37,460 nt of DNA from a virus, in the IMG/VR virus record IMGVR_UViG_3300039106_000411, positions 460 through 37,919 of that record; one strand, written 5' to 3'. This document shows positions 1-37,460 of the stretch, piece by piece. Each line of letters starts with the position of its first letter. Within the stretch, counting starts at the first letter, position 1. The translations under genes were made by a program, and so were the position numbers. The notes beneath the pieces are model-generated. The model was given only the letters and a program-made list of their open reading frames with translations. It had not been told where the DNA came from and did no database searches.

Positions 1-79
1 AGTTGGTAGCGTCCCTGAGTTGGGCAACGTGGGCCAATGTTGGAGATTCGGCGCACGATGGAAAGCAGATCAATCGTGT
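1..79. repeat. Terminal direct repeat, left copy (circular closure)
   Basis: These 79 bases are identical to positions 37382-37460. An exact end repeat of this kind shows that the contig closes into a circle or is terminally redundant. Seventy-nine is also a k-mer size used by some assemblers, so the repeat may be an assembly overlap rather than a physical terminal repeat. It lies inside the long noncoding stretch between the scaffold and coat genes, so no gene is cut by the contig ends. Confidence 0.93.
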
Positions 80-85
80 AAAAGT

Positions 86-103
86 CTTATCCGAAAGGAT
101 AGG
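86..103 (+). other. Seven-pair hairpin with GAAA tetraloop
   Basis: CTTATCC at 86-92 pairs with GGATAGG at 97-103 around GAAA. Read as plus-strand RNA it is a seven-pair stem, including one G-U pair, capped by a GNRA tetraloop. Read as minus-strand RNA one pair becomes C-A. GNRA loops are common in structured RNAs, but a single hairpin does not prove one. Confidence 0.4.
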
Positions 104-274
104 CTGCTGCTTGAGTCGTTTGACCCGTGTTTACTGAGACAGCCGAGCGGGAAGATTTAAGTGTGCGATGGTGTTCCTGATTCCTGACGAATGAGTGACT
201 CACGCTAGCAGATTCCCAGCAATGGGACTGCTATGCTCCAATGAAGCCATCAAACCATCTGAATGAGTATCAAT

Positions 275-307
275 GAAAAGGGCCAGGCCGATTAAGACCT
301 GACCCTT
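275..307 (-). terminator. Rho-independent terminator after the scaffold gene
   Basis: On the minus strand AAGGGTCAGG pairs with CCTGGCCCTT across a ten-base loop, with one G-U pair, and is followed by TTTTC. The wobble is a mismatch if read on the plus strand, so the element fits the minus strand. It lies about 60 nt after the scaffold stop and would end transcription of the terminase-portal-scaffold unit before the long noncoding stretch. Confidence 0.65.
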
Positions 308-368
308 GCTCATGTTGAGGACGCTAGAGCGAGCGCGAAAACGCCGACACAACGCGGCACCCCAAATC

Positions 369-1193
369 CTATGCGGTAGCAGCACTGTGCAGCCGCTGAA
401 GCTGAGACAATGCAGCGGTTTGCTTCTCAATGCCATTCTTTCCTTGGTAATCGTCGCCTTTGCGAATGCGTTCGGACTGCTCTTGGTAGGTAGCCGAAGC
501 ATTATCGCCGCTGATTAAGCCTGAATCTTCGCGCAGGAACTTATCAATTGCCAACGATGCGCGAATAAACTCAGGATCGCTTGCTAGCTTGCTGCTCTTG
601 ATGTCGATGCCGACTGCCAATGCGCCACGAGCTGCACGCTGCCAGTTGTTCGGAGCATCTGCGCCCCACTCTGTATTCATCCCGTCGATCACGCCCTGCA
701 CCTGTTGAGCCTCCATCTCGGCAGACTTGGCAATGATACTGCCCATGTTCTCATTGTTGAGGTCGATCAGTTTGTGGAGTGCTTCGGGCGGAATGCCGTA
801 TTCTGCTGCGATTGCAGCCGCTTTGTTTGCGGTTTCAGCATTCCATTCAACGCCTTCAGGCAGATTCTCTGGTGCTTTCAGCCCGTATTCTTCAGGCTTT
901 TCAGGAGCGCCGGTGATCTTCCGAACTTCGGCGCGATATGCTGCCAGTTGCTCAGGAGTTGCCTTTGCGCCTGGGTGTTTGATCTCTCGTTTTTCGCTGA
1001 ATGCCTTTTCGAGCGACTGATATGATGCGCCGAGTTGATCAACCTTCGGTTCGCCTTTTGCTTCATCCCAGAATTTAGCTGGAATGTAGTCAGGTCGAGT
1101 GACCGTTGAAGGCGGAATATCTGGTGTTGCCGGCGTTGGCGTGATTTGCGTTTCAAGCGCAGGAACTACTTCGGTGGGTGGTGTGTCGGGCAT
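369..1193 (-). CDS. Capsid assembly scaffolding protein
   Basis: This 274-residue protein is predicted to be the internal scaffold on which the coat protein assembles into a procapsid before DNA packaging. It has a Pro/Thr-rich N-terminus, then a segment around RPDYIPAKFWDEAKGE and a following YQSLEKAF, a pattern I associate with capsid assembly proteins of T7-like and related podoviruses. The rest is Ala/Glu/Lys-rich and helical, as expected for a scaffold. It lies after the portal unit and before the coat gene, the usual place. ATG at 1193 was chosen because it follows the upstream stop (1201-1199) by a few bases; an in-frame ATG at 1223 would add ten residues and overlap the upstream gene. 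The family call comes from motif and position, not from a database search. Confidence 0.8.
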   Translation of the reverse strand: MPDTPPTEVVPALETQITPTPATPDIPPSTVTRPDYIPAKFWDEAKGEPKVDQLGASYQSLEKAFSEKREIKHPGAKATPEQLAAYRAEVRKITGAPEKPEEYGLKAPENLPEGVEWNAETANKAAAIAAEYGIPPEALHKLIDLNNENMGSIIAKSAEMEAQQVQGVIDGMNTEWGADAPNNWQRAARGALAVGIDIKSSKLASDPEFIRASLAIDKFLREDSGLISGDNASATYQEQSERIRKGDDYQGKNGIEKQTAALSQLQRLHSAATA

Positions 1194-1198
1194 GGTGT

Positions 1199-1546
1199 TT
1201 ATTTGATGTTGAGTGCCTTCCACGAGTTGAACTCGCTGGGGCCGTAAGTGTTGACGAATCGAAGCTGGAACTGCTGTGGATTGTCCCAGTAATTTCCAAA
1301 TTCGCTCACATCCCAGCGCGAAGGAGGAGGAGGTAGCTTGACTGGTTCTTCAGCTTCAGCCGGCGCAGGCTCGTCGAGCTTGGGATTAATGAGAGAAACC
1401 TTCAGATTCGGGTTTGCCGCAACGTCTCGGATCTGTCCCAAGATTCGACCGCTGATCTTCTCGCCGGCGATGATGGTATCATTGACGATGCGACCGATGA
1501 ACTCGTCATCGCGCATCACTTCGTTTGTTTCTGTGATTGTGATCAT
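1199..1546 (-). CDS. Hypothetical protein in the portal-scaffold unit
   Basis: I do not recognise this 115-residue protein. The N-terminal half (MITITETNEVMRDDEFIGRI and onward) looks like a small alpha/beta domain. A Pro/Glu-rich linker (about 60-77) with a PPPP run follows, then an aromatic C-terminus with several Trp, Tyr and Phe. It lies directly between the broken small gene at 1548-1677 and the scaffold gene, with almost no spacing, so it should be made together with the procapsid proteins. A virion or assembly role is inferred from position only. Confidence 0.75.
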   Translation of the reverse strand: MITITETNEVMRDDEFIGRIVNDTIIAGEKISGRILGQIRDVAANPNLKVSLINPKLDEPAPAEAEEPVKLPPPPSRWDVSEFGNYWDNPQQFQLRFVNTYGPSEFNSWKALNIK

Positions 1547-1547
1547 G

Positions 1548-1677
1548 TTATTTCTTTGATTTTCCTGCTTTGCTCAATGCGATTGCGATCGCCTGCTTCT
1601 GTGGTCGTCCCTCGTGCATCAAAGTCTTGATGTTTGCGGACACTGCTTTGTCAGATTTACCTTTTTTTGAGTGGCAT
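1548..1677 (-). pseudogene. Small basic phage protein interrupted by one extra A in an A7 run
   Basis: From ATG at 1677 the frame reads MPLKKR and stops at TAA. If one A of the seven at 1662-1668 is skipped, the frame reads MPLKKGKSDKAVSANIKTLM and then a short tail with RPQKQAIAIALSKAGK, ending at TAA (1550-1548), 42 residues in all. Small proteins of this form (MPL-KGKS, NIK, G-PQKQA-AIAL) recur next to structural genes in other phages as I recall them, so the restored frame is very probably the intended product. No start codon other than internal ones exists in the second frame. Explanations are a homopolymer sequencing error, a real inactivating indel, or slippage on the A7 run. The restored stop is one base before the next gene's ATG region, matching the packing elsewhere. 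Confidence 0.7.
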
Positions 1678-1679
1678 GG

Positions 1680-1967
1680 TTATAGTTGTTCTGTTGGTTT
1701 CTCTGGTTTCTCGTCGTAACGGGAAAGGTATGTATCGAGTAGCCACCTGACGTGCGCCTTGCTGCCGTCTGCTAGACCGGCCTTGATTGCGTCAGCACCG
1801 TTGGACTGCGTGAAAACGGTCGAGAACACGCCGCCGCATGTCTGATTCATCCACCGGAACACGAGTTGAAAGTCCTCGTTAGAGAACAGGCGAATGACAG
1901 CACCTTCGATGGATGCTTTTTCGTCACCGGTGAGAGGTGAGAGCAGTTGTGTTATTGGTGCTTCCAT
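1680..1967 (-). CDS. Small phage protein, Bbp19-like (weak)
   Basis: This is a 95-residue protein of unknown role lying just after the portal gene. The central stretch FRWMNQTCGGVFSTVFTQS followed by a helical segment HVRWLLDTYL resembles the Bbp19-type small phage domain (a short helical pattern with a Cys-Gly-Val-Phe core) found near portal genes of other podoviruses. The resemblance is from memory and is weak. The C-terminus is charged and Pro-rich (DEKPEKPTEQL). The start is ATG at 1967, nine bases after the portal stop. Its position argues for a virion or head-assembly role. Confidence 0.7.
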   Translation of the reverse strand: MEAPITQLLSPLTGDEKASIEGAVIRLFSNEDFQLVFRWMNQTCGGVFSTVFTQSNGADAIKAGLADGSKAHVRWLLDTYLSRYDEKPEKPTEQL

Positions 1968-1975
1968 TTAGTTGT

Positions 1976-3670
1976 TCACGTCATTGCTTGGGCGACCTCT
2001 TTGGCCTTATCGACGCCGCCAATGTCTTTCACCGCGCCAGCCGCTTGCTGCATCATCGCCATCTGTTGCTGCGCTTGCATCGCTTGAGCACGACCCTGGC
2101 GAATCGCATCGACCTCTTCTTGAGGACGCAGGAATGACGGATCGACTCCAGCAAGTCTTGAGCTTTCGCGAATGAACCACGACGGATTGACCTCATCGAC
2201 GATTTCAGGAAACACTTGCGAAAGAGCAGCAATCTTCTGCACCATCGTGTCAGCAGCACGCAGCGACAATCCACGCAGAGCAAGTGCCAGCCGATTCGTC
2301 ATCGTGATCACTGGATTCGGCACCTGGATAAGATTCGGCCCGATCTGCTGCACAGATTCAGCAGGAGGAGGAGGGAGCATTCCATTTTCAGCCCACGATT
2401 CAAATAGGCGAATCATCATCGGCTGAATCGTGTCCGTGGTATCGCGATCAAATGCGGGACTGATGGCATCAAGCTTTTCACCTGCCAGTTGTGACGCTTC
2501 AAATGCCGTCATTTCACGATTGTTGGCAGCGTTCATGGAGAACATCTGGAACATGTCGAGATGGCAACGCCGGCGAATCATCTCCTGACGCATCTTCACT
2601 CGCTCCAATGCCATCGACCAGTCTCCACTCACCGGCAACGGGTAGATAGAGTCAGGGTTCAATCCTGCGCCATAGTAGTTCATGGCTCGAGCGGATGTCT
2701 TCAGCGTGCCTTCAAACGTGTCAGGCACCATCATGGGCGGAAACACTGATTTCTCAGCATACACATCCATCATCTTCTGCATGAAATTGAGTTGTCGAGA
2801 CTCAGGCAGAATCGAGAAACCTGGGCCGTATCCCCAAACGTCACCGACGTCGAGAGCATCCCATTTCAGGAACCGTCCAACGTGGAAAGGGAACGAGTCG
2901 AACCCGCTTTCTTGAACGATCTTCTGGCTCTGCTTCTCAACGTAGGCTGAAACAAAAGCCTTTTTCTTGCCTGCTGCCATGCCAAGATCGTTTCCGCGTT
3001 CAGCAATAGGGCGAGGCTCGACGATGTGAATGAAGGTGAACTTCTTTTCTGAGCCGTTGTCGCATGCTTCTCTGACTGCAATGGGCAATTCATCGCGGCC
3101 AAACTTTCCTTCAGCCTGTCGCGCCGTCATATCAAACTCACGCATGACGCAGTTGGCAGCACCGTTGTGATCGGTGTCGAACACATACGAGCCAATCTTG
3201 ATCTTCTCGAAACGTGTCTGGTTGTCTGGCGTTACCTGCGAGAACAAGCAAGACGTGCCGAATCCCCAAAGATCAAAGAGCGACTCGTGCCGCTCTGCGT
3301 AAAAGTTACTGTTGGCGATGTATTCCGACGCAAGCATTGAGCACTCACGAAGCCAGTTCTTGACGGCATCGTTATTGCGAAACGCGAGGATCGGCGTGAA
3401 CTCCATCCACGGTTGCGTCTTGTCGGTCGTCCAGCTCATGTAACCAGCCACCGCACGTTCGATGGCATCCATGCCGGTGATGTCGTAAAGCTTGGCATCA
3501 CGTTGATTCGCAGGCGTGTAATCTTTCTGTGTAACGCCAGCCTTTCGAGTGAAGATGTGCTCTGCGATCTCCTGCCAGGCTGTATCCCATATTGCACGCG
3601 AGTCTCTTAGCGAATTGTAACGCTTGAGCCATCTTGCCGTGCGATCACTGCCCTCGATGTAGTCGCTCAT
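1976..3670 (-). CDS. Portal protein (T7-type head-tail connector)
   Basis: The portal forms the dodecameric ring at one vertex of the capsid through which DNA is pumped in and ejected, and it docks terminase and tail. The protein has 564 residues, within the usual 500-560 or so for T7 gp8-like connectors. Features typical of the family are the opening KRYNSLRDSRAIWDTAWQEI, the segment YDITGMDAIERAVAGYMSW, the aromatic FDLWGFGTSCLF, and SGDWSMALERVKMRQEMIRRR near the middle. The C-terminus is Gln/Met/Ala-rich (AQAMQAQQQMAMMQQ), also common in these connectors. It follows the terminase genes and a small Ala/Pro-rich gene. ATG at 3670 starts four bases after the previous stop, with no clear Shine-Dalgarno site. 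Confidence 0.93.
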   Translation of the reverse strand: MSDYIEGSDRTARWLKRYNSLRDSRAIWDTAWQEIAEHIFTRKAGVTQKDYTPANQRDAKLYDITGMDAIERAVAGYMSWTTDKTQPWMEFTPILAFRNNDAVKNWLRECSMLASEYIANSNFYAERHESLFDLWGFGTSCLFSQVTPDNQTRFEKIKIGSYVFDTDHNGAANCVMREFDMTARQAEGKFGRDELPIAVREACDNGSEKKFTFIHIVEPRPIAERGNDLGMAAGKKKAFVSAYVEKQSQKIVQESGFDSFPFHVGRFLKWDALDVGDVWGYGPGFSILPESRQLNFMQKMMDVYAEKSVFPPMMVPDTFEGTLKTSARAMNYYGAGLNPDSIYPLPVSGDWSMALERVKMRQEMIRRRCHLDMFQMFSMNAANNREMTAFEASQLAGEKLDAISPAFDRDTTDTIQPMMIRLFESWAENGMLPPPPAESVQQIGPNLIQVPNPVITMTNRLALALRGLSLRAADTMVQKIAALSQVFPEIVDEVNPSWFIRESSRLAGVDPSFLRPQEEVDAIRQGRAQAMQAQQQMAMMQQAAGAVKDIGGVDKAKEVAQAMT

Positions 3671-3674
3671 GTGG

Positions 3675-3932
3675 TCAGTATTTAGCCTTCATGGTCTTCA
3701 CAGGTGCCGCCGGCATAACCGGATTAGGTTGCATCGCAGGAGGAGCGACAGCACCAAGTCCAGCAGCGGATCCGAGTGCAGTCTGTGCGCCCAGAGCGTT
3801 AGGCGATCGGGTAGATGCCAGACCTTTGCGACGACCAGCAGCAATCAATGCCTGCTCACCTTGAGCCGCATCAGCTCGGACAGGTGCAGCCGCAGCAGGT
3901 GGTGAAGGTGGTGCTTTAGCTTTGCCGCCCAT
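3675..3932 (-). CDS. Small Ala/Pro-rich protein upstream of the portal gene
   Basis: This 85-residue protein is of low complexity: about half the residues are Ala, Pro or Gly, with a basic start (MGGKAKAPPSPPAAAAP) and a basic end (KTMKAKY). Short Ala/Pro/Gly-rich proteins beginning MGGK occur next to portal genes in other podoviruses as I recall, but I know no established function. It has the clearest Shine-Dalgarno site in the region, AAAGGAGG eight bases before the ATG, and the inverted-repeat regulatory element at 3950-3985 lies just upstream. It therefore looks like the first gene of the portal-scaffold unit. Confidence 0.75.
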   Translation of the reverse strand: MGGKAKAPPSPPAAAAPVRADAAQGEQALIAAGRRKGLASTRSPNALGAQTALGSAAGLGAVAPPAMQPNPVMPAAPVKTMKAKY

Positions 3933-3949
3933 GAATGCCTCCTTTGTGG

Positions 3950-3985
3950 TTTCTCATTTTTGATAATCATCTCAAAAGTGAGAAA
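3950..3985 (-). promoter_or_regulatory. Operator-like inverted repeat before the portal unit
   Basis: On the minus strand TTTCTCACTTTTGAGA is followed by a short spacer and TATCAAAAATGAGAAA, an inverted repeat whose halves are themselves TTCTCA-TGAGAA-like. The same element, with the same TTG...TGATT.TC.....TGAGAA spacing, lies upstream of the coat gene at 37006-37056. It sits between a gene stop at 3998 and the SD site of the gene at 3932. A promoter with overlapping operator is the simplest reading; no good -10 match is seen at this copy. Confidence 0.55.
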
Positions 3986-3997
3986 GCGCAAGGCATT

Positions 3998-4339
3998 TCA
4001 CATTCCCAGCCGAATTCTGAGCCGCTGATAGTCGAGCCAGTAGACGTGACCTTCGTTCTCTCGACAGTATCCAATCCACTTTCGATCGGTCGGATTCAGG
4101 TCAAGACGAGCCAGTTCAGCTAGGTTTCCGACTGCCAGCACAACAAAATAAGCCAGATCTTGCCGAGACTCACCGAACTCACGATAGACATCATGAGCGA
4201 TGATGAACGACTCGCTGTTGCTGTAAATGTAACCGGAATGTAACGCATCGGTGATGAGTTCCTCAAAGCACATTCCAAGGTCAGCGGCGACCTTTCGTGC
4301 GTAATCCGCCGGTGATGGGTCAGTTGGTGTCTTGCACAT
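3998..4339 (-). CDS. Hypothetical protein between large terminase and portal
   Basis: I do not recognise this 113-residue protein. It is acidic at the start and mixed alpha/beta by eye, with a hydrophobic core segment DLAYFVVLAVGNLAELARL and an aromatic stretch HVYWLDYQRLRIRL at the end. It overlaps the end of the large terminase gene by 20 bases, so the two should be translated together. Its place between packaging and portal genes hints at packaging or head completion, but nothing in the sequence proves it. No membrane segment or zinc motif is seen. Confidence 0.75.
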   Translation of the reverse strand: MCKTPTDPSPADYARKVAADLGMCFEELITDALHSGYIYSNSESFIIAHDVYREFGESRQDLAYFVVLAVGNLAELARLDLNPTDRKWIGYCRENEGHVYWLDYQRLRIRLGM

Positions 4340-5627
4340 CGCTTCGCCTGCGCGCTGAGGTTGCCTGCCCTGATCCTGAGTGAATCAATCCTAGTCGATC
4401 AGCCTCTGCCATCGTCCTGATGCCATCAGCGACGTGTGAAGCCCAAGTGTGCAATGGGACATTGCGGACGATGCCCGATGACGAGTCTGCTGCCATCTCG
4501 TAAGCCTTAATGCCTTTGACTCCAGTTTCACACGCCGGCAGCCTCCACTCAAAGCTCGGCATCAGCTCGCGGACATAGCCAATGCCCTGCCAATAGTCTG
4601 GAATGACCGGCACAACGATCATCGACCTGAACCCAGCAGCAGCGGCATCAGCCTCAAAAGTAACGCCATTGCGCTGCGTTTGCCGTGCATCGTGTGGCAG
4701 GTAGTGACGGCCGTAGCTGTATCCCTTGGCGCTCATGTGGGCAAATCGCTCAACGATAGTGAGATCAAGCCCGATGTCGCAGTCGATCCATCTCCACCGG
4801 CCGAACGCTAACCGCTGACCATACCAAACGACCGTGTTGCGCGGCCCACCGAGATCCCAGAATGTATGCACCGGCGACCTTCCATCGACAGGAAACTCTC
4901 CGATGCGGTCTTCTGCCAGCGCCTTGCTCATCTCGCGACCGTAGATTGCATTCTCGTTGGACACCGAGAAATCACAGTAGAATTCCTGGCGGATAAGCGC
5001 CTCGCTCATGCCCGACTTTCGCTCCTCGTCGATCTGTTCGGCTGTAATAGCCTGCGTGTCGTCGCACGTTAGCACCTGGGCAAACCATGCATCGTTGGTC
5101 TTCGCCATCTTGAGCATGTCGTGAAAGTGATTCTCACCTCTGGGCGTGCCATTAAACCATGCAAAGCCACCGTTTTCTGCGAGGATCGGGCGCGTGTAGT
5201 CCCATGCGAGCGGGTTCTGATTTTGAAACTCAGAGAACACGACTCCGTAATAGTTGCCGCCCACAACGTCGAGATTATCGGTGCCTAGAATCTGGATCGT
5301 TGAGCCGTTGATAAGCTCGATCCGCATGTCAGTCTGATTCGGCGGCTTCGCGAGCAGTTCCTTCGGGATGTGATCGATCACGCGCATCCCGTTGGTCACG
5401 TCCACGTTCTGCCACAAGGCTTTGCGACCGAGTGCAGCAGTTGGAAAATAATAGGCGACGTTGCAGGGGCGCTCAATTGCTTTGATGATGAGCTTCGTGA
5501 AGCAGAGCTTGTCTTTCCCTGCGCGTCGATGCCACACGAGCAGCACACGCTTGCATTCGTCCATCGTCCTCCACGCAGGAAGCTGATACGGCCTCGGTGT
5601 GTAGCGATGAGGAAGCTCAATGGTCAC
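4320..5627 (-). CDS. terL: Terminase large subunit
   Basis: This is the packaging motor ATPase and nuclease, which drives DNA into the procapsid through the portal and cuts concatemers. The 435-residue protein has a Walker A-type loop WHRRAGKD near residues 32-39, a Walker B-type GVVFSE at about 128-133 with its catalytic Glu, and the coupling motif FNGTP at 158-162. The C-terminal nuclease domain opens with TFWDLGG (Asp258), typical of the RNase H-like fold. The start is GTG at 5627 with AGGAGG nine bases upstream, an unusually good SD site for this genome. It overlaps the small Cys/His gene upstream by 11 bases. The architecture is standard, and the small size is at the low end for the family. 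Confidence 0.95.
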   Translation of the reverse strand: MTIELPHRYTPRPYQLPAWRTMDECKRVLLVWHRRAGKDKLCFTKLIIKAIERPCNVAYYFPTAALGRKALWQNVDVTNGMRVIDHIPKELLAKPPNQTDMRIELINGSTIQILGTDNLDVVGGNYYGVVFSEFQNQNPLAWDYTRPILAENGGFAWFNGTPRGENHFHDMLKMAKTNDAWFAQVLTCDDTQAITAEQIDEERKSGMSEALIRQEFYCDFSVSNENAIYGREMSKALAEDRIGEFPVDGRSPVHTFWDLGGPRNTVVWYGQRLAFGRWRWIDCDIGLDLTIVERFAHMSAKGYSYGRHYLPHDARQTQRNGVTFEADAAAAGFRSMIVVPVIPDYWQGIGYVRELMPSFEWRLPACETGVKGIKAYEMAADSSSGIVRNVPLHTWASHVADGIRTMAEADRLGLIHSGSGQATSARRRSDVQDTN

Positions 5628-5757
5628 TAGCTTTATCCTCCTGCTTTCGGTGTTTGTGCATTCGGTTACTCAGGCAATACGAGCAACTGCCATGATTTCG
5701 ACAAGTGCGATCAAAGCGCCTGCTTTTGCGGTAAGGGCGTTTAATCGTGCGGCTCAT
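5617..5757 (-). CDS. 46-residue Cys/His-rich protein between the terminase genes
   Basis: This short gene fills the gap between small and large terminase. It starts at ATG 5757 with an ATGA overlap with the small terminase stop and ends 11 bases inside the large terminase gene. The N-terminus is very basic (KRPYRKSRRFDR). The segment CRNHGSCSYC (residues 19-28) places C19, H22, C25 and C28 in a zinc-knuckle-like spacing, with further His at 34 and 36. A basic, zinc-binding peptide could bind nucleic acid or terminase; this is inference. I recall similar short proteins with a CRNHG-C--C signature beside terminase genes in other phages. Confidence 0.75.
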   Translation of the reverse strand: MSRTIKRPYRKSRRFDRTCRNHGSCSYCLSNRMHKHRKQEDKASDH

Positions 5758-6149
5758 AGCTTGCGAATCACGATCTCAGTCGCGCCACTGTGCTCGACCT
5801 TTTCTGGCGCATAATGGCCGGCGCCTTTACCAATCTCGCGCAGTGCGCCAGTGGCGGCTGAAAAGTCCTCTGCATTGCGCGCCTCCGTGGCGATCTCGCG
5901 CAGCTCTTCAAGCCAAGTCTCCTTGGTCATGTCGAACTTCTTGTCGGCAGCCTTACCGACTCTAGCCCGCAGTTCTGAAATCCTGAGAGCAATCTGAGAT
6001 TTTCTCGCAAGCTTAGGGCCGGTCGTTTCAGCCGTTGATTCCGAGCACTTTCCACCGCTCACATACTCGGCGTAAGCTTGGCCCGCTGGCATGTTCAAAG
6101 CCACGGCCTGCGCGAACGCCTCCCACTTGCTGTTTTTGAGTGCGCTCAT
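5754..6149 (-). CDS. terS: Terminase small subunit
   Basis: The small terminase recognises phage DNA and recruits the large subunit. This 131-residue protein begins MSALKNSKWEAFAQAVALNM, then has a helix-turn-helix-like region with ESTAETTGPKLARKSQIALR, typical of small terminases that read KxExFAxxxxxG and then a 'SRLxxxxxVxxRIxEL' pattern. The C-terminal half is helical with an acidic segment, as expected for the oligomerisation region. ATG at 6149 was chosen; the frame is open back to TTG at 6170. It is followed directly by the Cys/His gene and the large subunit. The preceding frame at 6146-6283 carries a similar N-terminus. Confidence 0.88.
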   Translation of the reverse strand: MSALKNSKWEAFAQAVALNMPAGQAYAEYVSGGKCSESTAETTGPKLARKSQIALRISELRARVGKAADKKFDMTKETWLEELREIATEARNAEDFSAATGALREIGKGAGHYAPEKVEHSGATEIVIRKL

Positions 6150-6283
6150 GATCCGTGATTCTTCCACCAAAAAACGCCTGAGCCTGCGTCATAAGACAAG
6201 ACTTTGCTCAACTCCTCAAATGGCGGAAGCGGTTGAGGCTTTCGGCTGTGAGCCTCATGCTTGGGATTTTTCAGTGCTGGCAT
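6146..6283 (-). pseudogene. HNH-like remnant fused to a small-terminase-like N-terminus
   Basis: This 45-codon frame starts at ATG 6283 and ends with ATGA overlap at the small terminase start. Residues 1-11, MPALKNPKHEA, match the opening of the next gene (MSALKNSKWEA) and of small terminases in general. Residues 20-41 (PPFEELSKVLSYDAGSGVFWW) match the N-terminal signature of many phage HNH endonucleases, L-x-YDP-x-TGVF-W, but the HNH core is absent. It looks like what remains after an HNH gene entered the small terminase start and was mostly deleted. It may still be translated as a short leader peptide coupled to the small terminase. Confidence 0.6.
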
Positions 6284-6308
6284 AATTCAAACAGTAACGG
6301 TCGAAGCG

Positions 6309-6638
6309 TTACATTTCAACCTCAGGTTTGGCGAGCACCCACCGCTTGAGTGTCGAGTTCGTTTTGCCGAACGGAACGCCGGCATCAATTTCTTTGCCGA
6401 TTTCATCGCGGAAGATTTCGGAAAATACTTTGTTGGTTTGGAATGCTTCTCGACCGGTCATGCTCTTTTCCTCACCGAGATCTTGCTGGTTTGCTGTGAG
6501 TTTATAGTCATGAACATCATCGAGATAATCCATCTTTTCCCCGATGCGTTTCTTGCGGAACGCCTTAGATCTGAGGCTATCGCCGATGAATTTATCGGCC
6601 TGACGAATTGCGCTGAAATATGGGTTAATCGTTCTCAT
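6309..6638 (-). CDS. Hypothetical protein between helicase and terminase genes
   Basis: I do not recognise this 109-residue protein. It is highly charged, with a basic helical N-terminal part (RQADKFIGDSLRSKAFRKKR) and an acidic middle (MDYLDDVHDYK). It has no membrane segment, Cys motif or known catalytic signature. It begins six bases after the helicase stop and is followed by a gap of about 25 bases before the small HNH-like remnant. It lies on the border between the replication and packaging blocks, so its class cannot be inferred from context. Confidence 0.7.
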   Translation of the reverse strand: MRTINPYFSAIRQADKFIGDSLRSKAFRKKRIGEKMDYLDDVHDYKLTANQQDLGEEKSMTGREAFQTNKVFSEIFRDEIGKEIDAGVPFGKTNSTLKRWVLAKPEVEM

Positions 6639-6644
6639 GTTGTG

Positions 6645-7919
6645 TCATTCTTGAATTTCTTTGAAGGTGAATGTAGCCCCAGAGAACGCGAGAGGCAACT
6701 GCCAGTGCCGTGATCCGCCTCGGTTTTTATCGCACCACAGGTTTCTGAGTGCATCATCTGTGCCTCCATCTGGTTTCTCGACCTTGGAGATGATGAATAC
6801 ACCGTCAGCATCCTGACCGATTGCTCGTGATTCGCGCAGTTTGCCGGCATCGTTGAGTTGGCTTGCCGTGAGAATGTGCGTTCCAGTGCGTTTTGCCACT
6901 TGCTTCATCCTGCGTGAGATGCGTGCAATGATCTCTTCACGGGTTGCTCCCTTCCTGCCTTCATCCTCCATGAGTTGCAAGTAATCGACGACAGCAATGT
7001 CGTATCCTCCATGCTTGATGTCTGACAGGATATCGGAAGCACTTGCTGTGTCGGTATTGACCAGATCACAGCCCATCGTGGATAGTTGCCGAATCGACCG
7101 TGAAAGCATTTCCTGCTGTGCTCGACTCATAAAACCACTGTAGAGCGCACCGTTATCGACTCCGCTATCCTCACACAGGAGTCGCATCGTCTGCTCTGTG
7201 GTGGGCATCTCTAGCGAATACCAGGCTACTCTGGCACCGGCGACCAGTGCATTCCTCGCGCAGTTCTGCATGATTGCGCTCTTGCCGTCTGATGGCAGGC
7301 CGGCGAAGACGGTAACCCTACCTTTCTGCAATCCACCGCATTTTTGGTCGAGCATCGGGAAACCGGTCGTCCACCCAGGTATTGCTCCACCTCGTTTCAT
7401 CCGTTCTTCGATTTCATCCATCGTCTGGCTGATCGCGTCCTTAATCGTGATGCGTGACAGTTTGCGAACTACCACATTGTCGACTGCATCCAACGCTGCT
7501 TGTGCTTTTTCGATGGCATTCGCGATCGGTATGCTTTCGTCAGCAAACGCTGCTAATGCTGCTTGGTGCGCTTCAATGTTTCGTCGCGCCAAATATTTAT
7601 CTTCGACGACTCGCTTGTATTGCAGGTAATTGCTGGAGTGCGGGACAAAACAGAACAGCTCCGAGATGTAGGCTGCACCACCAACCGACTCCAACTCTCC
7701 CTTGTTGCGGAAGTGCTGAGTGAGCAGAGGCGCATCAATTGGGGATCCTGAGTCATACAGTGCCACAAGTCCGGTGAAAACCTTCCTGTGAACGTCTGAA
7801 TGGAATGCAGAGGCATTCAGCGTGTTTCGAGCATCACCAATACGTTCGACAGGATCTTGGAGGAAACACGAGATGAGCGAACTTTCAGCTTCGTTGGAAT
7901 GAGGTAGGTTTAGAGACAT
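6645..7919 (-). CDS. dnaB: Replicative DNA helicase, DnaB-like
   Basis: A hexameric helicase of this type unwinds DNA at the replication fork. The 424-residue protein has the N-terminal DnaB domain (AESSLISCFL..., residues 1-105), a linker, and a RecA-fold core. Walker A is GLPSDGKSA at about 207-215. SLEM at 235-238 and Walker B IAVVDYLQLM at 308-317 are classic, and SQLN at 353-356 with LRESRAIGQDAD at 361-372 matches the C-terminal DnaB motifs. The length is close to bacterial DnaB. It overlaps the DUF1376-type gene upstream by ten bases, a pairing seen in phages in which that protein helps load the helicase. No phage primase or DNA polymerase is present, so host enzymes must complete the replisome. 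Confidence 0.95.
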   Translation of the reverse strand: MSLNLPHSNEAESSLISCFLQDPVERIGDARNTLNASAFHSDVHRKVFTGLVALYDSGSPIDAPLLTQHFRNKGELESVGGAAYISELFCFVPHSSNYLQYKRVVEDKYLARRNIEAHQAALAAFADESIPIANAIEKAQAALDAVDNVVVRKLSRITIKDAISQTMDEIEERMKRGGAIPGWTTGFPMLDQKCGGLQKGRVTVFAGLPSDGKSAIMQNCARNALVAGARVAWYSLEMPTTEQTMRLLCEDSGVDNGALYSGFMSRAQQEMLSRSIRQLSTMGCDLVNTDTASASDILSDIKHGGYDIAVVDYLQLMEDEGRKGATREEIIARISRRMKQVAKRTGTHILTASQLNDAGKLRESRAIGQDADGVFIISKVEKPDGGTDDALRNLWCDKNRGGSRHWQLPLAFSGATFTFKEIQE

Positions 7920-8536
7920 GAAGGTGGTTGGAACTTGGGTTTGATATTGAGCGGTCGTTCACATTTCGACAACCAGTTCTGGAAAAAGCGTCGAGTATTC
8001 TTTCGGCTATGCTTCTGGCACCATTGGTGTGCTCTCTGGAATTCTGCTGTGATGTCGATTCCGGTGTAGTCTGGATTGGTCTTGAGTTGAGTCATCCATT
8101 CGTCGTCTGGTATTTCATTCCTGACCTTCTTCTTAGAGTTCGTAGAACTCTTAATTGGTAACGGAGACGGAGACGGAGACGGAGAGCTATCGTTTGCCAT
8201 ACCTTCTGCTAATGGCAAAACGATGGGTGTGCTATAGCTGTGCCATCGCTTTTCTGCTCCAGCTTTTCCAGCTTTTGCCTTCTCGATTTTGTATTCTTCC
8301 TGTTTAGTTCGTTCATTCTCAAGCCTTTTGTTCATTCCATCAGTGAACTTCTGTAACACATCAAGCGTTACATTTGTTCCGGCGATGCGATTCAATTTGT
8401 TTCGGTCACTGGGAATTTTTCCCTTCGACCACTGATAGCAAATCAAACGAATATATGCTCCAACCTCCTTCGCGGAAAGATCGCAAGTGCCGCCAATGAA
8501 GTCGTCGGCGTAGAATTGGAATGCTGGTGGTTTCAT
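7910..8536 (-). CDS. DUF1376 (YdaU)-type replication protein
   Basis: This 208-residue protein starts MKPPAFQFYADDFIGGT and continues SAKEVGAYIRLICYQW, the hallmark opening of DUF1376/YdaU proteins (P-x-F-x-FY--D-...--G-Y-RL---QW), a winged-helix-like domain found in phage replication blocks. A basic helix (about 75-97) is followed by a Ser-Pro run encoded by a hexanucleotide repeat. A C-terminal domain with TGIDITAEFQRAHQWCQ and TRRFFQNWL resembles the C-terminal part of replication initiator and helicase-loader-like proteins. It overlaps the helicase gene downstream and the dcm stop upstream (ATGA). A role as origin binding or helicase loading factor is likely but inferred. Confidence 0.85.
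   Translation of the reverse strand: MKPPAFQFYADDFIGGTCDLSAKEVGAYIRLICYQWSKGKIPSDRNKLNRIAGTNVTLDVLQKFTDGMNKRLENERTKQEEYKIEKAKAGKAGAEKRWHSYSTPIVLPLAEGMANDSSPSPSPSPLPIKSSTNSKKKVRNEIPDDEWMTQLKTNPDYTGIDITAEFQRAHQWCQKHSRKNTRRFFQNWLSKCERPLNIKPKFQPPSCL
8161..8184. repeat. Four tandem copies of ACGGAG in the DUF1376-type gene
   Basis: Positions 8161-8184 are four perfect copies of ACGGAG. On the coding strand this encodes Ser-Pro repeats in the linker between the two domains. The six-base unit keeps the reading frame when copies are gained or lost, so linker length can vary without breaking the gene. Confidence 0.9.
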
Positions 8537-9495
8537 GATTCTAAAAATGCTTTGACGAACTCCGCTGCGACCTGAGGTACGATTGCATTGCCATAACCGC
8601 GCAGTCGCACCACTCGTTCGGGAACCCCATGAGCCAACGGGAAAAATGCGGGTTCAGTTGGTATGCGACGGGTTTTTCCGTCTCGGCAGATGGGTTGATT
8701 TGAATTAGCCCAACTTGTCTTCCCAACTGGTCTAATCGGTTCCTGATACTCCCGTCTGGGTTCACTCCCGTAATCGACATGCCCACCGTGTCTTTGTGAT
8801 CCCTCGCCCCTGGTGTAGCCCATCCAGCGAGCGTAGAGTGTTCCGTCTCGTTCTGTGTATTCGTATCCATCCTGTGTTGGCCATGGACATTTGCAATCGT
8901 CGGTGTAGCTGAGTCCGCAAATTGAGCACTCATCCCCTGGTTCGTCCTCGTCTCCTCCGAGGCAGTCTGCGGCAAAACTGACTTTTTTCCAGTTGTCCAA
9001 ACTCGCGGCCCAATAGAGTCGTTGCCGGATGTGCGGTGCGCCGACGCTGTGTGCGCCCAATACAGCCGACCCGCAGGCGTAGTTTTCTGACTCCAGGTCT
9101 GCTTGTATTCCATCAAGCCATCCTTTCCCAATTGCTGACGCAACCTGCTCGCCAAAAACTGCGTCAGGGCGGCACTCCTTGATGAGATCAAAGAAGACTG
9201 GCCAGAGGTGGCGTTCGTCTTTGTCTCCAAGTCCTTTGCCTGCTGAACTAAACGGCTGGCATGGACACGATCCTGTCCAAACGGGTCGATCTGCTGGCCA
9301 TCCTGCAAGCTGGAGTGCAAGTGACCATCCACCGATTCCAGCGAAGAAATGGCATTGAGTATAGTGCCGGAGTTCGTTGGGTTGCACTTCTGCAATTGAT
9401 CGTTCGTCCACATCTCCAGTTGGAATGAGTCCTGCGATGATGAGTTCGCGTAACCATGCTGCTGTTTTGATGTCGTGTTCATTGTAGTAGTTCAT
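8533..9495 (-). CDS. dcm: DNA (cytosine-5)-methyltransferase
   Basis: The enzyme transfers a methyl group from S-adenosylmethionine to cytosine in DNA. In 320 residues it has motif I FFAGIGGWSLAL (50-61), motif IV GSCPCQPFS with catalytic Cys79, a motif VI-like FGEQVAS (114-120, in place of ENV), motif VIII RQRLYW (157-162) and motif X YGNAIVPQVAAEF (301-313). A Cys-rich insert (190-204: C-SIC-...-CKC) lies in the target recognition part, as in other phage relatives. No restriction partner is near, so it is an orphan enzyme, probably protecting phage DNA from host restriction. The start follows an AACACAACACAAC leader with no SD site. The same DNA carries a second open frame of 313 codons, described separately. 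Confidence 0.93.
   Translation of the reverse strand: MNYYNEHDIKTAAWLRELIIAGLIPTGDVDERSIAEVQPNELRHYTQCHFFAGIGGWSLALQLAGWPADRPVWTGSCPCQPFSSAGKGLGDKDERHLWPVFFDLIKECRPDAVFGEQVASAIGKGWLDGIQADLESENYACGSAVLGAHSVGAPHIRQRLYWAASLDNWKKVSFAADCLGGDEDEPGDECSICGLSYTDDCKCPWPTQDGYEYTERDGTLYARWMGYTRGEGSQRHGGHVDYGSEPRREYQEPIRPVGKTSWANSNQPICRDGKTRRIPTEPAFFPLAHGVPERVVRLRGYGNAIVPQVAAEFVKAFLES
8541..9482 (-). CDS. Second long reading frame inside dcm (overprinted gene candidate)
   Basis: An uninterrupted frame of 313 codons, shifted +1 relative to dcm, starts at ATG 9482 (13 bases inside dcm) and ends eight bases before its stop. The predicted protein has features I recognise from separately annotated phage proteins: SSLISSRSAALTQFLASRL (97-114), YKQTWSQKTTPAGRLYWAHT (126-145), ASAHRTSGNDS (147-157), GWATPGARDHKD (220-231), and NPHFSRWLMGFPNEW (277-291). 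The last is close to the LNPRFxEWLMGxPxxW signature seen near methyltransferase C-termini. It has no methyltransferase motifs of its own. Translation could follow from the nearby ATG, also in an A/C-rich context. Whether both frames are expressed is unproven. Confidence 0.5.
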   Translation of the reverse strand: MNTTSKQQHGYANSSSQDSFQLEMWTNDQLQKCNPTNSGTILNAISSLESVDGHLHSSLQDGQQIDPFGQDRVHASRLVQQAKDLETKTNATSGQSSLISSRSAALTQFLASRLRQQLGKDGLMEYKQTWSQKTTPAGRLYWAHTASAHRTSGNDSIGPRVWTTGKKSVLPQTASEETRTNQGMSAQFADSATPTIANVHGQHRMDTNTQNETEHSTLAGWATPGARDHKDTVGMSITGVNPDGSIRNRLDQLGRQVGLIQINPSAETEKPVAYQLNPHFSRWLMGFPNEWCDCAVMAMQSYLRSQRSSSKHF

Positions 9496-9513
9496 GTTGT
9501 GTTGTGTTGTGTT
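9496..9513 (-). promoter_or_regulatory. A/C-rich leader of dcm (tandem AACAC units)
   Basis: Directly before the dcm ATG the minus strand reads AACACAACACAACACAAC, a pentamer repeat with no G and no Shine-Dalgarno match. Similar leaders precede many early genes here (for example at 12216, 17602, 17967, 18401 and 19000). An unstructured, G-free leader would favour initiation without SD pairing; this is inference. Confidence 0.6.
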
Positions 9514-9552
9514 ATTTTTTGAACGTGCGCTGCACCGAACTGCGTCGGTGAG

Positions 9553-9855
9553 CTATTTGTTCTGCCCTCTCGCGAGTGCGAGGCGGTAGTTGGTTTCGAG
9601 TGCCATCCAGAAGCGCGCGGGGATGTTGAGCGCGTGCTCAAGCTCCAGCGCCGTGTGCTCAGTGATTCGCGCCTTCGCGTGGATGATTTCGTTGATCGTC
9701 TTGATTGGCCTGCCCATCGTTTCGGCGAGCAGCGTTTGTGAGATGCCCTTTGCTTTCAGTGTCTCGCGCAGAGTGTCCCCCGGTGGCGTAGCGTAAGGCA
9801 GAACCATGGCACTGCTGCCAACATTCGGGGCGGATGTAGTCTTTCGTGATTTCAT
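9553..9855 (-). CDS. higA: HigA-family antitoxin / XRE-type DNA-binding protein
   Basis: This 100-residue protein matches HigA antitoxins: after a 20-residue basic lead it reads TPPGDTLRETLKAKGISQ, then a helix-turn-helix (about 38-60, TLLAETMGRPIKTINEIIHA) and RITEHTALELEHALNIPARF with FWMALETNYR at the end, the normal family ending. HigA proteins bind their own operator and neutralise the HigB mRNA interferase. No HigB/RelE-like gene lies next to it: the overlapping upstream gene (9852-10187) does not look like a toxin. It may act as a regulator, or as a stand-alone antitoxin that blocks a host toxin-antitoxin defence. It starts by ATGA overlap with the upstream gene. Confidence 0.9.
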   Translation of the reverse strand: MKSRKTTSAPNVGSSAMVLPYATPPGDTLRETLKAKGISQTLLAETMGRPIKTINEIIHAKARITEHTALELEHALNIPARFWMALETNYRLALARGQNK

Positions 9856-10187
9856 GAGTCAGTCGCCGCCCCTTCGGTCGGCAGAGTTGAAGCGTTCATC
9901 CGAGAATCAGACCATTGATCGGCCATCGCTTGAGCGATTCCGGCGTAGGTCGCGGATCGGAGTTTCCATCTGTCCGCGCTTGGCGGCATCTTGAAGATTC
10001 GTTGTTCCCGGCCTTCCACGATTTCCGTGGGTTCCAGCTTCGGGAGGTTCTTGAGCCAGTCGCGCAATTTGCCGACGATCAACTCAGAACAAGCGGATGC
10101 AGGCAACCCAGTGGGGCTATCTGTCGGAGTTTGAATATCAGTTTCTTCGATCATAGTTTTTGGTGGTTGAAAGTCTTTCGTGGTCAT
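9852..10187 (-). CDS. Hypothetical protein upstream of the antitoxin gene
   Basis: I do not recognise this 111-residue protein. The first 30 residues are Thr/Pro/Ser-rich and probably unstructured. A central segment ELIVGKLRDWLKNLPKLEP looks helical, followed by VEGREQRIFKMPPSADRWKL. The end is again Ser/Thr/Ala-rich. It has no toxin signature such as a RelE/HigB fold. It overlaps both neighbours by ATGA, so it is translationally coupled to the gene before it and to the HigA-like gene after it. Confidence 0.7.
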   Translation of the reverse strand: MTTKDFQPPKTMIEETDIQTPTDSPTGLPASACSELIVGKLRDWLKNLPKLEPTEIVEGREQRIFKMPPSADRWKLRSATYAGIAQAMADQWSDSRMNASTLPTEGAATDS

Positions 10188-10420
10188 GCCCCACGGGTTG
10201 CCTGATCCTTTTCGTTATCCATTTGCCAGTAAGCGGGCCGGAGGGCTTTGATACCTTTCCTCCCGCACAGCACGACCTCGACCATTTGTCCATCCATCGG
10301 AGTTGCGAGGTTTGCGAGGCGCGACATCTCCAGCCCGAAGGTTGCGGACGTAAATACTCCATCATTCCCACCGAAAGAGCGGCAGGCGTTGAGACATGCT
10401 AAGTGAATAAGATCGTTCAT
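10184..10420 (-). CDS. Hypothetical small protein
   Basis: This 78-residue protein is unrecognised. ATG at 10420 was chosen; the frame is open back to TTG at 10441. The sequence begins MNDLIHLACLNACRSFGG and has a later stretch QMVEVVLCGRKGIKALRPAYW. Three Cys residues are scattered without zinc spacing. It overlaps the next gene by four bases. Nothing in it gives a function. Confidence 0.65.
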   Translation of the reverse strand: MNDLIHLACLNACRSFGGNDGVFTSATFGLEMSRLANLATPMDGQMVEVVLCGRKGIKALRPAYWQMDNEKDQATRGA

Positions 10421-10467
10421 GGGTAAGAAAAATGCAGACAACCGCCGATAGCGTCTGCTGTGTTGAT

Positions 10468-10770
10468 TTACGCCATCGGCGGCGGGGTCTGATTTTTGTC
10501 GTCATGCAAATAGTTCTGAATGTCCTCATACAACCCCATCTCCATCCGGCCCGCTGAATCGCGGCAACGGGTCAGGAGTCGGGATGCTGCTTGGAGTTTG
10601 ACGGCTTGTTCCATCAGCGTCTTCTGACGGTCAATGAGTCGTTCGTTGAGTTCCGTGATGTCGCGTTCAAGTTGGCGGGCGAAGTCTGCCAATACTACAT
10701 GGTGGTCAATATCCTCAAAGCAACTTGGGACTCGTAGGATTTCTGCGTCTGTTCGTGGTGTGTCGCTCAT
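10468..10770 (-). CDS. DTPRTD-type small protein, paralogue 1
   Basis: This 100-residue protein begins MSDTPRTDAEILRVPSCFED and contains VLADFARQLERDITELNERL, a long amphipathic helix that continues as a probable coiled coil to about residue 75. The same two blocks (DTPRTD and ADFARQLERE) occur in the gene immediately upstream, so the pair arose by tandem duplication. Proteins starting SDTPRTDA with a following FAR-LERE helix are common in phages as I recall, without a known function. It starts by ATGA overlap with its paralogue. Confidence 0.8.
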   Translation of the reverse strand: MSDTPRTDAEILRVPSCFEDIDHHVVLADFARQLERDITELNERLIDRQKTLMEQAVKLQAASRLLTRCRDSAGRMEMGLYEDIQNYLHDDKNQTPPPMA

Positions 10771-11027
10771 GGTTGAACTCCTTTCGCTTTTGCGATTATA
10801 ACGTGAGCATAATCAAGACCGCAGTCGCACGATTCGCCCGCCCTGTTGATTAGTAGGCAATCATCAGCATGGCCGTGACTGGTAAGAAGTTTCAAAGCCT
10901 CCAGCAACTCAGCGTTTTCGCGCTCAAGCTGGCGGGCGAAGTCTGCGCGCACATAGCCTTGACTGATTTCTCCAGTTGGCACAGGCAGCGAAAAAGCCTC
11001 ATTGTCTGTTCGTGGTGTGTCGGTCAT
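10767..11027 (-). CDS. DTPRTD-type small protein, paralogue 2
   Basis: This 86-residue protein reads MTDTPRTDNEAFSLPVPTGE, then YVRADFARQLERENAELLEA, clearly related to the next gene downstream. Its C-terminal part differs: DDCLLINRAGESCDCGLDYA has three Cys (C-x11-C-x-C by eye) in place of the long helix. It overlaps genes on both sides by four bases. The shared front and different end suggest that only the N-terminal module is under common constraint. Function unknown. Confidence 0.8.
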   Translation of the reverse strand: MTDTPRTDNEAFSLPVPTGEISQGYVRADFARQLERENAELLEALKLLTSHGHADDCLLINRAGESCDCGLDYAHVIIAKAKGVQP

Positions 11028-11233
11028 AGGGTTTCATCTGTGTTTTGAATTTCAAGACTAACAAGGTTCAAAATATGTCTCTTGTTCGCCCATTGGATAA
11101 GTTCTCCAACCGTTGTAGCCACGGTAACGGGTAAAATGTGCCGAAAAACATGTGAACTATCGTATCCCGTTTGGTTTGTTACCGTTGCTATAGCAATGAT
11201 ATTTTTGGTTTTGAGGTGTTCGGTGGTGGTCAT
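11024..11233 (-). CDS. Hypothetical small protein
   Basis: This 69-residue protein is unrecognised. It begins MTTTEHLKTKNIIAIATVTN and is rich in beta-forming residues (HVFRHILPVTVATTVGELI), followed by a helix (IQWANKRHILNLV). It might be a small alpha/beta protein. It starts four bases after the upstream stop and overlaps the next gene by ATGA. No catalytic or metal-binding motif is seen. Confidence 0.65.
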   Translation of the reverse strand: MTTTEHLKTKNIIAIATVTNQTGYDSSHVFRHILPVTVATTVGELIQWANKRHILNLVSLEIQNTDETL

Positions 11234-11236
11234 AAA

Positions 11237-11545
11237 TTATTTCCAAAGTCCAAGGGTTAGGCCGAATGCTTCGGCTCGTTGTGCGGCGGTTGCGTGACAA
11301 CGCCCTTTTTGTTCTTGGGTAGCTTCTCCGAGAAACCGCACATATTTTACCCATTGTTCTCCTGCCAACAGCTTCTCCGCCTCATGCATCGCGTTGAGGT
11401 CGGAGAAGTAGTCGGGCGTATGCTTTTTATGCGCTCCCTTAACTGGCTGGAATCCTCGCGCCTGCCCATTGTGGCAAGTGCAAGGCTCGATTTCAGTCCA
11501 CCCGCAAGCCTCTGCAATTTTGATTTGTTTTTGTTCTTGGGTCAT
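11237..11545 (-). CDS. Hypothetical protein, ABA-sandwich-like phage family (tentative)
   Basis: This 102-residue protein starts MTQEQKQIKIAEACGWTEIE, then has PDYFSDLNAMHEAEKLLAGE and ends CHATAAQRAEAFGLTLGLWK. The order 'IAEACGW ... P.Y..DLNAMHEAEK ... HATA.QRAEAFL.TLG.W' is a recurring pattern of small phage proteins, which I associate with an alpha/beta sandwich domain (BC1872-like). Their function is not established. A CTCHNG segment near residue 22 is an extra short Cys pair. It overlaps the upstream gene by four bases. Confidence 0.78.
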   Translation of the reverse strand: MTQEQKQIKIAEACGWTEIEPCTCHNGQARGFQPVKGAHKKHTPDYFSDLNAMHEAEKLLAGEQWVKYVRFLGEATQEQKGRCHATAAQRAEAFGLTLGLWK

Positions 11546-11976
11546 ACCGTGACCTCCTTAGTGCAGGGTTTCCATTCGTTGCTGCCGTGCTGGCGGCGAA
11601 GGTAGGCTGTGGCTAGGTCTGCGTAAGACACTTGACCTGTCCATATGAGTCCGACTCCATGTTTGCCCCACAGGTTTGCTGTTTGTACGCGTCCTTTATC
11701 AAAGTCCGATTTAAACTCATCCGTGGCGCGGATGTCGTTCATGTCCAAGGGGACAAGGGCGGGTTCGGTTGGTGGCGAAATCTGATTCGTTACCAAATCC
11801 TCCATGACAGCATCCTTCACCGCTTGAGCAAAGGCTTGACGGGCTGGTTCGTCCGCTTCCCATGAGTGAGATTGTTCTGATACGCTCATATAGTGGTATC
11901 TTTTGTTATCGGCAAATGCCGCCGCGGCAAATGCCGCCGCTGCGCCGATGTCGGCGAGTTCTTTTGGGGTTTTCAT
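11542..11976 (-). CDS. Hypothetical protein with Ala-rich repeat at its N-terminus
   Basis: This 144-residue protein is unrecognised. Its start, MKTPKELADIGAAAAFAAAA, contains a tandem AAAAF-type repeat encoded by two perfect 15-bp copies (11911-11940). The rest is mixed; NLWGKHGVGLIWTGQVSYAD in the second half looks like a compact beta-rich segment. It overlaps the genes on both sides by ATGA. The Ala-rich repeat could be a recent slippage expansion. Confidence 0.7.
   Translation of the reverse strand: MKTPKELADIGAAAAFAAAAFADNKRYHYMSVSEQSHSWEADEPARQAFAQAVKDAVMEDLVTNQISPPTEPALVPLDMNDIRATDEFKSDFDKGRVQTANLWGKHGVGLIWTGQVSYADLATAYLRRQHGSNEWKPCTKEVTV
11911..11940. repeat. Perfect 15-bp tandem duplication
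   Basis: GGCAAATGCCGCCGC occurs twice in a row (11911-11925 and 11926-11940). It lies in frame in the Ala-rich N-terminus of the gene at 11542-11976 and adds five residues per copy. The perfect identity of the two copies suggests a recent event. Confidence 0.92.
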
Positions 11977-12215
11977 AATGTTCGTGCTTTGTATTTCGAC
12001 AGTTTCGTAACCTTCAAAGGATACTCAAGATCCTCAGCCCACTTCCGCATATCGTCGATGTTGTAACCGACTCTGCGTTCAGCTTTTGATACTGGGTATC
12101 CTGCCAGCAAGATTGCGTTTGCACGCTTTAAAATTCGCAGTTTGTCATCGTTTGTTAGTGCAGCATGCAGAGCATACTTCCTTCGACCTGCCAGGGTTCG
12201 TTCTGTTGTGTTCAT
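11973..12215 (-). CDS. Small basic helix-turn-helix-like protein
   Basis: This 80-residue protein is basic and helical. Residues about 20-60 (TNDDKLRILKRANAILLAG, then KAERRVGYNIDDMRKWAEDL) could form a helix-turn-helix of the type that reads 'ILL-GY-V-KAERR-GY---D-RKWAEDL'. A DNA-binding regulator is plausible but unproven. The ATG follows a leader without SD (AATAAACAAAACA). It overlaps the next gene by four bases and lies just after the SSB gene. Confidence 0.72.
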   Translation of the reverse strand: MNTTERTLAGRRKYALHAALTNDDKLRILKRANAILLAGYPVSKAERRVGYNIDDMRKWAEDLEYPLKVTKLSKYKARTL

Positions 12216-12233
12216 TGTTTTGTTTATTGGTTA

Positions 12234-12659
12234 TCAGAAAGTAATTTCGTCAGTAGAATCAAGGTCAGGCTCAGGCTTTTGATAAGTGATCTTGCGTGAC
12301 GGCAATTGATCTGATCGCTCTGGCATTGCTGGTTGAGCGGATCTTGCTTTGTCATTTGGTAGCAAGGTGAACTGGGTGACAACGAAGATGAGTTTGCGCT
12401 TTTCCTCACCGGTTGTCTTATCGTTCCACTTGTCCTCATCAAGCCTAGTTTCGATAGCAATGACGTGACCTTTCTTCACAAAGTTAGCAAAAGTTTCAGC
12501 CGGCTTTTTCCAGATTTTGAAATCCAGAAACACGGTTTTCTTTTTGTCACCGAATCCAATGTCGAGTGCTCCGCTGAATTGAGCGACTGCTGACCCATCA
12601 GGTGTGTAACGGATGTCTGGATCACGAGTTAAGCGGACGATAAATTGTTGTGCGTTCAT
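12234..12659 (-). CDS. ssb: Single-stranded DNA-binding protein
   Basis: SSB coats exposed single strands during replication and recombination. The 141-residue protein has the OB-fold pattern of SSB: FIVRLTRDPDIRYTPDGSAV, then KTVFLDFKIWKKPAETFANF and KKGHVIAIETRLDEDKW, followed by LIFVVTQFTLL at about 89-99. The tail is Pro/Asp-rich and ends DSTDEITF, close to the acidic DDxIPF tail that recruits partner proteins. It works with the RecT/nuclease pair and the helicase. The ATG overlaps the stop of the gene before it. Confidence 0.93.
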   Translation of the reverse strand: MNAQQFIVRLTRDPDIRYTPDGSAVAQFSGALDIGFGDKKKTVFLDFKIWKKPAETFANFVKKGHVIAIETRLDEDKWNDKTTGEEKRKLIFVVTQFTLLPNDKARSAQPAMPERSDQLPSRKITYQKPEPDLDSTDEITF

Positions 12660-12955
12660 TTGGTTATTTCTTTTTTAGGGTTAGTTGACTTTGACGTTGA
12701 TGCTGCGCTCCACAATTTGGTGATGACATCTGGCGGAATGCAATGCGTTGAGCTACCACACAGCCAGTTGACAATTCGCGCCATTGGGATTTTGGATTTC
12801 TCCGAGAGTCGTTTGATAGTGACTGCATTGCGAATCATCTCTGATCGTATAAGTTTGGAAAGATCACGAGACAAATTGTCTGCTTCGATTGTTTGCTGAG
12901 ACGCAATAACTCGTGATCGAGCGAGTGCTTTTCTCATGGACTGGATGCTATTCAT
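12656..12955 (-). CDS. Small helix-turn-helix protein (XRE-like, tentative)
   Basis: This 99-residue protein starts at ATG 12955, inside the end of the rusA-like gene, and ends with ATGA overlap at ssb. A longer frame reaches 13069 but would lie over the conserved part of the resolvase, so the internal ATG is preferred. Residues 45-68, TIKRLSEKSKIPMARIVNWL, fit a helix-turn-helix similar to XRE repressors (xLSxxSGIPxxxIxxxLxG). The ends are basic. It could be a transcription regulator; a target such as the repeats at 3950 or 37010 is speculation. Confidence 0.7.
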   Translation of the reverse strand: MNSIQSMRKALARSRVIASQQTIEADNLSRDLSKLIRSEMIRNAVTIKRLSEKSKIPMARIVNWLCGSSTHCIPPDVITKLWSAASTSKSTNPKKEITK

Positions 12956-13319
12956 TTTCTTTTGTGATGGTGATTTCGATGCGTGGATTGATTGAGTCTT
13001 TTGTGAAGACCGGACGCTCAGGCCAGAGTGCTCTGTCGTTGACGATAATGCCGGCATCAGCAATCCCATCTTCGCTCGATTTTAGGCTTGCCATAAAATT
13101 CCCAGGATCGGGAAAGTTCATCGTCTTGAAAAACGCCTTCACATTCATCTTCGCCTTCACCCATCCTGGCGGACGGCGAAGGTTGAGAGCTTCAAGTGCC
13201 GCGAGATGCGCTACCTTGCGCGATGCCTTTGTGAGCTTTGCTTTCTCGGCCCAGTGAACCCTGGCATTGGGAGATAGCTTGCGCGCAGGGATTGGCAGGA
13301 CGATTGTGATTGATGTCAT
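12948..13319 (-). CDS. rusA: RusA-like Holliday junction resolvase
   Basis: RusA enzymes cut four-way DNA junctions made during recombination and help clear branched DNA before packaging. The 123-residue length is right for the family (about 120). It begins MTSITIVLPIPARKLSPNAR, like RusA proteins (-P-PP-S-N---), with HWAEKAKLTKASR and the acidic segment MNFPDPGNFMASLKSSEDGI with ADAGIIVNDRAL. RusA usually has DxDN at the first metal site; here it is DPGN, a variation that may weaken or alter metal binding. ATG at 13319 was chosen for its ATGA overlap with the helicase-methyltransferase stop. Neighbouring RecT, nuclease and SSB genes support a recombination role. Confidence 0.85.
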   Translation of the reverse strand: MTSITIVLPIPARKLSPNARVHWAEKAKLTKASRKVAHLAALEALNLRRPPGWVKAKMNVKAFFKTMNFPDPGNFMASLKSSEDGIADAGIIVNDRALWPERPVFTKDSINPRIEITITKENE

Positions 13320-15517
13320 GCGAATAGCGCCAGATCGGTTTGCGACTTCGCGTTTTGCAGGTTCTCGCAAGCCTGCTTGAAGTAGCTTTCCTTGAGTTCC
13401 GCGCCGATGAATTGACGGTCACATTCAAGCGCCCCGACCCCTTCGCTGCCAATGCCCGTAAAGGGTGAAAACACGACATCGCCTTCATTGCTCCAAAGCG
13501 TGATTGCACGCTCGATTACGTCCAGTTGCAGCGGGCAGATGTGCCGCTCGTCCTTGTGATCACGCGCCCCGTTGCGGTTCAGCACGCGCCCCTGATCGAC
13601 TGTCATCCAAACGGGTGATGCCACCTCCTGCCACCAGTCCACCGGATAGCGTGCCGGATCTTTCGTGACTGGCTTTGGGTTCTCGCCGGGCGCACGGAAG
13701 ACAAGCAGATAATCGGCGCAACCAACGCGGGAATCGCATGAGTCGGCTTTCAGTGTCTTGTAAAGCAGTCCGTGTGCCTTCGTGCGTTGCATCTCGGTCA
13801 CTGGTGATTTCCAGATGCAGATGCGCGAGTGAAAAAGGAAACCATGACGCCAGAATGCGCGGATGATTTCGCCGCTGAAATCCTGAAACTGGATAGCTCC
13901 GTGCTTCCATTTCGTCGCCAGCAAGTCCACGCAATGCACCGCAACCTCACGCCCTGGAACCATGATGCGCGCAAGCTCCGCAATCAGGAGTTCAAAATGC
14001 GCCGTGAACTCGTTCATATCCGCGCAGTTGCCCATATCTTGCAGATCGTCGGAGTATGTGAACAAGTCCGCGAATGGCGGAGAAAACACGCTGAAATCAA
14101 TACTATGATCTGGAATGGATCGCGCAACGCGGACGCAATCGCCGTGATGAACTGTCCAGTTTTTGCCCGTCGCTGTGGTGATGTCTTCCTTCATGTGTGT
14201 GAGTTTCTGCGTGTTCTCTTTGAATGCCTCTGATGCCATTTTCATTTGCTCCTGCATGTTGCGGTGTTGTTCGATCTTGCGTTTGATGGTTTGAAGGATT
14301 GCGCCCTCCGTTGCTGCTTGCACGACGATCGCGTTAACTGGCTTCGTTTGTCCAAAGCGATACGAGCGGCGCAGCGCCTGGTAGAAGTCCTCAAATGAGT
14401 AGTTGAGGCCAACGAATGCCACGTTGCTGCAATGCTGCCAGTTCATCCCATAACCAAAGATGCCGCTCTTTGAAATCAGCACCCGAACCGCGCCAGAAAC
14501 GAAATCATCCGCCGCCTTTTCCTTCTTCTTGGCGCTATCGCTGCCGCGAATTTCAACCGCATCAGGAATGGCTTTCGCGAGCTGATCGGCTTCGTCATTC
14601 GTGTTGCACCATACCACCCATGACTCGGTTGATGCGTTCACTTCCGTTGCAACCCTTGCGACTCGCGCTGGTGAAGTAAGACGCATTTCCTTGTGCATCG
14701 TGGTTGCTGAGAGCGTAGCGTGCCTGAATAGCTGGTCATCGCTGCCGGTTGTTTCGTCCACTTCCACGATCTCCGTGCGCAGATTCAGCGGCGGCAGGAT
14801 GTAACCAGCATCATCAAAGCCGATGTCTGACGGCTTGCCGATGCACGCGGCCCAACTCGCCACCCATTCCCAGAACTGCTTCTCAGCATGCTTTTTAAGC
14901 CTCCAATCTCCCGTGTTGAACGTGTCGTTGATAAAGAACGTAGCGAGCATTTGCGCGCGCGAGCACACGCCGAGGAAGTCAGCGTGCTGCCCGAACTCAG
15001 TATAGTCGTTAGGCGATGGCGTAGCCGTGCAGCAAAGGCGATAAGGCGTGTCTTTGAACCTGTCAGTCATGGCGCGCCGCGTCTTGCCTGTAAAGTTTTT
15101 CAAGATGCTGGATTCATCCAGAACGACGCCAGCGACTTCGACATCCGCGAAGTGTTCTAGCTTGTCGTAATTCGTGATGTAGATGCCCGATTCTGTCATC
15201 TGTTCGCCAGACTCCACAACCTGCGCGGAGAGTCCGAACTTAGTCGCCTCTTGCGCCGTCTGATGCGCTACCGCCAGCGGCGTGAGAATCAGCACCTTGC
15301 CCGATGTCTGATTGACCACTTGATGCGCCCATTCAAGCTGCTGCAAAGTCTTGCCAAGTCCGCAATCCTCAAAGAGCGCGGCCTTGCCAGTTCTCACAGC
15401 CCACTTAATGACGTGAGCTTGCCAGTCGAAGGCAGGGACGGTTATGTCATGCGGCTCAAAGCCGGTTGATTTACTCGATCGGTCTTTCCCGATGATGAAT
15501 TGATTGTATGTGTCCAT
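13316..15517 (-). CDS. SNF2-type helicase fused to a DNA methyltransferase
   Basis: This 733-residue protein joins two enzymes. The N-terminal part (about 25-415) is an SNF2-like ATPase: Walker A ALFEDCGLGKTLQ (47-59), DESS (134-137), motif III CCTATPSPND (162-171) and motif VI YQALRRSYRFGQT (379-391). The C-terminal part (about 450-725) is an amino-methyltransferase acting on DNA: HHGDCVRVARSIPDHSID, catalytic motif IV SPPF (479-482) and then, near the end, SAM-binding SPFTGIGSEGVGA (684-696). Having motif IV before motif I is the beta-class order (N6-adenine or N4-cytosine). Translocation along DNA could make methylation processive and protect new phage DNA. It sits between the nuclease and resolvase genes. 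No restriction subunit is present. Confidence 0.92.
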   Translation of the reverse strand: MDTYNQFIIGKDRSSKSTGFEPHDITVPAFDWQAHVIKWAVRTGKAALFEDCGLGKTLQQLEWAHQVVNQTSGKVLILTPLAVAHQTAQEATKFGLSAQVVESGEQMTESGIYITNYDKLEHFADVEVAGVVLDESSILKNFTGKTRRAMTDRFKDTPYRLCCTATPSPNDYTEFGQHADFLGVCSRAQMLATFFINDTFNTGDWRLKKHAEKQFWEWVASWAACIGKPSDIGFDDAGYILPPLNLRTEIVEVDETTGSDDQLFRHATLSATTMHKEMRLTSPARVARVATEVNASTESWVVWCNTNDEADQLAKAIPDAVEIRGSDSAKKKEKAADDFVSGAVRVLISKSGIFGYGMNWQHCSNVAFVGLNYSFEDFYQALRRSYRFGQTKPVNAIVVQAATEGAILQTIKRKIEQHRNMQEQMKMASEAFKENTQKLTHMKEDITTATGKNWTVHHGDCVRVARSIPDHSIDFSVFSPPFADLFTYSDDLQDMGNCADMNEFTAHFELLIAELARIMVPGREVAVHCVDLLATKWKHGAIQFQDFSGEIIRAFWRHGFLFHSRICIWKSPVTEMQRTKAHGLLYKTLKADSCDSRVGCADYLLVFRAPGENPKPVTKDPARYPVDWWQEVASPVWMTVDQGRVLNRNGARDHKDERHICPLQLDVIERAITLWSNEGDVVFSPFTGIGSEGVGALECDRQFIGAELKESYFKQACENLQNAKSQTDLALFA

Positions 15518-15532
15518 GTGGTGTGTTCTTTG

Positions 15533-16702
15533 TTATTCCATCGTCAACTTCACGACTTCCGTCGATCCCTTGCTTGTTTCCGTTGCATCTCTCAGCACCT
15601 CCGCCGCGATTGCATCCAGCGCCTTTCCCTTCTCGCCTGTGGCCGTTTTAAGCAGTCCATTCAGCGCGCCGATCGCAATGCTGCATTCAGCCGTAAAAGC
15701 CTCCGCAGTGACACCGTGAGTGGCGGCGCGAGTGAATACCGTGCCGACATCCGACACGGACCGCTTACCCTTCTTTTCCCTGATTCCGTAGCCTGGAATC
15801 TCGCCCGCCTCGACTCTCGCCTTGAAGCTGGCACCGATGGCGTGTGCGTAGCGTTTGACCATCGCGAGTCCATTGTATGCGGCCTCATGCTGTGCAGGCG
15901 TTAGAGCGCAAGCACGCGCCCACATTGCCGACTTCTGCGTCTCGTCATCCATCCCGGCAATGGTCATCGGGTCGATAACTTCGATGGCTTGCAACTGCGC
16001 GTCTCGGAAGGTTTCGCAGACTGAGTTGGCCTTGCAATAGTTGCAATGCTTGCCCGCTTTTCGGTCGTCTGGCGTTGCAGCGGTTACATATCGCAGCGTT
16101 TCAACAAGCCACACTTGCGCCCGACATAGATCGCCTTCGATGTAGTCGGCAACAGTCGGCTTGCCCTTCCAAGGCTGGACCAAAGCAACGCGAACCGATG
16201 TCAGTTTGTGCCTGCGCGCCACTAGCACCGCCAAACTAGCAAGCTGTGGATTGTGAAGCGCGTTCGTGTGTTCGCCGTGTAACGCTTTGAAGTCCACCAG
16301 CAGGCCACGATTGCCCTGGATATAAAGGCGGTCGAATTGTCCGGTGAAAATGAAGTCTGCGCGGGAATCTTGGCGAACGATTGCCACGTTGCTGAGCGTG
16401 GTTAGGCCGTAGCGCAATTCTCTGTATCCCTCGTATGTCTCCGCAGGCATGAGCCATTCATCGCGCAGTCTGTCGCATTGATCGCTGCACATCTCCGCAG
16501 TCTGGACGATGTTATAAGGCGATTTATCGTCATCTTCCTCGCCGGCGAGGATCGCGTGAACTTCGTTTCCTGCGTCCGCGTCTTTCGTATCTTCCTCGCG
16601 TTTAGGCGATGCCTGCTCCATCTGGAGACTGGCAGGGCAATGGTGGATTCGCTCAATGCGGCTGGCGCTGGGCACGTCTGGGAATGGGTTGGAGTAGCTC
16701 AT
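15533..16702 (-). CDS. Cas4/RecB-like PD-(D/E)XK nuclease
   Basis: A nuclease of this class resects DNA ends so that RecT can anneal the single strands. The 389-residue protein has GQFDRLYI (Asp124) and LLVDFKAL (Asp137, Lys139), the D...D-x-K signature of the PD-(D/E)XK fold. Cys22 in HHCPAS and the cluster HCNYCKANSVC (Cys220, 223, 229) match the four-Cys iron-sulphur site of Cas4- and AddB-like nucleases. It starts with TAATG overlap at the RecT stop, so the two are coupled, as in other phage annealase-exonuclease pairs. The last 100 residues are helical and unassigned. Confidence 0.9.
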   Translation of the reverse strand: MSYSNPFPDVPSASRIERIHHCPASLQMEQASPKREEDTKDADAGNEVHAILAGEEDDDKSPYNIVQTAEMCSDQCDRLRDEWLMPAETYEGYRELRYGLTTLSNVAIVRQDSRADFIFTGQFDRLYIQGNRGLLVDFKALHGEHTNALHNPQLASLAVLVARRHKLTSVRVALVQPWKGKPTVADYIEGDLCRAQVWLVETLRYVTAATPDDRKAGKHCNYCKANSVCETFRDAQLQAIEVIDPMTIAGMDDETQKSAMWARACALTPAQHEAAYNGLAMVKRYAHAIGASFKARVEAGEIPGYGIREKKGKRSVSDVGTVFTRAATHGVTAEAFTAECSIAIGALNGLLKTATGEKGKALDAIAAEVLRDATETSKGSTEVVKLTME

Positions 16703-17601
16703 TACTTCACGCCCCCTTTCATCGCTTCAAGTTGCGTCCGCATCCCGATGACCTGCCGCAACTCGTCATCGGTGCAGTCGTCTGGATTGTGCCGCACATC
16801 ATCAAGCACGCCGTTATCAAGGAGCGCTTGATTGATATGCGTCCACTCGGTTTTGCTCGCCTTGAGCCACGCCTTCACGGCATCCAGCGCGGTTGTGGAG
16901 TCGTCAGGAATTAGGGATGATGCCTCGTTGAAAACCTCCGCCGACTGCCCAACAATCGGCGTAGGTGAGGCACCATTCTTAGCGGTGGTCCGCTGAGATT
17001 TGAAAAGGGATGATTCGGATGCGGATGGCGTCACGTCGCGCATTGGCAGGTCGTGAGCCTCTTCCGCCGTCATCATGCCAAGTGTGATGTCTGGCGCGTA
17101 GAGACGGGCAAAGAATGCGGCCGCACGGTAGCGCAGCATAAGTTCAGGCATCGTGATCCACTTGGATCCTGCCTTAGTGCTCCAGCCTTCGGCTTTTGCC
17201 ATAGCAAGCGTGATCTTTGGCCCATCGAGGACAGTGCCGTCATCTTTTGATTTTGCCCAGGCGACACATGAGCGATCACCGGTGCCTTCGGTGCCATCCA
17301 TGCGGTATTGCAGAGGTTCAAAGCGACCGCTAGAATTGACCATAGCGATCAGGAACGTAGCCCTGAACGATGGCCGACCATGGATGATGTCCACGTTCTG
17401 AAGCACCATAAACGGGTCTGCACCGAGACGTTTGGCAATTCCAATGCCGATGGCGCAATTGGCAATATTGCCTTGAAACTCTTTAGGCACCAAGCTGGAA
17501 GATGCGAACATCTTTGCCTGACGTTGCAGCATGTCAAATGCTGCTGACTCCCGCTGAATTTGAACGTCTGTGATTTCTGTGGTGGTGATTTGTGTGCTCA
17601 T
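16702..17601 (-). CDS. recT: RecT-family single-strand annealing protein
   Basis: RecT proteins pair complementary single strands and promote phage recombination and concatemer formation. In 299 residues the core reads GIAKRLGADPFMVLQNVDII, SFRATFLIAMVNSSGRFEPL and KWITMPELMLRYRAAAFFARL (about 145-165) with YAPDITLGMMTAEEAHD, all characteristic of the RecT family. The C-terminal third is variable. It is followed immediately by the Cas4-like nuclease. The leader before ATG is AACAACACACAACGACA, without an SD site. This pair with SSB and the resolvase forms a full homologous recombination module. Confidence 0.93.
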   Translation of the reverse strand: MSTQITTTEITDVQIQRESAAFDMLQRQAKMFASSSLVPKEFQGNIANCAIGIGIAKRLGADPFMVLQNVDIIHGRPSFRATFLIAMVNSSGRFEPLQYRMDGTEGTGDRSCVAWAKSKDDGTVLDGPKITLAMAKAEGWSTKAGSKWITMPELMLRYRAAAFFARLYAPDITLGMMTAEEAHDLPMRDVTPSASESSLFKSQRTTAKNGASPTPIVGQSAEVFNEASSLIPDDSTTALDAVKAWLKASKTEWTHINQALLDNGVLDDVRHNPDDCTDDELRQVIGMRTQLEAMKGGVK

Positions 17602-17621
17602 TGTCGTTGTGTGTTGTTGGT

Positions 17622-17966
17622 TTATTTCCCTGCCTTACAGTCAGCATTATTTTGTGCTGCTGCTGTTCTACGCTCAGCATTCTCGCTAATGTAAATTTGT
17701 TCCGCCTGCTCTTCACAAGCATTCCAAGTGCCTTGTGACACAATCTCGCTGATATCAGTGCCGCCGGCAAAGATGCCGTCAATGTTGCCATTCTGATGAG
17801 AAAAGAATACGCCAGGAACTCCGACCATTTCCGTAAGGTCATTTCCGTAGCGGATATCTGGTGTAGTCGAGCAAATATCTGTCAGTTCCAGTAGGCTGGC
17901 AATTGCCTTGGTTATCAAGGCTAATTGCTCTGGGATAGTGCTGATGTTGGTTCCGTTGATTTTCAT
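17622..17966 (-). CDS. Hypothetical protein upstream of recT
   Basis: I do not recognise this 114-residue protein. ATG at 17966 was chosen because it follows a CACACACACATC leader typical of this genome; an upstream in-frame start at 18014 would overlap the small membrane gene. The N-terminal part MKINGTNISTIPEQLALITK is followed by a helical region, then VGVPGVFFSHQNGNIDGIFA and an acidic C-terminal helix with Cys residues. No known motif is visible. It is likely part of the early operon leading into recT. Confidence 0.7.
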   Translation of the reverse strand: MKINGTNISTIPEQLALITKAIASLLELTDICSTTPDIRYGNDLTEMVGVPGVFFSHQNGNIDGIFAGGTDISEIVSQGTWNACEEQAEQIYISENAERRTAAAQNNADCKAGK

Positions 17967-17983
17967 GATGTGTGTGTGTTGAA

Positions 17984-18151
17984 TTATTCTGCGTGAAATT
18001 TTGTATCTTGGCAATCATTCCATCCTTTGTTGTAACTGTTCCGACGGATGTGACGAATGAGCCGCTCATCGAGGCGACCTTGTCTCCAAATGAAGACCGT
18101 GAATATCATGGTGGCAGCAAGTGAGCCGCAAAGAAATGGAAGGAGAATCAT
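17984..18151 (-). CDS. 55-residue membrane protein
   Basis: This short gene fills what would otherwise be an empty gap. From ATG 18151 it reads MILLPFLCGSLAATMIFTVF, one clear membrane segment, then a basic tail (WRQGRLDERLIRHIRRN) and a polar end. The layout suggests N-terminus out or buried and a positively charged tail inside the cell. It ends 18 bases before the next start. The leader CTAAATACAACA fits the others in this block. Function unknown; an early membrane effector is one possibility. Confidence 0.6.
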   Translation of the reverse strand: MILLPFLCGSLAATMIFTVFIWRQGRLDERLIRHIRRNSYNKGWNDCQDTKFHAE

Positions 18152-18169
18152 TGTTGTATTTAGTAAGCT

Positions 18170-18400
18170 TTACCAGCCGTGAACATATTGCATTTGAGCA
18201 TCATGGAGATCGTCGGTGGGTAGCTTGAGCCAGTCGCCCTCATCATCGGTGTATTCGATAATGGTGGGGATGTAACTGTTCTCTCCGTTAGCGCGGCGAA
18301 CCGCTTTGGAGAACTTATCCTGTGCGATGACTGTTGTTCGCAGAGAGCGGTGGTTGCTGACCACGCGGCGGTTGAAGGTGTCGAAGATGCGGAATTTCAT
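18170..18400 (-). CDS. Hypothetical early protein
   Basis: This 76-residue protein is unrecognised. It is rich in Arg and Asp: MKFRIFDTFNRRVVSNHRSL, then AVRRANGENSYIPTIIEYTD and DEGDWLKLPTDD. The pattern suggests a small beta-rich fold with a short helix. The ATG is preceded by CCGAACACAACA, the repeated A/C-rich leader. A hairpin with GCGCGT/ACGCGC arms lies at 18422-18438 just upstream, without a T-run. Confidence 0.65.
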   Translation of the reverse strand: MKFRIFDTFNRRVVSNHRSLRTTVIAQDKFSKAVRRANGENSYIPTIIEYTDDEGDWLKLPTDDLHDAQMQYVHGW

Positions 18401-18451
18401 TGTTGTGTTCGGTTTAAATTTGCGCGTTACAGACGCGCCCCTGATTTGTGA

Positions 18452-18751
18452 TTAGCGTGCGTTGATTGTTGTAATGCTCAAATGGCGATATGTGCTGCCA
18501 TCTTCTTTAGTTTGCACTAAAGCCTTTACTCCAATTATGTCCCACTTGCGACCATCAAAGCGGACAAAAGCACCACGCTTATCAGTGAGGAGTTTGAGGT
18601 GTCGTTGTGGACTGTGTGCTTTGGTTCCGTGGCTAGTGCGGTAATCATTGAACGGGAAGCTAACCATTACGGTTCCAGTGTAACCGTTGCGGTTCGTCCG
18701 CTCAACAAGTTCTGCAACTGTCGTCTCTTCGTGATGTAGTGTTGTGCTCAT
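18452..18751 (-). CDS. Hypothetical early protein
   Basis: This 99-residue protein is not recognised. It begins MSTTLHHEETTVAELVERTN and has a beta-rich middle GYTGTVMVSFPFNDYRTSHG, then FVRFDGRKWDIIGVKALVQT. A small beta-barrel-like fold would fit. It lies second in the series of small genes downstream of the putative early promoter, a place where phages often keep host-takeover proteins. No direct evidence of function exists. Confidence 0.68.
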   Translation of the reverse strand: MSTTLHHEETTVAELVERTNRNGYTGTVMVSFPFNDYRTSHGTKAHSPQRHLKLLTDKRGAFVRFDGRKWDIIGVKALVQTKEDGSTYRHLSITTINAR

Positions 18752-18771
18752 AATAGTGTGTGATGACTAAA

Positions 18772-18999
18772 TTAAGCCAACTGGCATTTGCCTGAATTGA
18801 TAAGTTGAGCAGCGTCAGCAAGGCTGGATGCTTGACGACTCACTCCCTTTTTAGCCATACTCCAAATGACCACATCGCTCCACGACTCGCGCTTGGCATA
18901 AACCCCATCACCTTTTGTGCGGCGTGTAATATCAATACGATAGTCACCAAGGGCATAATGTGACTCGCTTTTGTATTGGCTGATCTTGCGTGTTTTCAT
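18772..18999 (-). CDS. Hypothetical early protein
   Basis: This 75-residue protein is unrecognised. ATG at 18999 is preferred because the AACACAACACAACACGAAT leader ends there; the open frame extends to 19038 into the promoter region. It reads MKTRKISQYKSESHYALGDY, then RIDITRRTKGDGVYAKRESW and a C-terminal helix SRQASSLADAAQLINSGK. It is basic, small and the first gene after the putative early promoter. Confidence 0.68.
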   Translation of the reverse strand: MKTRKISQYKSESHYALGDYRIDITRRTKGDGVYAKRESWSDVVIWSMAKKGVSRQASSLADAAQLINSGKCQLA

Positions 19000-19028
19000 A
19001 TTCGTGTTGTGTTGTGTTTCCCGACGCA

Positions 19029-19081
19029 ATAAAAGCACAGACGCCCCACACCCGTCAAGCGGATTTATTTTATTTTGTCAA
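19029..19081 (-). promoter_or_regulatory. Putative early promoter
   Basis: On the minus strand TTGACA (19081-19076) and, further down, TTGACG (19058-19053) are sigma70-like -35 boxes. The second is followed after 18 bases by TTTTAT (19034-19029), a weak -10 with TGTG just before it. An A/T-rich stretch (AAAATAAAATAAAT) lies between the two -35 boxes. The first gene of the early block starts about 30 bases downstream. Position and composition support a promoter, but the -10 match is imperfect. Confidence 0.45.
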
Positions 19082-19091
19082 AAAAGTCACA

Positions 19092-19298
19092 TCACCCGTG
19101 CAGCCGCTGCCATTTTGCCAGCGTCTCCGACAACTGCGATGAGTCTCCATCGTTCAGCACGCACGCGCATTTCTCGTGTCCGCAGCATATCCACGTCACG
19201 CCAGGCTCGTGATGCACTTGCAAGGTTGCGGTCTTCCGCTTTTTACATTTAGCAGTGGCACAAAAGTGCTCTGCAATGCGCTCGAAATCGGAGATCAT
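19092..19298 (-). CDS. Cys/His-rich small protein
   Basis: This 68-residue protein has a Cys-rich core: HFCATAKCKKRKTATLQVHH, then WICCGHEKCACVLNDG. The Cys/His spacing (C-x4-C, later CC-GH-x2-C-x-C) suggests a bound zinc ion, in a fold such as a zinc ribbon. It starts by ATGA overlap with the 50-residue gene before it. It follows the endolysin gene, at the end of the late block and just before the early promoter. Function unknown. Confidence 0.7.
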   Translation of the reverse strand: MISDFERIAEHFCATAKCKKRKTATLQVHHEPGVTWICCGHEKCACVLNDGDSSQLSETLAKWQRLHG

Positions 19299-19447
19299 AA
19301 AATTTCATTATCAGGAGTTGAGATCCTGATTCGATCTTCGGGCAGGTTGGCGCAGTGACATGACGCTAGGCTAATCGCATCGCTCAAAGAATCAGCCTCA
19401 TCTATCGACTGCCACACGCCGCATTCCTTGCCCTCGATGATATACAT
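19295..19447 (-). CDS. 50-residue hypothetical protein
   Basis: This short gene lies between the endolysin stop and the Cys/His gene. From ATG 19447 it reads MYIIEGKECGVWQSIDEADS, then LSDAISLASCHCANLPEDRI, and ends IL with an ATGA overlap with the next gene. A beta-strand followed by a helix is likely. Its tight coupling on the downstream side supports it being real. Confidence 0.6.
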   Translation of the reverse strand: MYIIEGKECGVWQSIDEADSLSDAISLASCHCANLPEDRIRISTPDNEIL

Positions 19448-19453
19448 GGTTGG

Positions 19454-20077
19454 TTAAAATACATCAGCACCGGCTGATTTGCGCCGACGCATTTCCGCAA
19501 GCATCTCGCTTTCCTTCATTCCTTTCGCCCAAGCTGGACGGAGTTGGAAGTGTGGTTGGTCTTGGATGGACGACCAATCGCCGCCCCACTCAAAACCAAG
19601 TGCTTTGCCGAGTTGCCCGACAGTCTTATAGCTTGGTGATTCGTCGAGATATTTACTGCCATCGGCTGAGAATACGCCGACATCAAAGGCAACGCCGAAA
19701 TTGTGGTTAGAATATCCTCCGCGAGCGTTGGTCACGATCTTGCCAGATGACGTTCGGCCTTGAGCATAAAGCGAGTTTTGCTCGTCGTAGGTGCGAAGTC
19801 CGGAGATCACCTTGATCTTGATGCCATTGCGTGCAGCCGATTGCACAAGCTGACGAGTCTTGTCGTGGAGTCGTGGGTGCAGAGTCGCGATCACACGTTC
19901 GCTGCGCTCATCGACTTTTTCGCCGGTGAAAGTAATCACTGGTGCAGGGTTTTCTTTTGGTTGATCCTTTGCCGGCAATACCTTGTCCAAAGCGGCAAGT
20001 GTCTTGTCACCTGGTTGACCATCTGCAAACACACCAAGACGCGATTGCACGAGTTTAGTGAAGTCGGTTGTATTCAT
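19454..20077 (-). CDS. Endolysin: M15-type peptidase (VanY/L-alanyl-D-glutamate peptidase-like)
   Basis: The enzyme cleaves peptide stems of peptidoglycan to release progeny. In 207 residues the N-terminal 35 resemble a small peptidoglycan-binding repeat (FTKLVQSRLGVFADGQPGDK). The catalytic domain has SGLRTYDEQNSLYAQGRT (92-109), NARGGYSNHNFGVAFDVGVF with zinc ligands His125 and Asp132, and DQPHFQL with His176. These are the S-x-H-x-x-G-x-A-x-D and H-x-x elements of M15 peptidases. It follows a 29-residue membrane frame by ATGA overlap and other holin-like genes, forming a lysis cassette. No signal peptide is seen, so a holin is needed for release. Confidence 0.92.
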   Translation of the reverse strand: MNTTDFTKLVQSRLGVFADGQPGDKTLAALDKVLPAKDQPKENPAPVITFTGEKVDERSERVIATLHPRLHDKTRQLVQSAARNGIKIKVISGLRTYDEQNSLYAQGRTSSGKIVTNARGGYSNHNFGVAFDVGVFSADGSKYLDESPSYKTVGQLGKALGFEWGGDWSSIQDQPHFQLRPAWAKGMKESEMLAEMRRRKSAGADVF

Positions 20078-20163
20078 AGTTTATACATTGCCATCATCGT
20101 GAAAATGGTCAGAGAAATGATCGCAATAATGATGCCGGCGGCATCTGCAATGGTCGTGATCAT
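20074..20163 (-). CDS. 29-residue membrane peptide coupled to the endolysin
   Basis: From ATG 20163 this tiny frame reads MITTIADAAGIIIAIISLTI followed by FTMMAMYKL, one continuous membrane segment with a short basic end. It overlaps the endolysin start by ATGA. Size, hydrophobicity and position fit a very small holin or lysis regulator. Frames of this length arise by chance, but the hydrophobicity and the exact coupling support it. Confidence 0.55.
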   Translation of the reverse strand: MITTIADAAGIIIAIISLTIFTMMAMYKL

Positions 20164-20245
20164 GGCTCAAAAAGTGGTATAGTGTCAGAGGCTTGCACTC
20201 TGATGCGGGCTAACGGGAAGACGCCCGCCCCACTCACCTGTGTTG

Positions 20246-20461
20246 TTAACCGTTATGACTGTTGTTGATCACCCCATCGTCAGCAAGGTCTGCAATCCTG
20301 TTTGCAGTATCTTTGACGAGTGATGCACCAGCAAACGCTATGGCGGCATAGCCAGCATATTGAGCAGGCAGCATTGCGACCACGGGAAGAGATGCAACAC
20401 CAGTGCCGATTGATGCGGCTTTGGTGATAAGGGATAGCCAGAGGAGGAGTTTCTTTTTCAT
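20246..20461 (-). CDS. Holin-like small membrane protein
   Basis: This 71-residue protein has a basic start (MKKKLLLWLSLITKAASIGT) and two hydrophobic stretches (about 5-30 and 36-47, VASLPVVAMLPAQYAGYAAI and AFAGASLV), then a polar, acidic tail. Two short membrane helices with charged ends are typical of class II holins. Position two genes before the endolysin supports this. The 80 bases after it contain GCGGGC/GCCCGC and CAGAG/CTCTG inverted repeats with no T-run. Confidence 0.65.
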   Translation of the reverse strand: MKKKLLLWLSLITKAASIGTGVASLPVVAMLPAQYAGYAAIAFAGASLVKDTANRIADLADDGVINNSHNG

Positions 20462-20479
20462 TAGTCAGTGGGTTTGTTG

Positions 20480-20770
20480 TTAGGGTTCTGTGCAGGGCGG
20501 AATGGATGCAGTTTGCAGTGTGCTGGCAGGAGGTGTGGTATTGCTGATATTCATGTGTCCCTTGATGCGGGAAACATCAATTGCCGTGGACTGTGCTTGA
20601 GTTTTGATTTCGACCAAACTTGCAGCAGTTTCGGTAACCCGCCACTCTAACCTAGCTCCCCACAAAACCCCTCCACCTGCCGTCATCAGAATGGCTAAAG
20701 CCATCTTCCACAGTCTTTCAATCCTCCCTAGGAGGTTGTCGCAGTGGACGAGCATTTCAAGCGGATCCAT
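20480..20770 (-). CDS. Membrane-anchored protein of the lysis region (spanin- or holin-like)
   Basis: The 96-residue protein has a cytoplasmic N-terminal helix (MDPLEMLVHCDNLLGRIERL), one membrane segment around 22-40 (KMALAILMTAGGGVLWGARL) and a polar helical part (WRVTETAASLVEIKTQAQST) before a Pro/Ser/Thr tail. N-in topology with a periplasmic helix resembles inner-membrane spanins (Rz-like), though the helix is short. It lies between tail fibre and endolysin genes. Holin or spanin cannot be separated by sequence alone. Confidence 0.65.
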   Translation of the reverse strand: MDPLEMLVHCDNLLGRIERLWKMALAILMTAGGGVLWGARLEWRVTETAASLVEIKTQAQSTAIDVSRIKGHMNISNTTPPASTLQTASIPPCTEP

Positions 20771-20775
20771 AGGTG

Positions 20776-20931
20776 TTACTCGGTCTTCTCGGATTCAGGC
20801 GCGGGTGGTATGGGTGACGTAGGTGCTGCCAGTGCTGCTTGGAGGGCTGCATCAAGTTGCGCGGTGGTGTAGCCTGCCTGGAACTGAGCTTGCATAGCGG
20901 CTTGAATGGTTTTGACGAGTTCGGGGGTCAT
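20776..20931 (-). CDS. 51-residue Ala/Gln/Pro-rich protein
   Basis: This short gene begins at ATG 20931 by overlap with the previous stop and reads MTPELVKTIQAAMQAQFQAG, then YTTAQLDAALQAALAAP and a Pro/Glu-rich end (PIPPAPESEKTE). A helical, Ala/Gln-rich front with a flexible tail is seen. It is not recognised. Its tight spacing with neighbours on both sides (five bases to the next start) supports translation. Confidence 0.6.
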   Translation of the reverse strand: MTPELVKTIQAAMQAQFQAGYTTAQLDAALQAALAAPTSPIPPAPESEKTE

Positions 20932-21152
20932 ACTGCGGCTTCCAGTTGAGCAATGATTCCGTCGAGGACGGATTGCGGTTGGTTTTTGAGTGCAGCGGCG
21001 AGTTGTGATGCGGTAGATGCGTAGTCGTCATCAGCCCATTTTTGGGCCTGCTCTGTGATGAGCGTGATGGCGAGGTCTTCAGCGGTGCTATTGCTGATGC
21101 GTTTAGCAAAAGCGGCTTCCTGCTTTTCGGTAAGGGAGATGGTGATGGTCAT
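20928..21152 (-). CDS. Small hypothetical protein after the tail fibre gene
   Basis: This 74-residue protein is helical: MTITISLTEKQEAAFAKRIS, then STAEDLAITLITEQAQKWAD and ASQLAAALKNQPQSVLDGII. The front (T-TISLT-EQ---F) is a form seen in small phage proteins that follow fibre genes, but no function is known to me. It starts six bases after the fibre stop. Virion part or chaperone for the fibre are both possible. Confidence 0.72.
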   Translation of the reverse strand: MTITISLTEKQEAAFAKRISNSTAEDLAITLITEQAQKWADDDYASTASQLAAALKNQPQSVLDGIIAQLEAAV

Positions 21153-21158
21153 GTTGGT

Positions 21159-22034
21159 TTAGGCTACAGTTACAATTCCGAGGTTATTCCAAAGTGCCCC
21201 AGTCGTAAGCCCGGCGGACGAGGTGGGCAGAACAGGTATGATTTCACCGAGAGTGTTAATCGTAAGTCGGGTCGTCAAGGTTCCGGCTGTATTGGATGTG
21301 CCCGATGCTGCGTATGTCGCTAGGATTAGCGACCCGCCAACCCCGCCTTCACCCGTCGTCCCACGGCAGTTTCCTCCGCTCACGGTAAGATTTGCGCCAG
21401 CACCGTTTGACGTGATACGGTTGCAGGCTTTGAAGTGCTGGTTTGTGACGCCTGCTGCATCATTGCCAATCCGCAAGACTGCTGCTGCATCTCGGTTGAT
21501 AGTCAGGTCTGGAGTGGTGTTCCCTGGACCGGTAGCGAGTGCCGTCCAGCCGATGTAAGATCCAGCACCAAGCGCCATGTAATTATTTGGCTCAAAGTAG
21601 AAGCCCCCCAATGTCCCCCCCATCCGCATCCTGTTTGCCCCGCCAAAGTCGCCTTGGAAAATGAAGGAGTTGAGTGCCAGTGTGGTTTTCCCACTAGCGT
21701 CAGCCTCCAAGTAAGTTTTTGATACCCCGTTGATTTGACCATCAAAATATCGCCCCTGAAACCCTGTTGACAGGTTTGCGCCATACGCAGTGCCGAGAGT
21801 GCTCCAGCCGGTTGATGTTGTGCCTGTCGGCTCGATCAGATGCTGAGGTTTGGTCGTGGTGGCCGATCCACCAGCGAAGATGGTGCCATTCAGCAGCAAC
21901 GGCGGAGTGGATGCTGCGCCGTTGACAGACTGGATCAACTGCCCTGTGAGTGTGCCGCCAGCGAGAGGTAGCTTGGTGGCATCGGAGCCGCCTCCGCCAG
22001 ATGATCCGAATGCAGAAGTGAATGAGTTGCTCAT
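21159..22034 (-). CDS. Tail fibre or receptor-binding protein
   Basis: This 291-residue protein is rich in Gly, Thr, Ser, Ala and Asn, with few charged residues. LPLAGGTLTGQL near residue 22 is the repeat motif typical of phage tail fibres, and the ending LTTGALWNNLGIVTVA is a usual fibre C-terminus. Short beta-strand repeats with aromatic residues lie in the middle. It is a plausible receptor-binding protein, though short, so another virion protein must anchor it. ATG at 22034 was chosen two bases after the upstream stop. Confidence 0.78.
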   Translation of the reverse strand: MSNSFTSAFGSSGGGGSDATKLPLAGGTLTGQLIQSVNGAASTPPLLLNGTIFAGGSATTTKPQHLIEPTGTTSTGWSTLGTAYGANLSTGFQGRYFDGQINGVSKTYLEADASGKTTLALNSFIFQGDFGGANRMRMGGTLGGFYFEPNNYMALGAGSYIGWTALATGPGNTTPDLTINRDAAAVLRIGNDAAGVTNQHFKACNRITSNGAGANLTVSGGNCRGTTGEGGVGGSLILATYAASGTSNTAGTLTTRLTINTLGEIIPVLPTSSAGLTTGALWNNLGIVTVA

Positions 22035-22035
22035 A

Positions 22036-22296
22036 TTAGTTGTCAATCACAATGGACACGCCCGTGGTTCCTGTTGCCGATTTGATGCTGATTTCTTTAG
22101 CGTTAGCCACGACGCTAACACCAACGGAGCCGCTCACTGGAATCGTGATTTCCTTGTTTGCGCCAGAGTCGCCTGCCATCTCAATAAGGAGCGTGCCAGA
22201 TGTGCCGTTGAGGATCGAAACGCGAACTGCGGGAATGTCCGCCAAAGCGACATACGAAGCGGTTGCTGTTACAGAGCGGAATTGTGAAGCGGCCAT
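22036..22296 (-). CDS. Small beta-rich structural protein
   Basis: This 86-residue protein is beta-rich, with MAASQFRSVTATASYVALAD, VRVSILNGTSGTLLIEMAGD and an end of repeated Val/Ile-Ser strands (VGVSVVANAKEISIKSATGT). The make-up suggests a small virion or fibre-associated domain. The pattern of Val/Ile strands around a GTSGTLLIE turn is common in phage baseplate and fibre proteins. It precedes the fibre gene with almost no space. Confidence 0.72.
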   Translation of the reverse strand: MAASQFRSVTATASYVALADIPAVRVSILNGTSGTLLIEMAGDSGANKEITIPVSGSVGVSVVANAKEISIKSATGTTGVSIVIDN

Positions 22297-22381
22297 AAGT
22301 GCTACATGGTGGTCTTAATTATCAGATTTGCAACTCATTATTAAGAAGGCTGAATTTCTTTGCTGTAGATAGGGCGATTAC

Positions 22382-25300
22382 TCACTCTTCACCAAATGCA
22401 TTTTCTAACACCTGCGCAAAGTCGTAACCAGCGTGTGAAAGCGTGGCTATTCCTCCCGCCGTGTCGTTGAAGTAGCCGAGAACTGACAAAACAGTATCGA
22501 CGTCTTTCATGTCGGCCTTGCCATCAAATACATCCTTGATGGACTGCTTAGCGTATTGAGCGCCAGACAGTGAACCGCCCTCGCCTGCGATCATGCCAGC
22601 GCCAGGGATTGCGGAAGTAATCGGCGATAGTGCCGCCATCGTGAGCCGTTCAGGACTCCACTTCTTCTCGTCATCATCGCCCTTAGCTTCGCGCCAGAGA
22701 TTTTTGAGAAGCTGCGACATTAGCCCGCCGACGACAAATACAAGAAAAGCAGTTTTAGCCGTGCCCGCTGGATCATTCTTGGCATTGTAAGCAGACCATG
22801 CGAAAAGCGCCACTTTCTGCCGCGCCTCCGAAGCGTAGGCCCACGACATTTTAGCCAGAGGATTCGTGTTCGTAACTTCGATAATGGACCTTGCACCAGT
22901 GCGGACGGGTTGCGCCACTTGCTCAGTAGCGTTGACGGCTTCAGCGTGTGCGTAGGATTCCAGCGCCTCGCCTTCCATTCCCATCTTTGCGCCCATCGCG
23001 CGGTGGTAATCGAGGAGAATTGCATACGTTCCGGCTGTGAATAACCCATCAGCTCCAGAGAGCAGTTGCCCAAGATGGCGGGTGACGCGCTGGATTTGAT
23101 TCGGCCTCGTAGCCTCGCCGATGTTCTGCATGGCTTGCCGGATCAACGGAGGCGCAGACTTGATGCGCCGTTGAATGAACTCGGAATTGATTGCATCGCT
23201 CCATTGCAGATTCCCAGACATGAGCAGGGCGAACCGTTTGAGATACGAGCCGACTGGCATCCTTACCGATGCCGCCGCGAGCTGCGTTGATTGCACTAGA
23301 AGCGTCGAGAAACGACCAAGAAGACCAACGGTAGCCACACGGCCCGAAAGCCTGCCCAAGCCATCGGAAACGGCCAATCCTGCGGCAGCGTCACGGGTTC
23401 CGCCTTGCGCGAACACGTCCACCCATTTTTTGAGGACGGTTGCGCCCTCGTCACCGACAGCCGCCTTGATTGAGTTGCCGACATCTCGATTGCCAAGAAC
23501 GGATTGCATCTCAACAGCCAAATCGTAATACGCCTTCCAATGCTCCATCTGCTTCGTGTGAGCGATGAATGTCGAGAGAGCATCGCGAAACTCAGGCTCA
23601 GCCAATGCCGAGCGATTACGAGAACGCAGGGAGCCTGGGGTTAAAATAGAGCCAGCGATTGCAGCACCAGAAACAGGGTCGACCATCTCGCCCGCCTTTG
23701 CCTGCTGAGGCGTTACGGTGATAGGCGCGTATTTGTCATGGCGCGGCAGATTGACGCCGTGACGCTCACGATAAACCGCATTCAATGGAACCCACTCTTC
23801 ACCGTAAAGTTGCTCGATGAACTTCTTTACTTCGACGGCCTCGGGCGAAAGCTTGCTAGTCAGCTCGTCAATCCATGCTTGATCGTAGCTCCACTTGCCT
23901 TCAACGGGCGCGCCGTTCTCATCTCGCGGCCCTTCCATGTGGCGCTTGCCGTCTTCCTGCTGCCACATAAGCAGCGCCTGAATGCCCTGAAGCTGTGAAA
24001 TATTACGCTCATTCATGCCGCCTGCGCCGATTGTCAGCGTAGGCTGCGCAAGATCAAAGCGCAGTCTTTCGCCCTTTAAAACACCGCCTGCGAGAGTTGT
24101 GAAAAACTCATCGATGCGCTCGCTAAATTCCTGAATGGCATCCTCGTATTGATTCGATGCGTTGCGCTCATTGTCGATAAACTGCCGCGCTGCTTTCTCG
24201 CCGAAAACGGCTTTCATAACTTCACCAAACGAAGAAAGGTTTAGAACCCACCGCGCTGCTTTGCCTAGAACCTTTGCAGACTCCAGTTTCATCTTGTCGC
24301 GCTCGCTCGCTACGCCTTTCTTTCCGGTGGCGGACTTGAGCATTTTACGCATTTCCTCGCGCTGCTCACGTTTAAGCAGCTGCTTCAATTTCCACTTTGC
24401 CCAGCCTTCTGAGAGAACGTCATTCAGCGCCAGGAAAGCAGATTCACGACGGGCAGAGTCGGCATTCTTCCAATCGCCTAGAAGCTGAACAAGCTCGCGC
24501 ATTGTTTCGAGTTTCGCCTCTTCCTCGGCGCTGATATTGTCGGCATCAAGAAGCACGTTGATTGCAGCAATCTCGGCGTTGGTTTGATCCGCTGAAAGTT
24601 CCATTGCCCTCTCTGCCTTGTCCGCGATTTCCTGCGCGTCTGGATCAAGCTTGCCTTTCGGCTTCTCGCCCGCCTTGCGCGCTGGACGATACTTGTCAAA
24701 AAGCTTATCGGTAGCCTCGCCGTATTGATCTTTGAGATGCTTTTCAAGCAGCACCTGCCCACGTTCAAGCTGCTTCTGCAACACCTTCAGCCGTGCCGAC
24801 TCTGAAGCCTTACGAGCCAGCGCCACGAATCCGCCGATTTTGCCACGAATCTCTTGCGGGAACATTGCGACGATAGCCTCTAGCGTGATGAGGTCACGCA
24901 CCAGCGATTCACGCGGTGACCAGTCCTCTTTCTGCATTGCGTCAGTTTCGGTGCGCCATGCCTGCGCCTCCTTGCGAGCCTGCTCAAACGCTGCTCTTTC
25001 AACAGCCTTGACCGCATCTTCAGCCTTAGCGTAGCCAGCCTTCGCCGCGCGATGGGATTTAATGGACGACTCCAAAGCAGCCCACATCTCAGAAGCGTAA
25101 TCAAAGCCGAGATTATTCGCCATCACGTCTGGCATGATGCCGCCCACTGCGGGAATTGTTGCCTTGTTGATTTTAACCTTTACCTCACCCGACTTAATTG
25201 CAGCCTTGATTTCAGCGGGAACTTTGGCGGACGGGAAGCTTTCGCTTGATCCGTCCTTGCGCGTGATAACAACGGTCTTGATTGTCCTGCCGTTGGAATA

Positions 25301-28300
25301 CCACTGCGGAGGAATCCAGTTTAGATCGTCATATTGATCTTTGATGTTTCGACCTTCACGCGCAGCCGTAGCTTTTGACATTAAGCGCCCGTTGTTGTTC
25401 AGCATCTTCTTAACAAGCGGATCATCTTCGAGCGTGCCCACACCTTCACTCCACGCCATCAGCGTCTCCGGCGTCAAATTGTCCATGCCTTCATTCACAA
25501 GCTCAACCTCACGTTGCGCCTGCCTCATCGCCTGCTCCTTGTCCAAGCTCTTGACCGTGCGTTTCTCGCTAATCGGCCTGACTTTATTGCCCTGCGGCGT
25601 CCATCGCTCCTGACTCCACTTGTCTGCAAGTTTAGCAAATTGGCGGATGACTTTGGACTTCACCTCAAGCGCGCCCGATGGATTTTCCTTGAACTGGCGC
25701 TCTACTTGGTCGCTCAGTTCGTTGAGATTGCGGATGGGTGAGATGGAGAAGGTGATGCCGGTATTAGCAGCGTCTAAATCATCGCCAAAATAACCGAATT
25801 CCATCAAATCATCCATCGCCCATCGCACATCAGATGCCTTTACTTTGGCGCTCCAAATCTTGAAGTCTTGCCCATCGCCCGGGCCTTGTGCGTGCGTAGT
25901 GGCGTAACTCTTTGAAAGAGTTATCCAGTCGCCTGAATTAATGGCAGACTTTGGTGAAGCTCGATAAATCGTCAGCATTGCATCCGGCTTGCCGCGAACG
26001 GATTTTAGTTGGCGCACGGTTTCAGCAATCTCTGTTTTTGAGTATCCAGAATACCACTCTGGATGATCGTAAACATCAGCAGGAGAAATGCCGCCCTCCG
26101 CCAAATCAAAGGCACGCGGCCCGTCTGCGTTTGGGCGATGATTCATCCAGTATTCTTGGGAGACGCTGAACGCCATGTTCCCAGCATCAATCACCGCCTG
26201 CGTTTCCGCATCAACGCCGAGCATAGCCTTTCCTTCCTCGACCGCTTGCGACTCCATTTGCTTTACCTCGTCAATGCCGAGGACTTTGTTGATAAACGTA
26301 TCGTATTCCTCGCCGATCTTGCCATCGTCGCGGGCTTTGGTGATAGCGTCCACTGTGCCAAACACGCCTTTTAGGTAGGCAGTGAACGCTTTAATTGCAG
26401 CCAGAATGCTCTTCAGTGCGCTGACTTCCTCTTGGGTATTAGCACCCATGACAGACGCTTCAATAGCGCGTGAGATTGAGCCAGGCTTCATGCCTGTAGC
26501 ACGGCCTTGGCGATCACGTCCTAGCACGTCACGAATGACCATTTCAGACACGGTTTCGCGCAGCATGGTTTCATTGCCTTGATCGTTTGCTAGCGTGCGT
26601 AGATTGGCGATGAATTGAGCCTCTTCGGCGTTCAATGCTGTTACACCTTCAAAGGCAGGTAGAAGTGCGCGCATTGCTGTGCGTGTCTCTTGCTCTGAGA
26701 ACGTGCCGTTTGTCATGCCTAAGCGCCAAGTCGATTCAAAGTTTTCGTGCAGGAATGTGATCACCTGCGGCTGACCTTCATCCTGCGACTTGTAGAGGTT
26801 CATCCTGCGGACGATCTCCTTTGCACCATCAGCCACGCGCATCGGGAAGACCTCATTGGAGCCGTTGATGTGAGCAAAGATGCCTTGTGTGCCTGTCTTG
26901 ATGCCGGCGACCTCAGCCTCTGCGCGGACTGTTTCTAAAGCCTGAGGGCCAAGCTGACGTTGGGAGAGGATGGCGCCGCCGGCATCGCGACGAGTTGCCA
27001 CAACTCCAACCGCTTCAACATTAGATGCCTGAACAGTCTCACCTGTAAACACGGTTTCAGCCTGCCGCCCTGCCGCGTAGTAGTCGTCAATGACCGTAAC
27101 GAGTGAATCGGCTTCTTGCTGGCTTGCGACCTGTCGAAGGTCAACTGCGATACGCCTAGCAGCTTCGGCGGAGTCCACAGTTAGAACCGTTCCGCTGCCA
27201 GTCTGGACTTGCCAGCCAGACGGTGATCGAGTCACGTTCACGGTGTAATCGGGTGAAGTCGTGTCTTGGAGTGAAGCGATGGCAGATTGTTCTTTCTGTA
27301 GTCCTTTGAGCCTTTCAGCCGCTTGGATGCGTTGATCTGCCGTCGCTTTAACCTGCGACACGTCAGCGCCTTTAGAATTGATCTTCTGCCAATCAATCCG
27401 CATGGCATCCTCTGCCTCGCTCCATTTGCCAGCATTGGCTAGCTTGCTGATCTTCGCGGCAGATTCAGGCGAAAACTCCGCAGCAATGAGCATATCAGGA
27501 GATCGAGCAAGTTCACGACCTGCGCGGAAATCTGACAACTGACCAGTCCCAGCGCCAACAATCGCAAGCGGAAGGATGGTTGAAATCAATTCTGGCATAT
27601 TCTGCGCGAACTCACCAAGAAAACCTTCCCAGTCGGAGCCTGGAATGTCGCTGTTTAATGCCATCGCAATGTCTTGAACTGCCAGCGGTGTCACGCCCTG
27701 CGCAAACTCTTCGCCGACTTCCGTGGCCGTGCCGATTGCTGCCCGTGTCGCAAACATTCCAGCCGCGCCCGTAGCCGTAAAGATGGGCTGAGTGAATGCG
27801 CGCTTGAGATTCGGAAGCCTACCGAAAAGAAAGCGGTCAGATGCAATCTCAGTCACAGCCTGAAACGGTGCCGAGATGGTGGCAATAGCGTTCGCGGCAT
27901 CGCGTGACATCGTTGGATTATTTCGGCGAACCTCGTTATACGTCGAGCGCTGGAAGCTGCCAAGCGTAACAGCCGCGCCCACATAGGGAATGAATGAGCC
28001 TAGCGTCATTGGAATGTTTTCCGCCGCGCCAGCGATATTCATTCCCGCAAACTTTACAGCGTTTAACGGTGCTAGCTTGCCCGTTGCAATGTCGCGCATG
28101 TCGTCGCGGAGGTCGAGAAAGTCAGCCACGGATGAAGAAGCCGAAAGGACTTCACCGCTTTGGGCAGGCGTGAGCAACGGGTTATCCCTTGCTGATGCCT
28201 CAATGTCAGCCATTGACGATCCGAGCAACGATGTTGATGCCGTGTCAATGTAGCGCTCCATGCCACGCAGAAACGCCAGTTTGATTCTCTCGCCATCTTC

Positions 28301-28957
28301 CGACTTTGATTCGCCGGGAGTCTGGAGCGAAAGTGCTTCAATGACATATGGGCGATCTTCCTTTGGCACCTTGACCAGCTCGCTAGCCATCGCGCCCCAA
28401 TCCATGCCATCTGGCGCAGTGTCGATATTGCGCGCCATGTCCGCCACCGTTTTGATCGTGCTGCGATATGGCGCAACCTTCGCCGCCATTTCATCATGAG
28501 CAGCACGAGCAAGGCCGAGATAGTTGGTCATTCTGCCTGGAAGCATAGAGCCTGCATTTGCCGTTTCCACTTCGCGAAACTTACCGAGCCACGATTCACC
28601 GCGAGCGGCAGCGATTCGAGAGGCGCTTGCAATCTTATCTTGCGCCTGATAATCGGCGGCGATCATGCCGAACATATCGCCATCTGAGACATTTGATGCG
28701 GCTTGATTCTTGAAGTAGCCGCGTGCAATACCATCTTTGATGCCTTGCCATTCTGGAGATGCAGGATTGACACGACGATTCAGCGCAACGCCAGCCCATC
28801 CGGCAACGGCGGAAGATGTGAGAAACGACTCCTTGTCTTCCACGACTCCGCCAAATGCGGAATCATCCATAAGAGCTTTAGCGCCTCCGAATTCTTGATC
28901 CAAGAATGCAGAGCGTAAACGGCGCGAGCGCTCTTCGGTGATTTGTTCAGGCGTCAT
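22382..28957 (-). CDS. Giant internal virion protein of polyvalent type
   Basis: At 2191 residues this is the largest product. By position and size it is the counterpart of the large internal virion protein (gp16-like) that is ejected into the host cell. The N-terminal part has hydrophobic patches (about 310-450). Near 930-1065 a segment with YDHPEWYSGYSKTEIAETVR, LTIYRASPKSAINSGDWITL, SKSYATTHA and DDLMEFGYF has the layout of an ADP-ribosyltransferase-like domain (Arg in YRA, Ser-rich strand, Glu in EFGYF), as in polyvalent proteins of phages. Charged coiled-coil stretches follow (about 1240-1560). The C-terminal region (about 1850-2190) resembles LPD38-type segments, with FLVFVVGGLMSQLL near 2070. 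The 28957 start overlaps the gene before it by ATGA. Confidence 0.85.
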   Translation of the reverse strand: MTPEQITEERSRRLRSAFLDQEFGGAKALMDDSAFGGVVEDKESFLTSSAVAGWAGVALNRRVNPASPEWQGIKDGIARGYFKNQAASNVSDGDMFGMIAADYQAQDKIASASRIAAARGESWLGKFREVETANAGSMLPGRMTNYLGLARAAHDEMAAKVAPYRSTIKTVADMARNIDTAPDGMDWGAMASELVKVPKEDRPYVIEALSLQTPGESKSEDGERIKLAFLRGMERYIDTASTSLLGSSMADIEASARDNPLLTPAQSGEVLSASSSVADFLDLRDDMRDIATGKLAPLNAVKFAGMNIAGAAENIPMTLGSFIPYVGAAVTLGSFQRSTYNEVRRNNPTMSRDAANAIATISAPFQAVTEIASDRFLFGRLPNLKRAFTQPIFTATGAAGMFATRAAIGTATEVGEEFAQGVTPLAVQDIAMALNSDIPGSDWEGFLGEFAQNMPELISTILPLAIVGAGTGQLSDFRAGRELARSPDMLIAAEFSPESAAKISKLANAGKWSEAEDAMRIDWQKINSKGADVSQVKATADQRIQAAERLKGLQKEQSAIASLQDTTSPDYTVNVTRSPSGWQVQTGSGTVLTVDSAEAARRIAVDLRQVASQQEADSLVTVIDDYYAAGRQAETVFTGETVQASNVEAVGVVATRRDAGGAILSQRQLGPQALETVRAEAEVAGIKTGTQGIFAHINGSNEVFPMRVADGAKEIVRRMNLYKSQDEGQPQVITFLHENFESTWRLGMTNGTFSEQETRTAMRALLPAFEGVTALNAEEAQFIANLRTLANDQGNETMLRETVSEMVIRDVLGRDRQGRATGMKPGSISRAIEASVMGANTQEEVSALKSILAAIKAFTAYLKGVFGTVDAITKARDDGKIGEEYDTFINKVLGIDEVKQMESQAVEEGKAMLGVDAETQAVIDAGNMAFSVSQEYWMNHRPNADGPRAFDLAEGGISPADVYDHPEWYSGYSKTEIAETVRQLKSVRGKPDAMLTIYRASPKSAINSGDWITLSKSYATTHAQGPGDGQDFKIWSAKVKASDVRWAMDDLMEFGYFGDDLDAANTGITFSISPIRNLNELSDQVERQFKENPSGALEVKSKVIRQFAKLADKWSQERWTPQGNKVRPISEKRTVKSLDKEQAMRQAQREVELVNEGMDNLTPETLMAWSEGVGTLEDDPLVKKMLNNNGRLMSKATAAREGRNIKDQYDDLNWIPPQWYSNGRTIKTVVITRKDGSSESFPSAKVPAEIKAAIKSGEVKVKINKATIPAVGGIMPDVMANNLGFDYASEMWAALESSIKSHRAAKAGYAKAEDAVKAVERAAFEQARKEAQAWRTETDAMQKEDWSPRESLVRDLITLEAIVAMFPQEIRGKIGGFVALARKASESARLKVLQKQLERGQVLLEKHLKDQYGEATDKLFDKYRPARKAGEKPKGKLDPDAQEIADKAERAMELSADQTNAEIAAINVLLDADNISAEEEAKLETMRELVQLLGDWKNADSARRESAFLALNDVLSEGWAKWKLKQLLKREQREEMRKMLKSATGKKGVASERDKMKLESAKVLGKAARWVLNLSSFGEVMKAVFGEKAARQFIDNERNASNQYEDAIQEFSERIDEFFTTLAGGVLKGERLRFDLAQPTLTIGAGGMNERNISQLQGIQALLMWQQEDGKRHMEGPRDENGAPVEGKWSYDQAWIDELTSKLSPEAVEVKKFIEQLYGEEWVPLNAVYRERHGVNLPRHDKYAPITVTPQQAKAGEMVDPVSGAAIAGSILTPGSLRSRNRSALAEPEFRDALSTFIAHTKQMEHWKAYYDLAVEMQSVLGNRDVGNSIKAAVGDEGATVLKKWVDVFAQGGTRDAAAGLAVSDGLGRLSGRVATVGLLGRFSTLLVQSTQLAAASVRMPVGSYLKRFALLMSGNLQWSDAINSEFIQRRIKSAPPLIRQAMQNIGEATRPNQIQRVTRHLGQLLSGADGLFTAGTYAILLDYHRAMGAKMGMEGEALESYAHAEAVNATEQVAQPVRTGARSIIEVTNTNPLAKMSWAYASEARQKVALFAWSAYNAKNDPAGTAKTAFLVFVVGGLMSQLLKNLWREAKGDDDEKKWSPERLTMAALSPITSAIPGAGMIAGEGGSLSGAQYAKQSIKDVFDGKADMKDVDTVLSVLGYFNDTAGGIATLSHAGYDFAQVLENAFGEE

Positions 28958-30477
28958 GGGTTGATGTTTTGCGGCTGTGCGTTAAGTGCTGGCAGGATTG
29001 GATTATCGAACATGTCGAAGTAATTAGCGACCTCATCCGCGACAGGCATTGTCAGAATGTTTTGTGAAGTTTTGCGTGCCTTTTCTGGCGTTGGGTCATC
29101 GCCAATCTGAGCGCGGAAAAGCTTCTTTTTTTCGGTAGCTTCGGATTGTAGCTTGCGAAACTCGGCCTCTTTTCCCGCTTTGATTGCGCCCTTGTCATCA
29201 AGCAGCGCGTCCATCTTTGGCTTGTAGAGCTTGGCAATGTAATCGTCGTTGTCGCCAATTTCCATACTGGCAAGATTACCTTTGCTGCCGCCTTTCTTGC
29301 CGCCCCATGACATCGCTAAATCAGAAGCCATGTAAGGCACGGCTTGCTTGTAGGCGTCAAGGTCCGCTGAAATGCGAAGCATTTCCAATCGGTCAGGGTC
29401 TTTATCCATGTCATACTTGCCAATTCGCGCCTCAAGTTCTAGCCGTTTGCTGGACGCCTGCGCTTCCGTAAGTGGCGCTGGAATAGTTGCGGCTTCGCGT
29501 AATTCGGCTTGCTTGGCGTCTGACAAATTCCACTGAAATTTAAAGTCCTTTGGATTGCCGCCGTTGACGACAAAATTAGCAAAGCCTAAAACCTCGCGTT
29601 GCTGAAAATCACGATGAACGCCTTCTGCATAATTTTCCACCTTTACCTTATCGTCTGGCGTAAGTTCGGGAAAAGCGCCCGCCTTAATCTTGGCCTTGGC
29701 AATGACGGGATCAACGTCGGCAATCTGGCGAACGGTGCCCATTGCTTCAATTCTTAGCGATTCAATTGAATACTCCTTTGATTCTTGCGGCGTAATGATG
29801 CCCTGCTTCTCGGCAGAAATAACAGCATCAGCCATGCCCACGCCGTCGTATCGCTCACGCGCCATTCTGATTTGAGATTGAAAAACTTCAGCCTGAAACT
29901 TCTTTTCAGAATTAGCAACTTGCAAGCGCATTGCTTCCTGTTCCTGTGGCGACGATGGAATCGCTTGATTGTAGTCGTCCACTGCTTGCCGAGCCGTTGC
30001 AAAGTTGCCCGTCTGCTGCGCGACAATCAGAGCGTTTTGAACCGCAAGACCAGCGTTTTTTCCAGTCTGCTTGTATGCTTCCGACTGCACGCCAATCGTG
30101 CCGCGCATACTCCAGTCAGAAAACCGATTGGTGAGCTGCATTCGTGCATCTGGCGTAAGTTCAGCCGCATTGAATTGCTGCTCAAGATTTGTCTGAATCT
30201 TCTGCCATTCAGGCAACCACTGCTTCTCGTCTGGGTTATTCTGCTGAAACGTAGCAAAGTCCATCTGCGCCTTGTTCATCGTCATGCTGGCGTTCGTGAG
30301 ATTAGTCACGTCGTTGGCACGCTTTGACTTCTCCGCGATGTCCATTGCCACCTGACCGACATTACCCAGCGCCTTGCCTAGACTGGCATTCGTTACGGCT
30401 GGCAGGTTTGCGGTCTGTTGCGTTTGGTTGCCAGTGTTTAGTTGGCCTGGAGATTGGAGGATTGGGATTCGTGCCAT
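28954..30477 (-). CDS. Internal virion protein (gp15-like position)
   Basis: This 507-residue, mostly helical protein is rich in Gln, Ala, Lys and Asp. It begins MARIPILQSPGQLNTGNQTQ, as in several podovirus internal proteins that open with short Pro/Gln segments, and has long helical regions such as QMDFATFQQNNPDEKQWLPE and DARMQLTNRFSDWSM. No enzyme motif is seen. Sitting before the giant ejected protein and after a small Ala/Gln-rich protein, it matches the order gp14-gp15-gp16 of T7. A role in the ejection channel is inferred from this order. Confidence 0.8.
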   Translation of the reverse strand: MARIPILQSPGQLNTGNQTQQTANLPAVTNASLGKALGNVGQVAMDIAEKSKRANDVTNLTNASMTMNKAQMDFATFQQNNPDEKQWLPEWQKIQTNLEQQFNAAELTPDARMQLTNRFSDWSMRGTIGVQSEAYKQTGKNAGLAVQNALIVAQQTGNFATARQAVDDYNQAIPSSPQEQEAMRLQVANSEKKFQAEVFQSQIRMARERYDGVGMADAVISAEKQGIITPQESKEYSIESLRIEAMGTVRQIADVDPVIAKAKIKAGAFPELTPDDKVKVENYAEGVHRDFQQREVLGFANFVVNGGNPKDFKFQWNLSDAKQAELREAATIPAPLTEAQASSKRLELEARIGKYDMDKDPDRLEMLRISADLDAYKQAVPYMASDLAMSWGGKKGGSKGNLASMEIGDNDDYIAKLYKPKMDALLDDKGAIKAGKEAEFRKLQSEATEKKKLFRAQIGDDPTPEKARKTSQNILTMPVADEVANYFDMFDNPILPALNAQPQNINP

Positions 30478-30478
30478 G

Positions 30479-31060
30479 TTAGTATCCTGCTGGACGCTGA
30501 GAAACGCTCTTTGGCTTATAACCTGCTGGCACTGTCGATCCGCCAGATGCAGGCTGCGGACGTGTCGAGAACGCTGAAGCAGCGCTTCCAGCCGCTTGCC
30601 CTAGCCCTGAGATGGCCGTGCCAACTGCCTCTGATCGAATCTGCGCGGCCTGCTGTGCGCCCATTGCCAGCGTATTAGACTGCTGAAAACCGAGGTTACG
30701 CTGTGACAAGTCGGCCATGCGCTGCTGATCGGCCAATTCTGTCTGCTGCTTTGCCCACGTATCGGCTTCAATGGCAAGGCTTGTTCCCGTGCCTAGCATT
30801 GCGCCCGACGACGACATTGATGCTAGCTGTTGAGCGCGCACGCGACGTTGCTCAACCACTGCGCGACGTTGGTTCTCGCCTGCCTCAAGCGCTTGTCTGG
30901 ATCGCTCTTGACCGATAGCATCAGCTTGAGCCTGAGCATTAAGCTCTGCCTGTTTAGCAGCAGTTTGGGCCGATGAATATGCCACACCGGCACCAGCAAC
31001 GGCAGCAGCGGCGCTAACGCCTTGCGCAATGGCAATAATAGTTGCTGTTTCAAGTCCCAT
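30479..31060 (-). CDS. Internal virion protein (gp14-like)
   Basis: This 193-residue protein has an Ala-rich hydrophobic N-terminus (AQGVSAAAAVAGAGVAYSSA, residues 13-32), a long polar helix (KQAELNAQAQADAIGQERSR, then QRRAVVEQRRVRAQQLASMS) and SSSGAMLGTGTSLAIEADTW, typical of gp14-like proteins of podoviruses. The glycine/serine/proline-rich tail is flexible. In T7 the corresponding protein helps build the transient channel for DNA entry. Four genes in a row (31471-22382) follow this scheme. Confidence 0.82.
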   Translation of the reverse strand: MGLETATIIAIAQGVSAAAAVAGAGVAYSSAQTAAKQAELNAQAQADAIGQERSRQALEAGENQRRAVVEQRRVRAQQLASMSSSGAMLGTGTSLAIEADTWAKQQTELADQQRMADLSQRNLGFQQSNTLAMGAQQAAQIRSEAVGTAISGLGQAAGSAASAFSTRPQPASGGSTVPAGYKPKSVSQRPAGY

Positions 31061-31063
31061 AAT

Positions 31064-31471
31064 TTAGATGATGTAATGACATTTTTTGAACATGCGTTGA
31101 GATACTATTCCGCCTGCACGTTGAGCTTCAAATTCCATGACAGGATTCATCACAATCTCGAGAAGTGAATAGCCATACCCATTGAGATCGTTGATGATTT
31201 TGACCCATGCGCGAATTGTATTCAGAATCAAAGTCCATGCTACCCTCAAATCATTGAGATTAAAGCGTCTTGGCAGGTAAACATGATCAATCTGCACAAT
31301 GGGAACATCCATCGTTAATGCCGCCCAAGCACACAGAATAGGCTTGTCATCATCGCATGCGAGGAATCCGTGAGGGCTTAACAGATTAGGAAGAAGCACG
31401 CACCCACGAGCCTTTGCCCAAGACTGCAAGGTTGGAAGGTCATTGTCAGTGATTTTGCGGACAGTGATCAT
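31064..31471 (-). CDS. GNAT-like (acetyltransferase-fold) virion-region protein
   Basis: This 135-residue protein begins MITVRKITDNDLPTLQSWAK and continues KPILCAWAALTMDVPIVQID then HVYLPRRFNLNDLRVAW, a layout like the GNAT acetyltransferase fold (first beta strand, helix, then the V-shaped strands). Proteins of this kind lie at the same position in other podoviruses, as far as I recall. The acetyl-CoA loop is not clear, so it may have lost enzyme activity. ATG at 31471 was chosen, one base after the tail gene stop; the frame is open further upstream. Confidence 0.72.
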   Translation of the reverse strand: MITVRKITDNDLPTLQSWAKARGCVLLPNLLSPHGFLACDDDKPILCAWAALTMDVPIVQIDHVYLPRRFNLNDLRVAWTLILNTIRAWVKIINDLNGYGYSLLEIVMNPVMEFEAQRAGGIVSQRMFKKCHYII

Positions 31472-31472
31472 A

Positions 31473-34400
31473 TTATCTTCCAGCCCCCGATGTGCCGTCG
31501 ATCTCAACGTCCAGTATCATGCCGGTGAGATTAAATGGCAGAGGATGCTTCGATGCGATCACGATGTCTAAGCAGTTGCCCCAGTCATGGTTCACAGGGT
31601 CAGGCAATGTCTGACCGGTGACATAACCGGTGGTGGTCGCAGTGAGTGATGGAGATACTGGGAACGCATCAATGTTGTCGATATTGATCCGACTGCTGTA
31701 GGTGTAGTCTGCACCTGACAATCTGTTCCAGACCTGACCGTAGAATGAGCGAAACAGTCGGAATGCTGCACGAGCAACTCTCCATCTCCTCATCTGAGCG
31801 GTGCCTTCACGAAGCTGGATCTCGACTCTGTTCGGAATGATGTATGCAACATAAGGAAGACCGACATTCATTGGTGCTGCCACAGAAGACAGCGCAAACG
31901 TCACTGTGCTTGCGCCGGCCGTAGCTTCGATTGGTGCTCCGGTATCAGTCACCGACGATGTGCCGAGAATGAGTGATCGGCTCGTTAGATTGGCATTGCC
32001 TGACACAGTGAATACCGATGTGGTTGTTCCTGTCGGAGTCAGTATGCTGTAGCAATCGCAAAAGAACCCTGCTTTGCCAGTCGAATGTTGCGTTGCTGAT
32101 GCGGATGCATAGTTCACGTCTGATGACGTAACCGCTGCGATCATGATGGAACCATCAATGGACTCAAGGTTGATGGTTCCACTTTTGCGGTTTGTTAGGA
32201 AAATGAGCGAATCTGCTGCGGTCGATGACGAGTAGAGCGTGCAAAGGGACAGAATCTTGTCGCCGGTAAATGTCCGGTGCGAATGCCAGGCTGTGACCGA
32301 GTTCTCACGATCATAGGTGAATCCGCTCCATGAACCGTCAGAATGCACGAGCCACACAATCGGGTCAGGTGACTGTGAATATGTCATGTACTCCACCGAG
32401 GATCTGCTTGGGATGTGTTCAGCGAGCAGCATCATGTCTGGCGCAGAGTAACCATCCTTCTCAAAGACGTAGGCAAACTCACGCAAACGGTCATCTCGTG
32501 TCAACCACAGCAGGGAGTCGCCCGAAAGAACAGGCTGATGGTGTGATGATCCATATCTACTCCACCGGCGAAGTCTGATGTTCGCCGGCGTTAAGGCTGA
32601 ATCGGTATCACCTGTGTCCAACGTCCACTCTTCGCCGCTCGTGCCGATGACCATCGTGCGCTTGAATGATGCCAACCACTGGATTTCATTCGCCTGAGTA
32701 GCCGCAAGCGTCATATCGATCGCACTCGTGTCGAGCGCACCGGTTAGGAATGTGTAGAAGTCATCTGTCTGACTCCCCCAAATGCGTGTTGGCTCAGTTG
32801 TCGTCGATGCGAAGAACAACCGCTGATCATGGAATGCCAGTGTGCGAGGATACCCACGAGAGACAGAGAATGCCGCCTTCTGCCAAATGGCAAAGTCGCT
32901 TCCAAGGACTTCGTTCGGAATCAATGAATTCACTGCGAGCTTTGGAACTCCGATGAATTGATACGGAGTCGAAGATGAATATGTATTGAGAATGAATGGT
33001 ATTTTAAGAATGCCATTCACTGCCTCAAGAGTCATTCTTGCTGCTGTTGTTGCTGTGCCTAAGGGTCGAATTGTTGTCGCTCGATACCATCCTCCAGTGT
33101 TTGGGGCAGTGCCTGAATAGGATATTGTCCCTTCATTTAGATCATTAATATACCACTCACGAAGTGTTGAGTAATTAACCTGATCAAGTGATTCTTCAAT
33201 GTGAACTACAGTCGTTATTGGAGCAGATGCAGATGCCCATGTTGTTCTAAAGATGAATTCATTCTGAATAAATACAGAAGAACTAGTAGTCGTTGAAACT
33301 GCTGCGGTTCCCATCACCTCATTAGCAAACCTCTTTGTTGAGCTTGGGGAGAGTAACCAGTTTGCGCCAATTTCATCAGCACTGAATGTTGTGCTCAAAC
33401 TACTAATCAGCCTATAATTAGTAATCTGGAGTCCGCTGCTTTTGTAGTTTACGCGAACCCATGCAGGAGTTGCCCCATCAGGAGCATTTGCCGCAGTTGC
33501 AGCACCGGCCGTGATGCACACATAGTTGCTTGCTTGGTATTCAGCGATTTGGCCGAAGGCATAGGTGGCACCTACGTTCCAAGATGAACTGTATGTTGCT
33601 TCAGTCCAATCTGCTGTTTTGAATATGTTAGCAGTCGATGTCGTTGCTGATTCATAGACAAAAGTGCGGATGTAGTCAGAACTTGTGGTGACGTAGAATG
33701 CTCCTGTTGCAGCACCATAGGTGCCGGTTAAGGTGCCGGCAGAACCAACAAGATCAAAAGTGTTAGCTGTTTTCCCTGAGATGACCCATGTTCCCAACGC
33801 GCTCGTCACAGCGACTCCGTAAATTGTCACAGTGTCTCCGTTACTCAATCCATGTGCGGCAGCGGTAACTCGGTGAAGACTACCAGATATCGCGATACCT
33901 GTGATTGCCTGCGTGAATGGCAGCGTGACAATGTTCCCTTTGGTGTAGGTTGAACTCGTGTTCCAGTCGTCTGCATTATACAGCAGGCGCATCGTCGTCG
34001 CATCCTTCGGCGCACCGAGCACAGGCGCAAAATCAAATGGCACATCGACGAATGTCCACGTCCCGTCGCTATTCCTCGTCAAACGCTTTGGATGCTTGGT
34101 CGAGCAGGTGAAGAACATCACGTCATTCAATTGGACGTAGTGCAACAATGGAATCTCTGCGGACGTGTAGTCGGTCGTGACGGTAGTCATCGAGGTGAAT
34201 GCGCCGGCGGTGTAGGAATACACCACGATTGAGTTTACTTTGAAGGCAAGCACAAAGTTTACGTCAGTGCTGCGCCTGAACGGGATAACTCTCAAGATGC
34301 CGCTATCTGTCACTCCAAACCTTGTGCCAGGTCGTTTGAACGCTCCACCGTAGGAGCGCACCATGAAGTTTTCCACCATGCGGCATCCGGTTGCATACTT

Positions 34401-34484
34401 CTCAGAGTCTGTCCGCCCATCCATAATCGGTGACATTTCGCCACCGTTGAAGACTGCTTTGATCGTTTGAATCTGTGAACTCAT
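31473..34484 (-). CDS. Tail tubular protein B-like (gp12-like)
   Basis: This protein builds the tail nozzle of T7-like phages. The 1003-residue product begins MSSQIQTIKAVFNGGEMSPI and continues GRTDSEKYATGCRMVENFMV, then GGAFKRPGTRFG, the classic start of tail tubular B family proteins (NGG-SP-M-GR-D---Y--G---EN---...G---RPGT-F). A segment at about 190-265 (TAAAHGLSNGDTVTIYGVAV) resembles the FCCH-like repeat found in phage tail proteins. Much of the rest is Ser/Thr-rich beta structure. It starts by ATGA overlap with tail tubular A. The length exceeds T7 gp12 (about 800), partly through such insertions. Confidence 0.9.
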   Translation of the reverse strand: MSSQIQTIKAVFNGGEMSPIMDGRTDSEKYATGCRMVENFMVRSYGGAFKRPGTRFGVTDSGILRVIPFRRSTDVNFVLAFKVNSIVVYSYTAGAFTSMTTVTTDYTSAEIPLLHYVQLNDVMFFTCSTKHPKRLTRNSDGTWTFVDVPFDFAPVLGAPKDATTMRLLYNADDWNTSSTYTKGNIVTLPFTQAITGIAISGSLHRVTAAAHGLSNGDTVTIYGVAVTSALGTWVISGKTANTFDLVGSAGTLTGTYGAATGAFYVTTSSDYIRTFVYESATTSTANIFKTADWTEATYSSSWNVGATYAFGQIAEYQASNYVCITAGAATAANAPDGATPAWVRVNYKSSGLQITNYRLISSLSTTFSADEIGANWLLSPSSTKRFANEVMGTAAVSTTTSSSVFIQNEFIFRTTWASASAPITTVVHIEESLDQVNYSTLREWYINDLNEGTISYSGTAPNTGGWYRATTIRPLGTATTAARMTLEAVNGILKIPFILNTYSSSTPYQFIGVPKLAVNSLIPNEVLGSDFAIWQKAAFSVSRGYPRTLAFHDQRLFFASTTTEPTRIWGSQTDDFYTFLTGALDTSAIDMTLAATQANEIQWLASFKRTMVIGTSGEEWTLDTGDTDSALTPANIRLRRWSRYGSSHHQPVLSGDSLLWLTRDDRLREFAYVFEKDGYSAPDMMLLAEHIPSRSSVEYMTYSQSPDPIVWLVHSDGSWSGFTYDRENSVTAWHSHRTFTGDKILSLCTLYSSSTAADSLIFLTNRKSGTINLESIDGSIMIAAVTSSDVNYASASATQHSTGKAGFFCDCYSILTPTGTTTSVFTVSGNANLTSRSLILGTSSVTDTGAPIEATAGASTVTFALSSVAAPMNVGLPYVAYIIPNRVEIQLREGTAQMRRWRVARAAFRLFRSFYGQVWNRLSGADYTYSSRINIDNIDAFPVSPSLTATTTGYVTGQTLPDPVNHDWGNCLDIVIASKHPLPFNLTGMILDVEIDGTSGAGR

Positions 34485-35332
34485 AGTGAATAACCTCCGC
34501 GAGAAAGGACAACCTGAGAGTCATCAAACGGAGTGATGCGCCGGCCTTTTCCCTCGTTGGCATCTCGTGACTTCACAGGTGGTGATGCTGCCTTCGTAAA
34601 GAACTGGTGAAGCTCAGTTGCTCGACCGCTGCTGCCGGCTGTGTCAGAAGCGATATATGAGGCGAGCAGATAGCTGAACGCCGTCACAAAATCAGCGGGA
34701 TAGCTTGGAATCGTCGTGATACGTTGGATGTATTTCAGATTGATCGTCTCGTCATCGCAAAGGATCAGCCCTTTTTCGAGCAGGAAATCAGATCCATCGT
34801 CTTCATTCTGTCCACCGTCAGCATTGATCGACAAGGGGCGCAGACAATCAGCCGGTGGCGTATGCTGGAAGTCATAAGCAAACTGAGGAATGCCAACAAC
34901 AGATCCGGTGCCGCTCGTGTAGGTGCCGGCGAATACGGAATCGTCGAGCGTGAAATTATTGCCAGATACGGTGACATACCATTGACCGTTTGCAGCAGTA
35001 ACGCCGGCGACGTCCTTCACATAAACTCGATCACCAGTCGAATAGCCATGACCTGGATGTGTGATATTAATCAACCCGCTGGAATTGGTAACGGCTGTGC
35101 CGGTCAACGTGTGATACGTCACAGTTTGACGTTTACGGGCAGTGGCGAAATTCCATGGATGTGCTCGCAGCGTTTCATCGAGTGCAGTGTAAACCGGTGT
35201 GCCTGCTTCAGGATTATACCATTTACGAATGCTTGCAGCCTGCTGAGTGCTGTCAGTTGATAATGCTGTCAATGCGCGTCCACCTAGGTGGGCAATTGCC
35301 AGATTTGCGATCTCGGTTGCTGTTGCTGCCAT
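34481..35332 (-). CDS. Tail tubular protein A-like (gp11-like)
   Basis: Tail tubular A joins the portal to the nozzle. The 283-residue protein has MAATATEIANLAIAHLGGRA, KWYNPEAGTPVYTALDETLR and AHPWNFATARKR, all standard for the family (--I-N-AL-L-G..., Y------L--HPW-FA--R). An insertion of about 70 residues (71-142) with NITHPGHGYSTGDRVYVKDV and NGQWYVTVSGNNFTLDDSVF has the same FCCH-like layout as one in tail protein B. ATG at 35332 was chosen since MAATATEIAN is the expected start; 35350 gives six more residues. A terminator-like hairpin lies just upstream. Confidence 0.9.
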   Translation of the reverse strand: MAATATEIANLAIAHLGGRALTALSTDSTQQAASIRKWYNPEAGTPVYTALDETLRAHPWNFATARKRQTVTYHTLTGTAVTNSSGLINITHPGHGYSTGDRVYVKDVAGVTAANGQWYVTVSGNNFTLDDSVFAGTYTSGTGSVVGIPQFAYDFQHTPPADCLRPLSINADGGQNEDDGSDFLLEKGLILCDDETINLKYIQRITTIPSYPADFVTAFSYLLASYIASDTAGSSGRATELHQFFTKAASPPVKSRDANEGKGRRITPFDDSQVVLSRGGYSL

Positions 35333-35350
35333 AGTGATGGGATAATACAC

Positions 35351-35384
35351 AAAAAGCGGAGAAGTGCAACAGCACCGCTCCGCT
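35351..35384 (-). terminator. Hairpin terminator between the decoration and tail A genes
   Basis: On the minus strand AGCGGAG pairs with CTCCGCT, with an inner GTGC/GCAC stem, and is followed by TTTTT. It sits 18 bases after the stop of the gene at 35402-35878 and just before tail tubular A. It should lower the level of tail transcripts relative to the coat and decoration genes. Confidence 0.75.
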
Positions 35385-35401
35385 CTTTGGTTGATTACTG
35401 A

Positions 35402-35878
35402 TTAGTTGAAGATCGAATATGTGATAGTCACATAAATCGTGCCAGCGAGCGCACCGGAAGCGGTGGCGCAGGTCAGCGTGACCAACGTATTGTCCGTAGT
35501 GGCAAGCACCGAGGAGGCAAGATCGCCAGCCGTTCCAGCAACAGTTGAGCCAAAGTTGATGGAACCACCTGCGGATAGGTCGATGCCGTCAGCGTAGCAA
35601 TCACCATTACTGGAGGTGCCAACGTCAACAACCAGCGTGCCGGTTCCTGGGTCAATCAGTTCGATGTAGCTGAGAGCACGATGAACAAGAGCACCTTTAG
35701 GAAGGTAGCACAGAGCCAAGGTGTCGCTGGTAGCTTCAGCATCAGTCAGAGCGTAGCTGACGCGAATACTGTGCAAGGTGCCGCCTTGAAGCGGTGCTTT
35801 TGTTGGACGTTCGGAACCGTCAGTAAGAGCGGAAACCTGTCCGAGATAGAATGTGTCAGTAGGAGTAAGTGCGGCCAT
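35402..35878 (-). CDS. Capsid decoration/head structural protein
   Basis: This 158-residue protein follows the coat gene. It is beta-rich with many Thr, Ser and Gly, and reads LCYLPKGALVHRALSYIELI, GTGTLVVDVGTSSNGDCYAD, then GTAGDLASSVLATTDNTLVT and ends with TIYVTITYS. 'LPKGA-V----....L-VGTSSN-D-YADG' is a pattern seen in small structural proteins encoded just after coat genes of other phages. A trimeric head decoration role is the likely reading. It has its own terminator in front (after the coat gene) and behind. Confidence 0.75.
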   Translation of the reverse strand: MAALTPTDTFYLGQVSALTDGSERPTKAPLQGGTLHSIRVSYALTDAEATSDTLALCYLPKGALVHRALSYIELIDPGTGTLVVDVGTSSNGDCYADGIDLSAGGSINFGSTVAGTAGDLASSVLATTDNTLVTLTCATASGALAGTIYVTITYSIFN

Positions 35879-35924
35879 ATTGGTAATTTATTGAGTGTTG
35901 AACTTTAGCGGTTTGTTAGATTGT

Positions 35925-35953
35925 TAAGAAAGGGGCGGCTTTTACACCGCCCC
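35925..35953 (-). terminator. Rho-independent terminator after the coat gene
   Basis: On the minus strand GGGGCGG (35953-35947) pairs with CCGCCCC (35938-35932) around an eight-base loop and is followed by TTTCTT. It lies 14 bases after the coat stop. With the 35351-35384 hairpin it gives stepwise attenuation: coat most, decoration next, tail genes least. Confidence 0.8.
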
Positions 35954-35967
35954 AATCAGTTCAGGTG

Positions 35968-36867
35968 TTATGGGGACTCATCGCAATAGATGCGGACAAC
36001 CTTCTCATTCTCAGTGCGGACAGCACCGAGCATCATGGTCGAGCGAATCTGAAGCGCATGCCGGCGGGTAGGAAGGATGTCCATCTGCACCTTGCGATCG
36101 GACATGGCGAACTTGATTGCCGTCTTGTGGAAGGCGAAGCAGGAACGGATGTCAGTGACCGAGGAAACGGTGGCATTGATGAGACGCTGCGAGGACAGGA
36201 ACTTGAAACCGAGGAAGGTGTCAACCTGACCGCTCACAAGAGCTTTGATGCTGTTGTAGTCATCAGAGGTGACTTCAGTAGTGCGAAGGAGGTCTTGCAC
36301 TTGTTGAGCACCACAGACGAGCATACGGTCAGAGTTTGGCACTTCAGCCAAGTCCATCAGATATTTGGCCCGACGAAGTTTGCCGATAGTAAGACCGCTC
36401 TGCGCGGCGGATCCGGTTTCAACATAGCTGGACGCGATAGAATAGCTGGAGTTGAACGCATCACTGGTCGTGCCGTCTTCACCAATGTAGCGAGTAGCGT
36501 CAAAGGCGTTGATGATCACGTCATCGATTGCACGGTTGAATGCCATCGCATGGGATTGGACTTCGTCGCTCGTTGGGAGAACGATGGAACCGAGGAAGTG
36601 CTTGTCGAACTCATCGAAGACAGTGACTTTTTCCTTCGGACGCTGGGTGAGCCAGTATTTCGAACCGTCGAATTCACCGTCAGGCGTGTCACCTTTGCGA
36701 GTGAGAACGTCCTGAGCTTCGGAATCGTTGATGAGGTTGAACCATTTCTTCTTGCCGGTGAAATCGGCGCGAGTAACGGAATTGAGCAGGCGCGAATCCA
36801 TCTGCTGGAGAGCCTGGGAGAAAGAGCGTTCGAACTCTGTTGGGTAGAATGTATCAATGGTAGCCAT
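35968..36867 (-). CDS. Major capsid protein
   Basis: This 299-residue protein is the coat subunit. It opens MATIDTFYPTEFERSFSQAL and then has LNSVTRADFTGKKKWFNLIN, KVTVFDEFDKHFLGSIVLPT and VICGAQQ-like VCGAQQVQDLL, layouts of the podovirus coat family (HK97-fold). RSCFAFHKTAIKFAMSDRKV and MDILPTRRHALQIRSTMMLG near the end are typical C-terminal strands. It comes after the scaffold gene and before a decoration gene. Codon use is biased: Leu TTA/CTA and Ser TCA are absent, giving a long antisense open frame, a sign of high expression. It has its own promoter-like region (37006-37056) and a terminator behind it. Confidence 0.92.
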   Translation of the reverse strand: MATIDTFYPTEFERSFSQALQQMDSRLLNSVTRADFTGKKKWFNLINDSEAQDVLTRKGDTPDGEFDGSKYWLTQRPKEKVTVFDEFDKHFLGSIVLPTSDEVQSHAMAFNRAIDDVIINAFDATRYIGEDGTTSDAFNSSYSIASSYVETGSAAQSGLTIGKLRRAKYLMDLAEVPNSDRMLVCGAQQVQDLLRTTEVTSDDYNSIKALVSGQVDTFLGFKFLSSQRLINATVSSVTDIRSCFAFHKTAIKFAMSDRKVQMDILPTRRHALQIRSTMMLGAVRTENEKVVRIYCDESP

Positions 36868-37005
36868 GATTTTGGTGTGATGAGGTGAGGTGACCTGTCC
36901 GTTGTGGACAGTGTCGGAAGTCGTTGCTTCCAGTGCTCCTTGGTTGCCTTCATTGAAGACCTCGTAGACCGGCTTTCAGCTTATCCATTGCTGGGGCTGA
37001 TTTAG

Positions 37006-37056
37006 GATATTCTCACAAATGAGAATCAATGCAAGAACTTTTCTCATTTGTGAGAA
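37006..37056 (-). promoter_or_regulatory. Promoter and paired palindromic operator before the coat gene
   Basis: TTCTCACAAATGAGAA (37010-37025) and its reverse complement (37041-37056) flank 15 bases; each is also a palindrome with TTCTCA/TGAGAA arms. On the minus strand TTGCAT (37034-37029) lies 17 bases from AATATC (37011-37006), a weak sigma70-like promoter embedded in the repeats. The same spacing TTG-TGATT-TC-TGAGAA is shared with 3950-3985. A regulator binding both sites could turn late genes on or off. The start of the coat gene is about 140 bases away. Confidence 0.6.
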
Positions 37057-37108
37057 AAAGCATTCACATAGGCGGCACCGGATAGCCTTGGTCGTTCTTT
37101 ACTGGGAT

Positions 37109-37135
37109 ACGAAAAGCACGAAAAGAACGAAAAGT
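37109..37135. repeat. Three tandem 9-bp repeats (ACGAAAAGN)
   Basis: Positions 37109-37117, 37118-37126 and 37127-37135 read ACGAAAAGC, ACGAAAAGA and ACGAAAAGT, a 9-bp tandem with a variable last base. On the minus strand the unit is CTTTTCGT. Short repeats of this sort occur in bacterial intergenic DNA. Function unknown. Confidence 0.85.
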
Positions 37136-37322
37136 CCCCCTCTGAATGAATATGAATTATCCGGTTTTCTCCGGTTTTTGATCCCTAGTTTTACGGAGTA
37201 TTCCAGCGGAATTTCAGCAGAAAGAGTTTGCATCGCGATATAAATGCTTCACCTTCAGGTCGAATTCAAATAGGTTTCCCTCTCTGAGAAAGAGTGATCC
37301 GACCCATTGGGGAAACCCGCCG

Positions 37323-37354
37323 AGGCCGACTTTTTCTCAGGAAGTCGGCCTTTT
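37323..37354 (+). terminator. Strong stem-loop, possible plus-strand terminator
   Basis: AGGCCGACTT (37323-37332) pairs perfectly with AAGTCGGCCT (37342-37351) around nine bases, and a TTTT run (37351-37354) follows on the plus strand only. This is the form of a rho-independent terminator for a plus-strand transcript, although all genes are on the minus strand. It could instead be a structural element of an RNA from this noncoding region. Confidence 0.5.
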
Positions 37355-37381
37355 GCGTTCTGGGCATCTCCTGCCTGACAT

Positions 37382-37460
37382 AGTTGGTAGCGTCCCTGAG
37401 TTGGGCAACGTGGGCCAATGTTGGAGATTCGGCGCACGATGGAAAGCAGATCAATCGTGT
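37382..37460. repeat. Terminal direct repeat, right copy (circular closure)
   Basis: This 79-bp segment is identical to positions 1-79; see the left copy. Removing one copy gives a closed genome of 37,381 bp. Confidence 0.93.

Follow-up and report, generated by a model that had tools for sequence, protein, structure and literature searches.

A predicted ADP-ribosyltransferase cassette in an exchangeable bay of a probable giant ejection protein of a T7-like podophage

Does the largest internal virion protein of a T7-like podophage bring an enzyme into the host cell? The original prediction for this locus was that a giant ejected protein carries a segment resembling the ADP-ribosyltransferase (ART) domains of polyvalent phage proteins, with R, S-x-S and E elements. 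We analyzed the locus within a window of 37,460 nucleotides, the whole stretch of DNA studied, which covers most of a 37.9-kb viral record. Positions 22382–28957 of the minus strand, which also holds all the features given below, form a single open frame of 2191 amino acids, with the plus strand full of stops. On the minus strand, the gene for the major head protein (PF19821) is followed by those for tail tubular A (phrog_394) and tail tubular B (31473–34484; phrog_376, E 2.4e-117), by a 147-aa ORF and an internal virion protein at the gp14 place (30479–31060; phrog_418, E 1.1e-7), and then by a 507-aa ORF that precedes the giant. The 507-aa protein (28954–30477) is put at the T7 gp15 place by its position and by counterparts in loci L002 and L003, where the counterpart sits between the tail protein and the giant. 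The portal in the window is of the T7 type (PF12236). No sequence match between the giant and T7 gp16 was found, and beyond the ART segment neither PHROGs nor Pfam gave a noteworthy match; we therefore infer its role from gene order: coming after the internal virion proteins, as expected of a protein with the gp16 role, it would be the ejection protein at the T7 gp16 place. This agrees with the predicted location at the large internal virion protein, since the order is that seen for the largest ejection protein of T7-like phages.

The peptides on which the ART prediction was built are all present where they were reported, at residues 963–982, 995–1014, 1015–1023 and 1049–1057 of the giant. Among 50,697 phage records, relatives were found only for residues ~906–1077 of the protein; residues 929–1062 match the PHROGs family phrog_2579 (E 3.9e-27), and a profile search of IMG/VR returned 319 stretches related to the segment. 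The segment is thus not a chance pattern but, as judged from sequence, a real and widespread phage domain, which we place at residues 930–1066 (25760–26170) based on the phrog_2579 match, an AlphaFold model and fold searches. Its nearest relatives, in the giants of L001–L003, share 55–60% within the segment; the long flanking alignments to these giants, part of them running through the segment, average just 25–37%. The 80 loci kept show the domain alone in proteins of 147–195 aa, at the end of proteins of 400–600 aa and inside giants of 1,800–3,900 aa. It is fused to portal proteins (L010, L033 and L026–L028) and to Mu F (L018), is found elsewhere with GNAT (L036) or HNH (L076) partners, and is present in LPD22/LPD23 giants that follow a tail tubular gene (L077 and L078). 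Like the virion genes surrounding the giant, these fusions to head and ejection-type proteins speak for a delivery context. Eight loci encode a short domain-bearing protein close to a terminase gene. In mycobacteriophage Phrux the domain makes up a 129-aa protein by itself, encoded near a recombinase gene, and is therefore not always part of the virion.

Sequence searches gave no family name that fits this domain. No meaningful match was found for the giant in Pfam, NCBIfam or PDB sequences, or for 57 members of the ART-like family in Pfam and PDB, and no sequence or profile link from the family to a characterised ART emerged. PF18760 (ART-PolyVal) did not match the giant up to E 1 (hhalign probability 0.2%), and hhalign comparisons of the family with PF18760-type domains and with an Arr-like domain indicated no relation. 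Searching the phage record with the Pfam ART family PF01129 also gave no match, but the controls were likewise silent.

Evidence for an ART comes from predicted structure. AlphaFold models of two different members, the window giant segment (pLDDT 86) and L044 (pLDDT 92), were compared with the PDB. The best Foldseek matches were chains of PARP12, Exoenzyme S, PARP15, Vis and cholera toxin, at E of about 0.1 or worse. After re-scoring by VIA-align, about nine in ten listed rows were ART-superfamily chains for both models, including PARPs, Tpt1, Arr, pertussis, cholera, TreX, ParT and RES; as VIA-align re-scores the candidates of Foldseek, the uniformity of this list is to be read with that caveat. 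The best Z values were 5.7 and 5.3 (range 2–6), under the level at which any single match would be trusted. It is the uniformity of the list, rather than any one match, that argues for the fold. In both models the invariant Arg described below aligns with residue 7 of the cholera/LT A chains, as the first aligned residue and assuming no end gaps. In the second model the invariant Glu falls on residue 112 of cholera/LT A and residue 129 of pertussis S1, as the last aligned residue and under the same assumption. Residues 7, 112 and 129 are the known catalytic residues of these toxins. Separately, PDB titles among the fold matches name Arg7Lys and E129D mutants. The predicted structures thus point, weakly but consistently, to an ART-like fold that puts the family's invariant Arg and Glu at catalytic positions, as originally proposed, although at low Z, and the module in the giant is very likely of the ADP-ribosyltransferase kind.

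The conservation pattern refines the type of active site. Eight positions are invariant in 57 non-redundant members: H940, R999, N1007, G1009, D1010, W1011, A1019 and E1053. Arg999 (25961–25963), on a strand spanning positions 85–92 of the model that is predicted to be strand 1, is the predicted catalytic Arg, and Glu1053 (25799–25801) the predicted catalytic Glu. Of the layout initially read from the sequence, the R and E elements hold, whereas the S-x-S element, S1015-x-S1017, is not conserved: S1015 is Ser in 66% of the 57 members and S1017 in below 50%. T1013, on a predicted strand and Thr, Ser or Ala in 68, 22 and 8% of members (T or S in 90%), appears to be the better equivalent of the second element, so that T1013-x-S1015 (25913–25921) probably corresponds to S-T-S in R-S-E ARTs. 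The family therefore resembles ARTs of an R-[ST]-E kind and shows a distinctive N-x-G-D-W signature; R-S-E characterizes the Alt/VIP2 group of ARTs (PMC5512222; PMC9503650). The proposed likeness to polyvalent-protein ARTs does not survive: those are of the H-Y-D type (PMC5512222), the domain of the giant is R-[ST]-E, and no sequence relation to PF18760 is detectable.

The setting of the domain within the giant revealed a feature that the original prediction had missed. Using the C-terminal part of four giants as query, we confirmed 101 homologues in IMG/VR and fetched 80, only three of which carry the ART-like domain. In the closest homologue, L082, DNA homology to the window (82%) breaks off at 26223 and picks up again at 25754; in place of residues 913–1068 of the window giant (25754–26221), L082 has about 500 aa of different cargo. 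On either side of this bay lies a framework. The N-terminal one (residues 1–912; 26222–28957) is conserved among relatives, with residues ~671–895 nearly identical to L082 (92–100%); the C-terminal one (residues 1069–2191; 22382–25753), with a hydrophobic stretch at residues 2066–2084, is 92% identical to L082 (residues 1067–2191). Within the L082 cargo are a Kinase-PolyVal match below threshold and the stretch VVIYRA...WSSSSSF, which itself resembles an R-S ART; an hhalign match between the ART-like family and this replacing cassette was weak (P 0.01), in the expected register, and is not relied on here. Bays of other giants hold PF18760 (ART-PolyVal), MuF_C or RadC. Two cargo domains are recognised in L001, L002, L003 and L084 and one in the window giant, and L087 and L088 differ by the loss or gain of one cassette exactly at RFSV. 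The ART-like domain is thus a swappable cassette in the bay of the giant. In the open-access literature we found neither a swappable ejection-protein bay nor the short junction motif, [FY]-S-[ILV], that borders it.

In the window giant (P0001), F-S-[ILVMA] occurs exactly twice, at 930 and 1070, flanking the ART-like domain: F930-S931-V932 (26162–26170) at the left junction and F1070-S1071-I1072 (25742–25750) at the right. The bay of L082 has the same borders, GNMAFSVS and TFSISPIRN. Across 44 non-redundant giants, [FY]S[ILV] was found 171 times inside the bay and 27 times outside it, against 31 and 47 expected from shuffles, respectively. Of 23 non-redundant module breakpoints between related giants, 14 lay within 12 residues of a motif (the null gave a mean of 4.6 and at most 11 in 2000), as did 67 of 99 in a larger, redundant set (19.6 under the null). 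The junction consensus is [NSAT]-[FY]-S-[IVL]-[GRAS]. The Ser of the motif is coded by TCN as well as AGY, and we therefore reject a DNA recombination site and consider selection to act on the peptide. The motif is also not a general mark of the ART-like domain: it flanks the domain in the giants of the P0001 type (the window and L001–L003) and in L011, but rarely in unrelated giants, with an overall count of 5 of 24, and so belongs to the framework of the window lineage. Cutting at the motif by the giant's own zincin was another candidate. A zincin-like HExxH just before the bay is intact in about a quarter of 47 non-redundant giants and degenerate in the window giant (HENFE, residues 737–741; 26735–26749), and [FY]S[ILV] is common in giants with intact and with degenerate HExxH. 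Self-cleavage is thus unsupported as a general explanation.

Our preferred reading, which we consider fairly probable, is that the giant ejection protein of a T7-like podophage has a modular cargo bay holding an ART cassette for delivery by the virion. Computation gives its starting points: the identity of the domain, the invariant Arg and Glu, the ART-like predicted fold, the position of the gene, the replacement of cassettes and the border motif. From these we infer packaging, ejection, catalysis, a target and any processing at the motif, as follows. The giant would be stored in the capsid core, with its two framework halves serving the virion core and DNA entry, and the bay between them would take interchangeable effector cassettes, in the window phage a single compact domain, an ART whose active site is of the R-[ST]-E type. 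At infection the giant would exit the capsid ahead of the DNA and present or release its ART cargo in the host cytoplasm, where the enzyme would move ADP-ribose from NAD+ onto a host macromolecule. The motif may be where the protein is cleaved, a strand used for docking, or a seam that is tolerated. More tentatively, and with somewhat more doubt than belief, we propose that [NSAT]-[FY]-S-[IVL]-[GRAS] is a processing or docking signal at which unrelated enzyme cassettes are plugged in, allowing effectors to be exchanged by recombination while the ejectosome is not rebuilt.

Several alternatives bear on these proposals. Since phrog_2579 is named 'ParB C-terminal domain', the segment could be a ParB-associated DNA-binding domain. 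This is highly improbable: only the last third (positions 334–466) of the 472-position profile matches the giant, the same piece of phrog_2579 occurs solo or joined to the portal, Mu F, GNAT and HNH domains mentioned above, the fold matches are ARTs, and no ParB Pfam domain was found in the giant. A domain of ART fold might instead hydrolyze NAD+ or ADP-ribosylate DNA, RNA or a small molecule, including in a role against host defence. ART-fold enzymes do include NADases, DNA modifiers and Tpt1, and the best rows for the second model were Tpt1/KptA; these rows, however, lie within 1–2 Z of protein-modifying ARTs and so do not discriminate, and phage R-S-E ARTs mostly modify macromolecules (PMC9503650). 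We regard this alternative as unlikely. The fold could also be non-catalytic, binding NAD or ADP-ribose or being purely structural, as in IcmQ, which is itself among the fold-list matches; the Ser or Thr of the second element is, moreover, not absolute in the family. Nonetheless, neither the Arg nor the Glu of the catalytic sites varies across 57 diverse sequences, unlike in degenerate ART relatives, making such a domain quite improbable.

The remaining alternative concerns the motif and the timing: [FY]S[ILV] may merely be a first strand common to many cassette families, with the giant staying in the capsid or acting late. In several cassettes the motif does lie a few residues before the first ART strand, and it is missing around the ART-like domain in most unrelated giants. 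Yet it also precedes unrelated families, stands beside the framework at the right-hand border, and is rarer than expected outside the bay, which argues against a shared first strand; we find this account unlikely.

The host of the phage may be sought through the giant as well. None of the cultured phages in the collection has its C-terminal framework, which matches seven prokaryote genome contigs, six of them from Verrucomicrobiota, suggesting a host in this phylum.

Our combined findings support, at the computational level, the main idea of the original prediction, an ART-like enzyme in an ejected giant, with details that were partly wrong. The predicted ART family has no Pfam entry and is filed in PHROGs under the misleading ParB name, yet hundreds of viral contigs carry it, as do about 170 sequenced phages. 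Virion-delivered ARTs and polyvalent proteins are already known; the exchangeable bay bordered by a motif is the more interesting result. These giants form a natural series in which the frameworks stay nearly identical and only the presumably injected cargo varies, bounded by a peptide that can be tested, and through which one can approach what freight an ejectosome carries into the cell besides DNA, and how the domains of a giant separate or fold after passage through a narrow tail.

Among known systems, T7 gp16 resembles the giant in its position after gp14- and gp15-like genes and in its size rank, and mosaic domain content is known for gp16 and other ejection proteins (PMC8954989). T7 gp16 has 1318 aa versus 2191 aa in the giant, no transglycosylase domain was found in the window giant, and a bay for swappable enzymes is not described for gp16 in that review (PMC8954989). 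The virion RNA polymerase of Roseovarius Plymouth podovirus 1 likewise has an ART fused to a large podovirus virion protein (PMC5512222), but its framework is an N4-type RNA polymerase and its ART is H-Y-D, unlike in the window giant. Polyvalent proteins with ART-PolyVal are, as here, giant phage proteins with an effector bay, and homologues of the window giant carry PF18760 in the same bay; however, PF18760 is H-Y-D, whereas the domain in the window giant is R-[ST]-E and gives no match to it, and polyvalent proteins combine two or more effector domains per injected polypeptide where the window giant has one that is recognised. By description, the giant's domain is like T4 Alt, an ART packaged in the virion (Alt/VIP2, R-S-E), in its predicted Arg and Glu ART active site. 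Delivery in the virion and action at the start of infection have been proposed for Alt (PMC5512222), as we propose here for the ART of the giant, the difference being that Alt is a separate head protein and this ART would travel as a cassette within an ejection protein.

In L082, a near relative of the giant, probable ejection protein, the place of the ADP-ribosyltransferase (ART)-like domain is taken by other cargo (L082 6470-7950), which comprises a Kinase-PolyVal-like part with a sub-threshold match (E 0.0027), a second segment, and the segment VVIYRA...GTFWSSSSSFVSAF, which looks like a further R-S ART cassette. Immediately ahead of the bay that holds this swappable cargo lies a helix with an HExxH site, which reads HENFE in the window (26735-26749, minus strand) and has an equivalent in relatives. 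HExxH is found at this pre-bay helix in about one quarter of the giants, in the forms HETVH, HEAFH and HEFTH, and degenerate versions (EEINH, RDFAQ and HENFE) are found in others.

Elsewhere in the window, two long minus-strand frames (8533-9495 and 8541-9482) match different families labelled as DNA methyltransferases (phrog_363, E 1.6e-75; phrog_1008, E 5.9e-25). They lie in different reading frames and overlap by ~940 bases, apparently forming a double-coding stretch. On the same strand, a 733-aa fusion (13316-15517) joins DNA helicase-like and DNA methyltransferase-like parts (phrog_16, phrog_67).

The ART-like domain is also present in proteins of 214-379 aa encoded near a terminase large subunit gene in eight loci (L042, L044, L047, L053, L069, L072, L074 and L075). 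In L005 (6252-6614), a protein with this domain has an N-terminal match to rifampin ADP-ribosyltransferase (Arr-ms, PF12120). When VIA-align re-scored the Foldseek candidates from the PDB for the AlphaFold model of the L044 domain, the model weakly matched (Z 2.2) residues 1261-1594 of a cyanophage A4 pre-ejectosome protein (9k3a_B).
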